Source of the DNA: Candidatus Gastranaerophilales bacterium
GTDB lineage: Bacteria > Cyanobacteriota > Vampirovibrionia > Gastranaerophilales > Gastranaerophilaceae
NCBI GenBank assembly: GCA_944325825.1
Contig: CALVBP010000013.1
Coordinates: forward strand, 1 to 52,063
Direction: 5' to 3'
Length of the DNA stretch: 52,063 bases
Translations under genes and position numbers: made by a program
The notes under the pieces: model-generated
The model's input: only the letters and a program-made list of their open reading frames with translations
What the model was told of the DNA's origin: nothing
Database searches by the model: none
In this document: positions 1-52,063 of the stretch, piece by piece
Layout: each line of letters opens with the position of its first letter
Numbering within the stretch: the first letter of the stretch is position 1

Positions 1-891
1 GGCGATGATTATAAAGCTAAAATTAATCAAATGCTCCCCTCTGATATCAATGACCTCCTTGATAATATTAAACAGGTCGTTGATGAAACAGTCTTACCGG
101 GCGATTCCGGCGACTTCTCCGTTAATTGGAACCCTGCTTTAAATGATATGACTCTCTCTACAGGTGGTTCAACTAAAATTGGATTCGGTTCTATTGACTC
201 CAACGGAAAATCTTATGATGCCAGCAAAATTTCTTACAGTGCATCAGGCAGCGGGCTTAATGTCTCGGTTGACGGCAGTGGTAATATTTCCATTTCTGCA
301 GGCGATGCCGTCGGTGTATTTAAGGTCTCTGTCACTGTCCTCTATGACGGTCAACCTATCAGTGAAATTTCCTTTAATGTGACTGTTGAGAACAGTATTC
401 TATCAAGTGATATAAGTATTTTTGAAGAATTAGGTTATACAGAAGATAATTCTGGATGCTTAAGAACTAATAGAACTAACGGTTTGGATTTAGATAATGC
501 CAAAAATCAAGCTCAAAACCTAGTAAAATCCTTTGTTCAAGAAATTGCTAAAACGCTTGCTGCTACTGGAAATTATAATAGCAGTGCACTTACTAAAGCG
601 CAAGATATGACTATTGAATATTTCAACGCATATATAGGTGCTGTATACGCTAATGGTGTAGCTGAACGTAAAGATAGACCCACTATTACATTTGAAGCTA
701 ATGGGGAAACTCATACTGAAACATTCTTCTACAGATGTAGAATACCTGATGCTGGCTTAGGCTACCGTCCGGACGAGGCAGCTGTACAATTAACCCGAAG
801 AGCTCAATGGTTCGTTAGGGGTGATTGCATTAGTGTAAGTAAAAATGCTGTTATTGAAAAATTTATTGAATACTATAATCAGCTTTTATAA
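1..891 (+). CDS. C-terminal part of a large Ig-like repeat protein (partial)
   Basis: The reading frame is open from the first base, and the first internal ATG (31) has no ribosome binding site, so this is most likely the 3' end of a gene starting outside the window. The early part is rich in Ser, Gly, Asn and Asp and reads like a bacterial Ig-like or cadherin-like beta-sandwich, with alternating beta strands from about residue 55 to 125. It is followed by a mixed helical tail with isolated Cys residues. This pattern is common in surface or secreted proteins, but I do not recognise the family. A strong hairpin follows 18 bases after the stop. Confidence 0.65.
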   Translation, partial: GDDYKAKINQMLPSDINDLLDNIKQVVDETVLPGDSGDFSVNWNPALNDMTLSTGGSTKIGFGSIDSNGKSYDASKISYSASGSGLNVSVDGSGNISISAGDAVGVFKVSVTVLYDGQPISEISFNVTVENSILSSDISIFEELGYTEDNSGCLRTNRTNGLDLDNAKNQAQNLVKSFVQEIAKTLAATGNYNSSALTKAQDMTIEYFNAYIGAVYANGVAERKDRPTITFEANGETHTETFFYRCRIPDAGLGYRPDEAAVQLTRRAQWFVRGDCISVSKNAVIEKFIEYYNQLL

Positions 892-908
892 ATAACAAGT
901 GTTCAAGT

Positions 909-941
909 CGTGGGCGGTGTTTAACACCGCCCACGCTCATT
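909..941 (+). terminator. Rho-independent terminator of the first gene
   Basis: A perfect 12-bp stem (909-920 pairing with 924-935, GC-rich) has a 3-base loop and is followed by a short T-rich run. It lies 18 bases after the stop codon of the upstream partial gene. Confidence 0.75.
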
Positions 942-994
942 TTCTCGATCATTCCTGTATATATTATATAATTCGACGACAAATAACACAAAAA

Positions 995-1203
995 TGTCAC
1001 CCTGAACTTGATTCAGGGTCTATCAATTCTGTTAAAAATAGACATTGATAGATTCCGGGTCAAAGCCCGGAATGACAGAAAAATACGTCATTCTGAGGCG
1101 ATAGCCGAAGAATCGCAATAACTGGGAGTTTCTTCTATCGTTAAACCTTGCGATGTTTCGCTTCGCTCAACATGACGGGAGTGCATTAGCCGAAGAATCG
1201 CAA
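995..1203. repeat. Palindromic 209-bp repeat, copy 1
   Basis: This matches 1405-1613 nearly base for base over 209 bp, with no length change. It opens with TGTCACCCTGAAC and contains two small hairpins (CCCTGAA..TTCAGGG and TTCCGGG..CCCGGAA) enclosed by ATCAAT..ATTGAT and TGTCA..TGACA arms. A second palindromic block follows, running from CGTCATTCTGAGGCGATAG to a CGCTTCGCTCAACATGACG end. This is the structure of REP/MITE-like intergenic elements. Confidence 0.85.
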
Positions 1204-1239
1204 AGTTATGGAGCCCTTGCGGGGAACGCCCTCCCCTGC

Positions 1240-1366
1240 TCGGGGAGGGTCGGGGTGGGGAGCAATCACAGGTATTTTTCGGTAGAAAAATTCAACAGCA
1301 CGAGTTTTTCTTTCTTTGGGAGCGTTTCTTTCTTTTTTCATCGTAAAAAAAAGAAAGAAATGCTCT
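1240..1366. repeat. Dispersed GC-rich plus hairpin element, copy A
   Basis: Bases 1240-1316 match the reverse complement of 3482-3560 closely (shared blocks include GGGGTGGGGAGCA, TCACAGG and TTTTTCGGTAGAAAAA). Immediately after comes a T/A-rich hairpin (about 1320-1338 with 1344-1365, loop CATCG). A hairpin of the same type is attached to the other copy, so both parts move or persist together. Confidence 0.7.
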
Positions 1367-1404
1367 AAATACCAGTGATTGAGGAATAAGATGTTTGTAT
1401 AGCC

Positions 1405-1613
1405 TGTCACCCTGAACTTGATTCAGGGTCTATCAATTCAGTAAAAAACCAACATTGATAGATTCCGGGTCAAAGCCCGGAATGACAGAAAAATACGTCA
1501 TTCTGAGGCGATAGTCGAAGAATCGCAATAACTGGGAGTTTCTTCTATCGTTAAACCTTGCGATGTTTCGCTTCGCTCAACATGACGGGAGTGCATTAGC
1601 CGAAGAATCGCAA
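1405..1613. repeat. Palindromic 209-bp repeat, copy 2
   Basis: Second direct copy of the unit at 995-1203, of identical length. The few differences fall mainly in the loop between the two hairpins (around 1440-1451) and in one base of the CGATAG(C/T)CGAAG stretch. The copies are 410 bp apart, start to start. Confidence 0.85.
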
Positions 1614-1731
1614 TAGTTGGGCACTTTCACCCTCAGTCTTTGCGATACTTCGCTTGCGCTCAGTATGACGTAGAGTTCCCCTCAATACAGGTTCTCCTCA
1701 AAGAGAGCGAATAAACTTTTTATCCACAGGG

Positions 1732-1760
1732 TTGAATCTTCATCTGAATACTGATATAAT
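1732..1760 (+). promoter_or_regulatory. Sigma70-type promoter of the pilin-like gene
   Basis: The -35 is TTGAAT (1732-1737), followed by a 17-base spacer and a perfect -10 TATAAT (1755-1760) with an extended TG motif (TGA before the hexamer). It lies about 50 bases upstream of the ATG at 1810. Confidence 0.75.
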
Positions 1761-1809
1761 AAATATATAAATATTAATTGAGATACTGCATTTTATATGA
1801 GGATTTTTT

Positions 1810-2919
1810 ATGAAAAAGAACGGCTTTACTTTGGCTGAAGTGCTTATTACGCTGGGAATAATCGGCGTAGCAGCAGCCTTACTTACACCTGTTATCGGGA
1901 ATGCAGTTCCTGATAAAAACAAAACTAAAGTTATTAATCTGCATAAGGCTGTAGCTTCTGCTACAGATTCTTTTTTAGATAATAAAGCTATTTATTATCC
2001 GAAAGGAAATAACGACATATGCAAAGGGTTAGCGTGCCAGTATCAACCCCTGGTTGCGCCTTACAACAGCAATACCTACCAAGGAAAGTCCAAATACGGA
2101 TACCTTTTAGCTTCCAATCTGAATGTACAAGGTGATATCACCAGCTCAGAAGGTACTCTTAGTTTTGTAACAACCGACGGGGTCAGCTGGACTATTCAGT
2201 CGAATAATATTGGTGAATCAATTATTACAATGGACTTGAATGGTAACAGCGGGAAAAATTGCAGTTACAACAAGACTCTATGCCCTAAGCCGGATCAATT
2301 TGAGTTCTTCGTCGGACAATACGGAGATATTAAAGGCAATGACCCGTTAACGACTGCTTATCTGGGAAATTCTCTGAATTTGAATGACAAAAAAACTGAT
2401 TACAACACCGCCTCTTCGGATAAAAACACTTATCTGGCAAAAGTCGAAGATGTGGCCCTTAACAACGGAGGAAATGATGGTTTTAAATACCCTCAAGAAT
2501 ATCCAGGCGGCAACAGTAACGGAAACAAAGGTGGAATTGACATTAAATACCCGCAAATTTACGAAGGCGATGACAATAATGGTAAAATAGATATTCATTA
2601 CCCTGTTGATTGGCCGGGTGGTAATAATGACGACGGCGGTGCAGACTTTGATAAAGATAATTTCCAAAAATGGGATGGTGAAATTGGCATTGTCGGCGGA
2701 GATAAAGGCAATAACGATGGCAAGGACAAAGATGATTCCAATAATAGAGGCGGCGGCTCTTCCGGCGGCGGCGCTTCTTCCGGCGGTGACGGCAGCGGAA
2801 CCTGGAGTTCAGGCAACGGCTGGCTTAAGGATACTATTGGCCATACCGAATATGGTGTGGAGATGAATCAACCCGGCGACCTGTATGGGCCAAGCAATCC
2901 AAATGCTGGAATAAAGTAA
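1810..2919 (+). CDS. Type IV pilin-like / pseudopilin-like secreted protein with acidic Gly-Asn-rich tail
   Basis: The 369-residue protein starts with a short basic leader and the prepilin peptidase signature [15 protein letters not shown] (residues 5-19), followed by a hydrophobic helix. A PilD-type peptidase would cut after Gly5, leaving N-methyl-Phe. The middle has paired Cys residues. Residues about 220-290 carry three degenerate tandem units of the type [FI]-[KH]-YP-x3-[YW]-[PE]-G. A Gly/Ser/Asp/Asn-rich stretch follows (about 290-345). The start is fixed by an AGGA-type site 8-12 bases upstream and by the leader motif. It stands alone, with its own promoter and terminator. Numerous proteins of this class are typical of Gastranaerophilales-like genomes. 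The precise role (minor pilin, secretion pseudopilin or surface protein) is unknown. Confidence 0.85.
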
Positions 2920-2928
2920 GTTTAGTTT

Positions 2929-2960
2929 AAAAGAGGAAGTCTTTAACTTCCTCTTTTTTT
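2929..2960 (+). terminator. Rho-independent terminator of the pilin-like gene
   Basis: The stem AAAGAGGAAGT / ACTTCCTCTTT has a 5-base loop and is followed by an uninterrupted T run, 10 bases after the stop. Confidence 0.9.
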
Positions 2961-2978
2961 CATGCTTGATTTTTTGTC

Positions 2979-3006
2979 TTGACTGTATTAGTATCAGTCT
3001 TGTAGA
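2979..3006 (+). promoter_or_regulatory. Possible rpsO promoter
   Basis: The -35 is TTGACT (2979-2984), followed by a 16-base spacer and a weak -10 TGTAGA (3001-3006). This would leave a leader of about 35 bases before the rpsO start. The -35 is good and the -10 poor, so the assignment is tentative. Confidence 0.4.
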
Positions 3007-3046
3007 GTGCTTACGCCAATATGACACTCAACAAAAAGGAAAAACT

Positions 3047-3316
3047 ATGTCTATTAATTTAAAAAACAAACAGGAAATCGTAGAAAAATTTGGTGCTAAT
3101 GCAAAGGACACAGGTTCTGCAGAAGTACAAATTGCTATGTTAACCAAGAAAATTGCTGAACTTACAGAGCACATGAAATCTAACAAAAAAGACTTCGCTA
3201 CAAAACGTGGTCTATTAATGATGGTAGGTAAAAGAAAAAGACTTCTTTCCTATCTTAAAGAGAAAAATCTGGAAGGCTACAGAAAATTGGTTAAAGAGCT
3301 TAATATCAGAGGTTAA
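3047..3316 (+). CDS. rpsO: 30S ribosomal protein S15
   Basis: The protein is 89 residues, exactly the usual length of S15. Family hallmarks are the stretch around [14 protein letters not shown], the [30 protein letters not shown] block (16S rRNA helix contacts) and the C-terminal [20 protein letters not shown] region. The frame is open for 27 codons further upstream, but the ATG at 3047 is preceded by AAAGGA at 3035-3040 with correct spacing and gives the conserved length. It is monocistronic here, between two terminators. In many bacteria rpsO sits next to pnp, but here pnp is 45 kb away. Confidence 0.97.
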
Positions 3317-3335
3317 TTCTGAGTATGATGTAGTT

Positions 3336-3366
3336 AAAAGGAACCTTGGTAAAAGGTTCCTTTTTT
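3336..3366 (+). terminator. Rho-independent terminator of rpsO
   Basis: A 12-bp stem (AAAAGGAACCTT / AAGGTTCCTTTT) with a 5-base loop is followed by a T run, 20 bases after the rpsO stop. Confidence 0.92.
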
Positions 3367-3375
3367 GTTTATAAA

Positions 3376-3783
3376 TTTACATAAAATGTATTATTTAGCT
3401 TAATCGGGGCTGCTGCCGCCCCGTCCCCCGCACCAACATTCTTTCTTTTTTCTTGCGATACAAAAAGAAAGAATGTTGGACAAGAAAGAAAAACAACGCA
3501 CTGTTGCATTTTTCTACCGAAAAATGCCTGTGACTGCTCCCCACCCCCAGCCCTCACCGAGTTGGGGAGTGGGCTAAGTTTATTTACCCCTGCGGGCGTG
3601 TGACGCAGTCACCATAGCCCGCAAAAGAGTGCAGGCTATGCCTACTACAGCCATTTTATCTGATGCTCTTCGGGCATAGAAAACAACACGTGTTTTCTTT
3701 TTCTTTTCGTACTTTTCTTTTTCTTTGCTTCGCAAATAAAGAAAAAGAAAAGTACAAAGATAAAATAATACATTTTATGTAAA
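3376..3783. mobile_element. 408-bp non-coding MITE-like element with 20-bp perfect terminal inverted repeats
   Basis: The left end (3376-3395) is TTTACATAAAATGTATTATT and the right end (3764-3783) is its exact reverse complement. Nothing inside codes for a plausible protein. Internal features are a perfect 18-bp stem hairpin (3433-3450 with 3462-3479), an inverted relative of the 1240-1316 block (3482-3560), and a second perfect 18-bp stem hairpin (3709-3726 with 3738-3755). I cannot define a clear target duplication beyond a possible AAA on both sides. It sits exactly between the rpsO terminator and the mutS2 promoter. MITE-like is an inference from structure; no transposase is present in the window. 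Confidence 0.65.
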
Positions 3784-3815
3784 AAATATTTTATCAAAGC
3801 AATCCATCCTACGTA

Positions 3816-3844
3816 TTGCTTTGCTTTCTTGTTCTCTTTATAAT
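3816..3844 (+). promoter_or_regulatory. mutS2 promoter placing the start codon almost at +1
   Basis: The -35 is TTGCTT (3816-3821), followed by a 17-base spacer and a perfect TATAAT (3839-3844). Only nine bases separate the -10 from the ATG at 3854, so transcription would start within a few bases of the start codon. Confidence 0.65.
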
Positions 3845-3853
3845 CATACTACA

Positions 3854-6211
3854 ATGAGTATTGTCCAAACATCACAAATTGCACTTGAATATGATAAGAT
3901 TCTGGCTGAACTTGCTAACTTTGCAAAAACAGACCAGTCCAAAGAATTATGCTTAAATCTTACTCCTTACATAAAATATGAAGATATTGAGCGAGAAATC
4001 CGCTATACCAGAGAAGCTAAAGATGTTTTAGATCTGGCAAGAGATATTCCTGTCGAAAAAATTCAGCATTTTGACACTTTGAAAAGAAAAAATGAATACT
4101 TTACGGAAGAAGAACTGGTCGACATAGCAAAAACTATGCGTACATTCAGACTTGTTAAAAATTTTTTAAAAGAGAATCTGATATTTGATTCAACTCTATC
4201 CGGACTCTTAGAAAATTTATACGCAAATAAAGAATTTGAAGATAAAATTCTGAACACTTTTGATGATAATTATACCGTTAAGCAAGATGCAAATCCCGAA
4301 CTTAAAGGGCTATATTCTTCTCTTAAAGATACAGAAAGCACTCTTAAACAAAAAGTGCAAGAACTGATGAATTCAGCGGAATTTCAATCTCATCTTCAGG
4401 AAAATATTTACACTAAAAGAGATGACAGAATTGTATTTCAAGTAAAAGCCTCCTCTAAGAGTAAGGTTTCCGGTATCGTTCACGATGTATCAGCAACTAA
4501 TAAGACTTTTTACATAGAACCCGCTCAAATCGTTCCGCTAAATAATAAAATAAGAGAAGTCCGCTCGAAAATTTATGCTGAAATAATACGAATACTTACC
4601 GCTCTAAGCTTTGAAATCAGAAAAGAGTTAGACAACCTTATTCTCTCTGAAAAGACTCTGGCTGAAATAGATTTTCATTTCGCAAAGGCTCGCTACGCAG
4701 TTAGAATTCAGGCTGTCGAACCGGAACTTACAAGAAATCGTGAAGTTAAAATCGACCTAATGAGACACCCCCTTTTAATAGGCAGGGTTAATAACATTGT
4801 AGAAAATGATTTTGAAATCGGCAACGAATACAAATCTATTATAATTACCGGTTCTAATACCGGCGGGAAGACTGTTGCGTTGAAAACAGTAGGATTATTC
4901 CTCCTAATGACAAAATCCGGAATATTTCTTCCCTGTGCAGAAGCCCGTATTCATCCGTTTGAAAAAATACTGGCCGATATCGGAGACGAACAGAGTATTT
5001 TACAAAACCTCTCCACTTTTTCATCCCACATGAAAAATGTTATTAATATTTTAAAACTGGCAGATAAAGATACCTTCGTTTTAATAGACGAGCTCTGTGC
5101 CGGAACAGACCCTCAAGAAGGCGCTATTTTAGCAGAAATTATTATGAAAAATCTGGCTAAAAAAGAAGCCTTTTCCGTCATTACAACACACTACGGAGAA
5201 CTCAAAACTCTGGAATTTATTGACCCGTATTTTAAAAATGCAAGCGTTGAGTTTGATACAGAGTCTCTATCTCCTACATTTAAGCTTATAATCGGAATTC
5301 CGGGTTTGAGTAATGCTATTTCTATTTCTGCAAACCTGGGACTTGATGAAGAGTTGGTTTGGGAAGCTAAAGAATTATTGATAACCCAGCGAGATCCCTC
5401 AAGCCTGATGGTCGAAAGACTTCAGGATACCCAGCAAAAACTCGATATAAACTTAAAAGAAGCTGAATCTTTAAATGCTCAAGCAGATGAACTAAAACAA
5501 CATTATGAAAAAGAATTATCACAACACAAAAAAGATAAGAAAAAAACATTGAAAGTAATACAAGATAAATTCGAAACGCAACTGGATGAGGCTAAAAACG
5601 AGATTAAAGAAATCTTGAATGAACTGCGGCAAGAAAAATCCGAAAAAATTGCAAGACGAGCATACAGCAGGCTTGCAAAAATGGAACAATCTTTCAGAAA
5701 AGATGTGCACTCTTTTGAAGAACAAGAAGACTATACCGAACTTGACTGGACTCTCGTTCAAGCCGGTGATATCGTTATGATAAAAGACTTAAATCAACAA
5801 GTAAAAGTACTTTCTCTCCCTGACAAAAACAACAGTCTCTTTATCCAGATGGGAATGATAAAAACAAAAGTCAAAAAAGACAGGCTCGCAGTTTACAATC
5901 CTGAACTCGCTAAAAAAGTAATTTTACCCAATATCAAGCAAGAAACTTTCACTCTGAAAAAATATGATATCTCAAATACTCTTGATTTAAGAGGCGAAAG
6001 AGTCGAAGAAGCACTTGATAATTTAGAAAATTACCTTGATAAAGCAAGCCTTGCTAACCTTTCCCCCGTTTATATAATCCACGGTCACGGAACAGGAGCT
6101 TTAAAATCCGCTGTCAGAGATTTTGTTTCGACTTCTCCATATGTCGCAAAGTATCGTATCGGTGAAGATGCTGAAGGCGGAGACGGAGTTTGTGTTATTG
6201 ATATAAAATAA
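3854..6211 (+). CDS. mutS2: Endonuclease MutS2
   Basis: This is a DNA mismatch-repair ATPase homologue without the mismatch-recognition domain. In other bacteria MutS2 limits recombination or acts on collided ribosomes. The 785 residues comprise an N-terminal coiled/core region, a P-loop GSNTGGKTVALKT at about 333-345, a Walker B region FVLIDELCAGTDPQEG, a long coiled coil (about 520-620), and a C-terminal Smr nuclease domain starting at LDLRGE (about 710) and containing IHGHGTGAL. The first residue of the Walker A is GS where many MutS2 have GP. I chose ATG 3854. An in-frame TTG at 3821 lies within the promoter. There is no Shine-Dalgarno sequence, which fits a leaderless or near-leaderless mRNA. 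Confidence 0.93.
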   Translation: MSIVQTSQIALEYDKILAELANFAKTDQSKELCLNLTPYIKYEDIEREIRYTREAKDVLDLARDIPVEKIQHFDTLKRKNEYFTEEELVDIAKTMRTFRLVKNFLKENLIFDSTLSGLLENLYANKEFEDKILNTFDDNYTVKQDANPELKGLYSSLKDTESTLKQKVQELMNSAEFQSHLQENIYTKRDDRIVFQVKASSKSKVSGIVHDVSATNKTFYIEPAQIVPLNNKIREVRSKIYAEIIRILTALSFEIRKELDNLILSEKTLAEIDFHFAKARYAVRIQAVEPELTRNREVKIDLMRHPLLIGRVNNIVENDFEIGNEYKSIIITGSNTGGKTVALKTVGLFLLMTKSGIFLPCAEARIHPFEKILADIGDEQSILQNLSTFSSHMKNVINILKLADKDTFVLIDELCAGTDPQEGAILAEIIMKNLAKKEAFSVITTHYGELKTLEFIDPYFKNASVEFDTESLSPTFKLIIGIPGLSNAISISANLGLDEELVWEAKELLITQRDPSSLMVERLQDTQQKLDINLKEAESLNAQADELKQHYEKELSQHKKDKKKTLKVIQDKFETQLDEAKNEIKEILNELRQEKSEKIARRAYSRLAKMEQSFRKDVHSFEEQEDYTELDWTLVQAGDIVMIKDLNQQVKVLSLPDKNNSLFIQMGMIKTKVKKDRLAVYNPELAKKVILPNIKQETFTLKKYDISNTLDLRGERVEEALDNLENYLDKASLANLSPVYIIHGHGTGALKSAVRDFVSTSPYVAKYRIGEDAEGGDGVCVIDIK

Positions 6212-6219
6212 ACTCCCCC

Positions 6220-6248
6220 TTCACAAACCTTTTTAAATCCTGTATAAT
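6220..6248 (+). promoter_or_regulatory. aroE promoter
   Basis: The -35 is TTCACA (6220-6225), followed by a 17-base spacer and TATAAT (6243-6248). The aroE ATG is 24 bases downstream of the -10 and has a strong ribosome binding site. Confidence 0.65.
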
Positions 6249-6272
6249 TAACTTGTTCTTGGAGGAGAGAAT

Positions 6273-7115
6273 ATGTATAAGTTGGGAATAATCGGATATC
6301 CGCTGTCACATTCTATTTCTGCCGCTATTCAAAAAGCCGGATTTGAGAGTTTAAGTTTGGATGGTTCATATGATGTTTTAGAAACTCCGCCGGAGGATTT
6401 AATATCAAGGATTAAGTTCCTAAAATCAAATAACTATGCCGGATTTAATGTCACGATACCTTTAAAAGTTCCCATGTCTTTATTTCTGGATGACATTGAT
6501 GATTATGCAAATATTGCAGGCTGTGTTAATACTGTTAAAATTATGCCTGACAAAACTTTTATCGGATATAACACTGATATTTACGGGTTTAAAATGGCAA
6601 TACCTAATGATATAAATCTTACGGGTAAGCTTGCAAGCATCCTTGGAACGGGCGGGGCAGCAAGAGCTGCAGTCGTAGGACTTGCCGAAAGAGGAATTAA
6701 AGAAATCGATTTGTATACCCGAAATATTATTAATTCCAGACAAACACTGGATTATATGAGAGCCAAATTTCCGGAAATAATTTTTAATGTTTATCAAATC
6801 CAGAATATCAGAAGTTTAAAAGATACAGCTATTGTGGTTAATGCAACTCCTATAGGTATGAAAGGCTTTATGGCAAATGAAATGCCTCTTGAATGCAAAG
6901 ATTTAGATAATCTGAATTCTGAAACTATAGTTTATGATATAGTTTATAACCCCATAAGGACAGTGCTCCTAAATGAAGCACAAAAGCGTGGGTTAAGAAC
7001 AATAAGCGGGTTAGATATGCTTATTTATCAGGCTCAACGGGCTATAGAAATTTGGACAGGCTTAAAACCGGATGTCAATTTGATGAAAATAGCAGCTCTG
7101 GAAGCTTTACAGTAA
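6273..7115 (+). CDS. aroE: Shikimate dehydrogenase (NADP+)
   Basis: It reduces 3-dehydroshikimate to shikimate in aromatic amino acid synthesis. The 280 residues are the normal length. The shikimate-binding SHSIS is at 12-16, the catalytic Lys is in NVTIPLK (Lys65), the Asp is in YNTD (Asp102), the nucleotide-binding loop GTGGAARAA is at 125-133, and NATPIGM plus the C-terminal GLDMLIYQAQRA motif are present. All key residues are in place. The start is supported by GGAGGA at 6261-6266. It has its own promoter and is followed by a separate promoter for the next operon. Confidence 0.96.
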   Translation: MYKLGIIGYPLSHSISAAIQKAGFESLSLDGSYDVLETPPEDLISRIKFLKSNNYAGFNVTIPLKVPMSLFLDDIDDYANIAGCVNTVKIMPDKTFIGYNTDIYGFKMAIPNDINLTGKLASILGTGGAARAAVVGLAERGIKEIDLYTRNIINSRQTLDYMRAKFPEIIFNVYQIQNIRSLKDTAIVVNATPIGMKGFMANEMPLECKDLDNLNSETIVYDIVYNPIRTVLLNEAQKRGLRTISGLDMLIYQAQRAIEIWTGLKPDVNLMKIAALEALQ

Positions 7116-7137
7116 CTTCATAAAAGTTCTAAAAACC

Positions 7138-7166
7138 TTGCGAAAGGTAAAGTTTTAAGTTACAAT
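7138..7166 (+). promoter_or_regulatory. Promoter of the nine-gene operon 7189-14388
   Basis: The -35 is TTGCGA (7138-7143), followed by a 17-base spacer and TACAAT (7161-7166). The AAGGAG ribosome site and ATG 7189 follow directly. I see no terminator between here and 14401. Confidence 0.6.
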
Positions 7167-7188
7167 CTATAAACAAGGAGAGAACTTT

Positions 7189-7449
7189 ATGACAGAAAAG
7201 AAGGTCATTGAGCTTGTCGGACGCAGCAATACAGACGGGAATAAAAAGCATTTGTGTTGCAGTTTTTGCGGTCGGGAATATAATGATGTTCTTAAAATGG
7301 TAAAAGGTCCGGGAGTAAATATTTGCTCCGAATGTGTGATGATTGCGGTACAATACCTCATATTAAAAGATTCTATGCCTTCAGAAGATGCACAAAAAAT
7401 TCTTGATGCATTCTGGGGGAATGCGCATAAAGGAGGCAAGGAGAACTGA
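7189..7449 (+). CDS. Stand-alone ClpX-type zinc-finger protein
   Basis: An 86-residue protein with the C4 zinc motif of the ClpX N-terminal domain: CSFCGRE at about 25-31 and CSECV at about 47-51. It includes the surrounding pattern ..VKGPGVNICSECV.. that in ClpX binds zinc, adaptors and unfolded substrates. There is no AAA+ domain after it; the frame ends with a normal stop, and the next gene starts two bases later. It may serve as an adaptor or substrate-delivery factor for a Clp machine, which is interesting because a Clp-N-only protein is encoded in the same operon. Function is inferred from the domain only. Confidence 0.8.
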   Translation: MTEKKVIELVGRSNTDGNKKHLCCSFCGREYNDVLKMVKGPGVNICSECVMIAVQYLILKDSMPSEDAQKILDAFWGNAHKGGKEN

Positions 7450-7451
7450 TT

Positions 7452-9047
7452 ATGAATAAAATTCAAATAAAAGCAGAAGTTTTAGCAACATTAAATGCTA
7501 TTCAAACAGCATCATTCCCAAACCCCTCTCTGCTTACGGATTTAAAAAATATAGAAGACAAAAAAACCATTCTTGATATTCTAATAAAAGAGCTTGTGAA
7601 TGCATCTGAGAATAGAGCTCTTATTATTTGCTGGCTTTTAACGGAACTTATTGAAAAAGATACTCTTAATGATGAATTATGGAATGTTATCAAAAGCCCC
7701 GATTACAATGACCATGTTAAAATGATTGCCTTTAACATGCTAAAAGACCTGGGAAACAAAATTGACTACGATGTTATCAGCGGATACTTTGAACAATTTA
7801 ATGAACTAATTAACAAAGAAACCAAAGAATTATTGGAATCTGCCATTATGAATCCTGAAGCACAAATAGACTTCATGGATTTTTTGAATGCAATTTCTGA
7901 TGATGATAAAATAATTCTGATAAAATCTTTAGAAGAAGATTATGCTTATGATGCCTTAGCAAATATTCTTATTCCGGTCTTTATTTATTACCAAAATTCT
8001 CCTGTCGGGGAAAAAGCACTTGAAATTTTAGGCAGAACAAAATCTCAATTAGCATTTCATGCCTTAGATAATGCAAAAAAATACGCAGAAGAACCTCTTT
8101 TATCAAAAATTAACAAGGCTCTTTCAGAGTTAAAGTTGTCGGGAATAAGAGTTGATAATACTCTTGAATTTTACAAAAACATTTTAAAAGAATCTAAACC
8201 TTACAAAACCTACGTTTCTTTTCCTGACGGACACGGAAATATCGCAATAATATTTTCAAGAATAAGACCGAATAAAACTCTCCAATTCTTAGCCATTGTA
8301 ATCAATGCCAGATACGGAATTCTGGATGCGTTTGGGTTCAACGCAATGAATGAAAGGGATTTTTACAGAATTGTAGACAAATTCTATAATTATCAAGAAC
8401 GATATGAGGTTGAACCCGGAATTGTTAAATATTTTATAAATCAGGCTCTTGAAAATTCTTATACTAATAAGGAACCAATACCTTATGAATATATATGCTG
8501 GGAAAGTATTCTCCTTGATATAGAACCAACCCGTCCGGAAATTAACCTTGAGAAAAAAGAACTTAACCAAAAAGAAATTGATAAACTCTGTCTAAATGAA
8601 TATGTCCAAAACTGGTTCTTTGATGAAATAACTTCTCCTGAATTTAAAGAACTTATTGACAAATTATCTAAAGAGTTCAAAACAAACAACTTTAACGTCG
8701 ATTTGGATAAGTTTATTGCGGATAATTTCGATAGCATATTTACAGCAAAAGAGCTCGCATACCAAATTGTAAAATTTAATACAGCTGCTTATTTAAGGCA
8801 TCTAAAAGGTGATGACGAACTCGCTCAGATATTTTACTCACTGAATACTAATTATGCATTTTTAACAAATATAATAAGAAAAAGTATCTACGAGTATTAT
8901 ATTGGCAAGCGGTATCTGCTTAAAAATCAAAGAAAAACTTCCAATCTATTTGAACAAAAAATGCATCCGCAAACAGGCGATTTCGAGCTGCTGCAGCTGG
9001 ATATGATAATTGCATCTATTGAAGCTAAGTGGGTGGATAATGCATAA
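7452..9047 (+). CDS. HEAT-like repeat protein of unknown function
   Basis: The 531 residues are almost entirely alpha-helical. The first 240 read as helical pairs of the HEAT/ARM type, with repeated amphipathic helices such as LLTELIEKDTLNDELWNVI. The second half (about 250-530) is another helical domain with many Lys, Glu and aromatic residues and no catalytic motif that I recognise. There is no signal peptide or membrane segment, so it is cytoplasmic. The start ATG has AAGGAG just upstream and follows the zinc-finger gene by two bases. The stop overlaps the start of ruvX. The conserved operon position suggests a housekeeping scaffold role, but I cannot name it. Confidence 0.75.
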   Translation: MNKIQIKAEVLATLNAIQTASFPNPSLLTDLKNIEDKKTILDILIKELVNASENRALIICWLLTELIEKDTLNDELWNVIKSPDYNDHVKMIAFNMLKDLGNKIDYDVISGYFEQFNELINKETKELLESAIMNPEAQIDFMDFLNAISDDDKIILIKSLEEDYAYDALANILIPVFIYYQNSPVGEKALEILGRTKSQLAFHALDNAKKYAEEPLLSKINKALSELKLSGIRVDNTLEFYKNILKESKPYKTYVSFPDGHGNIAIIFSRIRPNKTLQFLAIVINARYGILDAFGFNAMNERDFYRIVDKFYNYQERYEVEPGIVKYFINQALENSYTNKEPIPYEYICWESILLDIEPTRPEINLEKKELNQKEIDKLCLNEYVQNWFFDEITSPEFKELIDKLSKEFKTNNFNVDLDKFIADNFDSIFTAKELAYQIVKFNTAAYLRHLKGDDELAQIFYSLNTNYAFLTNIIRKSIYEYYIGKRYLLKNQRKTSNLFEQKMHPQTGDFELLQLDMIIASIEAKWVDNA

Positions 9048-9438
9048 AGTTATGGCGCTGGATGTCGGAACTAAAAGAATCGGGATAGCCCTAAGTGACT
9101 ATCTCCAAGTTATTGCGACTCCGCATTCGTTTATATCCCGCCAGCCGGAAGATAAGGCTATAGAAGAAATTACAAAAATAGCAAAAGAAAACAGAGTTGA
9201 GAAAATAGTAGTGGGGGTTCCGAAAAATATGGACGGTTCGGAAGGCTTTCAAGCAAAAGATTGTATAAATTTCTCACAAAAAATTTCTGGTTTTGATATA
9301 ATACTAGAAGATGAAAGGCTTACTTCCGAAGAGGCTGAAGAAAGGCTTCGCGCAAGAAAAGTAGATTTCAGAAAAAATAAAGGTCTTGTGGATATGGAAA
9401 GCGCTTGTGTTATACTTGAACAATATTTAGGAAAGTGA
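9040..9438 (+). CDS. ruvX: Putative pre-16S rRNA nuclease / Holliday junction resolvase-like RuvX (YqgF)
   Basis: The 132 residues have the RNase-H-like fold of the YqgF family. Hallmarks are ALDVGTKRIGIALSD near the N-terminus (first catalytic Asp), VVGVPKNMDGSEG in the middle, DERLTSEEAEERL (second acidic cluster), and a C-terminal KGLVDMESACVILEQYL with the last Asp. YqgF proteins process 16S rRNA precursors, and a recombination role is also proposed. The ATG at 9040 overlaps the preceding stop by 8 bases. ATG 9052 is an alternative. The neighbouring DUF1292 gene repeats a gene order well known from Firmicutes. Confidence 0.93.
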   Translation: MHKVMALDVGTKRIGIALSDYLQVIATPHSFISRQPEDKAIEEITKIAKENRVEKIVVGVPKNMDGSEGFQAKDCINFSQKISGFDIILEDERLTSEEAEERLRARKVDFRKNKGLVDMESACVILEQYLGK

Positions 9439-9441
9439 ATT

Positions 9442-9723
9442 ATGGCAGACGAAGAACAAAACTATGTGGAAATCCTTGATGAAGAAGGTAATGTAACAAA
9501 ATGCGAAATTTATGATGTCGTAGATATGGACGGAAAAACATATGCTATGCTGCTTCCGTTGAGTGAAGATGAAAATGACGATGACTCCGAAGTTATTGTT
9601 ATGGAGTATATCGAAGAAGGTGATGACGGATATTTTCAGAACATAGAAAGTGATGAAGAATTCCAAAAAGTTTGTGCTTATATTCAATCTTTGGATGATG
9701 AAGATGAAGAAATCGAGGAATAA
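9442..9723 (+). CDS. DUF1292 (YrzB-family) acidic protein
   Basis: A 93-residue, strongly acidic protein with the DUF1292 pattern: an opening stretch of the type ILDEEGNVTKCEIYDVVDMDGKTYA, then LLP..EDD..EVIVMEYIEEGDDGYFQNIESDEEFQKV, and a Glu/Asp tail. The function of the family is unknown. In Firmicutes it is encoded directly after yqgF (yrrK-yrzB), exactly as here, with a three-base gap. It is probably translated together with ruvX and the next gene. Confidence 0.9.
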   Translation: MADEEQNYVEILDEEGNVTKCEIYDVVDMDGKTYAMLLPLSEDENDDDSEVIVMEYIEEGDDGYFQNIESDEEFQKVCAYIQSLDDEDEEIEE

Positions 9724-9725
9724 TT

Positions 9726-11075
9726 TTGTTTGAACGTTTTACGGAAAAAGCTATTAATGCGGTTAGCGAATCTCAAAGGCTTGCTAAAGAATTAAAAAGT
9801 CCGGAAGTCTTTCCGGAACACCTTTTACTTGCGCTTGTCAGAGAAGCAAAAGGGGTATCGTTAAAACTCTTTAGAATGTATGGCATTAGTAGTGAAACTT
9901 TAGAAAACGAGGTTATTAAATATACTCTAAAAACGTCGAAGCAAAATGAAAACATTCCTTTTAGCCACAGCTACAAAGATTTATTGAAACATACTCTGGA
10001 CTTGGCTTCAAAATCCGGAAATACTAATATTTTGTTTGAACATTTATTTCTGACGGTAATTACGGAAAAGAATTCCAACATTCAAACTATACTGGAACAT
10101 TTTAAATTTGACATTTATAATGCTCGAGAAATCTTAACAAAACTTGTTCAAAAGAAAATTAAAAAGCTGGAACATCCAGAAGTTGAAGAGGATGACGAAA
10201 AAAATAATAACTTTGAATCTATCTATGAAGGAAAAGAATTAACCGACGTATTTGCCAGAGCCGTATCAAAAGTTTCCGCAGCAGGTTACGAAATAGTTGG
10301 AACAGAACAAATTATGGCATCTATACTGGAATCAGAACCTTCCAATCTTTTAGAAACAATCCATTCTAACGGAATAAATGTGAACAATTTTGAAGATAAG
10401 CTCTCCAGCATTAAATCCCGGCAGAGTGAATATGAAGGTAAAAAAATTATATTTACCCCTAATGCATTTTTAATGATGAATCAAGCACTTCAAACCGCAA
10501 AAGAACTGGGCTCTTCTGTCATAATGCCGGAACATATTGTTTTAAGTATCTTAAAAAATAAAAAAGGACTGGCTTACGAAATAATAAAATCTCTCGGGGT
10601 AAATGAAGATAAGTTATCTGAAGAAATTTTGAAACCTATTGAAAAACAAATGCCGGAAACTCTGCTTATAATGAAGCTTGCAAAAGAAGAAGCAAGAAGA
10701 ATCGGCAGAAATATCGTAGGGACGGAAATGTTTCTGCTTGGTATTCTGGCAGAAGGAACAAGTGTAGCATTCAAAGTCTTAAGTAATCTTGAAATTACTC
10801 TCAAAGATGCAAGGCTGGTTGTTGAGAGCCTTGTGGGCTACGGAAATGAATATTTTGATAAAGAAATAGTTTTTACCAAACGGGCAAAAAGAGTTCTGGA
10901 AAAAGCCTGGATTTCTGCTAAAAAAGCAAATAAAGACAAAATCGAAGCAGTCGATTTGCTATCAGCAATAATTAATGAACCGAACTCTCTTGCGATGAAA
11001 GTTCTGGATACACTCGGCGTTGATGCAGTGGAAATAAAACACGGTATTCTGGGAATAAATGAACAGTATAAATAG
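9726..11075 (+). CDS. Protein made of three tandem Clp-N domains, no AAA+ ATPase
   Basis: The start is TTG at 9726, two bases after the previous stop, with GAGGA upstream. The 449 residues contain six Clp-N half repeats. Each carries the family pattern (hydrophobic)-x3-A-x3-A-...-EHLLLAL-x-(20 residues)-LGV/YGI, beginning near residues 5, 80, 170, 245, 310 and 378. ClpA/ClpB/ClpC carry a single two-half-repeat domain before their ATPase rings. Here three domains are joined, and no Walker motif follows. ClpS/McsB-type adaptor or substrate binding is known for Clp-N domains. A chaperone-docking or decoy role for this protein is inference. Confidence 0.82.
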   Translation: MFERFTEKAINAVSESQRLAKELKSPEVFPEHLLLALVREAKGVSLKLFRMYGISSETLENEVIKYTLKTSKQNENIPFSHSYKDLLKHTLDLASKSGNTNILFEHLFLTVITEKNSNIQTILEHFKFDIYNAREILTKLVQKKIKKLEHPEVEEDDEKNNNFESIYEGKELTDVFARAVSKVSAAGYEIVGTEQIMASILESEPSNLLETIHSNGINVNNFEDKLSSIKSRQSEYEGKKIIFTPNAFLMMNQALQTAKELGSSVIMPEHIVLSILKNKKGLAYEIIKSLGVNEDKLSEEILKPIEKQMPETLLIMKLAKEEARRIGRNIVGTEMFLLGILAEGTSVAFKVLSNLEITLKDARLVVESLVGYGNEYFDKEIVFTKRAKRVLEKAWISAKKANKDKIEAVDLLSAIINEPNSLAMKVLDTLGVDAVEIKHGILGINEQYK

Positions 11076-11087
11076 GATTAAATCTTA

Positions 11088-12464
11088 ATGCAAGGACTTT
11101 GCGAAAAGGTTATCAATTTTTTAAACGAGTATGAATTGCGGGATAAGACTATTATTGTAGGATTTTCCGGCGGATACGACTCAATGTGTCTGCTTGACGT
11201 ATTATCAGAAATAAAAAAGCTGGACGAATTTGAAGACTTAAACATAGTTGCGGCTCATTATAATCATAATTGGAGAGGCGAAGAATCTCTCAGAGAACAG
11301 GAAGTCTGCCGGCTTTTTGCAGCAAGCAGAGGCTTTGAATTTTATACTCAAAATGCCCCTGCTACTTTAAAGAAAACTGAAGCTGATGCAAGGAAAGCTC
11401 GTTACGAATTCTTTGAAGAAGCTTATGAAGAATATGATGCCGATGCGGTTTTTACGGCGCATAATAAAGATGATAATGCTGAAACTGTACTATATAGAGT
11501 AATAAAAGGAACCGGGGTTGTCGGATTAAAAGGTATTTCCGAAAAAAGAGGATACTTTTACAGACCTCTTTTAAAAATCGGCCGGGAAGAAATTGTGTCA
11601 TATTGTGACAGCCGCAACCTTTCACCTAATATGGATTCTTCAAATAATAATACGGCTTACAGGAGAAACTATATCCGGCTGAATATCATTCCTGCTCTTG
11701 AAAAAATAAATCCTATGGTAAAAGACAGTCTCAACAGCCTTGCAGAAGTCGCAAGAAGTGACGATGAAATTATAGAAGAATATTTAAACACCTTCAGAAA
11801 CAAAATTTATAATAAAGAATCTATATTATCAACGGAATATAAAAAACTTTCAGTCCCTGTAAAGTTAAGGATTATACATGAGTATATACAAAAATTTAAC
11901 CTTGACTATGACAGGAAACGAATCTGCGAAATTTTTGATTTTATAGAGAATAATATAAACCACCGAAACGGGAGTACTCTTTCTCTGGCTGCAGCATTAT
12001 GGCTTTATGTAGATGATAAAATCATTGAGACAATCCCCCATAAGGAAAAAACTATCGAAGAAATAAAGCCCGAAATACTGATATCCGGTGAGGGTGAATA
12101 TAAGGTGGGGAACAAATTATTTGTTATTAAAAAATATATTCCCAAAGATGTTTTTGTATTTCCGGAATCTGCAGCTAATTTTGTTTACGCTGATTTATCC
12201 GGAATTGAATTTCCGCTTACTCTGCGCACGAGAAGAGACGGTGATATTATAAATCCTTTTGGAATGCGCGGAAGCATGAAACTTAAAAAATATATGAATT
12301 CAAAGGGGGTTTCCCGCCACAAAAGAGATGATATATTACTTCTTACAAATAATGAAGAAGTATTGTGGGTTGTGGGAGCCGGTTTAAGTAATAAAATTGG
12401 GGTTAAAAATACCCCAACACATGTTATTGAAGTTATTGAGGTTAATAATGATAAAAGAAACTGA
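11088..12464 (+). CDS. tilS: tRNA(Ile)-lysidine synthetase
   Basis: It converts C34 of the CAU-anticodon tRNA-Ile to lysidine using ATP and lysine. Of its 458 residues, the PP-loop SGGYDS lies at 27-32 (the more usual SGGxDS), the HYNHNWRGEES-like segment and the TAHNKDDNAETVLYR motif follow, and FYRPLL precedes the substrate-binding helices. The C-terminal TilS domain (LRTRRDGDIINPFGMRGSMKLKKYM) is intact, so it is full length. It overlaps hpt by 17 bases, the same tilS-hpt order as in Firmicutes. Confidence 0.95.
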   Translation: MQGLCEKVINFLNEYELRDKTIIVGFSGGYDSMCLLDVLSEIKKLDEFEDLNIVAAHYNHNWRGEESLREQEVCRLFAASRGFEFYTQNAPATLKKTEADARKARYEFFEEAYEEYDADAVFTAHNKDDNAETVLYRVIKGTGVVGLKGISEKRGYFYRPLLKIGREEIVSYCDSRNLSPNMDSSNNNTAYRRNYIRLNIIPALEKINPMVKDSLNSLAEVARSDDEIIEEYLNTFRNKIYNKESILSTEYKKLSVPVKLRIIHEYIQKFNLDYDRKRICEIFDFIENNINHRNGSTLSLAAALWLYVDDKIIETIPHKEKTIEEIKPEILISGEGEYKVGNKLFVIKKYIPKDVFVFPESAANFVYADLSGIEFPLTLRTRRDGDIINPFGMRGSMKLKKYMNSKGVSRHKRDDILLLTNNEEVLWVVGAGLSNKIGVKNTPTHVIEVIEVNNDKRN

Positions 12465-12987
12465 TTTAAATGTTTTATTTGAAGAGAACCTAATTCAGAG
12501 TAAAATCTCGGAATTGGGAGAAAAACTTAATAAAGAATACGGAGATGAAATTGTTTATTTAATATGTGTTCTAAAAGGCTCTGTTATGTTTCTTGTTGAC
12601 CTTTCAAAACATTTAAAAATGCCTTTAAGAATGGAATTTATAAGGCTTTCCAGTTATGGTTCGGATTTTACATCCTCCGGCAGGGTTAATGCAGTTGATA
12701 TATCATTACCCGACTTGAATGACAAAAACGTACTTATTATAGAAGATATAATTGATACAGGACATACCGCTAAATTCCTTATTGATTTTATTAAACATAA
12801 TTTCAAAACAAAGAGCTTGAAATTCTGTTCACTTTTAGATAAAAAAATTAAAAGAGAAGTTGAAATTGATCCGGACTATTACGCATTTGAAGTCGATGAT
12901 AAATTTCTCGTCGGATATGGACTTGATTATGACGGATATTACAGGAATCTTCCTTATATCGGATATGTAGAATTAAAGGAGGGATAA
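12448..12987 (+). CDS. hpt: Hypoxanthine (guanine) phosphoribosyltransferase
   Basis: A purine salvage enzyme making IMP/GMP from hypoxanthine/guanine and PRPP. The 179 residues include the PRPP-binding VLIIEDIIDTGHT at about 95-107, the VLKGSVMFLVDL loop near 41-52, the RLSSYGSDFTSSG flexible loop, and a C-terminal LVGYGLDYDGYYRNLPYIG. The frame extends upstream into tilS, but ATG 12448 has GAGG upstream and gives the conserved N-terminus. It is translationally coupled to tilS and to the flavodiiron gene, whose ATG overlaps the hpt stop. Confidence 0.95.
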   Translation: MIKETDLNVLFEENLIQSKISELGEKLNKEYGDEIVYLICVLKGSVMFLVDLSKHLKMPLRMEFIRLSSYGSDFTSSGRVNAVDISLPDLNDKNVLIIEDIIDTGHTAKFLIDFIKHNFKTKSLKFCSLLDKKIKREVEIDPDYYAFEVDDKFLVGYGLDYDGYYRNLPYIGYVELKEG

Positions 12988-14192
12988 TGAATAATATAAG
13001 AGAAATAGAGAATAATTTATATTATATTGGTTGTTCTGACAGAAGGCTTGCCCTTTTTGAAAGCGCCTATCCTGTTCCGGACGGAATGTCATATAATTCC
13101 TACCTTCTGAATGATGAAAAAACAGTCCTTCTTGATACCGTAGATAAAAGCTGTTCCGAACAATTTTTTGAAAATTTAGCAGCAGCTCTTGCAGGGAAAA
13201 AACTAGACTATATTATAGTACACCATATGGAACCGGACCACTGCGCACTTTTACAAGATGTTATAAGTATTTATCCGGAAGTTAAAATAGTATGTACTCA
13301 AAAAACTCTTAATATGATAAACCAGTTTTTTGATTTCGATACAGAAAACAGGGTTATGCTTGTTAAAGAGGGAGAAAGCTTAAATACCGGCTCGCATGAG
13401 TTTGTATTTTATATGGCGCCGATGGTTCACTGGCCTGAAGTTATGGTAAGTTACGAAAAGAAGAATAAAATACTCTTCTCTGCGGATGCTTTCGGTTCCT
13501 TCGGTGCAATAAACGGTAATCTTTTTGATAATGAAGTTAATTGGGAGAGAGATTATCTTGATGAAGCTAGAAGATATTATACAAATATTGTCGGCAAGTA
13601 TGGACTTCAAGTTCAAATGCTCTTAAAAAAGGCTGCCGGACTTGAGATAAAAATGATTTGTCCGCTTCATGGACTTATTATTAAAGAGAATATCGGCTTA
13701 TTCGCAGAAAAGTATGATAAATGGTCGAGTTATACTCCGGAAAAAAGTGGAGTATTAATAGCTTATACTTCCGTATACGGTGGAACTGAAAATGCTATGA
13801 ATATACTTGCCGGGATGCTTGCAGATAATGGGATAAAAGATATAAAGATGTATGATTTATCATACACACATTACTCTAAAGTTCTTTCCGAGTGTTTTAA
13901 ATACTCAAATTTAGTACTGGGAACAACAACCTATAATGGCGGAATATTTGAATCAATGCAGAATTTTCTGCATATATTAACAGCACACAACCTCCAGAAC
14001 AGGAAAATAACACTTATAGAAAACGGTTCTTGGGCACCTGTATGCGGAAGTCAAATGAAAGGGATTTTGGAAGGATTAAAGGGAACAGAATTCCTTGAAC
14101 CCGGACTTTGTATCAAGTCTACTCTTAAAAATAACCAGATTGATGAACTTGAAAATGTTGTAAATACAATAGTAAAATCTTTGAAATTATAG
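12987..14192 (+). CDS. Flavodiiron protein (A-type, O2/NO reductase)
   Basis: The 401 residues have an N-terminal metallo-beta-lactamase-like diiron domain and a C-terminal flavodoxin domain. The diiron ligand motif H-x-E-x-DH is at residues 80-85 (HMEPDH), with further His/Asp in MVHWPEVM, SADAFGSFG and CPLHGLII. The FMN-binding loop is in the segment IAYTSVYGGTENAM at about 258-271. Such proteins reduce O2 or NO to water or N2O with electrons from rubredoxin, which is encoded directly downstream. The start codon overlaps the previous stop (TAATG), with AAGGAGGG upstream. It fits an anaerobe that must remove oxygen. Confidence 0.95.
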   Translation: MNNIREIENNLYYIGCSDRRLALFESAYPVPDGMSYNSYLLNDEKTVLLDTVDKSCSEQFFENLAAALAGKKLDYIIVHHMEPDHCALLQDVISIYPEVKIVCTQKTLNMINQFFDFDTENRVMLVKEGESLNTGSHEFVFYMAPMVHWPEVMVSYEKKNKILFSADAFGSFGAINGNLFDNEVNWERDYLDEARRYYTNIVGKYGLQVQMLLKKAAGLEIKMICPLHGLIIKENIGLFAEKYDKWSSYTPEKSGVLIAYTSVYGGTENAMNILAGMLADNGIKDIKMYDLSYTHYSKVLSECFKYSNLVLGTTTYNGGIFESMQNFLHILTAHNLQNRKITLIENGSWAPVCGSQMKGILEGLKGTEFLEPGLCIKSTLKNNQIDELENVVNTIVKSLKL

Positions 14193-14229
14193 TTTAATAT
14201 AAATAATAAAGATTTAAGGAGGATTAGTT

Positions 14230-14388
14230 ATGAAAAAATATGTATGCACAGTATGTCATTATGAATATGACCCTGCAGTAGGTGACCCGGATAATGGAAT
14301 CCAGCCCGGTACAGCTTTTGAAGATTTACCGGCTGATTGGGTTTGCCCGCTTTGCGCTGTTGGCAAGGATATGTTTGAAGCAGAGTAA
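14230..14388 (+). CDS. Rubredoxin
   Basis: A 52-residue protein with two iron-binding Cys pairs, CTVC at 6-9 and CPLC at 39-42. It has the family spacing, the Tyr-rich N-terminus ([12 protein letters not shown]) and the DWVCPLC segment. AAGGAGG sits at 14216-14222, in front of the ATG. As the last gene of the operon, right after the flavodiiron protein, it is the expected electron donor to it. Rubredoxin reductase is not in the window. Confidence 0.95.
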
Positions 14389-14400
14389 AGACAGAAGATG

Positions 14401-14428
14401 TTCGCTCCCCTGATTGGGGAGCGAATTT
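14401..14428 (+). terminator. Terminator of the nine-gene operon
   Basis: A perfect 10-bp stem TTCGCTCCCC / GGGGAGCGAA with a 5-base loop lies 12 bases after the rubredoxin stop. The T run after it is short (TTTAG), so efficiency may be moderate. Confidence 0.7.
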
Positions 14429-14605
14429 AGCTCACAGGCAGGAATAGCAGGGAAAATACAATTCAAACCAATCCCCGAAGAACATTTATAGAAATGCGAG
14501 TTTTCTTTTTGTAATTTTATTTTAATAATTCTTTAAAATTAGCTTTTTATTTATTTTTTTTATGTTAATATACTTACACATATCACATTTAACAAGGGAT
14601 ACGGT

Positions 14606-15967
14606 ATGAAAAACCGGGTTTTAAACCTGATAATCGTTATATTCTGCATACTTTTATCAATTCCGGTCTTTGCGGCTGAAATTGATAAAGATTCTGTACT
14701 GCAAAAAATCAATAACTATAACTTAATTCTGGAATCAGACTCCAATAATATTGATGCTCTATATAACAGAGCTTATTTGGAATATGTTCTCGGAAATATT
14801 ATGGCTGCTATAAAAGACTATGATACGTTGATTTCTATCCAGCCTGATAATAAAGAATTCTATTTAAACAGAGGGTATTTAAAACATATTATAAATAAGC
14901 GTGAAGAGGCTTTAAAAGACTATGATGAAGCACTTAAAATCGACCCGAATTATGCTTTTGCATACAATAACAGGGGTGTTGCCTTATCCGAACTCGGACG
15001 GAATGACGAATCCTTGACAGCCTATAACAGAGCCATCGAACTCAACCCCAATTACTCTGATGCATATTATAACAGAGGAAATTTAATGACAAAAACCAAT
15101 AAAGATGAAGAAGCTCTTGAGGATTATAATGCAGCTATTCAGCTTAATCCAAAAGACTCTGCCTCTTTTAATAACCGAGGGGTTGTAAAAAGAAAATTAA
15201 ACTTCAATGTTGGCGCACTTAGTGACTTTTCCATAGCTATAAAACTTGACCCGGAAGATATTACAGCTTACGCAAACAGAGGAAGACTTAAGAAACGATA
15301 TTTTGACAGCGAAGGTGCAGAACAAGATTTTACATCCGCTATAGCTATTGCAGACAATAATCCGTTTCTGGTTCAAGAAATCCAAATTGAAAATGAAATT
15401 GCATCTAATCAGCCTGTTGTACAAACAGCGACTCCTATAGCTTACAAATATACAACTCCTGAACTAAATAAAGCACTGAGAATTCCAAGAACAGAGCAAC
15501 AGGCCAGACAAAAGCTTGCTCAAAACAACATAACTGAAGTTAAAGTAGCTCAGGTCAAAGCAAGTGTTGTTAAAGTTGAACCTAAATCTAGCGGGCAAAC
15601 AACTCCTGCGGCTGCAAGTAACACGGCAAACACCGTTCATAAAGTTACTGCGATAGCTCAAACACCTGTGGCAAGCAAAGCTCCGGAAATAAAGGCTAAA
15701 CCGGTTTCTAATCCTAAGCTTGCAGAATGCTATTACATAAGAGCACTCCAAAAATATATTTTACAAAATAGAGAAAGTGCACTTGCTGACTTTAACATGG
15801 CAATTCAACACAATCCTGACTACGCAGAGGCATACTATTACAGGGCTGCCATAAAACGGGACCTTCAAGATGACGGATTCGTAGATGATTACAAAAAAGC
15901 GGTCTCACTTGATCCATCTCTAAAATCCGTTAACGATAATGACGTGCTTACTATCCTTAAAATTTAA
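14606..15967 (+). CDS. Secreted tetratricopeptide repeat protein
   Basis: The 453 residues start with a clear signal peptide (residues 1-24, basic start, hydrophobic core, FAA cleavage region). About seven TPR units follow from about 35 to 270, each with the pattern ALYNRAYLEYxLGN..A..DYDxAIxLNP. A Pro/Ala/Val/Thr-rich low-complexity linker (about 275-375) and a final pair of TPRs (about 376-445) complete it. It is likely a periplasmic or envelope protein-interaction scaffold. AAGGGA precedes the ATG. The stop is 21 bases before the next gene, so the two may be cotranscribed. Confidence 0.85.
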   Translation: MKNRVLNLIIVIFCILLSIPVFAAEIDKDSVLQKINNYNLILESDSNNIDALYNRAYLEYVLGNIMAAIKDYDTLISIQPDNKEFYLNRGYLKHIINKREEALKDYDEALKIDPNYAFAYNNRGVALSELGRNDESLTAYNRAIELNPNYSDAYYNRGNLMTKTNKDEEALEDYNAAIQLNPKDSASFNNRGVVKRKLNFNVGALSDFSIAIKLDPEDITAYANRGRLKKRYFDSEGAEQDFTSAIAIADNNPFLVQEIQIENEIASNQPVVQTATPIAYKYTTPELNKALRIPRTEQQARQKLAQNNITEVKVAQVKASVVKVEPKSSGQTTPAAASNTANTVHKVTAIAQTPVASKAPEIKAKPVSNPKLAECYYIRALQKYILQNRESALADFNMAIQHNPDYAEAYYYRAAIKRDLQDDGFVDDYKKAVSLDPSLKSVNDNDVLTILKI

Positions 15968-15988
15968 TATGTGTGTGGAGTAATCAAC

Positions 15989-17878
15989 ATGATTAATAAA
16001 ATTCAACCGGGAACCCCTTCCTTTCAGGCAGCAAGAGTTAATATTCTTGCAACAGCAGACAATCACGGGAATTTAATGTCTATTCCGAGACTGCTGAAAA
16101 CAGTAGAAAATAATGCTGATAAAATATTTCCAAAAGCCGGAGAGCGAAGCACTCTAAATTTTGCAGCCTTTGTCGGAGATTGGTTTATTAACCCCTCTAA
16201 AAAAGGGTTTATAACTCATCCCGAGCTTTCCAACGGAGATTTACAGAATTTAGCGCTTATTAAAACCATTGATATGATAAGAGAAACTGTCCATTCAGTC
16301 GCCAAAAAACCTATGTTTTTCTTTAAAGCTCTCTATGAAGCAGGTAATCATTGTTTTGATGCCGGAGATAAATTTTTACTAAATGTTTTAAAAAAGGACC
16401 CGATGACTTCTTTAGTTACTAATATTAATATTGAAAAATCACCGGCTTTACAAGAAGCAATGAGAGAATCCGGCAATATTGTTAAATCTGCTGTCTATGA
16501 TGTTCCGGATGATAAAAACCCTGATTTAATTCACAAAATTCTGTTTCTTGGAGTAAATATTCCAAGTATGCCGTTTTATTGTCCGGGACTCTTAAAAGGC
16601 ATTGAATATTTTGACAGCTGCGGGAAAAAAGACGCCGATTTAACAGAAGATTCTATTCAAGGTACTATAAAAGCCGTTAAGAATGAAGTTGATACCTTTA
16701 AAAAAGAAAATCCTAAAGGTGCTGTAATTCTGCTCTCGCACATGGGCGGGAGACTTTCAGAAATCATATGTAAAAATGTCCCTCAAATAAACCATGTATT
16801 TAACGGACATGACCATGAAAATATTCAATCAAATGTCGGCAAGACCAGTATAAATTCTCTGGGGAAAGACAATGAGATATTTAAAGCAGTAAGCTTTGAA
16901 TTTGATGACAACGGTGATTTATCAAAAGTATCAATGACTCCTTATTTCCCTGGAACTACGGTTGCAGACGGGCTTGAAAAACACCCGATGCAGATTTTTT
17001 TACAAGAATTTCTGGCTAAAGACTTGAAACCGTTAGTATCACTCGGAGAATTAAAAGAGAATGAAGATAGTGAAATTTTAAATACAAAAGAATCCTCGCC
17101 TGAAATTTTAAATTCCTATCTTTTGAAATCCGGAGTTTCTTCAAAGTATGACCTGGAAAGCATTCTTAAATTCCCGGAAATCAAAAAGATACTGGAAGAA
17201 GCCGCTTTCAGGGATTTTGAAGAATCTCATCTTGTTGAAAGAGGACTGACAAAACTCACCTACGGAAACGAAATCAGATACTCAAACAGCTATCTTATGA
17301 ATTATCTTACAAGTGCCATTAAAAGAACCGTAAGAGACAAAATAGACCCTGAAATCTTCACCGTCGGAATACAATCCTCTATTGTAAGAAGCGGGATTGA
17401 AGATAAAGCAAATAACCTTAACGTTATGAAAGTTTTTGACGGCGTAAGTGAAGATTTATCTAAATTAAAAATTGGCAATATTAAAGGAGAAGAACTCGTT
17501 GGACTCATTACTGAAAATGTTATATCTAATATTAAAGCTCCTACAAGAAACACTCTTATCCATTGGTCCGATGTTCAGGTTAACTACTCTATGATATCCG
17601 ATATCAAGTCCGGAAATTCTATGTACAAATACTCTGATGCAATAAGAGTAAGGAATCCTTTAACGAAACAATTTGAACCAATAGATTTAAATCAAGAATA
17701 CAAAATGGCTATTGGAGAAAAGTACCTTGTTAAAAACGATATTGAATGGCCCGCAAAAATTAGAGACAGATTTAAATCTATTGATAAAACATATGACCAG
17801 CTATTTAGAGAATATATTTCCGGAGTCGGATATAAATTATTTATCACTCCAAAAACAAAAGAACAGCGTTTTATTTAA
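15989..17878 (+). CDS. Calcineurin-like metallophosphoesterase / 5'-nucleotidase-like protein
   Basis: The 629 residues have the dinuclear metal motifs of the calcineurin-like superfamily: DNHGN at about 24-28 (usually D-x-H-x-N), FVGDWF, GNHCFD, LLSHMGG and FNGHDHEN. The C-terminal part resembles the 5'-nucleotidase C-terminal domain (from about 430). There is no signal peptide. Instead it begins with a short extension ending in SFQAA before the first beta strand, a feature shared with other proteins in this window. ATG 15989 is chosen because GGAG lies 9 bases upstream; a GTG at 15971 is in frame. It ends one base from the convergent ABC exporter gene. Confidence 0.8.
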   Translation: MINKIQPGTPSFQAARVNILATADNHGNLMSIPRLLKTVENNADKIFPKAGERSTLNFAAFVGDWFINPSKKGFITHPELSNGDLQNLALIKTIDMIRETVHSVAKKPMFFFKALYEAGNHCFDAGDKFLLNVLKKDPMTSLVTNINIEKSPALQEAMRESGNIVKSAVYDVPDDKNPDLIHKILFLGVNIPSMPFYCPGLLKGIEYFDSCGKKDADLTEDSIQGTIKAVKNEVDTFKKENPKGAVILLSHMGGRLSEIICKNVPQINHVFNGHDHENIQSNVGKTSINSLGKDNEIFKAVSFEFDDNGDLSKVSMTPYFPGTTVADGLEKHPMQIFLQEFLAKDLKPLVSLGELKENEDSEILNTKESSPEILNSYLLKSGVSSKYDLESILKFPEIKKILEEAAFRDFEESHLVERGLTKLTYGNEIRYSNSYLMNYLTSAIKRTVRDKIDPEIFTVGIQSSIVRSGIEDKANNLNVMKVFDGVSEDLSKLKIGNIKGEELVGLITENVISNIKAPTRNTLIHWSDVQVNYSMISDIKSGNSMYKYSDAIRVRNPLTKQFEPIDLNQEYKMAIGEKYLVKNDIEWPAKIRDRFKSIDKTYDQLFREYISGVGYKLFITPKTKEQRFI

Positions 17879-17879
17879 T

Positions 17880-19703
17880 CTATGCAAGCACTTCCTGATT
17901 TTTAAACTGCATCTCATATAAAGCTCTGTATTGGCCGTGTTCAATTGACATAAGCTCTTCATGTTTTCCGAGTTCAACCAGTTCACCTTCATTTATAACC
18001 GCAATTCTATCGGCATTTTGAATTGTCGAAAGTCTGTGTGCTATAACAAAAACCGTTTTATTTTTTATCAAATTATCTAAAGCTTTTTGAACTACGGCTT
18101 CTGACTTATTATCAAGAGCAGATGTCGCTTCATCTAAAATTACAATTGGTGTGTTTTTTATCATAGCTCTTGCTATGGCAACTCTTTGGCGTTGACCGCC
18201 AGATAGTGTTAAACCTCTTTCTCCGAGCAACGTGTCTAAACCTTCCGGTAAATCTGCAATCATTTCTTCCAGATGAGCTGATTCTATGGCCTTCGAAAGT
18301 TCCTCCTCTGTTGCATTCGGATTGCCCATCATAATATTATCTCTGATAGTACCCGAGAAAAGGAAATTATCCTGAAACACCATTGCTATATTATGCCTTA
18401 AAGATTGAACGGAAAAATCCCTTATATCGATTCCGTCGAATGTTATAGAACCGGATTTGATATCATAAAAGCGTGGTATTAGGTTCACAAGAGTCGATTT
18501 TCCACCGCCGGAATTACCGACAATTGCTAAAGTCTCATTTTTATTTACAGTCAAATTTAAATTTTTCAAAACCGGATGTTCCGAAGTATATTCAAAACAA
18601 ACATTTTTAAACTCTATTTTGTCATTCAAACCTTTCATTGTAAGAGCATCTTTTCTATTCGTTATAACAGGTTTTAAATCAAATAATTCAAAAACTCTGC
18701 CCATTGCAACAAATATGTTTTGAATATTAGTTAAAGTATTACCCAGTGTTTTAACCGGTTTATATAAAAGCAGCAAAGAAGTTACAAACGAAGCAAAAGC
18801 ACCGGCTGTCATCTGTCCGCTTGTTATTAAGTGAGTTCCGTACCCTAAGACAACTGCAATTCCTACTGAAGCAATCAAATACATAAGAGGACTCATCCAG
18901 GCAGAACGCTTAGTCAGAGACATATTTACATTAAAGGATTCCCATATCTGCTCTTTGAATGCATCTTCCTGTCTGGATTGTAATTCGTACGCAGCCATAA
19001 CTTTATTGCCGGAATACGTTTCATTGATATTCGTTGTAATATTACCGCTTATTACCATATTCCTATTGGAAGCTGACTTTATACGTTTTCTAATTATCGC
19101 TACCGGAACGAATGCAACTCCCAGAACAAGAACTCCGATTACTGCTAATTTCCAGGAGCTGTATAGCATAACTGCAATTAACCCCATAGCACCAAACAAA
19201 CTTGTAGTAATGGTTTTAATTTGGTCAACTATACCTGTTGAAGCTGTCTGAGGGTCATTCATATATCTTGATATGATTATCCCTGAAGGATTTTCATCAT
19301 AGAATTGAGGATCCATATATATTAGTTTGTGGAACAAATCCATTTTTACATCATTTGTTATTCTCTGGCTTGTCCAGGCTGATATATAATCATTTAAATA
19401 TCTTAAAACCCCTTGAAAGCCGGCAAAAAGGACTACACCAAACGGTATAACAAATGCAAAAAGCTGCCAGGTTAGAGTATATTGATGTCCGAAAAGATGA
19501 AATACCCAGTCTTGTTTGCCCACAACATAATCCATGTAAGGTTTTAGAGCAAATGCAGTAACACCATCAAGCAAACCTAAAGGAATTGCAACTATAAAAC
19601 CTAATATAATTCTAATCATATATGGTCTTATATAAGGAAAGATTCTTGCCAGAAGCCATCCGTATTTAAAAGAATTTTGCGCTGTTGTACTGCTTAGTTT
19701 CAT
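17880..19703 (-). CDS. MsbA-type ABC exporter (fused membrane and ATPase domains)
   Basis: The ~607 residues have six hydrophobic segments in the first 320 (type-I exporter fold) and then an ATPase domain. It contains Walker A GNSGGGKST, the Q-loop VFQDNFLFSGT, the signature LSGGQRQRVAIARA, Walker B VILDEATSALD and the H-loop AHRLST. The family includes lipid-A flippase MsbA and peptide or glycolipid exporters. As last gene of the glycosyltransferase/PqqD operon, it is the likely exporter of that pathway's product. ATG 19703 has GAGGA upstream; a GTG one codon earlier is less likely. It lies 46 bases after the preceding GT2 gene. Confidence 0.9.
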   Translation of the reverse strand: MKLSSTTAQNSFKYGWLLARIFPYIRPYMIRIILGFIVAIPLGLLDGVTAFALKPYMDYVVGKQDWVFHLFGHQYTLTWQLFAFVIPFGVVLFAGFQGVLRYLNDYISAWTSQRITNDVKMDLFHKLIYMDPQFYDENPSGIIISRYMNDPQTASTGIVDQIKTITTSLFGAMGLIAVMLYSSWKLAVIGVLVLGVAFVPVAIIRKRIKSASNRNMVISGNITTNINETYSGNKVMAAYELQSRQEDAFKEQIWESFNVNMSLTKRSAWMSPLMYLIASVGIAVVLGYGTHLITSGQMTAGAFASFVTSLLLLYKPVKTLGNTLTNIQNIFVAMGRVFELFDLKPVITNRKDALTMKGLNDKIEFKNVCFEYTSEHPVLKNLNLTVNKNETLAIVGNSGGGKSTLVNLIPRFYDIKSGSITFDGIDIRDFSVQSLRHNIAMVFQDNFLFSGTIRDNIMMGNPNATEEELSKAIESAHLEEMIADLPEGLDTLLGERGLTLSGGQRQRVAIARAMIKNTPIVILDEATSALDNKSEAVVQKALDNLIKNKTVFVIAHRLSTIQNADRIAVINEGELVELGKHEELMSIEHGQYRALYEMQFKNQEVLA

Positions 19704-19749
19704 CACTGTTCCTCACTATTCTCCTCTAATTATTATATCATCTAAAAAT

Positions 19750-20403
19750 TTACTGTAAAATCAGGCGTTCACGTAAGAGTTTAAGATAATCCCTATACTC
19801 ATCTTTTTGATTTGTTCTGCCAAAATTTGTCAAATGAATACGCCTTTTGCAAGATACAAAATCTATTTTTTTAATTTCGATATCAGTTTTTTTAAGCCTG
19901 TTTGTTAAATCTATAACGTCACCCGTTATCAAATCTTCTCTGAAATACCCTATCTTATTAAAAACATCCTTTTTAAACATAACGGCACCTGTTAAAATAC
20001 CGTAAAAAGGCTCTTTCTTGCAAAATTTTATCTGTTCGGATGTATCGGGAAAGTCTTTGAGTTTCGCCATAATAATTCTTAAGCTCTCATCTTTTTGAAA
20101 TTCTTCGTAAAATCTTCTTAAAGCACCCTCTGTGAGCACATCATCCTGATCTATTGTCAGCCAAAATTTACCTTTTGCTGCTCGTACACCAGTATTTTTT
20201 CCGGCAACCTGACCTTTATGTTCGTCGTTAACAATAACTTTGCATCCCATAGAACGTGCAATATCAGCGGTTTTATCTGTTGAAATATCGTCAATCACAA
20301 TAATTTCAGTATTCATATTCTGGTTTTGAATACTTGTAATACATTCTTGAATATATTTTTCTCCGTTATAAGCAGGAATTATTATTGAAATTAAATTATT
20401 CAT
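19750..20403 (-). CDS. Family 2 glycosyltransferase (short)
   Basis: The ~217 residues form essentially one GT-A domain. The N-terminal strand ISIIIPAYNGEKYIQECI, the nucleotide-binding IIVIDDISTDKT and the metal-binding DQDD near residue 95 are all present. An acceptor region with a MFKKDVFNKIGYF segment follows. It lacks the longer C-terminal helices of the other GT2s of this operon. The start is ATG 20403; a GTG two codons earlier lies close to AAGGAG and is possible. It sits between a radical SAM gene and the exporter. Confidence 0.88.
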   Translation of the reverse strand: MNNLISIIIPAYNGEKYIQECITSIQNQNMNTEIIVIDDISTDKTADIARSMGCKVIVNDEHKGQVAGKNTGVRAAKGKFWLTIDQDDVLTEGALRRFYEEFQKDESLRIIMAKLKDFPDTSEQIKFCKKEPFYGILTGAVMFKKDVFNKIGYFREDLITGDVIDLTNRLKKTDIEIKKIDFVSCKRRIHLTNFGRTNQKDEYRDYLKLLRERLILQ

Positions 20404-20423
20404 CGACACGGTACTCCTTGTTA

Positions 20424-21434
20424 TTAGAAGTCTTTTTTCTCTCTACTGGACACAACTTTCAACTGTTTTGTGTCCTGAACCTGTATACCCCGTGGTATTT
20501 TTACACTCATATTTGTATGACAATAATCACAAGCATCTATGTATCTTTTAAGAAAAAGTTTGATAACATTGTTTGTGTTATCACTATTTCCGTCAATCTT
20601 AACAAAATCCCTTATATCACTATCAATATTTCGTTTTATACCTATGCTTCTTGAACACAAATGTAATTCCCCATCACAGTAAGATGTACATGTATGCTGC
20701 CAGCAGTTTGCCATTACTTTTATAAGTTCATTTATTGTTCGGTTTTCTTTTTCAATTTTACCACGCTTAAACCAGTCATATCCTGCTATTTCAACTATAA
20801 TTCCTGCTTCTTGAAATTTATTTTTTATCTCAACCAGTTTTAAATTATTTAATAATTTATTAGTTGTATAGTCTGAAATCGTCACTTTACATTTATGACG
20901 ATATTTACTCATTGAAGAAATCAATTTTTCATCAGGCAGTATGGTACTATTTGTAACAACATTGACTATTTTTATTTGCCTTTTAGTGCAAGCATATTCC
21001 ACCATTTCTGGTAAGTACTTATTTAATAATGGTTCTCCACCAATCAATTGATATCTATATATTTTATTAACAGCTTTTAATAAATTGTCCAAATTTGTCT
21101 TAAAAGATTTTATGCCTTCCTCATAATGTGTATTTTTATTGTAAAAAGGCATTAACGAGCAACACTGCTCACATTGCAATGAACATTTTGTTGTTATCAT
21201 TTGATCAACAAAACCTAAACTAATTTTACCAGACAAAAGAAAATCCAGTTTGAATTTCAATTTTAAAAGTGTAACGTAGAATTCCTTATGTTTAGTATTT
21301 AATATCTTTTGTAATTTATATCTAAAATATCCGGAGTTTTTTTTCATTACAATGATATTATTTACATAGTATTCAATAAGTGTTTTTATATTATTATTTT
21401 CTAAATATTTATAATCTTCCTTTGACAATTTCAT
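20424..21434 (-). CDS. Radical SAM protein with C-terminal Cys clusters (copy 2 of a pair)
   Basis: The 336 residues carry the radical SAM 4Fe-4S motif C-x3-C-x2-C at Cys84/88/91 (TKCSLQCEQC), and QLIGGEPLLNKYLPEM gives the SAM-contacting GGEP. The C-terminal part has more cysteines (CWQHTCTSYCDGELHLC and DACDYC), reminiscent of SPASM/twitch auxiliary clusters. It is paralogous to the gene just upstream, sharing layout and motifs such as TNSTILPDEKL. The frame continues 28 codons upstream into the neighbour, but ATG 21434 with AAAGG 9 bases away is the better start. The substrate is unknown; modification of a sugar or peptide in the exported product is inference. Confidence 0.85.
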   Translation of the reverse strand: MKLSKEDYKYLENNNIKTLIEYYVNNIIVMKKNSGYFRYKLQKILNTKHKEFYVTLLKLKFKLDFLLSGKISLGFVDQMITTKCSLQCEQCCSLMPFYNKNTHYEEGIKSFKTNLDNLLKAVNKIYRYQLIGGEPLLNKYLPEMVEYACTKRQIKIVNVVTNSTILPDEKLISSMSKYRHKCKVTISDYTTNKLLNNLKLVEIKNKFQEAGIIVEIAGYDWFKRGKIEKENRTINELIKVMANCWQHTCTSYCDGELHLCSRSIGIKRNIDSDIRDFVKIDGNSDNTNNVIKLFLKRYIDACDYCHTNMSVKIPRGIQVQDTKQLKVVSSREKKDF

Positions 21435-21457
21435 TTTAACAAGCCTTTCAATATAAT

Positions 21458-22432
21458 TTAAATTTGTTCCCCGCAAGGTAGCCCGTGCTGCACATTTTCC
21501 CAATGGCAATAATGACAAAACTCTGAATAAGGTTTTGCATAAAATTTAATTATTTTTTTAGTTAATTCTCCGGCAGATCTGCATTCCCTAATATTTACCA
21601 GTTCATTTTTTATACCTTCTGATAACTCCATACACCTTGCGATATAAACAGAAAGAGTACATTGAGTAAGAATTCCGTCACAAAGCATCTGGCAATATTG
21701 CCCGTAGCAATCTTTAAAAAGATTTGTCAATTTTATCTCATCCTGTTTATCCGGATATAATTCAGGCATACTGATAAATGTCATACGATCACCATCTTCT
21801 TCCGGATGAGAAAATTGAATATTATTTTCTTCTAATAATCTTTTATATTCATCATACTTAACCGTCAAATTGTTCTTAAATTGTACATCCCTATAATCTG
21901 ATAATTGAACCGCAAACTTTTTATTCTTCATTGCTTTTAATAACTTATCATCCGGTAATATAGTACAATTAGTAGCCAGAAAGACATGATGAAGCTTTTT
22001 TTTAGAGCAAGCATATTCAATCATTTTATATAAATCTTTGCATATCATAGGTTCTCCGCCGACAAACCCGAAATAATCAATATAATCTACTGCATTTAAA
22101 AGAATATCTAAGTCTTTTTTAAATATTTCAAATGTCGTTGGTTTAAAATGGGATTTTTCAGAAAAATAGGGTATAAAAGTATTGCAATGTTTGCAGTTCA
22201 TTGTACATTTAGTTGTTACAACATATTCAACACAAGGCATAACAGGCTTTCCGGTTAACCAGAATCTAAGTTTTTGAACCTTATAATGAAATTTTTCCGG
22301 GCAGACATTTTTCTTTAAAAAACTAATCCATTTAGATTTTAAAGGAAGCGTATTGCACCATGAGGCTGTTGCATTACGCCAGACTAACTTTAAGTTATTT
22401 TCTTTAAAATTTTTCCATTCCCGTTTATTCAT
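21458..22432 (-). CDS. Radical SAM protein with C-terminal Cys clusters (copy 1 of a pair)
   Basis: The 324 residues have the radical SAM motif at Cys76/80/83 (TKCTMNCKHC), GFVGGEPMICKDLYKM (GGEP), and ATNCTILPDDKL matching its paralogue downstream. C-terminal cysteines occur in CYGQYCQMLCDG, LTQC and FCHYCHWEN, consistent with auxiliary iron-sulfur binding. Its ATG overlaps the stop of the DUF4422 gene (ATGA), with AGGAGG upstream, so expression is coupled. The pair probably arose by duplication and may act on two positions or two related substrates. Confidence 0.87.
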   Translation of the reverse strand: MNKREWKNFKENNLKLVWRNATASWCNTLPLKSKWISFLKKNVCPEKFHYKVQKLRFWLTGKPVMPCVEYVVTTKCTMNCKHCNTFIPYFSEKSHFKPTTFEIFKKDLDILLNAVDYIDYFGFVGGEPMICKDLYKMIEYACSKKKLHHVFLATNCTILPDDKLLKAMKNKKFAVQLSDYRDVQFKNNLTVKYDEYKRLLEENNIQFSHPEEDGDRMTFISMPELYPDKQDEIKLTNLFKDCYGQYCQMLCDGILTQCTLSVYIARCMELSEGIKNELVNIRECRSAGELTKKIIKFYAKPYSEFCHYCHWENVQHGLPCGEQI

Positions 22433-23301
22433 ACAACCTCCTTAATTCGATTTCTTAGCTTATCTAACAAATTTTTATTTATCATATTTTTGTTAACACT
22501 TCCTTTTTGGGTAATAATAACTTCTGATTCACAATATTTGAAAAATCTGTTGTTTTTCAATTTAAAAAGATAATATCCCGTTAAGCGTTCCATTATAAAA
22601 GCTACATCTCTGGTTTCTGCTGATGAAGAGTCTGTCTCAAGTTTTAAATACTCAAAAAGAAGGGGAAAAATCCAATCACAGAACTCAAAAAATACATCTT
22701 TTCTCATTACATAAATTTCATCAAAAAATCCCGAACTCCGCTCAAAATACTTTATCAGCTCAGATATTTCCTGCGGATAAGTATTATAAAAAACCTCAAT
22801 CATATTCTTATAAGATAAATTTCCGTGGATACGAATAAATTGTTCTTTAATGGTTTCCGGGAATAAGGACTTTTCTACAGGGAAAACAGCCTCATATCCC
22901 CCAAGAAAATCTAAAAACGAAGGTGTTAGCAGTCTCCTATAACCAAACGAGCCGAAGTATTGGGGATTTCCAATCTTTTCATAATTTTTCCGGGCATAGT
23001 ATGTTCCTGTAAGAAATCCCACACGACGGTTTACAGAGGATATATTTCCTGCAAAATCGTCATCCCCTATGCAGTTTTTATGAAGCCAGCTAATATCTTC
23101 CTCGAAAACTTCGCCAGATTTGGATTTTTCTCTTTCTACTGCTCTCCCCGGATGGATAGGGAACAAAATCTTTGACTTAAACAAAAATGATGGTTTGATA
23201 TAACTTACAAAAATTTTAATCAAAAGATTTTCGGCTCTGTTATTCAAATAATCATATTTTTTGTATTCTTCTAATAATATTTTTGCATCTTTAACTCTCA
23301 T
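22429..23301 (-). CDS. DUF4422 family putative glycosyltransferase
   Basis: The 290 residues show the DUF4422 pattern: FPIHPGRAVE, then IGDDDFAGNISSVNRRVGFLTGTYYARKN, then GNPQYFGSFGYRRLL. They end with a Tyr/Phe-rich acceptor region and the EIYVMRKDVFFEFC and FIMERLTGYYLFKL segments. DUF4422 proteins occur in capsule and glycan clusters and are assigned to glycosyltransferase activity. The position between two GT genes and the radical SAM pair agrees. It overlaps the next gene by 4 bases. Confidence 0.85.
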   Translation of the reverse strand: MRVKDAKILLEEYKKYDYLNNRAENLLIKIFVSYIKPSFLFKSKILFPIHPGRAVEREKSKSGEVFEEDISWLHKNCIGDDDFAGNISSVNRRVGFLTGTYYARKNYEKIGNPQYFGSFGYRRLLTPSFLDFLGGYEAVFPVEKSLFPETIKEQFIRIHGNLSYKNMIEVFYNTYPQEISELIKYFERSSGFFDEIYVMRKDVFFEFCDWIFPLLFEYLKLETDSSSAETRDVAFIMERLTGYYLFKLKNNRFFKYCESEVIITQKGSVNKNMINKNLLDKLRNRIKEVV

Positions 23302-23308
23302 CTTAATT

Positions 23309-25198
23309 TTAAACCAAGCTCCTGCTGCGGATTTTTATAGAATTCCTTATTCTTGCTATATTCTCCATTCTGGCATAATTCCTTAAGGCATCCTCTGCCG
23401 TATGTCCAGAACCATTATTAGATACACTGTCATACTGAATTTTTAATTCCTCGTAATACGGCGTCATTTCTGCATAATGCCACCAGTCATCAAAGTTTTT
23501 TATTAAATTTCCTTCAGCATTAAATCTGGAGAACCATGGTTTTCTAAGCCAGCAAAAATGTCTGACTACAATATCCTCCTCCTCGCCGAGCAGGCTGTTA
23601 TACTTACTGTCAAGAATTTTGAAATTCCCTAAAAATATTTTGTTAATCACATCCTGATCTGCACAATTCAATTTATCCCTGAACTCTTTCTCCACATCAA
23701 GGCATTTTTCAGTAATTTTATTTTGCCGCCATTTTTCGCAGTTTATGAGCATAATTCCGCAATTTGCATATTTACATTCGACATTAACCTGCATCTTATC
23801 TTTAAATATATAATACGCATCTAACGGGGTATCTAAGGCTGCCGCAAAGATATATTCATCCAGTGTTTGATTCCATAATTTTGAAATATCCTGCAAAGTT
23901 ATCATATCAACATCCATAACTAAAGCTCGTTTTATATCGGGATATAAATCCGGTAAAGCCATTCTTATAAAGGTTGAAGATGTCATTCTTGATAATAACA
24001 AGTATGGGATATTAAAACTTGCGGTTGCATCAAATGTCGTATAATCAATATCAAAATTAGAAAATCCGGATTTCATACTTTCTATTTTTCGCTGATTTTC
24101 TTCGGAAATCCCTTTACCAATCACATGAAATTCAATAAAAGATTGGGTATTATGGCATATGCTTGCAATCATAACTGCCATATATGGAGCATAGTTATTA
24201 TCGCAAATTAAAAATATTGGGATTTTTGCTGATATTTGCCCATTCACTTTATTATTTAAACTTTTATAAGTATTTACCAGGAACATTGTTTTATTGACTC
24301 TTGCATCTGCACTTAGCCTTAGAAGCCGCTTTAATGCTGGGAAAATATCCAATTGTTCTTTTTGAGGATACTCAAAATAAAATTCATAAAAAGCCGCAAG
24401 ACATCTTTTAGCATCATTTATATCGGTTTTTAAAGCAAACATCCATAGTATATTTAGAATGTTTTTATAAGCAAAATCCCTTCCTGAACCGGGTTCTATA
24501 GATTTGTAAATAGCGGCTAATTCTTTCAGTGCAGGTAAAGCTGAATCTATTTGAACTTTAGTTAAATATTGCGAATTTCCGCTGTCAGGACGTCTGATAT
24601 AAAAATACTTTGCATCTTTTGCTGACACAACTTTTTTTGCAGCAACAATTACTTTGCCCAGAAATAACATATCTTCACATAAAATAACTCCCTCAGGGAA
24701 TTTAATATTATTACTTAATATCAAATCCGAAGAATAAATTGCCGGTTTGAAATCTGTAGATGCATATAGTTTATTTCCGGTTGATGCTAATAAATCTGCC
24801 TCGGTTCGAACAAAAGTCTTGTTATTACAATCTATTTCCACAAGCTGACCGTAAGCAACATCTGCATTAGACCTTTCCGCTTTTTTGTAAAGTTTTTCTA
24901 AAAACTCAGCTTCAATATAGTCATCCGCATCCACAAAAGCAAAGTATTTACCGCCTGTCATTTTCATGCCGGTGTTTCTTGCTCCGGCAACACCGCAATT
25001 CTTATCCAATTCTATAATTTTTATTCTGTTATCTTTTTCTTTATATTGTTCTAATATTTTTAACGAATTATCTGTTGAACAATCGTTAATACAGATTATT
25101 TCAATATCTTTAAGTGTTTGACCGCAAACACTCTCCAAACATCTTGATAAATACTGCTCTACGTTATATACAGGGATTATAACTGAAATTTTTGTCAT
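23309..25198 (-). CDS. Two-domain glycosyltransferase: GT2 fused to GT8
   Basis: The 629 residues form a bifunctional enzyme. Residues 1-320 are GT2: KISVIIPVYNVEQYLSRCL, IEIICINDCSTDNS, and DADD near residue 92. Residues about 327-600 are GT8 (LgtC/glycogenin type): IPIFLICDNNYAPYM, the metal-binding DVD at about 429-431, and NCGIMLINCEKWR and ADQDVINKIF, which are GT8 hallmarks. The C-terminal RHFCWLRKPW resembles the H-x-x-x-x-KPW motif of the family. It likely adds two sugars in sequence. It overlaps the upstream GT2 by 4 bases. Confidence 0.92.
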   Translation of the reverse strand: MTKISVIIPVYNVEQYLSRCLESVCGQTLKDIEIICINDCSTDNSLKILEQYKEKDNRIKIIELDKNCGVAGARNTGMKMTGGKYFAFVDADDYIEAEFLEKLYKKAERSNADVAYGQLVEIDCNNKTFVRTEADLLASTGNKLYASTDFKPAIYSSDLILSNNIKFPEGVILCEDMLFLGKVIVAAKKVVSAKDAKYFYIRRPDSGNSQYLTKVQIDSALPALKELAAIYKSIEPGSGRDFAYKNILNILWMFALKTDINDAKRCLAAFYEFYFEYPQKEQLDIFPALKRLLRLSADARVNKTMFLVNTYKSLNNKVNGQISAKIPIFLICDNNYAPYMAVMIASICHNTQSFIEFHVIGKGISEENQRKIESMKSGFSNFDIDYTTFDATASFNIPYLLLSRMTSSTFIRMALPDLYPDIKRALVMDVDMITLQDISKLWNQTLDEYIFAAALDTPLDAYYIFKDKMQVNVECKYANCGIMLINCEKWRQNKITEKCLDVEKEFRDKLNCADQDVINKIFLGNFKILDSKYNSLLGEEEDIVVRHFCWLRKPWFSRFNAEGNLIKNFDDWWHYAEMTPYYEELKIQYDSVSNNGSGHTAEDALRNYARMENIARIRNSIKIRSRSLV

Positions 25199-26154
25199 TT
25201 TATCTTTCCTTTAATACTGTCCGTTAATTCACAAAAGAGTTTTTTTTGATACAATTTATTTTCTTCTTTTCGAGACAAATATATATAAGACTGAACAACA
25301 TCATTTTTATATTTGCAGCTTAATACCATATCAGAAAATAAATTAATTGCATTTAAATTTATGCCTTCAGATAAGACACCGTTAAAAATATATGTCTTTA
25401 AAATTTTGAATAAAAATGCTGCAACCACTGCATAATGTTTCTTTCTAACATTCATATAATTTAGTCTTTTATAAATTGCCGAAATTGATAATAATAAAGC
25501 TTCAATTTGACTTTCCTCCACTAGATTTGATATTGAATCAACTCGTTCCCGATAGTAATAATATACATTTGAGGCTATTTCTACTTTGGTATAGTAAAAT
25601 CCGGCAGTAATACTAAAATACGGGTCTTCAAAATTATTTATCCCTTCAGGAAAATATATTTTATTATTTTTAACAAAATCTGCATTATAGATAGCGGAAG
25701 CAAATGAGTGATAAAAATATGAAAAGTCTTTTTTTACATCGTCATTAATATCATAGAAAACATCTTTTATATAATTGGGGCGTTCAGAAACTATTTTAAT
25801 TTTTCCCTTTATAGCATCTGAATTAGTTTGAACACCTCTTTGATATAAACATTCATAAAAATCAACAGAAATATAATCATCTGAATCCACAAACCCCAAA
25901 TACTCACCGGAAGATGCAGCCATCCCGGCATTTCTCGCAACTGAAACGCCCCTGTTTTCCGTAAAATTAATAATTTTTATCCGTTTGTCTTTTGAAGAGT
26001 ATTCTTTTAAAATTTCGAGGCTGTTATCCTGCGAAGCATCATTTACACAGATAATTTCAATATCAGATAGTGTTTGATTACAAACACTATCCAAACATTC
26101 CCGTAAGAATCTTTCCGTATTGAATACAGGGATAATAACAGAGACTTTAGGCAT
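25195..26154 (-). CDS. Family 2 glycosyltransferase
   Basis: The 319 residues have a GT-A fold of family GT2: KVSVIIPVFNTERFLRECL, IEIICVNDASQDNS, the metal-binding DSDD at about 92-95, then a helical C-terminal region with the FEDPYFSITAGFYYTKV segment (catalytic ED). It is very similar in layout to the first GT2 of the operon and to the GT2 half of the fusion, so the three probably come from duplication. It starts 5 bases after the PqqD-like gene. Confidence 0.92.
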   Translation of the reverse strand: MPKVSVIIPVFNTERFLRECLDSVCNQTLSDIEIICVNDASQDNSLEILKEYSSKDKRIKIINFTENRGVSVARNAGMAASSGEYLGFVDSDDYISVDFYECLYQRGVQTNSDAIKGKIKIVSERPNYIKDVFYDINDDVKKDFSYFYHSFASAIYNADFVKNNKIYFPEGINNFEDPYFSITAGFYYTKVEIASNVYYYYRERVDSISNLVEESQIEALLLSISAIYKRLNYMNVRKKHYAVVAAFLFKILKTYIFNGVLSEGINLNAINLFSDMVLSCKYKNDVVQSYIYLSRKEENKLYQKKLFCELTDSIKGKIK

Positions 26155-26159
26155 TAAAT

Positions 26160-26630
26160 TTAGACCTCTAATTTTTCTTCTCTTTTAGCTGTTTCTTCCT
26201 TTGTATATCCTATTGAGTCTTTTTCCGGAGTCCAGCCTGTTTCCTCTTTTACTTCATGAATAGGATCAGCAAGCAGAAGCTCCTGTGCATCATCATATGC
26301 TTTTACCTCCATGACAAAATTGTCTTCCTGAGCTATTGAAGCTGCTATTCTGGCAAAAGCATCTGAATCCTCTCCACGGATAAGTAATTCAGCTTTTATC
26401 ATATCCTCTATAAAAGAATTAAATCTCGATTCAATATCAACAGGAACACCCTGTATAGATTTTAATTCATCTAGAATTGCATCTGTGCTTGCACCGCTAA
26501 TTAAATTTTCGTAAACAGCTGTTGCAAGCTGATTTAAGCCATAATAGATTCCGGTTTCTGAATTAATAATAATGGCAATACCATCCGTCACATCAGCAAA
26601 CATTTTTTCTTCATTTAATACATAATTCAT
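26160..26630 (-). CDS. PqqD-like (RRE) protein with acidic C-terminal tail
   Basis: The 156 residues start with a PqqD-type domain at about 1-85: VLNEEKMFADVTDGIAIIIN, the ETGIYYGLNQLATAVYENL winged-helix motif, then SGASTDAILDEL. PqqD/RRE domains bind leader peptides in RiPP pathways and hand them to modifying enzymes. Residues about 100-156 form an unusual charged tail with VKAYDDAQELLLADPIHEV and ETGWTPEKD. I recall similar DPIHEV..GW segments at the ends of other PqqD-family proteins, but cannot verify this here. The gene overlaps the kinase-like gene by 20 bases. No separate small precursor is visible, so the tail could be part of the substrate. That last point is speculation. Confidence 0.8.
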   Translation of the reverse strand: MNYVLNEEKMFADVTDGIAIIINSETGIYYGLNQLATAVYENLISGASTDAILDELKSIQGVPVDIESRFNSFIEDMIKAELLIRGEDSDAFARIAASIAQEDNFVMEVKAYDDAQELLLADPIHEVKEETGWTPEKDSIGYTKEETAKREEKLEV

Positions 26631-28131
26631 TTTTATTCTCCTTATTTTTTAATATTAAATCGTTATCACCATCTAATGAATGAGATATAAACGATAGTCT
26701 ATAATTATCCTCATTCGCAAAAGAAGGATTTATGGATACTTTACCATCTTCACTATTCTTACTGGAGAGTCTCATTTCTTTAATCAAGTTATAAAATATT
26801 CGCAACTCCTGTAATATTTCAGGATTTTTATTTTCAAACTTGCATAGTGAATCTGCTAAACTGCTAAGCGATATTCCTTTGCAAATATTTATAAATACAT
26901 CTGTTCCGAATTTATTCAAGGAATAAATTTGCCCGTTTTCAATATTTAAAATATTTGCTATATCAAAAGTTATATCAACGCAAAATTTATTTTCCTGAAC
27001 AGTATTACGGGTTTCAGGAGTAAATTCATTCATAAATTCTCGCAGAAAGCAGGTATTTTTTTCGATATCAGAACTAAGGTTAAACTTATAAAATGTCAGG
27101 TTCTTAACCATATCAATAAGTTTAAGTACTGTACCTGTGTCATTCAAATCTGAGGTTTGCATAAGAGTAGATTGTATTAGCTGTACAATTGCCCTTCCCC
27201 TTTCTTCATATGTACATAGCGAAATTGAAGGTTCACTATCGGATACTATTTCAGGGAACAGGGCTAACTTAATCGGATAATCTTTCCTGAAAGTATTATG
27301 AAAATTTGAAATGTTAAAGACGTACTTATCTTTTCTTGCATTATTTGAAATAAATCTTGTTCCGTCCAGATAATCATACAACTTGTTATACATTTCAGGA
27401 GAAAGGGTAATAATTGAATAAATAGGGCTTGCAAGCAATTCATCATCCTTCCTGTGAAGAATTAAATAATCATCTGACACATACTCAAAGCCTTTTATCA
27501 TTGACAACACTGACAATGTCGACTTTCCCCTTTGGCCTCGTGCACATAATAATATTCCGTTCCCGTTTAGTCCGATAACCGCTCCATGAACAAGATTTGA
27601 ATCCGGTGTTTTTAATATATTATTAAAAATCTGCACAAACACATGACCTTCTTTTATGAATTCTTCCGGATTTAAGTCTCTTACTCCGTAATAATATGTA
27701 TTGTTCAAATAATCATTCCCGGTAAAGAATCCTCGTTCAAACTCAATATTAATTACAGGTTTAGTTTTCGAAAAAGACTTATCAAGCGCCTGCATAGAAT
27801 AAAGGGACTGCTTACCCGCATACATCATCTCGATTCTTAAACGCATATTTAATTTCGGGTTAAATTTATTTGAAAGAAGCGCTGCCAAATTGCTAAAATT
27901 TTGCTCTTTCCATAAAATTAGTGTAGCATCGTAGCTGGATTCTGTCTCCTTTATAATATAAGTGAGTTGCTTTTCTATATGAGGCAAAAACTCATTACTA
28001 TAGCTTATAACCCTGAGAACCTTGCCACCTAAAGACAGATATCTTATAAACTTCACTTCTTTTTGAGCTACATATTGCCCTAAAGATTTAAAGCTGTTTT
28101 TTATTTCTTCTTTCGTAAAAATTAATTGCAT
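26611..28131 (-). CDS. HPr kinase-like P-loop protein with C-terminal PqqD-like segment
   Basis: Of the 506 residues, the central part resembles HPr kinase/phosphorylase and the lasso-peptide kinases derived from it: VHGAVIGLNGNGILLC with His182, a P-loop ARGQRGKSTLS at 197-207 (degenerate GxxxxGKST), and GFEYVSDDYLIL with Asp220/Asp221. The first 120 residues are an unassigned N-terminal domain. Residues about 386-455 look like a second PqqD-like domain (DIANILNIENGQIYSLNKFGTDVF). HprK-related proteins in peptide clusters phosphorylate Ser residues of the product. Here the target is unknown. It overlaps its neighbours by 10 and 20 bases. Confidence 0.82.
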   Translation of the reverse strand: MQLIFTKEEIKNSFKSLGQYVAQKEVKFIRYLSLGGKVLRVISYSNEFLPHIEKQLTYIIKETESSYDATLILWKEQNFSNLAALLSNKFNPKLNMRLRIEMMYAGKQSLYSMQALDKSFSKTKPVINIEFERGFFTGNDYLNNTYYYGVRDLNPEEFIKEGHVFVQIFNNILKTPDSNLVHGAVIGLNGNGILLCARGQRGKSTLSVLSMIKGFEYVSDDYLILHRKDDELLASPIYSIITLSPEMYNKLYDYLDGTRFISNNARKDKYVFNISNFHNTFRKDYPIKLALFPEIVSDSEPSISLCTYEERGRAIVQLIQSTLMQTSDLNDTGTVLKLIDMVKNLTFYKFNLSSDIEKNTCFLREFMNEFTPETRNTVQENKFCVDITFDIANILNIENGQIYSLNKFGTDVFINICKGISLSSLADSLCKFENKNPEILQELRIFYNLIKEMRLSSKNSEDGKVSINPSFANEDNYRLSFISHSLDGDNDLILKNKENKNELCIK

Positions 28132-29318
28132 GTATTCCTTTCCGCCCCTTCTCTTAAATCTTTAATAAACAATTTTATCAACATGGGATGATTCCTTAAT
28201 AGTTTTAAAAAGAAATATTTTGGTTTTAAGATAATGTACTGTTCTAATTTTTCCGAATTTAATAAGGTATCTGATATTTTTATACCCCTGCATTTTGTCC
28301 GTAAATCTTCCAGATAAAACCTGTTATACATAACCATATTTGAATAATCTTCCGTTTCTTTTTCAAAGAATTTACCGTAATTTATACTATCCGATAAAAT
28401 ATTAGGAGAAATTTTACAGATAAATTTAACCGCAAAATTAATATGAACTTCAGTACCTGTGATACGTGCATTTTCTCTCACGATATCCCAATCAAAATCT
28501 CTTTTGCTTTCCGTTAAAAATTTACAATCGAAGAGTGTATATAAAATTCCGGACTGACTTGTTTTATTTCTGAGATTTCTGGATAAATTAATAAGCGTTA
28601 TAAATAGTAAATCTTCATTTGCAGGCAATAAAGAATTAACACCGAAAATACTTTTTTGTTTTGCTCTCATGTATAAACATTTGAGAAAACTTCTTTCTTT
28701 GGGAGTATCCATACAAATATATTTATGAATATCAAGCGCCCCCTCATCACTTCCGGCGGGGTGTATGTCAATTGCATGAATATCAATTTTATCATATCTG
28801 TAACCAAGACTAAGAGCTATTTTAGCAGAACTTAACCACTCCTTTTCCGGCACGAGTATATCAAGGTCGCCCATAATTCTGGGAAGCTCCGGCCGAAGAT
28901 ACTTTATAGCACCGCCTTTAAATACCAGAGGTATGATTCCGGCTTTATTAAGTTCTCTGCCAATTCTTGAATAATGGGCAATTGTTTTTAGATTCTTGAA
29001 CCTAAAATAATTTAATAAACCTTTTAGCCTGGGACCTTCATAGCCCGTAAACTTAAGTTCAGGATGAAGTTTCATAAAATATGCAAGCAGCAGAGATTTC
29101 TCTCCGCCCTTAACTTCAATATCCCAGGTTTGTAACAGTTTGTTTAAATCACTCTGCTCCGGATTATTATGGAAAGCTAGTTTGAGCAACTCTTTATCTG
29201 AATCATTTAAAATTTCATTATAAAAATTTTCAATCAAAGCATCTGTAATTGAAACCCCATTTTTTAAATACCCGCTTGATTTTATCTCATCAATTTCTTT
29301 CTTCCACAAAATCTGCAT
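28122..29318 (-). CDS. Nucleotidyltransferase-like protein (PF14907 type)
   Basis: The 398 residues have the core LVFKGGAIKYL (Lys134-Gly-Gly), then RIMGDLDILVP with the catalytic-type D-x-D at Asp151/Asp153. IDIHPAGSDEGALDIHKYI follows, probably contributing the third acidic residue. This is the pattern of the uncharacterised nucleotidyltransferase family often found with HprK-like and PqqD-like genes in RiPP and glycan clusters. It would transfer a nucleotide, or activate a sugar or peptide; the substrate is unknown. It begins immediately after the first GT2 (no gap) and overlaps the kinase-like gene. Confidence 0.82.
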   Translation of the reverse strand: MQILWKKEIDEIKSSGYLKNGVSITDALIENFYNEILNDSDKELLKLAFHNNPEQSDLNKLLQTWDIEVKGGEKSLLLAYFMKLHPELKFTGYEGPRLKGLLNYFRFKNLKTIAHYSRIGRELNKAGIIPLVFKGGAIKYLRPELPRIMGDLDILVPEKEWLSSAKIALSLGYRYDKIDIHAIDIHPAGSDEGALDIHKYICMDTPKERSFLKCLYMRAKQKSIFGVNSLLPANEDLLFITLINLSRNLRNKTSQSGILYTLFDCKFLTESKRDFDWDIVRENARITGTEVHINFAVKFICKISPNILSDSINYGKFFEKETEDYSNMVMYNRFYLEDLRTKCRGIKISDTLLNSEKLEQYIILKPKYFFLKLLRNHPMLIKLFIKDLREGAERNTCN

Positions 29319-30179
29319 TTAAACACTCCTCTCAAGCAGCGGGAAAATACCTAAAAAATAATATTTTTCGGTTTTTAAACTTTCCTTTTTAGTTAACATC
29401 GGTATATTTAGCCATTTCTTATTTTCAGTTACAGTTAAAAAATCTTCATCCCTAACCTGTGCGTTACGTTCTTTCAAAAATTCAAGGACCTGTTTTCTGG
29501 CAATATATTTGTCCTTAACATGAGCAGGAGAGTTTGTCTTAACCGTGGATTTTGGATTCCTAAAATAATAATAATTAACACCAGGAACAGTTACTATACT
29601 GTTTGCATAATATACAGCTTTTATTGTAAAAAGTTTATCTTCACAATAAACTCCTTCCGGCCAGCTTATATTGTTATTTTTAAGCAATGAATACTTATAA
29701 ATTTTATTTGTGGGACAAGGGTTTTGTGACGGACGACCTATATCTACTTTTTCCTGTAATGTTGTTGCGACAACTTCTTCATTGATATTAAGTCTTTTTT
29801 TTGTTTTTCCGTTTCCGATTCGTATATTGTTAGCGAGAGCTATGTCGGAATTGTATTTCAGAGCAGTCACATATAATTTTTCATAGTAATCGTAATCAAT
29901 CCAGTCGTCAGAATCTACAAATCCGATATATTCGCCTGTTGCCAATTTAAAACCGACATTTCTCGCAGCGCCCTGCATCTGGTGAGGCTGTGTTAAAACC
30001 TTTATTCGTGAATCATTTTGAGCATACCCTTTAAGTTTAACTAAAGAATTATCTGACGAACCGTCATCAACACATATAATCTCAATATCCCTTAATGTCT
30101 GGTTAATAACAGACTCCATACACTTATCAATATAAACCTCAGAATTAAAAACAGGAATTATAACAGAAACTTTTGCCAT
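29319..30179 (-). CDS. Family 2 glycosyltransferase, first gene of the operon
   Basis: The 286 residues have a GT-A fold of family 2: KVSVIIPVFNSEVYIDKCM, IEIICVDDGSSDNS, the metal-binding DSDD near residue 92, and YCEDKLFTIKAVYYAN with the catalytic ED. AAGGG lies just upstream of the ATG. It opens an 11-gene minus-strand series ending at 17880, in which gaps are never larger than 46 bases and six junctions overlap or abut. It lies divergent from an XRE regulator across 273 bases. Confidence 0.92.
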   Translation of the reverse strand: MAKVSVIIPVFNSEVYIDKCMESVINQTLRDIEIICVDDGSSDNSLVKLKGYAQNDSRIKVLTQPHQMQGAARNVGFKLATGEYIGFVDSDDWIDYDYYEKLYVTALKYNSDIALANNIRIGNGKTKKRLNINEEVVATTLQEKVDIGRPSQNPCPTNKIYKYSLLKNNNISWPEGVYCEDKLFTIKAVYYANSIVTVPGVNYYYFRNPKSTVKTNSPAHVKDKYIARKQVLEFLKERNAQVRDEDFLTVTENKKWLNIPMLTKKESLKTEKYYFLGIFPLLERSV

Positions 30180-30452
30180 ACCCTTAAACTTCCATATTTA
30201 ACCTTAACAATACTTGCATAATCATATCTTTTAAATTTCAATTCCTTATATCACTTTAATTTTGTACTATAGTCCGGATTTAAATAAAATCAGCCAAATA
30301 GCTAATAAATTTATTTTTTACAAACTATATATTATTTATTAACATCTCTGAAATAAAATATCATAATTCTGATACTTTTGCAATACAAATATATCAGATT
30401 GCACTGTTAAATTCGATTAAAAAGCTTTTTACAATAGTAAAGAGGTTAATTT
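30180..30452. promoter_or_regulatory. Divergent intergenic region between the glycan/PqqD operon and the XRE regulator
   Basis: This 273-bp AT-rich region holds no gene except a 13-codon minus-strand frame (30184-30225), which I do not trust. Candidate -10 hexamers are TATAGT on the minus strand (in GTACTATAGTCC around 30268-30280) and TACAAT on the plus strand (30430-30435). Neither has a convincing -35. It is the likely site of control of the operon by the XRE protein. Confidence 0.45.
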
Positions 30453-30800
30453 ATGAATAAAGACAGCTCTTTCGGTAAAAAATTACAACAAATAAGAAAA
30501 GCCAGGGGGCTCACTCAGGAAAAGCTTGCCGAACTCGCCGGTATTCATGAGAAACATATTTCAAAGCTTGAGTTGGGAACATATATGCCAAGTTTCAATA
30601 CACTGAATAAAATACTCAAAGCTCTTGATTTAAGCATTGAAGATGTTGGTCTAAATTTTGAAAAAGTATCAGCAAACGACAACCCTTTTTATATAAAATC
30701 AATACAAATATTAAATTCTGCAAACGAACAGGAACTGGAATTCTATTATGGTCTTTTAAAACAAGCTAAAAAGGGCCTTGATCTTTACAAAGAAAATTAA
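30453..30800 (+). CDS. XRE-family transcriptional regulator
   Basis: The 115 residues have a classic Cro/C1 helix-turn-helix at about 8-62 (LQQIRKARGLTQEKLAELAGIHEKHISKLELG, then PSFNTLNKILKALDL). A short helical C-terminal part (about 75-115) probably serves for dimerisation. AGAGG at 30441-30445 supports the start. Being divergent from the 11-gene operon and upstream of the radical SAM gene, it may control either. No partner toxin or sensor is fused. Confidence 0.9.
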   Translation: MNKDSSFGKKLQQIRKARGLTQEKLAELAGIHEKHISKLELGTYMPSFNTLNKILKALDLSIEDVGLNFEKVSANDNPFYIKSIQILNSANEQELEFYYGLLKQAKKGLDLYKEN

Positions 30801-30878
30801 AGAAAATTCCCCTTAAATATAGCAAAAAAGATTTTTACAAGCTTTTAGTTAAAGTGTGCAAAAAACATGGGGAATTTT

Positions 30879-32720
30879 ATGGAAATTAAAAGAATTAATT
30901 CTCAGTCAATATATATTAACAAAAGCAGTTCAGTTTCTTTTAAAAACAATCTAAGACCATTGGCAAAAGGTATTTCGGATAATTTTGTACAGAGTCAGTT
31001 ATCTAAAAGCCTTTCATAGATAAAAGATATAAGACTTAAGTTAAATTCAGAAGGGAAAGAGCTTGAATCAATAACTCAATTAGACACCAAAAAGCTTAGC
31101 GGAATACTGGACGGACTCCCCACATTTAAAAACTTTAATCCGGATAACCTCGGACTATTGAACAACATGCTGATTATTAATACGCAAAGAGGATGCGATA
31201 ACGGATGCGGACACTGCTATCTTAAGGCTAAGCCTACAAGATATTATAAAGAACCTACAATAGGCTGGGAAAGTTATAAACAACTTTTCCATGATATAGG
31301 AGAACTTAACTCGAGACTCGGATTCAATGTTTTAGGAAAAACTTACAGCTATGCCTTTAACTATGTTAATTCAGACGCCGCCGCATTTTGCAGTATTGAT
31401 AAAGCCGGTAAAAAACACAATATTGCTGAAGCTGCAGAATATTTCTACAAAAAAGTCGGTAAACCCATTGATTTTTCTACTGCAGGCTGGGATATTAATG
31501 ATGATTACATAAATAATGCGGCAAAAGACGTGGTTGAACTGATGAAAAGAAATCCGAAAGCCCTCAGAGATGTTGATATATCCATTCATCCGTTCCAGAA
31601 ACTAATGCTAAGAGCAAATAAATATTACCAGATGGGTCTTGAAGTCAAAAATACAAAACCGGAACTCGCTAAAAGTTATGAAGAAAAATACCTTGAAGCA
31701 AGAAATGCTTATGTAGACAGGATGGCGCATGTACTCAAAGCTTTTGCTCCTATTATAAAACCCGGATACGCACACATTGATTCACAGTATATCTTTGAAG
31801 AAAAGTCTAATTCACTGTTTACTAAAAAGAAAACAGAAGAACTATGTAAAGATATCGTACTAAGAGCAGATGAACTTTGTAAGAAAGAAAATATTAACTC
31901 TTACATATCTATTATTGCTTCATCTATTCTAGCAAACGGAGCTGAGCCTACAAGTGAAAAATGTATGTACCCCCCACGTAAAGTTTTTAATACACCGAGA
32001 ATTCCGTCAAATCCTCTTAAAGGATTACCAAATGGACATACTGTCGAAATAGATAATAATAGATTAAATGTTGTAGTTGAACCGTTTGACAAAACATTCT
32101 ACAACTACTTTGAAAATGAAATCGCTGAAAATATCACAACGACATTAAAAGAAAATCCGGACAGTTTCTCTAAAATTATATTAAATATTGATTTAAACAA
32201 TAATATTTCAAAAAGGCTGGAAGAAGCAGGATTTTTGAACAAAGAAGAGTCCCTGAAAAATTTTTATGAAAGAATCAAATATTCAATCAATTCCTATTTG
32301 GGGATTCCTAAAGACAAGCTGCAACTAAGAATACAATATAATCCGAATAAAACAGGTATTGTATCATTAGAAAATATTAAAGAATTTCTGCATAAAGAAT
32401 ACCCTACAATAAAAGACATCAATATCAGAACTGGTAAAGACAACGTGCCCGATAATCAAGAGATTCAAAACCATCCGACAGCAGAAATTGTTAAAATGCT
32501 TGAGCATTTGCCGCCTGAAACCCGTAAAAATTTTATCTCCAGAATGAAAAAAGCCATCGATATTGACGGGAACCTGGTTCTTATTATATACAATAAACCT
32601 TACTTCGGAACAATAGGTCATTTCCAAGATGTTTGTATAAAAGTTGATGACATCACACTTGATACCCACCCAACTTATAAAGACAAACCTTTTACAAACT
32701 TACTAAAGATTAAATTGTAG
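30879..32720 (+). pseudogene. Radical SAM protein gene interrupted by an in-frame TAG
   Basis: The frame starting at ATG 30879 (GGGGAA ribosome site upstream) runs 46 codons to TAG at 31017-31019. It then stays open in the same frame, with no shift, for another 567 codons to 32720. The N-terminal part carries the short F-x-N motif seen in other proteins here (SVSFKNN). Beyond the TAG lies the radical SAM motif C-x3-C-x2-C (RGCDNGCGHCYLKA, Cys106/110/113 in the full frame) and a long body of unknown specificity. A 520-residue product could still be made from TTG 31158 or the nearby ATG 31167. Options are a nonsense mutation, readthrough, restart, or a sequence error. TAG is a normal stop elsewhere in this window. 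Confidence 0.75.
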
Positions 32721-32736
32721 TACAACAGAGGTTTAT

Positions 32737-32955
32737 ATGATAATCAACAACTCAATGATTCAGACACAGACAAAACAGTTTAGTTATTCTTCACCCATTT
32801 TCCAAGCGAAAATAAATGAACAGAAAATGTTAAAAAATCTTGTCAAAGAAACTTATAAGTCAATGGATGCTTACATTACGAACCTACTTAAAGTTGTAAC
32901 AGATTTAAATCATCAAGAGATAAAAAATATTGTATCTCTGGGAATAAAAAGTTAA
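32737..32955 (+). CDS. Small protein of unknown function following the radical SAM gene
   Basis: A 72-residue protein starting 17 bases after the radical SAM stop, with an AGAGG-type site upstream (ACAGAGGTTTAT before the ATG). The N-terminal third is Ser/Gln/Thr-rich and contains SSPIFQAK. The rest is a charged amphipathic helix region. It has no Cys and no signal peptide. It could be a partner of the radical SAM protein, but I cannot assign a function. Confidence 0.6.
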   Translation: MIINNSMIQTQTKQFSYSSPIFQAKINEQKMLKNLVKETYKSMDAYITNLLKVVTDLNHQEIKNIVSLGIKS

Positions 32956-33082
32956 AAAATCTTATAACTTCCCTGGTTCTGTGCACACTTAAAAATTCAT
33001 ACACAGGATAAATTTATAATATAGACAATTTCTCATCCTCATCATGCGCATTAAAAAACTTCCTTACGGGAGTTCTCAAAAA

Positions 33083-33159
33083 TGGGGCGCCTGATGGGAT
33101 TCGAACCCATGCATATCGGAACCACAATCCGAGGTCTTAACCGCTTGACGACAGGCGCC
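33083..33159 (-). tRNA. tRNA-His (anticodon GTG)
   Basis: On the minus strand the cloverleaf closes: a 7-bp acceptor GCGCCTG / CAGGCGC, an anticodon stem TCGGA / TCCGA around loop TTGTGGT (anticodon GTG), and a T stem ATGGG / CCCAT with TTCGAAT. The extra 5' G(-1) paired to C73, the hallmark of tRNA-His, is encoded, and the CCA end is encoded too. It lies 93 bases downstream of rpaB on the same strand. Confidence 0.96.
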
Positions 33160-33252
33160 ATAATTCCGACATTTTTTAGTATATCAAATAAATTTTTTAA
33201 CGCAAGAGGCGCCATACAGTATGTATCGCGCCTCTTGTTAAAACAGTTATTC

Positions 33253-34038
33253 TTAGTTAATTCTCTGGAACATATATCCGATTCCACGTGCCGTTAAAAT
33301 CAATTCCGGGTTCGTCGGATCTGTTTCTAATTTAGAACGTAACCTTGAAATGTGTACATCAACAACCCTTGTATCAATTCTATGATCAGCCGGGTATGAC
33401 CATACATGTTGGAGTATCTCGTTTCTTGAATATGCCTGACCTGAATTATTTACTAATAATTCAAGCAAACTAAATTCCATTCCCGTAAGTCTGATTCTCT
33501 CATTCTTTCTGAATACTTGACGTCTTGCAGTATCAATCTTAATGCATCCTGTTGTAATAATGTTTTTAGAACCTTTACCGCCTGCTGCCGGAGCACCGTT
33601 TGAAGAAGAAGTTGGAATTATTACATCCTTGCTTATAGTTCTTCTTAATACCGCTTTAACTCTGGCTTCAAGTTCTTTCGGGCTAAAAGGTTTAATTACA
33701 TAATCATCTGCCCCTAACTCTAACCCGGTAATTCTTTCTGATACATCACCCAATGCAGTTAAAATTATAATCGGTACATCTGAAGTTCTTCTGATTTCTC
33801 TTGTAACTCCGTAACCGTCCATTTTTGGCATCATAACATCCAGAACAACTAAATCGGGATTTGTTTTATTGAAAACTTCGACAGCTTCTTCGCCATCTTC
33901 AGCTACAACTACATCGTATCCAACCATTTTAAGACGAGTTTCTAAGATTCTTCTGATGCTTGCTTCATCATCTGCAACCAAAATCTTCTGGCGGGTTTCA
34001 CCTTCGCCCATCTCCTGTAATTCTTCATTTTCAGCCAT
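33253..34038 (-). CDS. rpaB: OmpR-family response regulator RpaB (Ycf27 type)
   Basis: Of the 261 residues, the receiver domain (about 17-130) is nearly the cyanobacterial RpaB sequence: KILVADDEASIRRILETRL, phospho-acceptor Asp67 in LVVLDVMMPKMDGYGV, then DVPIIILTALGDVSERITGL and GADDYVIKPFSPKELEAR. A linker rich in Ser, Gly and Ala follows, then an OmpR winged helix (about 165-261) with TGMEFSLLELL, RVVDVHISRLRSKLE and a terminal RGIGYMF. In cyanobacteria RpaB controls high-light and stress genes with the NblS/Hik33 kinase. Its cognate kinase is not adjacent here. The GGTGG site upstream and the conserved N-terminal region support the start. Confidence 0.93.
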   Translation of the reverse strand: MAENEELQEMGEGETRQKILVADDEASIRRILETRLKMVGYDVVVAEDGEEAVEVFNKTNPDLVVLDVMMPKMDGYGVTREIRRTSDVPIIILTALGDVSERITGLELGADDYVIKPFSPKELEARVKAVLRRTISKDVIIPTSSSNGAPAAGGKGSKNIITTGCIKIDTARRQVFRKNERIRLTGMEFSLLELLVNNSGQAYSRNEILQHVWSYPADHRIDTRVVDVHISRLRSKLETDPTNPELILTARGIGYMFQRIN

Positions 34039-34104
34039 GCTACCACCTTTAATTAGTTTAATAATATTTTACAAAATTTTTTATTTCTTAATAATAATAC
34101 ATAT

Positions 34105-34133
34105 ATCTTAATAGAATTTGTTTATTTTTGCAA
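34105..34133 (-). promoter_or_regulatory. rpaB promoter
   Basis: On the minus strand the -35 is TTGCAA (34133-34128), followed by a 17-base spacer and TAAGAT (34110-34105). It would give a leader of about 60 bases before the rpaB ATG. Confidence 0.5.
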
Positions 34134-34198
34134 GTAGGAAATTATTATTTTAAAAGGTCTTCTAAACCATTATATAGATACAATATAATGGTATTAGA

Positions 34199-35023
34199 TT
34201 ACTTAAGCTTGCCTGATATCACTCTGTCTATTCCGGCTAAATCTTTTATTACATTAATTTCACAGAAGTCTCTCCCCATCATTCCGGCTACCGCATCAGC
34301 TTCTCCAAAACCCAGCTCAAACAGCAGATAGCCGTCCGGATTTAAATACTCCGGAGCTTTTTCAATTATTTCACGATAAAACTTAAGCCCATTTTCTCCG
34401 GTAAAAAAAGCCTCCTTTGGTTCATGTAATATTTCCGGCTCAACGTTTGTACCATACGGTATGTATGGGGGATTTGATATAATCAGGTCAAACTTCTCTT
34501 CAGCACGAACCTTTTCAAACAAATCCGATTTCCTAAAAACAGCTCTATTATTAATTCCTAACTTTGTAACGTTATCAAGCGCTACCCTTAATGCATCTGA
34601 AGAAATATCCACCCCAAGCACAACTGCAGATGTTTGTTTGGCAACTGTACATGCTATACACCCCGAACCCGTCCCTATATCTAAAACTTCTTTAAAATTA
34701 TTTTCCCGAATAATTTTTATAGCCTCTCTTACAAGGAACTCTGTCTCATCACGAGGAATTAAAACCGCTGGAGAAACTTTAAAGAATTCACCCATAAAAT
34801 AACTCTCACCTATAATATATTGTATAGGCATTCTCGTCTCAGCTCTATACTTGGCTTTTTCTTCAACTATTTTCCATTCACTTTCCGGCAGGGCTCTTCC
34901 TCGAATCCTGTCCAATTCGGTATAATGAGCAAAATGCTCTAACAACATCTTTACTTCTTTTTTTGCTTCATTCTCTTCAATACCTGAATTAGTCAAGATT
35001 TTTATAATCGTCTGAATGTTCAT
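34199..35023 (-). CDS. prmC: Release factor glutamine methyltransferase
   Basis: It methylates the Gln of the GGQ motif in peptide release factors using SAM. The 274 residues have an N-terminal helical domain, QYIIGESYFMG and LIPRDETE, then the SAM-binding VLDIGTGSGCIA and the catalytic NPPY in LIISNPPYIPYG, with ELGFGEADAV near the end. All family motifs are intact. Its start overlaps the end of the upstream hypothetical gene by 35 bases, so translation is probably coupled. Confidence 0.96.
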   Translation of the reverse strand: MNIQTIIKILTNSGIEENEAKKEVKMLLEHFAHYTELDRIRGRALPESEWKIVEEKAKYRAETRMPIQYIIGESYFMGEFFKVSPAVLIPRDETEFLVREAIKIIRENNFKEVLDIGTGSGCIACTVAKQTSAVVLGVDISSDALRVALDNVTKLGINNRAVFRKSDLFEKVRAEEKFDLIISNPPYIPYGTNVEPEILHEPKEAFFTGENGLKFYREIIEKAPEYLNPDGYLLFELGFGEADAVAGMMGRDFCEINVIKDLAGIDRVISGKLK

Positions 35024-35495
35024 TTAGTATTCTCTCTATTTCATTTCTCAAATCAAGTTTGGATAACACTTCCACATCCTTTTTCTCTATAGAATATTTT
35101 TTACACAGCCTGTCATAGTAATATAACTGTTTTTTAGTAGGTTTTTCCTTAGACATTTTTACTTCTTGTAAAAATTTTCTTTTTTTCTTTTCAAATTCCT
35201 TATTTGCTTCTATAATCGGACGTTGTTTCTCTTTATATTCATAGTATTGCTTACATTCTTTAATATAATCCGCTGTATCTTTTAAAAAAGTTCTATCTTC
35301 TATATACTCAGCTAAAAACGGAAATCTTGAAGTCTTTAATTCCAGATAATATTTTTCATCATCTAAAAACTTATTCAAAATTTCCGTACAGCTTAAACTT
35401 AAATTCTGTTTCACAAGAGCTCTCAGGTAATTACAAATACCGCTTTTTTGAGTTTTATCAAATTCCTGATATATCCTGTTTTTTATTTGATACAT
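34989..35495 (-). CDS. Hypothetical charged helical protein upstream of prmC
   Basis: The 168 residues are rich in Lys, Glu and Tyr, with no signal peptide or membrane segment. The C-terminal part (PTKKQLYYYDRLCKKYSIEKKDVEVLSKLDLRNEIERIL) resembles small helical modules found in phage-like and regulatory proteins, but I cannot name a family. Its ATG follows directly on the stop of the small gene upstream (TAAATG), and its 3' end overlaps prmC by 35 bases. The three form one transcript driven from the module at 35705-35775. Confidence 0.7.
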   Translation of the reverse strand: MYQIKNRIYQEFDKTQKSGICNYLRALVKQNLSLSCTEILNKFLDDEKYYLELKTSRFPFLAEYIEDRTFLKDTADYIKECKQYYEYKEKQRPIIEANKEFEKKKRKFLQEVKMSKEKPTKKQLYYYDRLCKKYSIEKKDVEVLSKLDLRNEIERILNEHSDDYKNLD

Positions 35496-35675
35496 TTACC
35501 GCAACAAGTCCTCAACCGTAAATCGTTTTCGTTCTCCATTGGCAAATTTAACAAGTTTCTCATAAAAAGGATTTGTATGATAACTCCTCATTCGTTCTTT
35601 CTCTCGGGATTTTTCCAGTTCTTCCAGTTCTGTATTAGTAATAACAGTAAATCTCGATTTTTGTTCGTTTGTCAT
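35496..35675 (-). CDS. Small hypothetical protein (59 aa)
   Basis: The product begins MTNEQKSRFTVITNTELEEL and continues as a charged helix, ending in GERKRFTVEDLLR. GAGAGG lies 10 bases before the ATG, and the stop abuts the next start (TAAATG). It contains the repeated fragment RFTV twice (residues 8-11 and 51-54). The codon pattern, ribosome site and coupling support a real gene. I do not recognise the family. Confidence 0.65.
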   Translation of the reverse strand: MTNEQKSRFTVITNTELEELEKSREKERMRSYHTNPFYEKLVKFANGERKRFTVEDLLR

Positions 35676-35704
35676 AAATTAAAGCCTCTCTTAATTAAAT
35701 ATCT

Positions 35705-35775
35705 CTTATGTATATATAAAGTATTTAATCAATGAAAAATTGCTTTTTTTGCCTCATTTTATTAAGAATTGTAAC
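35705..35775 (-). promoter_or_regulatory. Two-box promoter module A
   Basis: Box 2 (35705-35724; read on the minus strand ATACTTTATATATACATAAG) is followed 35 bases further upstream by box 1 (35760-35775; read on the minus strand GTTACAATTCTTAATA). The whole stretch 35686-35775 aligns without gaps to 36950-37039, about 70 of 90 bases identical by hand count. The same boxes with the same 35-base spacing recur at 50481-50551. Confidence 0.65.
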
Positions 35776-35861
35776 AAAACAAACAAAAAAACTCAAGTTT
35801 CTTAATATTAAGAAACATTCAAATAAAGACTATATCTAAGAATTAGCCGGATAAGAGCTTA

Positions 35862-36557
35862 TTACAGCCTTATACTTCTGAAAATAGTATAGTATTTATG
35901 CGAACCATAATAAATAATTATTGAAACAAAGAAATTTTCTAAATCATTAATTTCCATATATGACTGAACCGGAGTTTTTCTTTTTGTACTTTTAAAGTTT
36001 CCTAAAAAATCAAGGAAACCCATATGAACTTTCTGCCCCCAGGTAAGCTTCGGTTTTGGGATATGCTCATCATAGAAAAATTCCGGAGTTATATCTCTTT
36101 CATAAACAGGAATAATATAATTTACTCGTCCGTTTTGCTTAAATAAAATATACCATTTCCCTTCATGTTCACGTGGAGTAAGTAAATAATAACCGGGTTC
36201 AATCGCTATATTTTTAAAATATAGATACGAATTAAGCCTTAATAAAGGATACGGCGACCAGGAAGCATCTTTAATATCATAATACTGCTCCGGATCTATA
36301 TCATGTTGATATGAAAAATCCGCCGGTTGTAAATTATTATATATTTCTGCATAGTTCTTAACAGGTTTTACGTCTACAGGCTCCGGTGTTTGTGCAGGAT
36401 ACTCAAACTCAGGAGATTCCCGTGCTTCGTCTTCTGTTTTTTGCATCTGTTCAAATTCCTCAGGACTAGTTATCGGCTCGTCTGAAAGCGGTTGATATTC
36501 CGCATAGACAGGAATAACAAATAATAATGCAAAAAATAACAAGCTCTTTTTTAACAT
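35862..36557 (-). CDS. Secreted protein of unknown function
   Basis: The 231 residues have a clear signal peptide (1-19, VYAE cleavage region). A Pro/Glu-rich acidic linker follows (about 25-75), then a compact aromatic-rich domain with PLLRLNSYLYFKN, YYLLTPREHEGKWYILFKQNGRVNYIIPVYE and a C-terminal part. The last 50 residues include KVHMGFLDFLGNF. I recognise no family. No ribosome binding site precedes ATG 36557, and the promoter lies so close that the mRNA is probably leaderless. Confidence 0.75.
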   Translation of the reverse strand: MLKKSLLFFALLFVIPVYAEYQPLSDEPITSPEEFEQMQKTEDEARESPEFEYPAQTPEPVDVKPVKNYAEIYNNLQPADFSYQHDIDPEQYYDIKDASWSPYPLLRLNSYLYFKNIAIEPGYYLLTPREHEGKWYILFKQNGRVNYIIPVYERDITPEFFYDEHIPKPKLTWGQKVHMGFLDFLGNFKSTKRKTPVQSYMEINDLENFFVSIIIYYGSHKYYTIFRSIRL

Positions 36558-36563
36558 ACAACT

Positions 36564-36591
36564 ATTTTAATGGATTAATTAAAAAAAGCAA
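36564..36591 (-). promoter_or_regulatory. Promoter of the secreted-protein gene, start codon at about +1
   Basis: On the minus strand the -35 is TTGCTT (36591-36586), followed by a 16-base spacer and TAAAAT (36569-36564). Exactly six bases separate it from the ATG (36557), so the start codon falls at or next to the transcription start. Confidence 0.55.
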
Positions 36592-36669
36592 ATACGGATA
36601 AGGACAACGTGAGGCGTGAGGCGTGATTTGTGAACCGATATATAGCAGATAGTTCAATATTTCACTCCC

Positions 36670-36691
36670 TTATTTACCCCTTATTTACCCC
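36670..36691. repeat. Two tandem 11-mers
   Basis: TTATTTACCCC is repeated twice head to tail (36670-36680, 36681-36691), followed by a partial third unit that includes the stop region of the neighbouring gene. A small GAGGCGTGAGGCGTGA repeat lies just upstream (about 36610-36625). Confidence 0.7.
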
Positions 36692-36695
36692 ACCC

Positions 36696-36941
36696 TTATT
36701 TTAATAAAGTAGAAACAAATCTGATAGAGTCATCTGCTAATTCTCTTACGAAATCTTTAGCAATCTTTGAAAGAGGTCTGTTATCGATTTTATCGAAAAT
36801 AGCATATATTGGATCGCCGCCATTGTTGAATCTCATCTGTCTGTCCTGCTTATTAAGATAGTACATATGAAAATTCTCAGGAATTTCTAATGCGCCTGCC
36901 GGTTTTTTATTTCTTTCTATTGCGTCATAAGTTGCTGTCAT
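36696..36941 (-). CDS. Small hypothetical protein (81 aa)
   Basis: An 81-residue cytoplasmic-type protein with MTATYDAIERNKKPAG at the start, a short aromatic middle, and a C-terminal helix (IAKDFVRELADDSIRFVSTLL). GAGAG lies 8 bases upstream of the ATG. It has no recognisable family. It shares its entire promoter region with the 59-aa gene at 35496-35675, although the proteins are unrelated in sequence. Confidence 0.65.
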   Translation of the reverse strand: MTATYDAIERNKKPAGALEIPENFHMYYLNKQDRQMRFNNGGDPIYAIFDKIDNRPLSKIAKDFVRELADDSIRFVSTLLK

Positions 36942-36968
36942 TTTTTGCTCTCTCTTAATTAAATAACT

Positions 36969-37039
36969 CTTACATATATATAAAGTATATATCTTTCAAA
37001 AAATTGCCTTTTCTTGCGGCTAATATTAAGAAATGTAAC
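36969..37039 (-). promoter_or_regulatory. Two-box promoter module B
   Basis: Box 2 (36969-36988; minus strand ATACTTTATATATATGTAAG) is followed 35 bases upstream by box 1 (37024-37039; minus strand GTTACATTTCTTAATA). It is the counterpart of module A and drives the 81-aa gene. The ispF promoter begins only 27 bases beyond it in the divergent direction. Confidence 0.65.
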
Positions 37040-37065
37040 GAGTGTTTAATTTTAAACACTTACTA

Positions 37066-37094
37066 GTGACTTTTATGATAAGGTGCGTTATAAT
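37066..37094 (+). promoter_or_regulatory. ispF promoter
   Basis: The -35 is GTGACT (37066-37071), followed by a 17-base spacer and a perfect TATAAT (37089-37094). ATG 37123 lies 28 bases downstream, with GAGAGGG between. Confidence 0.55.
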
Positions 37095-37122
37095 GATATT
37101 ATAAGATTTGAGAGGGTTTTAC

Positions 37123-37617
37123 ATGGCCGAACAGAAATACAGAATTGGTATCGGATACGATATCCACCCCACGGTTGCCGGTAGAGATCTTGTTATTGGC
37201 GGGGTAAAAATTGACTACGAAAAAGGACTTTTGGGACATTCTGATGCAGATGTTCTGGTACACGCTATTATTGATGCCCTGCTGGGTGCTGTATCTCTTG
37301 ACGACATCGGTACATTATTTCCGGATACGGATGACCGGTTCAAAGATGCAGACAGCGTTCTTTTATTAGAAAGAGTCTATGACAAAGTCAGGGCAGAAGG
37401 ATATTGGATTAATAATATTGATGCCAATATTATTGCAGAAGCTCCTAAAATGATGCCTTATATTCCTAAAATGAAAGAAATTTTAGCTTCAGTTCTCGGA
37501 TTATCTTATACTGATATTTCAATTAAAGCAAAAACAAAAGAAAAATTAGATTCTGTTGGTAACGGACTTGCCATAGAAGCTCAGGCTGCCGTTATGCTTG
37601 AAAAAATCAGTGATTAA
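37123..37617 (+). CDS. ispF: 2-C-methyl-D-erythritol 2,4-cyclodiphosphate synthase
   Basis: Fifth enzyme of the MEP (non-mevalonate) isoprenoid pathway. The 164 residues have metal ligands in GYDIH (Asp13, His15) and DVLVHAIIDALLGA (His47). The signature GHSDADVL, then DIGTLFPDTD and the C-terminal IKAKTKEKLDSVGNGLAIEAQA are intact. TTG 37108 is in frame, but ATG 37123 has the better ribosome site spacing. The stop codon TAA overlaps the stop of the convergent histidine kinase gene (shared TTAA). Confidence 0.96.
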   Translation: MAEQKYRIGIGYDIHPTVAGRDLVIGGVKIDYEKGLLGHSDADVLVHAIIDALLGAVSLDDIGTLFPDTDDRFKDADSVLLLERVYDKVRAEGYWINNIDANIIAEAPKMMPYIPKMKEILASVLGLSYTDISIKAKTKEKLDSVGNGLAIEAQAAVMLEKISD

Positions 37618-38876
37618 CCCTGCGGGATTTCCACAATAAAAGTCGATCCGTTATTAACTTCACTTATTAAAGATATTTTTCCCCCGTGAAGTTCAACGAG
37701 TTCTTTTGTGATGGTTAAGCCAAGTCCGGTTGAGCTTTCTTTTTTCGTATATGCGCTGTCAAGCTGGACAAATTTGGCAAAAATTTTACCGTGATATTTT
37801 TCGTCAATACCTATTCCTGTATCATGAACAACCAATTTAAAATTGTCCGTTCCATAAGCTGCTGTTATATCTACTTGCCCTTCTTCGGGTGTAAATTTAA
37901 TAGCATTTGAAACCAGATTGTATAGTATTTGTTGAATTTTTTGATAATCGGCAAATACTTCGAAATCCTCGGTCATATTTTTAGTAATCGTAATTTGCTT
38001 TTTACTCGCAAGAGGCGCAACAATATTGCAAACTTCATCTACGGCTCTGGAAATCCAAAAAGAGCTTTTTACAATTTTCATTGCCCGGGCTTCTATCTTT
38101 GACATATCAAGGACTTCATTAATCATTCCCAAAAGATGAGTTGCTGAAATTTTTATATCATTCACATATTCAGCCTGCTTACGATTCAATTCTCCATAGA
38201 GATTTGCACCTAAAATATCGGAAAAACCGAGAATAGAATTTAATGGAGTCCTTAGCTCATGAGAAATATTCGCCAGAAACTCATTTTTTACTTTATCTGC
38301 CTCAAGGATTTTTTCATTCTGCTCTTTTATGGTTTTATATGCCTCGTGTTTTTCGTAAATACCATCCTTGAGGGCTTTTAATTGTATTTTAAAGACATCC
38401 GATAGTTCCAAATCTTTTAACACATAGGATAAAATACAGGCGGCAGCATTAAGTAAGTCCAAATCTGACTCTTTATAATAATTTATTTCTTTTTTAGCCA
38501 GTAAGATCACTCCGAAAACAGTAGATTTTATTGAGATTTTTGCAAGAATATAAGATTTTTTCTTAAGTTCTGAAAGACCTACAGCCCTTACAAACTCTGT
38601 ATCTGAGGTTAAAATCTCTGAGTCTGGTTTATAAATTGAAGTTTTAAGCTTGGAAGTTAACTTAAAAGTATCATTTATTTTATAGTTTGCGTGAATTTTA
38701 TAGGTATATTTTAGCTGCAAACTTTCTGGATTAAGGAAATAAATAAACCCTTCATCAAATTCTATAACCTGTTCGAGCTTTGAAAAAATAGTTTTCCCGC
38801 TCTTATCTGAATTAAGGTTAATCTCAAACAGAGACGGAATTAGTTTTAAAAATTTATCTGATGTTAGTTTTGGCAT
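37614..38876 (-). CDS. Sensor histidine kinase with N-terminal GAF-like domain
   Basis: Of the 420 residues, 1-160 form a GAF-like sensory region without membrane segments (cytosolic sensor). A coiled coil (about 165-200) follows, then the HisKA phospho-acceptor SHELRTPL with His206, then HATPase_c with the N box QQILYNLVSNAIKFTP, G1 HDTGIGI and G2 STGLGLTI. No partner regulator is adjacent. It could serve a regulator elsewhere, such as RpaB at 33253, but the usual RpaB kinase (NblS/Hik33) is membrane-bound. It lies 37 bases after the SNF2 gene, so cotranscription is likely. Confidence 0.9.
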   Translation of the reverse strand: MPKLTSDKFLKLIPSLFEINLNSDKSGKTIFSKLEQVIEFDEGFIYFLNPESLQLKYTYKIHANYKINDTFKLTSKLKTSIYKPDSEILTSDTEFVRAVGLSELKKKSYILAKISIKSTVFGVILLAKKEINYYKESDLDLLNAAACILSYVLKDLELSDVFKIQLKALKDGIYEKHEAYKTIKEQNEKILEADKVKNEFLANISHELRTPLNSILGFSDILGANLYGELNRKQAEYVNDIKISATHLLGMINEVLDMSKIEARAMKIVKSSFWISRAVDEVCNIVAPLASKKQITITKNMTEDFEVFADYQKIQQILYNLVSNAIKFTPEEGQVDITAAYGTDNFKLVVHDTGIGIDEKYHGKIFAKFVQLDSAYTKKESSTGLGLTITKELVELHGGKISLISEVNNGSTFIVEIPQG

Positions 38877-38913
38877 ATTTTATTGACAGTTCTCCTTTTG
38901 CCCGTCTCTTTAT

Positions 38914-41898
38914 TTATCCTGCTGATAAAGAGAAAATTTCGTAAATTTCTTCATCCGAAAGTTCTGTAATAATCTTTTCGCCTTCGTATACGGCAAGATC
39001 TGCCAGCTCTTTCTTAGACTTAAGCATCTCATCAATTTTTTCCTCAAATGTGCCTAGTGTTATAAGCCTGTGCACCATTACATTTCTATCCTGACCTATT
39101 CTATAGGTACGGTCAGTCGCCTGTTCTTCAACTGCAGGGTTCCACCAGAGGTCATAATGAATAACATTTGTAGCACTTGTTAAGTTTAACCCCGTACCGC
39201 CGGCTTTTAAAGAAAGTATCATTATTTTCCTATCATCATTATTTTGAAAATCCTCAATAAGAGTTTCCCTTTGAGGAACCGTGAGTGAACCGTGGAAAAA
39301 TGAAGGCTCGGTAAGGCATTCTTCTGCTATTATTTTTGTAAGCAAATCGCCCATTTCTTTATATTGTGTAAAAATAAGGGTTTTTTCGTTATTATCTATA
39401 ATACTCTGAACCAAATCCACGCATTTTTCTGCTTTACCCGATAATTCTTTTGAAGTTCCGCCGCTTTTTAGGAACTGGTATGGGTGGTTGCAAATTTGTT
39501 TTAAAGCTGTTATAAGTTTGAAAATATTACCCCTTCTGTTTACACCTGTAAATCCGCTGATTTTTTCCATCATTTCATTAAGAGTTTTTTCATATAATAT
39601 AGCCTGTGATTTTGCAAGATAACAATAGTCATTGATTACCATTTTATCCGGCAGGTCGGAAATAACGCTTTTATCTGTTTTTAGTCTGCGGAGAACAAAC
39701 GGTGAGACTGATAATTTTAACTTTGAGGCTCTGGATTTTTCTTTAAATCTCTCAATCGGTATTGCATAACTCTTTTGAAACTCTTTCATTGACCCGAGAT
39801 AACCTTTGTTAATAAAATCAAAAATACTCCATAATTCTGTCAATCTGTTCTCAACAGGAGTACCCGTCATAGCTATTTTTATATCCGATTTTAAAGCTTT
39901 TATTGCCATAGTCTGTGCTGTATCAGGATTTTTAATATTCTGTGCTTCGTCAACAACAACCATTCCCCAAGTGTTTTTCTTAAGCTCTTCAACATCTATT
40001 CTCATAATCGCATAGGTTGTAAGAATAACGTCATTGTTTAAATTAAGTTTTCTGTCCAAACCGTGATATGTTGCAGTTTTAAGAGATGGTGCAAACATCT
40101 GCAGCTCTTTCATCCAGTTTCCCATAAGGGTTGTCGGACAAATAACAAGAACCGGATTCTTAAGCTTATTTTCTTCTTTAAGTTTTAGTATAAGGCTTAT
40201 CACCTGTATTGTTTTACCAAGCCCCATATCATCCGCCATACAGCATCCAAAACCTTTAGAAACATTTGTCCAAAGCCATTTAAGCCCTGTTACCTGATAC
40301 GGACGGAGTTCTCCTGCCAAGCCCTCAGGTTCGGTAACTTCAACAGGTTTGGCAAAATCTTTAATAACGTTTGCATAAGCATCATCATAGTTAAAATCGT
40401 AATTTTGAAGCTGCCCGGACATTGAAGCATGAATAAGTTCAAGACGGGTCATTTTCTTGTGATTTGCACTCATTATCTGCTCGTAAAGTTTTTTTCCTTC
40501 AGCTTTATCAACAAGAATATATTTACCTTTATATTGGATAAGCCCGTCGCTCTCTTCCACAAGTTTGTTAAATTCTTCCAGAGAAATTTTTTCATCACCG
40601 AGGGCAACCTCGTAAGAGAATTCAAGAATATCGTCCAGAGAAATAGCACTGCTTGATACAGTGTTAAATATTGCCATTAAATCGTCTGAACGTGCAGCTT
40701 TTACTTTTGCATTTATAGAAGCTCTCGGAATAATAATATTTGTGAGTTCATCCGGAAGAATTACTTCAATCTGGGCTTTTTGCAGATAATATGCAGTCTG
40801 AGCTATCAGTTTATATACCTCATTAAGATTCATTGTAAGAGAGAGTTTCTCTTCATCCTCAAAGAGGGTTTCTAATTCAGGCATATAGCGAAGCGCATAG
40901 TTCAACTGCTTTTCTACAATTTTACCGATATCTTCCGTTGCTAAGTCCCAAATTTTATCATTATGATATAAATCATCAATCAGAATTGTTTCACCGGTTT
41001 TACGGTTTTTTATATGAACTTTAAATTCAAATTTGTCTTCACTAATCTTACTGACTTTAAAGAACGGAATTAAATCATACTTACCCAGATACAGTTCATC
41101 AAACCACTGCGCAATATTTTCAGCAACATCTTTACCTTTTAAAAGGCATCTCTGCTCTAAATCCTTAATCATATAATGTCCGGATTTAATATCTTTAAAT
41201 CTGTATGCTTTAATTCCTAAAAATTTGTAGATTAAATAATTAAGGTATTCCCTGATAAAATTTTCAACAAAGTTTTTGGGAGCTTCACCTTCAATAAACA
41301 AGTTTTCAGGGATATTTTTTTCAAGCTCGTTAATAATTCTTGCTGATTCTTGATTGGAAACAATCGGCTCATAAACAATTCTAAAAGAGCCTCCGCCCGG
41401 ACCTTCGTGCCTTTTCACAGTCGGAATAAAGTAAAGCTTCTCAATAAGTTTCATTGCAAAGTGAGTAAGCTTGTTAAAATAGGCAAAGGTTTGAGTAAGA
41501 GAAGAAAAATCTACAATTTCGCCAAACCCGCCAAAATAATCAAGAATCAAATCCAGAGGCATTATATAGCCTACCTGACCATTTACCTCTTTTGGACTAA
41601 ACCTGAACATTGAACCTTTAGACTTTAAATAGAATTGAAAATTATTTGTAGGTGTTACAAAGAATGAAAGCTTACCTTTCTGATTTATTAAAAAGAAATC
41701 CGTATTCCTTACAGGAGAATTAGGAGATAAGAATATACCCTCAAATTCATCCTCAATAAGTTGATAAATCAAACTTAGAGTATAACGAAAATCTTTGTTT
41801 TTAAAGCCATTCGGATTTTCACTCAAATTATAAAAAAATTCATCTACATTATTTTTCTTTAATGATAAATCAATATCTAAAGATTCAGCGTTTCCCAT
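38914..41898 (-). CDS. SNF2-family DNA-dependent ATPase/helicase
   Basis: The 994 residues have an N-terminal ~530 residues of unassigned bacterial SNF2-associated type. The SF2 motor follows: ADDMGLGKTIQVISLIL (Walker A, about 555-571), VVDEAQNIKNPDTAQ (motif II, DEAQ), MTGTPVENRLTELWSIFDF (III), then LKAGGTGLNLTSA (V) and EEQATDRTYRIGQ (VI). Bacterial members are related to RapA/HepA and act on DNA or RNA polymerase complexes. The gene precedes the histidine kinase. The start is ATG 41898 with AGGGAGTG upstream. Confidence 0.92.
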   Translation of the reverse strand: MGNAESLDIDLSLKKNNVDEFFYNLSENPNGFKNKDFRYTLSLIYQLIEDEFEGIFLSPNSPVRNTDFFLINQKGKLSFFVTPTNNFQFYLKSKGSMFRFSPKEVNGQVGYIMPLDLILDYFGGFGEIVDFSSLTQTFAYFNKLTHFAMKLIEKLYFIPTVKRHEGPGGGSFRIVYEPIVSNQESARIINELEKNIPENLFIEGEAPKNFVENFIREYLNYLIYKFLGIKAYRFKDIKSGHYMIKDLEQRCLLKGKDVAENIAQWFDELYLGKYDLIPFFKVSKISEDKFEFKVHIKNRKTGETILIDDLYHNDKIWDLATEDIGKIVEKQLNYALRYMPELETLFEDEEKLSLTMNLNEVYKLIAQTAYYLQKAQIEVILPDELTNIIIPRASINAKVKAARSDDLMAIFNTVSSSAISLDDILEFSYEVALGDEKISLEEFNKLVEESDGLIQYKGKYILVDKAEGKKLYEQIMSANHKKMTRLELIHASMSGQLQNYDFNYDDAYANVIKDFAKPVEVTEPEGLAGELRPYQVTGLKWLWTNVSKGFGCCMADDMGLGKTIQVISLILKLKEENKLKNPVLVICPTTLMGNWMKELQMFAPSLKTATYHGLDRKLNLNNDVILTTYAIMRIDVEELKKNTWGMVVVDEAQNIKNPDTAQTMAIKALKSDIKIAMTGTPVENRLTELWSIFDFINKGYLGSMKEFQKSYAIPIERFKEKSRASKLKLSVSPFVLRRLKTDKSVISDLPDKMVINDYCYLAKSQAILYEKTLNEMMEKISGFTGVNRRGNIFKLITALKQICNHPYQFLKSGGTSKELSGKAEKCVDLVQSIIDNNEKTLIFTQYKEMGDLLTKIIAEECLTEPSFFHGSLTVPQRETLIEDFQNNDDRKIMILSLKAGGTGLNLTSATNVIHYDLWWNPAVEEQATDRTYRIGQDRNVMVHRLITLGTFEEKIDEMLKSKKELADLAVYEGEKIITELSDEEIYEIFSLSAG

Positions 41899-41922
41899 AT
41901 CACTCCCTGTTCTTTTATAAGG

Positions 41923-41951
41923 GGCGGAAATCTCTTTCAGAGATTTCCGCC
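41923..41951 (-). terminator. Terminator of gpmI
   Basis: A perfect 13-bp stem (41923-41935 with 41939-41951) has a 3-base loop and lies between the stop of gpmI and the start of the SNF2 gene. The T run on the minus strand is weak (CCTTATA), so it may allow readthrough. Confidence 0.6.
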
Positions 41952-41958
41952 TTTGATA

Positions 41959-43485
41959 TTATTTAATTAATGACTCAGCTGTCATTTCTTCCGGTTTTTT
42001 AATTCCCATTAACTCTAAAACCGTTGGTGCTATATTACACAAAGCCCCATCGGATTTAAGATTCAAGCCCTTCGGTCCATTTATTACAACAAAAGGAACT
42101 TCATTCGTAGTATGAGCTGTATGAGGCTTTCCGGTAGATTCATCAACCATAACTTCCGCATTTCCATGGTCAGCAGTAAGCAGCATTATAACGCCATTTT
42201 GTTTGCAGCTTTCGGCAATTTTGCCTACGCATTCATCAACCACTTTACAAGCTTTGGCTGCCGCCTCAATAACTCCGGTATGCCCAACCATATCAGGATT
42301 TGCAAAGTTAACAAGAATAAATCCGTATTCAGGATTTTCAATAGCTTTAAGAACATTATCACATACTTCATAAGCACTCATCTCTGGCTGCATGTCATAA
42401 GTAGGAACCTTTGGCGACGGAACAAGTTTTCTTGTTTCATGAGGCTGAGGTTCATCAATCCCTCCATTAAAGAAGAATGTTACATGAGCATATTTTTCTG
42501 TTTCGGCTGTCCTAAATTGATGTATTCCGTTAGCTTCCAAAACATCACCCAAAATATTTACAAGATGAGTTTTCGGAAACGCTACCGGGAATGTGAAAGT
42601 TTCTTCATAACTTGTCATTGTGCAGTAGTAAATATTATGAAGAACTTTCTTCCTTTCAAATCCGTCAAAATCTTTAAAATTAATAGCCTTTGTAATCTCT
42701 CTTGCCCTATCCGGTCTATAGTTAAAGAAAATTATTGAATCGTTATCGTGAATTCGGGATTCTTCTCCTCCGACAACTATTGGAAGCACAAATTCATCAG
42801 TAACACCTTCTGCATATGATTTTTTAACCCCCTCTACAGCAGAAGAAGCCTTATTACCTTCTCCAAAGAGCAAACAATTATAGCCTTTTTCTACTCTATC
42901 CCAGCGATTATCTCTATCCATAATGTAATATCTTCCGATAACGCTTGCAATCTGCGGCAGTCCATATTTTTTCAGTTCGTCTTCTACGATTTGCAAGTAT
43001 TCACAAGCACTTGCCGGAGGGGTATCTCTTCCGTCAAGAAAAGCATGAACATAAACTTTAGTAAGCCCTTCTTTTGCGGCAAGCTGAATTAAAGCAAGGA
43101 GATGGTCTAAAGATGAATGAACTCCGCCGGTTGATACAAGTCCGTACAAGTGTAAAGACGAGTTATTTTCTTTTGCATGTTCTATTGCTTCTAAAAACCT
43201 TTCATTCTTGAAAAAAGAACCATCTTTTATTGCATTGTTAATTTTCGACAAATCTTGATATACAATTCTGCCGGCACCCAGATTTAAGTGCCCGACTTCG
43301 CTGTTCCCCATTTGACCTGCCGGTAAACCTACAAATTCACCGTCAGCATGTATTACTGTTGATATTTCTTCATTAATAAGTTTCGGTACATTAACAGGAT
43401 GAGCAAGTTTTGTAGCATCGTATTTTTCCAATCCTGAACTTATGCCCCATCCGTCCATTATGCATAATAAAACACGGTTTGTCAT
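41959..43485 (-). CDS. gpmI: 2,3-bisphosphoglycerate-independent phosphoglycerate mutase
   Basis: A glycolytic enzyme of the alkaline phosphatase superfamily (Mn2+ type). The 508 residues have LCIMDGWGI with the metal-binding Asp11, and GQMGNSEVGHLNLGAGR with the catalytic Ser62. HAFLDGRDTPPAS and the C-terminal NFANPDMVGHTG and LLTADHGNAE metal motifs are present. It has the usual full length. AAAGGGA precedes the ATG. Confidence 0.97.
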   Translation of the reverse strand: MTNRVLLCIMDGWGISSGLEKYDATKLAHPVNVPKLINEEISTVIHADGEFVGLPAGQMGNSEVGHLNLGAGRIVYQDLSKINNAIKDGSFFKNERFLEAIEHAKENNSSLHLYGLVSTGGVHSSLDHLLALIQLAAKEGLTKVYVHAFLDGRDTPPASACEYLQIVEDELKKYGLPQIASVIGRYYIMDRDNRWDRVEKGYNCLLFGEGNKASSAVEGVKKSYAEGVTDEFVLPIVVGGEESRIHDNDSIIFFNYRPDRAREITKAINFKDFDGFERKKVLHNIYYCTMTSYEETFTFPVAFPKTHLVNILGDVLEANGIHQFRTAETEKYAHVTFFFNGGIDEPQPHETRKLVPSPKVPTYDMQPEMSAYEVCDNVLKAIENPEYGFILVNFANPDMVGHTGVIEAAAKACKVVDECVGKIAESCKQNGVIMLLTADHGNAEVMVDESTGKPHTAHTTNEVPFVVINGPKGLNLKSDGALCNIAPTVLELMGIKKPEEMTAESLIK

Positions 43486-43574
43486 AATTATCCCTTTCTC
43501 TGATTTCTCCCTATTTAACCTTTATAGTGTATGTCAAACACAGCCGAAAGTAAAGATGGATACTAAGGCTTTTA

Positions 43575-43604
43575 TTGGCAAATATTTTTTTTAGGCGGTT
43601 TAAA
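43575..43604 (+). promoter_or_regulatory. Possible promoter placing ATG 43611 at +1
   Basis: The -35 is TTGGCA (43575-43580), followed by an 18-base spacer and TTTAAA (43599-43604), with six bases before ATG 43611. The -10 is only fair, and an AGGCGG sequence 12 bases before the ATG could be a distant ribosome site, so this is weaker than the other two leaderless cases. Confidence 0.35.
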
Positions 43605-43610
43605 TTTTGT

Positions 43611-45245
43611 ATGAATATCCAGCCTATTCTGCACAATTCCATTCCGGTCAGAAAAATAAATTTCAACGGCTTACCACAACCGGCAGCTAGACCTGTTTCC
43701 ATTGACAGTTTTCAAAAAAGTACCGGATATATAAAATTGGAAAAATTATATAATAGGCTTTTTAAAATGACGTCCCAGGTCACACCTGAAGACATTGGAA
43801 ATATCATCAAAAAATTCAAACAATATCCGAAAGAACAAGTCCTTCTGGTTATGAATAAACTAACCGGATTTGCAAATCCCGATAAAATTTTTGATTTCAA
43901 AATATGGCTTGAATCAAATAAAATAGATTACATAGAAAATTTTCAAAGCTTATACAGCACTAAAAAGAGAGTTTATAAAATAAACCAATCTCCGGTTGAG
44001 AATAAAAAAACGGATACGCAGGAAGAAATAGTAAAATACGTTATTCCGCAGAATAAATTACTAAATCTCAATCAAGTATTTTCATATTTTTATAACAGCG
44101 GATTCGGCTCCATAGGTAAATGTCCGCTTGGAGGCAGTATTTACGGAGCTGTGATTTTAGATGCCAGAACCGTTAATTATTTACAAGAAATAAAAGATAA
44201 TAATCCGGCATTTTTTGACACTTTGAAAAACAGATATAAATATATCTACATAAAAGATTTTGAAGGGTCATACAATATTTTTGAACAGCATAAAGATTTC
44301 GAAAAAATTTTATCTGAAAAATTAATCCTGCTTGATACTTTAAAAAAGAATAATCCCGCAAAAGCAGATAACGACATATTAAACTTAATTATGAACGGCA
44401 GGAACTTAAAGAATATTAAAAATTTAGGATTGGAGCCTATTATTGCAGATTTGAATTTCAACGAAGCTCCTTCTGCGGTTGACATTGCTTCTAATTTATC
44501 AAATACTTTTCCTGCTAAAGAAAATTTCATTGAGACAATACAGAATTGTTTAAAAAAGAAACATTTTTCTGATTCTGAAAAAGAAGAACTTGTTGAATAT
44601 CTTGATAAATATTTTTATACCTGTTCATTTAAAACAATTAGTGAAAAGCTTATTAAGTTACGTCAGCAAATAGAAGATAACGTAAAAAAATACGGAAAGG
44701 ATATTAACAAAATTTATTACAGCGTTGCAAAACCCGGAAAAAGTTTTGCACTTATTAATTATATGTACCAAAAAGCAAACGATATCTCTCCAAACAGATT
44801 TATTTATTGGGAAAACACCCGTCAGAATTCCGGGAAAGAAGCATACACGGCTATTGAAAAAATGCTTCCTAAAGGAGCAACTCTTGTTATACTGGATGAT
44901 GCTTTTATTTCAGGAGAAAGTATATTACAATCACAATTCAACTACAGACCCTGGAGAAATAAAGACTCGTTTGATATTATATTTGCTTCCGTATATTCTT
45001 CAAGCAAGGCATCTCAGAGATTAGAAAGTTATATTGAAAAAACCAATAATGACAGAATAATATCCGTTGACTATCAAGAATTGGAAGATTTACCCGCAAA
45101 CTCACCTATAACTGAGCCTTCAAGAAATACTCTTATATTATTTCCTTATAACTCACCTGATAATAACTGTGCTATTTTTCAAGATTTATACAGACTTTTT
45201 TATCCTTCTTACAGTTTTATACAGAGTCCGTGGATACATGACTAA
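43611..45245 (+). CDS. Phosphoribosyltransferase-like protein of unknown function
   Basis: The 544 residues start with a short extension carrying the F-x-G motif (KINFNGLPQP), followed by a helical N-terminal domain and a middle domain with a small Gly/Cys region (GSIGKCPLGGSIYGAVIL). Near residue 440, ATLVILDDAFISGESIL resembles the PRPP-binding loop of type I phosphoribosyltransferases (hydrophobic-rich strand, two acidic residues, then a small-residue loop). I cannot name a substrate. TTG 43575 is in frame but lies in the putative promoter. The stop overlaps the stop of the convergent rsmD gene (CTAA). Confidence 0.65.
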   Translation: MNIQPILHNSIPVRKINFNGLPQPAARPVSIDSFQKSTGYIKLEKLYNRLFKMTSQVTPEDIGNIIKKFKQYPKEQVLLVMNKLTGFANPDKIFDFKIWLESNKIDYIENFQSLYSTKKRVYKINQSPVENKKTDTQEEIVKYVIPQNKLLNLNQVFSYFYNSGFGSIGKCPLGGSIYGAVILDARTVNYLQEIKDNNPAFFDTLKNRYKYIYIKDFEGSYNIFEQHKDFEKILSEKLILLDTLKKNNPAKADNDILNLIMNGRNLKNIKNLGLEPIIADLNFNEAPSAVDIASNLSNTFPAKENFIETIQNCLKKKHFSDSEKEELVEYLDKYFYTCSFKTISEKLIKLRQQIEDNVKKYGKDINKIYYSVAKPGKSFALINYMYQKANDISPNRFIYWENTRQNSGKEAYTAIEKMLPKGATLVILDDAFISGESILQSQFNYRPWRNKDSFDIIFASVYSSSKASQRLESYIEKTNNDRIISVDYQELEDLPANSPITEPSRNTLILFPYNSPDNNCAIFQDLYRLFYPSYSFIQSPWIHD

Positions 45246-45751
45246 AACTGTATAAACGTAACAAGTTTACCGCCGTAATTTTTTTCTTTAAGATGCCTCA
45301 TGCCGGAAACTATAGGTTCAGAATGTTCCAAAATAACTAAAGTATTTTGCTTAATGTGAGGAAAAACCTTTTCATATAAACCGCTTTCATATGGAGGATC
45401 TATATAAATAATGTCAAAATTTTCTCCGGTACTTTTTAGATATTTAAGACTATCCCCTGTTATTAGATTTGGAATCAAACCCAACGACTCGTAGTTTTTT
45501 GTTATTATTGATGCTGCTTTAAGATTTTTTTCAACTACGGTAACTTTCTTAAAGCCTCTTGAAATAGCTTCTAAACCCATAATACCTGAACCGCCAAATA
45601 AATCCAGGAAATTCTTATCCTCAAAATCCCCTATCATTGAATACAATGTATTAAAAACGCCCATTCTAACCTTAGAAAGTGTCGGACGTGTAATTTTTTC
45701 GCTGGGTGCATTAACCTTTCGCCCTTTATATATTCCGCCGGTTATAATCAT
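45242..45751 (-). CDS. rsmD: 16S rRNA (guanine-N2) methyltransferase RsmD
   Basis: It methylates G966 (E. coli numbering) of 16S rRNA. The 169 residues have the IITGGIYKGRKV start, RPTLSKVRMGVFNTL, the SAM-binding FLDLFGGSGIMGLEAISRG and the catalytic DPPY in IIYIDPPYE. It is slightly short but complete. Its start overlaps the bioD stop by one base. Confidence 0.94.
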   Translation of the reverse strand: MIITGGIYKGRKVNAPSEKITRPTLSKVRMGVFNTLYSMIGDFEDKNFLDLFGGSGIMGLEAISRGFKKVTVVEKNLKAASIITKNYESLGLIPNLITGDSLKYLKSTGENFDIIYIDPPYESGLYEKVFPHIKQNTLVILEHSEPIVSGMRHLKEKNYGGKLVTFIQF

Positions 45752-46467
45752 TAGTTGAAATCCAATTTCTCAATTTTTACCCTGAATACACTTTCAATAT
45801 CAATTCCGTTCAAAATGGAAGTAATCAATTCCTCCGGAATAATTTTATTACCCAGATGCGGTAAAAGTCCTAATATTTTTATATTTGAATATTCTTCAAT
45901 AACCCGTGTAATAGCTGTCAAAAGCTCCTTTGAACAGTCTTCATCTATATTATTTATTACAACACCTCTTATATCAATCCCCCGCTCTTGGGCCGTATAA
46001 ATTGACAAAAGAGTATCATTTATGGAATCCTCGCCCGGAGTTATTGTAAAAAGGACAGGTATCTGTAGTTTTTTTATCATATCTATAGTCTGAACGGAAG
46101 GTGAAATAGGACTTAAAAGACCATTATCTCCATCAAGTATTGTACAATCGGTATTTGAAATAATTCTTTCATATTCCGTGTGAATTAAGTCAAGATTTAT
46201 AAATTCATTTTCTCTTTCCGCTGCAATTAAAGGTTCTGTTTTTCCCTTAAATAAGTATGTAAAATGAGTATTTATATAAGGATCTATTGATTTAATAAAT
46301 GTTAAATCAGGGGACTGCATAAACCCGTTAATTTCAATCCCTGCAGTTTGTATAGGCTTGTACACACAGGTTGAGTAGCCGAGGCTCTGCATCGTTGCAG
46401 CAATTCCGGCAGAAAGAAAAGTCTTTCCGTCACCCCTGTTAGCTGATGTAATATAAATATTTAACAT
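45751..46467 (-). CDS. bioD: Dethiobiotin synthetase-like ATPase
   Basis: The 238 residues belong to the P-loop ParA/BioD family. The P-loop is TSANRGDGKTFLSAGIA (residues 7-23), where E. coli BioD has TDTxVGKT. YKPIQTAG with its conserved Lys follows, then LDGDNGLLSP, where BioD has EGAGG, and ITPGEDSINDTLLS. These deviations (GDGKT, LDGDNGLL) mean a diverged BioD or a BioD-like NTPase. No other biotin gene is in the window. It overlaps rsmD by one base. Confidence 0.75.
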   Translation of the reverse strand: MLNIYITSANRGDGKTFLSAGIAATMQSLGYSTCVYKPIQTAGIEINGFMQSPDLTFIKSIDPYINTHFTYLFKGKTEPLIAAERENEFINLDLIHTEYERIISNTDCTILDGDNGLLSPISPSVQTIDMIKKLQIPVLFTITPGEDSINDTLLSIYTAQERGIDIRGVVINNIDEDCSKELLTAITRVIEEYSNIKILGLLPHLGNKIIPEELITSILNGIDIESVFRVKIEKLDFN

Positions 46468-46576
46468 AGGTTTATATTATCACTATATAAATAACTTTAC
46501 AATAAGTAACAAAATAGCAATTTTTTTATAAAAAATACGTTATTATATATAAGTAACAAGTGTGAAGGTTTTCTGT

Positions 46577-47068
46577 ATGGTTCAAAATATAAGTGCTCAA
46601 GGCTCTACATTCGGCGGAATTAATAAAATCGGAGTTGATACTAACGGAAGAATTATATATCAGGTTGTTGATTCATCTGGTCAAGAAGCAGGAAAAATGA
46701 CGATTGCTCCTCAAGATGCAGATACATTTGAAAAATCTTATAATGATATAATGGAATCTGCCCCTAAGATTCAGGAATATGCAATCAAACACTCCTCTCC
46801 GGAAGATACTAAAAAAAGAAAAAAAGCTTCCCGAATTATAACTCTTGTAACGACTCTTATCGGCGCCGGTGTTCCTATATATCGTACAAGGAAATCCAGC
46901 TCAACTTACAAACAGGTTTTTGCAACATTAGGCGGCGCTATTGCAGGTCTTGCAGCCGGTATAGGAATTACTTTTGCAACCCTTACACCTCCGGGAATGA
47001 TGAAATTTGCAAAAGCTTCAAAAAATCTTTCAAAAATTGAAATTCAACCGTTTAACGAAACAGCATAA
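46577..47068 (+). CDS. Small membrane protein with N-terminal F-x-G motif
   Basis: The 163 residues begin with STFGGIN near the N-terminus, then a soluble part (about 20-85) and a basic stretch (KKRKK). Two hydrophobic segments follow (about 90-110 IITLVTTLIGAGVPIY and 122-142 ATLGGAIAGLAAGIGITFA), then a short tail. It is probably an inner-membrane hairpin protein. ATG 46577 has GAAGG 8 bases upstream; GTG 46562 is in frame but less likely. The function is unknown. Confidence 0.7.
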   Translation: MVQNISAQGSTFGGINKIGVDTNGRIIYQVVDSSGQEAGKMTIAPQDADTFEKSYNDIMESAPKIQEYAIKHSSPEDTKKRKKASRIITLVTTLIGAGVPIYRTRKSSSTYKQVFATLGGAIAGLAAGIGITFATLTPPGMMKFAKASKNLSKIEIQPFNETA

Positions 47069-47072
47069 AATA

Positions 47073-47101
47073 TTTACATATGCTTAGTTTTATGCTAGTA
47101 T
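47073..47101 (+). promoter_or_regulatory. Promoter of the second pilin-like gene
   Basis: The -35 is TTTACA (47073-47078), followed by a 17-base spacer and TAGTAT (47096-47101) with an extended TGC before it. The AGAGAGG site and ATG 47137 follow. Confidence 0.5.
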
Positions 47102-47136
47102 TTTTGTGGTTAAAAGTTTATTAAGAGAGGTTTTAT

Positions 47137-47853
47137 ATGGTAAAAAAAGGATTTACTCTGGCAGAAGTTTTAATAACTCTTGCAATTATTGGTGTTGTTG
47201 CAGCAATAACTCTTCCGACTTTAATGAGCAATACTACAAATGCACAAATCGGACCTAAGCTTGCAAAAGCAGTTTCAATGTTTGAACAAGCTAACACAGC
47301 AATTCTTAACGCAAATTCCGTAGACACACTTTCCGACACGGGATTGATAGGTGTTAACATAAAAGTCGGGGAAACCGGCATGACAGCAGATTTAGGAGGT
47401 TACATAGATGCTTTGACTAACTATATGAAAATAGCACCCTATACATATCCGGAAGGTACTACTCAAACTGCTCATGATGAATCCACCGGAGAAGGGGGCT
47501 GTGATGTCGGGGCCGAATTTTCAGCCGGAACACCTTTGATTGCTAATGACGGTATTCTTTATGTTATTAATTATGATACACTGCCGGACACCTCAAAGGC
47601 TCCTCATAAACAACGTATCGGGAATGTCTATGTTGACATAAATGCCGCAGGAAATCCAAACGTAATCGGAACGGATATTTTTGTATTCTCATGGTGGAAT
47701 GATGGTTCGCTTCGTCCGGTCGGAAGTTCCAACTGGGCAGAAGGTAGTGCATGTACATGGCAAGATAAATGCCCGAATGGTGAATATGCTACAGACTACA
47801 AAGCATGCACCGGCGCAATCTTTGAAAACAATCTGAAAGTTCTGTACAAATAA
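47137..47853 (+). CDS. Type IV pilin-like / pseudopilin-like protein
   Basis: The 238 residues have the prepilin signature [27 protein letters not shown] (residues 3-29), with cleavage expected after Gly5, then a soluble domain. The C-terminal half has the conserved-looking VIGTDIFVFSWW segment, and Cys residues in SACTWQDKCPNG and ACTGAI that could pair. It is a relative of the protein at 1810-2919, lacking its Gly-rich tail. It has its own promoter and terminator. Confidence 0.87.
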   Translation: MVKKGFTLAEVLITLAIIGVVAAITLPTLMSNTTNAQIGPKLAKAVSMFEQANTAILNANSVDTLSDTGLIGVNIKVGETGMTADLGGYIDALTNYMKIAPYTYPEGTTQTAHDESTGEGGCDVGAEFSAGTPLIANDGILYVINYDTLPDTSKAPHKQRIGNVYVDINAAGNPNVIGTDIFVFSWWNDGSLRPVGSSNWAEGSACTWQDKCPNGEYATDYKACTGAIFENNLKVLYK

Positions 47854-47861
47854 TTTATTAG

Positions 47862-47895
47862 AAAAGCGCTCCCGAAAAAGGGGGCGCTTTTTTTG
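47862..47895 (+). terminator. Terminator of the second pilin-like gene
   Basis: The stem AAAAGCGCTCCC / GGGGGCGCTTTT has one G-T wobble and a short loop, and is followed by a T run. The T run also carries the start of the pnp -35. Confidence 0.85.
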
Positions 47896-47921
47896 TGTAT
47901 TTTTTATGTTTATATTATAAT
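47893..47921 (+). promoter_or_regulatory. pnp promoter
   Basis: The -35 is TTGTGT (47893-47898), followed by a 17-base spacer and TATAAT (47916-47921). The mRNA leader would be about 65 bases. Confidence 0.6.
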
Positions 47922-47957
47922 TTGAAAGAAATTTATAGTTAGAATTAGATGAAAAAG

Positions 47958-47978
47958 TCCGGCTATCGAGCAGCCGGA
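47958..47978 (+). promoter_or_regulatory. Leader hairpin upstream of pnp
   Basis: TCCGGCT / AGCCGGA (7 bp, loop ATCGAGC) lies 13 bases before the pnp ATG, just upstream of the GAAGGA site. In E. coli a leader stem of pnp mediates autocontrol through RNase III and PNPase. A similar role here is inference. Confidence 0.5.
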
Positions 47979-47991
47979 GAAAGAAGGAAAA

Positions 47992-50133
47992 ATGGTACCT
48001 GAAACAAAGAGTTTTCAACTGGAAATCGGCGGTAAGACCGTCACTGTAGAAACAGGTAAATACGCACAGTCAACTAATGGAAGTGTTACAGTAAGATGCG
48101 GAGACACAATGCTGTTTGTTCACTGCGTAGTATCAAAAGAACCGAGAGTCGGTATAGACTTCTTCCCGTTACTCATTGATTATGAAGAAAGAATGTCATC
48201 CATCGGCAGAATTCCCGGCGGTTACAACCGTTCAGAAGGAAAAGCCAGCGACAAAGCAATTTTGGTTTCTCGTTTAATTGACAGACCAATCAGACCTTTA
48301 TTCCCTAAAGGTTATAGAAATGATATACAAATCGTAGCTCAGTTATTCAGCTATGACCAGCAAAATCAGCCGGATACACTAGCAATGTTAGGTGCATCCT
48401 GCGCATTAATGCTATCAGGAGCTCCTTTTGAGGGTCCTATCGGAGCTGTAAGAGTATCAAAAGTAGATGGACAGCTTATTGCTAATCCAACTCACCAGCA
48501 AGCTGATAAATCAGCTCTTGATATTGTTGTAGCCGGAACTCATGACAGTGTAATTATGGTAGAAGCCGGCTGCAAGTTCGTTACGGAAGATGATATTATG
48601 GAAGCTGTTGAATTCGCACAAATTGAAATCAAAAAACAGTGCGAAGCGCAAGTTGAGTTTGCTAAGCAATGCGGTGTCGTAAAAGAAGAATTTGTTAACC
48701 CGTATGATACAACAGAGTTAAAAAATATCATTGATGAAGTTGCTCATGATATGATTTTTGATGCATATCACAACTTTGACAGAGAATACAGACAAAATAA
48801 ACTTGAAGAAGCTAAAAAACTTGTAAAAGAAAAAGTAGAAGCTCTTCCGGAAGACCACTACATCCACCAGATTATTGAAGAAACCGGCATTGACTTTGTC
48901 TCAGAAGAATTCAAGGCTGCTGAGAAGAAAATTATGCGTGCTATGATTCTTGATGAAGGAGTTCGTGCAGACGGAAGAAAACCAAATGAAGTTCGTCCAA
49001 TCTGGTGTGAAGTCGGAGTTATTCCTCGTGCACACGGTTCTGCCGTATTCACAAGAGGACAGACTCAGATTCTTTCTGTTGCAACACTTGCCGGACCGGG
49101 TATGAAACAAGAACTTGACGGCGTCGATCCTGAAACGGAAAAAACATACATGCATAAATATATCTTCCCCGGATTCTCCGTTGGAGAAGTTAAACCTTTA
49201 AGAGGCCCCGGCAGACGTGAAGTCGGTCACGGAAATCTTGCTGAAAGAGCAAATGTTCCGGCACTTCCTTCACAGGAAGAATTTGGCTACACAATTCGTG
49301 TAACCTCAGACGTACTTGAATCAAACGGTTCAACTTCTATGGGTTCGACTTGCGGTTCTTCAATGGCCCTTATGAATGCAGGTGTTCCTGTTAAATGTAT
49401 GATTGGCGGGGTCGCAATGGGTATGATTACAGAACCCGGAAGAGAACCTGTTGTATTAACAGATATTCAGGGCATTGAAGACTTCCTGGGAGATATGGAC
49501 TTTAAAGTTACAGGTAATGATGACGGCATCACTGCTCTTCAAATGGATATGAAGGCAAAAGGGATTGCTAATGATACCCTGAGAAGAGCTTTAGCTCAGG
49601 CTAAAGAAGGCAGACTTCATATCTTAGGAGAGATGAGAAAGGTTATAACAAAACCGGCAGATCATCTTTCACCGTATGCTCCGAGCATAACTACAATGAC
49701 TATCCCTGTAGAAGATATTGGAACAGTCATCGGACCGGGCGGAAAACAAATCAGAGCTATTATTGATGCCTCAGGTGCCGAAATTGATATTCAGGATAAC
49801 GGTATTGTGACAATTACATCAAACGATCAAGAAGGTGCAGCTATTGCTAAAAAGATGATTCATGACCTTACCTTCAAACCTGAAGTAGGCATGATTATCA
49901 AAGGTAAAGTTGTAAGAATCATTCCAATCGGAGCTTTCGTTGAACTAGGCGGAGGCAAAGACGGTATGGTACACATTTCTCAAATCTGTCAGGAAAGAAT
50001 TGAAACAATTGAGCCTCACCTTAATATCGGAGATGAAGTAATTGTTAAAGTTATTAAAATCGACGACAAAGGTCGAATCAACCTTACAATTAAAGGTGTT
50101 ACAGAAGAAGAAAAAGCTTCCGTTAACGCTTAA
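47992..50133 (+). CDS. pnp: Polyribonucleotide nucleotidyltransferase (PNPase)
   Basis: A 3'-5' phosphorolytic exoribonuclease of the RNA degradosome. The 713 residues have two RNase PH cores (first with RLIDRPIRPLFPKG, second with TRGQTQILSVATL, RREVGHGNLAERA and STSMGSTCGSSMALMNAGVP), a helical linker, then KH (TVIGPGGKQIRAII, about 576-590). The S1 domain occupies about 620-695 (GMIIKGKVVRIIPIGAFVELGGGKDGMVHISQI). All catalytic blocks are intact. A GAAGGA site sits 6 bases before the ATG. It is not linked to rpsO, unlike in many bacteria. Confidence 0.97.
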   Translation: MVPETKSFQLEIGGKTVTVETGKYAQSTNGSVTVRCGDTMLFVHCVVSKEPRVGIDFFPLLIDYEERMSSIGRIPGGYNRSEGKASDKAILVSRLIDRPIRPLFPKGYRNDIQIVAQLFSYDQQNQPDTLAMLGASCALMLSGAPFEGPIGAVRVSKVDGQLIANPTHQQADKSALDIVVAGTHDSVIMVEAGCKFVTEDDIMEAVEFAQIEIKKQCEAQVEFAKQCGVVKEEFVNPYDTTELKNIIDEVAHDMIFDAYHNFDREYRQNKLEEAKKLVKEKVEALPEDHYIHQIIEETGIDFVSEEFKAAEKKIMRAMILDEGVRADGRKPNEVRPIWCEVGVIPRAHGSAVFTRGQTQILSVATLAGPGMKQELDGVDPETEKTYMHKYIFPGFSVGEVKPLRGPGRREVGHGNLAERANVPALPSQEEFGYTIRVTSDVLESNGSTSMGSTCGSSMALMNAGVPVKCMIGGVAMGMITEPGREPVVLTDIQGIEDFLGDMDFKVTGNDDGITALQMDMKAKGIANDTLRRALAQAKEGRLHILGEMRKVITKPADHLSPYAPSITTMTIPVEDIGTVIGPGGKQIRAIIDASGAEIDIQDNGIVTITSNDQEGAAIAKKMIHDLTFKPEVGMIIKGKVVRIIPIGAFVELGGGKDGMVHISQICQERIETIEPHLNIGDEVIVKVIKIDDKGRINLTIKGVTEEEKASVNA

Positions 50134-50148
50134 AAAATAAAAAAATAC

Positions 50149-50177
50149 GGGATGAAGAAAATCTTCATCCCATATTT
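50149..50177. terminator. Bidirectional terminator between pnp and the LuxR-type gene
   Basis: A perfect 10-bp stem GGGATGAAGA / TCTTCATCCC with an AAA loop is flanked by A runs on the left and T runs on the right, so it works on both strands. It lies 15 bases after the pnp stop and just before the stop of the convergent gene. Confidence 0.88.
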
Positions 50178-50178
50178 T

Positions 50179-50391
50179 TTATACAAGTGTGGTTATATCA
50201 ACTAAACCGAGTGCAACTGCTTTAATTGCAGCTTGTACTCTATTTTTTACCTCAAGTTTTTCAAAAATAGATTCCAAATGCGCTTTTGTCGTATGAACAG
50301 AAATATTTAAATTCTTTGAAATTTCTTTATTTGTTAAACCCGACGCCAAATAGTATAACACATTCATCTCACGTTCAGTTAAATTTTTCAT
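50179..50391 (-). CDS. Stand-alone LuxR/GerE-type helix-turn-helix protein
   Basis: The 70 residues are only the DNA-binding domain: LTEREMNVLYYLASGLTNKEISKNLNISVHTTKAHLESIFEKLEVKNRVQAAIKA, with the invariant E of LTERE and the recognition helix VHTTKAHL. It has no receiver or ligand domain, as in GerE. AGGAC precedes the ATG. It could be a small activator. One site of the two-box promoter family (50481-50496) lies 90 bases upstream of its start, in the same orientation as in modules A and B. Confidence 0.9.
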   Translation of the reverse strand: MKNLTEREMNVLYYLASGLTNKEISKNLNISVHTTKAHLESIFEKLEVKNRVQAAIKAVALGLVDITTLV

Positions 50392-50480
50392 ATTTTGTCC
50401 TATTTCTAACTTCCACCTTTCTCTAAATCTTTTTTACTCCATGGTAAGCAATATTTCTATCAGCCATGTGTCCCGTTTTT

Positions 50481-50551
50481 TATTAAGTTTTGTAACAATT
50501 ATATAACAGCCTGAAATTATCTATATTTGAAATACTTTTTATATATGTAAG
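50481..50551 (+). promoter_or_regulatory. Two-box promoter module C
   Basis: Box 1 TATTAAGTTTTGTAAC (50481-50496), 35 bases, then box 2 ATACTTTTTATATATGTAAG (50532-50551), one base different from module B. Box 2 has the same orientation relative to the gene at 50575 as in modules A and B. Box 1 is inverted relative to that gene, but in A/B-like orientation and distance (90 bases) for the minus-strand LuxR-type gene. Confidence 0.6.
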
Positions 50552-50574
50552 TAACGATAGGAAGATTGAGTAAG

Positions 50575-51861
50575 ATGACACAAGGTATTGGATCAAGTGA
50601 ATACAACGCTCTAATAGGTCAAATGCAGGGTATATTTGGCCAATTAAGCTCAATGGGTGCCATCAAAGGAGGTTCCTATCTTAATTCTATTTGGGGAGTA
50701 GCAGGTAACGTAGAAGGTTTAGTTACCGGAAACGATGCTCAAAAAGCTTCTGCTTTACAAGGACTTATTAATAATGTTCTTTCTATCGTTGAAAAACTCG
50801 GTAATCAGGAAGCAGCAAGAGCAAGAAAAGAAGTAAAAGAAGGTGAAAAGAAAGCTCAAGAACTTACAGAAGAACAAAAGAAAGCATTGTCTGAGCTTGA
50901 CCAGAGTCTTGAAGAAATCGGTTCAGATATAGATAATCAGAGAAGCATAGTCGATACGGCTAATGGAACTCTTGATGCTTCGCAGCAAAAACTTGAAGAA
51001 AAACAAGAACTAATTAATGAAATAATTGAACAGATTCAGGAAAAACAACAGGAGTTGGCATCAACAACTAATCCTGAAACCCAAAAAGCTATTCTTAGCG
51101 AAATTCAAGGTTTGTCAGGACAAATTGCAGGTATTGTTGCAGAAATTGAAACAATTCAAACAGATATTCAGGCAGCTGCAGAGAGTGTTGAACAAGCCGT
51201 TATTGAAATTGAAACTGCTAAAGGAAATTCGATTGAAGTTCAAGAAAATGGTACATTAAAAGTTAGCGAACTTGCTGAACAAGGCGCTCAAGAAGTCGCA
51301 AAAACTTCTCAAACACAAGCTGCAGGTGTACAAAACGGTATAACAGCAAAAGCCCTTGAAGCAGCAGCAACCGCATCAAGCTCTAACTTATTTACAGCAG
51401 CAGAAGCTCCAAAACTTAAAGCATCAGCAATAGATAATGGAAATGCTTGTGGAATCAGAACTGACGGCGCTTTAAGAAACCTTAGAACTCTTATGCAGGG
51501 TATCGGCGGTTTAAATGAAAATATTAATCTTTTAAATACATTCAAAAATGCAATCGGCGGAGCTCTTGAAGCATTTAACGGATGTGTCGGCGACTATAAT
51601 ACAAAAATTGAACCATTAATTACAAGTATCGGTTCATTCCTTGGAGATGGCGGCGTTACCGCTTCAACTGCCGCTCTTGATGCAGCAGTACAAACAGATT
51701 TGCAGAATATTGATTCAAAACTTTCAGATGAAACACCTGTTGAAGAAGAACCGGCAGAAGATTCAGAAGAGCAAGATAAAGAACCTGCTCAAAGCGGAAA
51801 TATAAACGAACTTTTAACCCCTAATGTTGAGTTAATAAATCCGTTTGAAATTGCATCATAA
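50575..51861 (+). CDS. Coiled-coil protein of unknown function
   Basis: The 428 residues have a Gly/Ser/Ala-rich start without a signal peptide (TQGIGSSEYNALIGQ). A long coiled coil runs from about 75 to 215 (Glu/Gln/Lys heptads, for example EEKQELINEIIEQIQEKQQEL), followed by an Ala-rich region with two Cys and a highly acidic end (about 390-415, EEEPAEDSEEQDKE). It may be secreted by a leaderless route or be cytoskeletal; neither can be shown. ATG 50575 is preferred over TTG 50566 because AGGAAG (50559-50564) is 10 bases from the ATG. Low Cys and heavy Ala/Gln bias suggest an extended structure. Confidence 0.7.
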   Translation: MTQGIGSSEYNALIGQMQGIFGQLSSMGAIKGGSYLNSIWGVAGNVEGLVTGNDAQKASALQGLINNVLSIVEKLGNQEAARARKEVKEGEKKAQELTEEQKKALSELDQSLEEIGSDIDNQRSIVDTANGTLDASQQKLEEKQELINEIIEQIQEKQQELASTTNPETQKAILSEIQGLSGQIAGIVAEIETIQTDIQAAAESVEQAVIEIETAKGNSIEVQENGTLKVSELAEQGAQEVAKTSQTQAAGVQNGITAKALEAAATASSSNLFTAAEAPKLKASAIDNGNACGIRTDGALRNLRTLMQGIGGLNENINLLNTFKNAIGGALEAFNGCVGDYNTKIEPLITSIGSFLGDGGVTASTAALDAAVQTDLQNIDSKLSDETPVEEEPAEDSEEQDKEPAQSGNINELLTPNVELINPFEIAS

Positions 51862-51893
51862 TTTTAAAATATAAAGATTTTATTAAGTTTTCA

Positions 51894-51931
51894 TTTAGCG
51901 AGTGTATTGGATACACTCGCTAAATTGTTTT
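51894..51931 (+). terminator. Terminator of the coiled-coil protein gene
   Basis: A perfect 14-bp stem (51894-51907 with 51911-51924) with a TGG loop is followed by TTGTTTT, 33 bases after the stop. Confidence 0.85.
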
Positions 51932-51995
51932 GAGGTGCGGAATTGAGGCAGATTTTTAAAGAAAATTTACCCCCTAAACTCCCTTCATACCTTTG

Positions 51996-52024
51996 TTGAC
52001 AGTAATTTTTCGTTGTGCTGTAAT
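51996..52024 (+). promoter_or_regulatory. Promoter of a gene beyond the right edge
   Basis: The -35 is a perfect TTGACA (51996-52001), followed by a 17-base spacer and TGTAAT (52019-52024). An AGGAGA ribosome site near 52051 shows that a coding region starts just outside the window. Confidence 0.65.
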
Positions 52025-52063
52025 AATATTAGATATCCGTACATAATATAGGAGATTAGACTA

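Follow-up and report, generated by a model that had tools for sequence, protein, structure and literature searches.

The non-coding element at positions 3376-3783 of the window (the whole stretch of DNA analysed here, 52,063 nucleotides from a metagenome assembly that was assigned to Candidatus Gastranaerophilales via its best mutS2 relatives) belongs to a mosaic repeat family of the Gastranaerophilales, dispersed and non-coding, of which it is one copy; in their most complete form, the repeats combine palindromic modules between terminal inverted repeats. This form holds a pair of oppositely oriented A/T-rich potential intrastrand triplexes, which flank a BoxC-like G/C-rich potential triplex. 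The explanation that we favour, and judge to be fairly probable, is that of a MITE-like, non-autonomous mosaic repeat that preserves DNA able to form triplexes and acts as a seed of recombination. The kind is already known from the PIT/BoxC-type triplex repeats, which are here found inside a MITE-like mosaic.

The window contains the following parts of the element, together with a shorter second copy.

3376-3396, plus strand: left terminal inverted repeat, 21 bp and exact; the same end occurs in L007 and, with variations, in L042, L045, L047, L061 and L219
3403-3423, plus strand: G/C palindrome ATCGGGGCTGCTGCCGCCCCG, whose start, element position 28, is also the start of most other copies
3433-3479, plus strand: A/T-rich hairpin 1, with an 18-bp stem (pyrimidine arm 3439-3450, purine arm 3462-3473)
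3482-3493, plus strand: mirror-image third strand of hairpin 1 (AAGAAAGAAAAA), matching at 12/12 positions
3506-3527, plus strand: small conserved hairpin GCATTTTTCTACCGAAAAATGC, beside triplex unit 1
3539-3573, minus strand: G/C-rich BoxC-like triplex motif, decayed here (stem mismatches), of which many other copies have an intact version
3592-3622, plus strand: palindromic module GCGGGCGTGTGACGCAGTCACCATAGCCCGC
3629-3679, plus strand: two more small palindromes, GCAGGCTATGCCTAC and GATGCTCTTCGGGCATAG
3694-3708, plus strand: mirror-image third strand of hairpin 2 (TTTCTTTTTCTTTTC), matching at 15/15 positions
3709-3755, plus strand: A/T-rich hairpin 2, with an 18-bp stem, pyrimidine arm first
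3763-3783, minus strand: right terminal inverted repeat
1229-1359, minus strand: shorter second copy of part of the family, with an intact G/C triplex motif at 1229 and an A/T triplex hairpin motif at 1325-1360 with mirror third strand

The terminal inverted repeats, which an earlier note on this DNA had described as perfect over 20 bp, are indeed exact but extend over 21 bp (3376-3396 / 3763-3783), compared with a longest distant inverted repeat of 14 bp in 200 dinucleotide-preserving shuffles of the surrounding 1.4 kb. The two hairpins with perfect 18-bp stems are present as described (3433-3450/3462-3479 and 3709-3726/3738-3755), and the element folded as single-stranded DNA reaches -96 kcal/mol, with z = -12.5 relative to shuffles. 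Its placement between the rpsO terminator and the mutS2 promoter also stands, the terminator lying at 3336-3364 and a TATAAT at 3839-3844 preceding the mutS2 ATG at 3854; this TATAAT was read directly from the sequence, its weak -35 explaining why it is absent from the promoter scan list. As the TATAAT lies 9 bases before the ATG, with similar spacing in many relatives, the arrangement suggests that the mutS2 transcript is leaderless. An Rfam scan of the window returned tRNA only, with no known RNA family at the element.

When the element was compared by BLAST with its own genome, the check that the earlier note had proposed, 86 matches were obtained, some of them overlapping palindromic hits at the same place, and the majority were partial in coverage and without the outer ends. 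The copies, which were read in stretches around these matches, are intergenic, occur in both orientations and are modular, with some palindromic modules held in common and others exchanged. Many matches begin just inward of the terminal repeat, at element position 28, where the constant palindrome ATCGGGGCTGATGCCGCCCCG lies, and the TTTACATAAAATG end is kept in few copies only; similar ends were nevertheless found when sought elsewhere, at the loci listed above. In all, two sets of ends occur, TTTACATAAAATG and a ACAACACAAT palindrome (L003), and the second type, as a TACAACACAATTG..ATTGTGTTGTATAA palindrome, is seen at both ends of L003 1460-1965 and on one side of L018 ~250-345. A complete outer end is itself a hairpin, and orthologous end hairpins carry paired changes: CACCATTTTACATAAAATGGTG in this genome vs CAACATTTTGCATAAAATGTTG in G004 at one site, CACC..GGTG/CAAC..GTTG in L042/L045, and, at a second site, CCACC..GGTGG/GCCCC..GGGGC in L046/L047 (GCCCC..GGGGC being that of G010).

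The block said to be shared in inverted orientation with 1240-1316 does recur there, window positions 1231-1359 having 83% identity to element positions 64-194. Between 1000 and 1700 of the window, this partial copy is interleaved with other repeats, namely GTCACCCTGAACTTGATTCAGGGTC and GTCATTCCGGGCTTTGACCCGGAATC palindromes in near-duplicate blocks (~1000-1215 and ~1400-1615). In G000, contigs C2, C3, C9, C17, C20, C24, C27, C28, C45 and C53 start or stop inside or near family copies; since so many contigs do so, the repeats evidently limit assembly.

Empty sites were sought in relatives and were found: the element is not fixed intergenic DNA. At the C15 junction, it is present in this genome and in G004 and absent in G003, G005 and G011, and in G010 and G007 (L173, L176) unrelated coding insertions stand in place of it; the junction has the look of a hot spot for insertions. 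By eye, one of these insertions is a glycosyltransferase-like gene and the other a small toxin-antitoxin-like pair. Beside clpP, the element occurs in G004, G010 and G015, in the latter two between rubredoxin and clpP, genes that adjoin without an element in G003, G005 and G008. Upstream of mutS2, it is found in L060, L061 and this genome; in L071, L075 and L078, gapA lies beside mutS2 with no element. From the few sites read (rpsO, gapA, rubredoxin and the C15 site), we have the impression that inserted copies tend to lie immediately 3' of intrinsic terminators.

The term ‘MITE-like’ used in the earlier note holds for the gross form of the element, which is small, non-coding and multicopy, with 21 bp of exact terminal inverted repeats and with polymorphic sites, filled and empty, beside terminators; several copies of ~220-560 bp in G004 and G010 are likewise bounded by TTTACATAAAATG-type ends. 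Membership of the MITEs is another matter, as among the matches read most copies are without the terminal repeat and some ends, the ACAACACAAT palindromes of L003, are quite different. We therefore regard as unlikely the reading in which the element is a plain MITE, that is, a deletion derivative of a DNA transposon with TTTACATAAAATG ends that was moved in trans, with its hairpins as roleless passengers. Among the end-pattern hits in 24 genomes (with up to 3 mismatches, and surroundings partly read), no autonomous transposon or other coding element with the same ends was noticed, and no target duplication was resolved, the empty-site relatives being too diverged for base-by-base alignment. 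A plain MITE would also leave the mirror third strand of the hairpins unexplained.

The T/A-rich hairpins had been called unusual, and so they are, but their nature had been missed: they are stems with a mirror-image third strand. In nearly all A/T-rich hairpins, the pyrimidine tract just upstream of the pyrimidine arm is the mirror of that arm, and this on one strand only, a layout that corresponds to a potential intrastrand triplex (PIT) of class IV on the pyrimidine strand and class II on the opposite strand. The strand scored for each hairpin was the one that gave the better third-strand match, and on this basis 81 of the 90 distinct A/T units from the loci in hand have both arms and the third strand on one strand, in mirror register, at a score of at least 0.9. 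The mirror score exceeds the direct score in 76 of these units, equals it in 12 and falls below it in 2, and perfect registers number 53 for the mirror vs 6 for the direct repeat.

The stems vary in their cytosine positions and the third strand follows, as in TTTCTTTCTCTTTT/TTTTCTCTTTCTTT, TTTTTTCTTCTTT/TTTCTTCTTTTTT and TTTTCTCTTCTTTTT/TTTTTCTTCTCTTTT. This covariation was assessed by drawing one unit per distinct arm (n = 24 arms) and swapping third strands in 2000 permutations, the stems being low-complexity (CTTT)-like tracts in which mirror and direct similarity overlap and which the permutation test separates. The mean own-mirror score was 0.939, against 0.829 for own-direct and 0.824 for swapped mirror (sd 0.015, maximum 0.873 in 2000 permutations), in statistics that ignore kinship, the units being related by descent and the 24 arms not phylogenetically independent. 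The third strand hence tracks its stem when the stem differs (0.939 vs 0.824), and perfect mirrors per 24 arms number 14.4 with their own third strands vs 2.4 with swapped ones, with 1.8 perfect direct repeats. These registers indicate that the A/T unit is maintained as a hairpin plus third strand and not as a hairpin alone, the third strand mirroring the pyrimidine arm and changing with it. Selection for a three-stranded fold may fairly be inferred, because templated correction of palindromes would not yield mirror symmetry. Many hairpin loops of A/T units (e.g. L244-L255) have a common (C)ATCGCAA/TCGCAA core across genera, which is superfluous for a triplex and might serve as a protein site.

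By themselves, third strand and pyrimidine arm make up a mirror repeat whose loop is short, as required for H-DNA, and the mirror repeat might thus be kept for a double-stranded triplex to which the hairpin is incidental. We think this quite unlikely, as the units were found via the hairpin and the stem often runs past the pyrimidine tract (e.g. CCAACA/TGTTGG, GTA/TAC), an extension that is unneeded for H-DNA.

The third strand of the G/C-rich module is a mirror too, with T opposite A. In many copies, the module lies between A/T units in the form CCCTCCCC-loop-GGGGAGGG-CTG-GGGTGGGG or CCCTCTCCT-loop-AGGAGAGGG-3 nt-GGGTGAGGA, and 27 of 60 hairpin readings of G/C-rich units (each hairpin being read on both strands) fit at 0.85 or above, vs 0.5% of random stretches. 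Many copies exactly fit a close variant of the BoxC / TM-ECO class II consensus (CCCTCNCCC..GGGNGAGGG..GGGNGAGGG), the stem of the window copy having decayed. The PIT elements, BoxC and TM-ECO of E. coli are known from the work of Hoyne and Maher and of Holder et al. 2015 (PMC4666352). The BoxC/PIT motifs fold into triplexes in vitro and have been linked to rearranged or variable loci in E. coli, but no footprint of the E. coli motif was obtained in vivo, and PIT elements had shown no effect in vivo in earlier functional assays (PMC4666352).

Of 386 genomes of the phylum, 35 contained the exact pattern of one common stem type, and each of these belongs to the same order or is closer still; the same pattern, which represents this one stem type only, was found in none of the sampled photosynthetic Cyanobacteria, and a reversed control pattern gave zero hits in the 386 genomes. 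Units from other genera have an identical layout. The idea of a family specific to the lineage is partly right: the composite occurs in this genus, the hairpin unit in several genera of the order. BLAST gave no match in phage and plasmid collections, where tracts may have been masked by the low-complexity filter, and the conserved small hairpin was found in no viral contig; a phage or plasmid origin was rejected on these grounds. A search of the literature on repeats of Gastranaerophilales returned nothing, the closest paper being PMC4666352.

An intergenic mosaic of palindromes in both orientations would also suit a REP/BIME-type repeat spread by a RAYT (Y1) transposase, and Y1 transposase genes are present in 11 of the 21 genomes searched. 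This origin seems to us very unlikely, the units being longer than REPs and carrying terminal inverted repeats. RAYT-driven dispersal was itself rejected upon finding 0 PF01797 matches in this genome (95% complete, with 86 element matches) or in G004, control genomes being positive. Most improbable of all is a structured RNA or attenuator in which the purine arm could pair with the second pyrimidine tract instead: third strand and arm are similar pyrimidine tracts, with a direct-repeat score that averages 0.83, but the Watson-Crick alternative requires a direct repeat and was rejected as this register is worse than the mirror (1.8 vs 14.4 perfect per 24 arms), the window copy comes after a terminator and before a promoter and is thus probably little transcribed, and the Rfam result in the window speaks against it as well.

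Copies of the family sit at the breakpoints of a gene-block rearrangement, which was followed with the first 20 kb of the window as the synteny query and which involves two further features.

3837-14389, plus strand: block from mutS2 to rubredoxin, moved relative to two near relatives, with an element copy at its mutS2 end here
14430-14523, plus strand: possible degenerate remnant of the element at the far block end, weak (alignment scores 34-52, best shuffles 34-49 by copy)

In G010, one contig reads gapA-element-(mutS2 to rubredoxin)-element-clpP and breaks off within clpP, and a second contig reads rpsO-element-TPR gene; the order in G015 is (mutS2 to rubredoxin)-element-clpP. In this genome, contig C52 carries gapA-element-clpP, and the window carries rpsO-element-(mutS2 to rubredoxin)-TPR gene; clpP was sought past the far element of G010 after this gapA-clpP junction had been seen, and was present. 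Because the genomes without elements include some with gapA beside mutS2 and some with rubredoxin beside clpP, the position of the block in this genome is probably derived. Three of the junctions lie on copies, and the fourth, between the block and the TPR gene, has only the weak possible remnant. The gapA-side copy in this genome has an internal deletion, which could have run between two ATAAAATG stretches. All of the genomes are draft metagenome assemblies in which many contigs end inside copies, and single repeat-mediated joins could be assembly errors; against misassembly, the block-TPR junction lies outside any intact copy, and G010 and G015 independently agree on the clpP side.

Under the favoured explanation, a MITE-like mosaic repeat that maintains triplex-forming DNA, a process akin to transposition, acting in trans, would originally have placed copies beside transcription terminators. 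Upon strand separation, for example on the lagging strand, the motif would fold back into a triple helix, and the copies would then act as dispersed stretches of homology and as sites of fork stalling, and in this way favour recombination between loci. That the sequence folds into a triplex in the cell is a hypothesis for this family as it is for the E. coli motif, which left no footprint in vivo. A broader proposal, which we put forward only tentatively, is that in a bacterial lineage intrastrand DNA triplexes are kept up by natural selection, maybe as fork-stalling or recombination sites on a mobile mosaic element. Since ordinary templated repair of palindromes cannot copy mirror symmetry, the joint change of stem and third strand across many variants would then be comparative evidence for three-stranded folds that form and are of consequence in vivo. 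For specialists, the surprise lies in the extent of this coordinated change, which makes an old question testable: whether intrastrand triplexes form or play a role in living bacteria has been a question ever since PIT elements were described, and the highly conserved E. coli motif leaves little to compare. This family offers many different stems with matching third strands, and with them a comparative test and natural variant pairs for experiments. Its copies also mark gene-order breakpoints in a lineage known almost solely from metagenome assemblies, and break those same assemblies.

Among known systems, the family is like the PIT/BoxC/TM-ECO repeats of E. coli in being intergenic and multicopy, in having a hairpin with a mirror third strand (class II on one strand), in the inverted pairs of its units and in its association with rearranged loci, and the CCCTCCCC..GGGGAGGG..GGGTGGGG module is close to the published BoxC/TM-ECO consensus, including the T opposite A. 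It is unlike them in that the dominant units are A/T-rich, with arms of 10-17 nt and many sequence variants, and in that A/T units, G/C-rich units and other palindromes are combined in one element with terminal inverted repeats, whereas the E. coli BoxC motif is reported not to be associated with transposons (PMC4666352). With MITEs, it shares short length, lack of coding sequence, multiple copies, terminal inverted repeats and polymorphic sites, but it differs from them in its strong internal modular turnover, in that most copies are without the ends, and in that neither an autonomous partner was found nor a target duplication resolved. The homopyrimidine mirror symmetry is that of H-DNA mirror repeats, to which the units here add a complementary purine arm on the same strand. 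Finally, BIMEs are likewise intergenic mosaics of recurrent palindromic modules in both orientations, although the modules of the family described here are others, terminal inverted repeats are present, and no RAYT gene was found in this genome.
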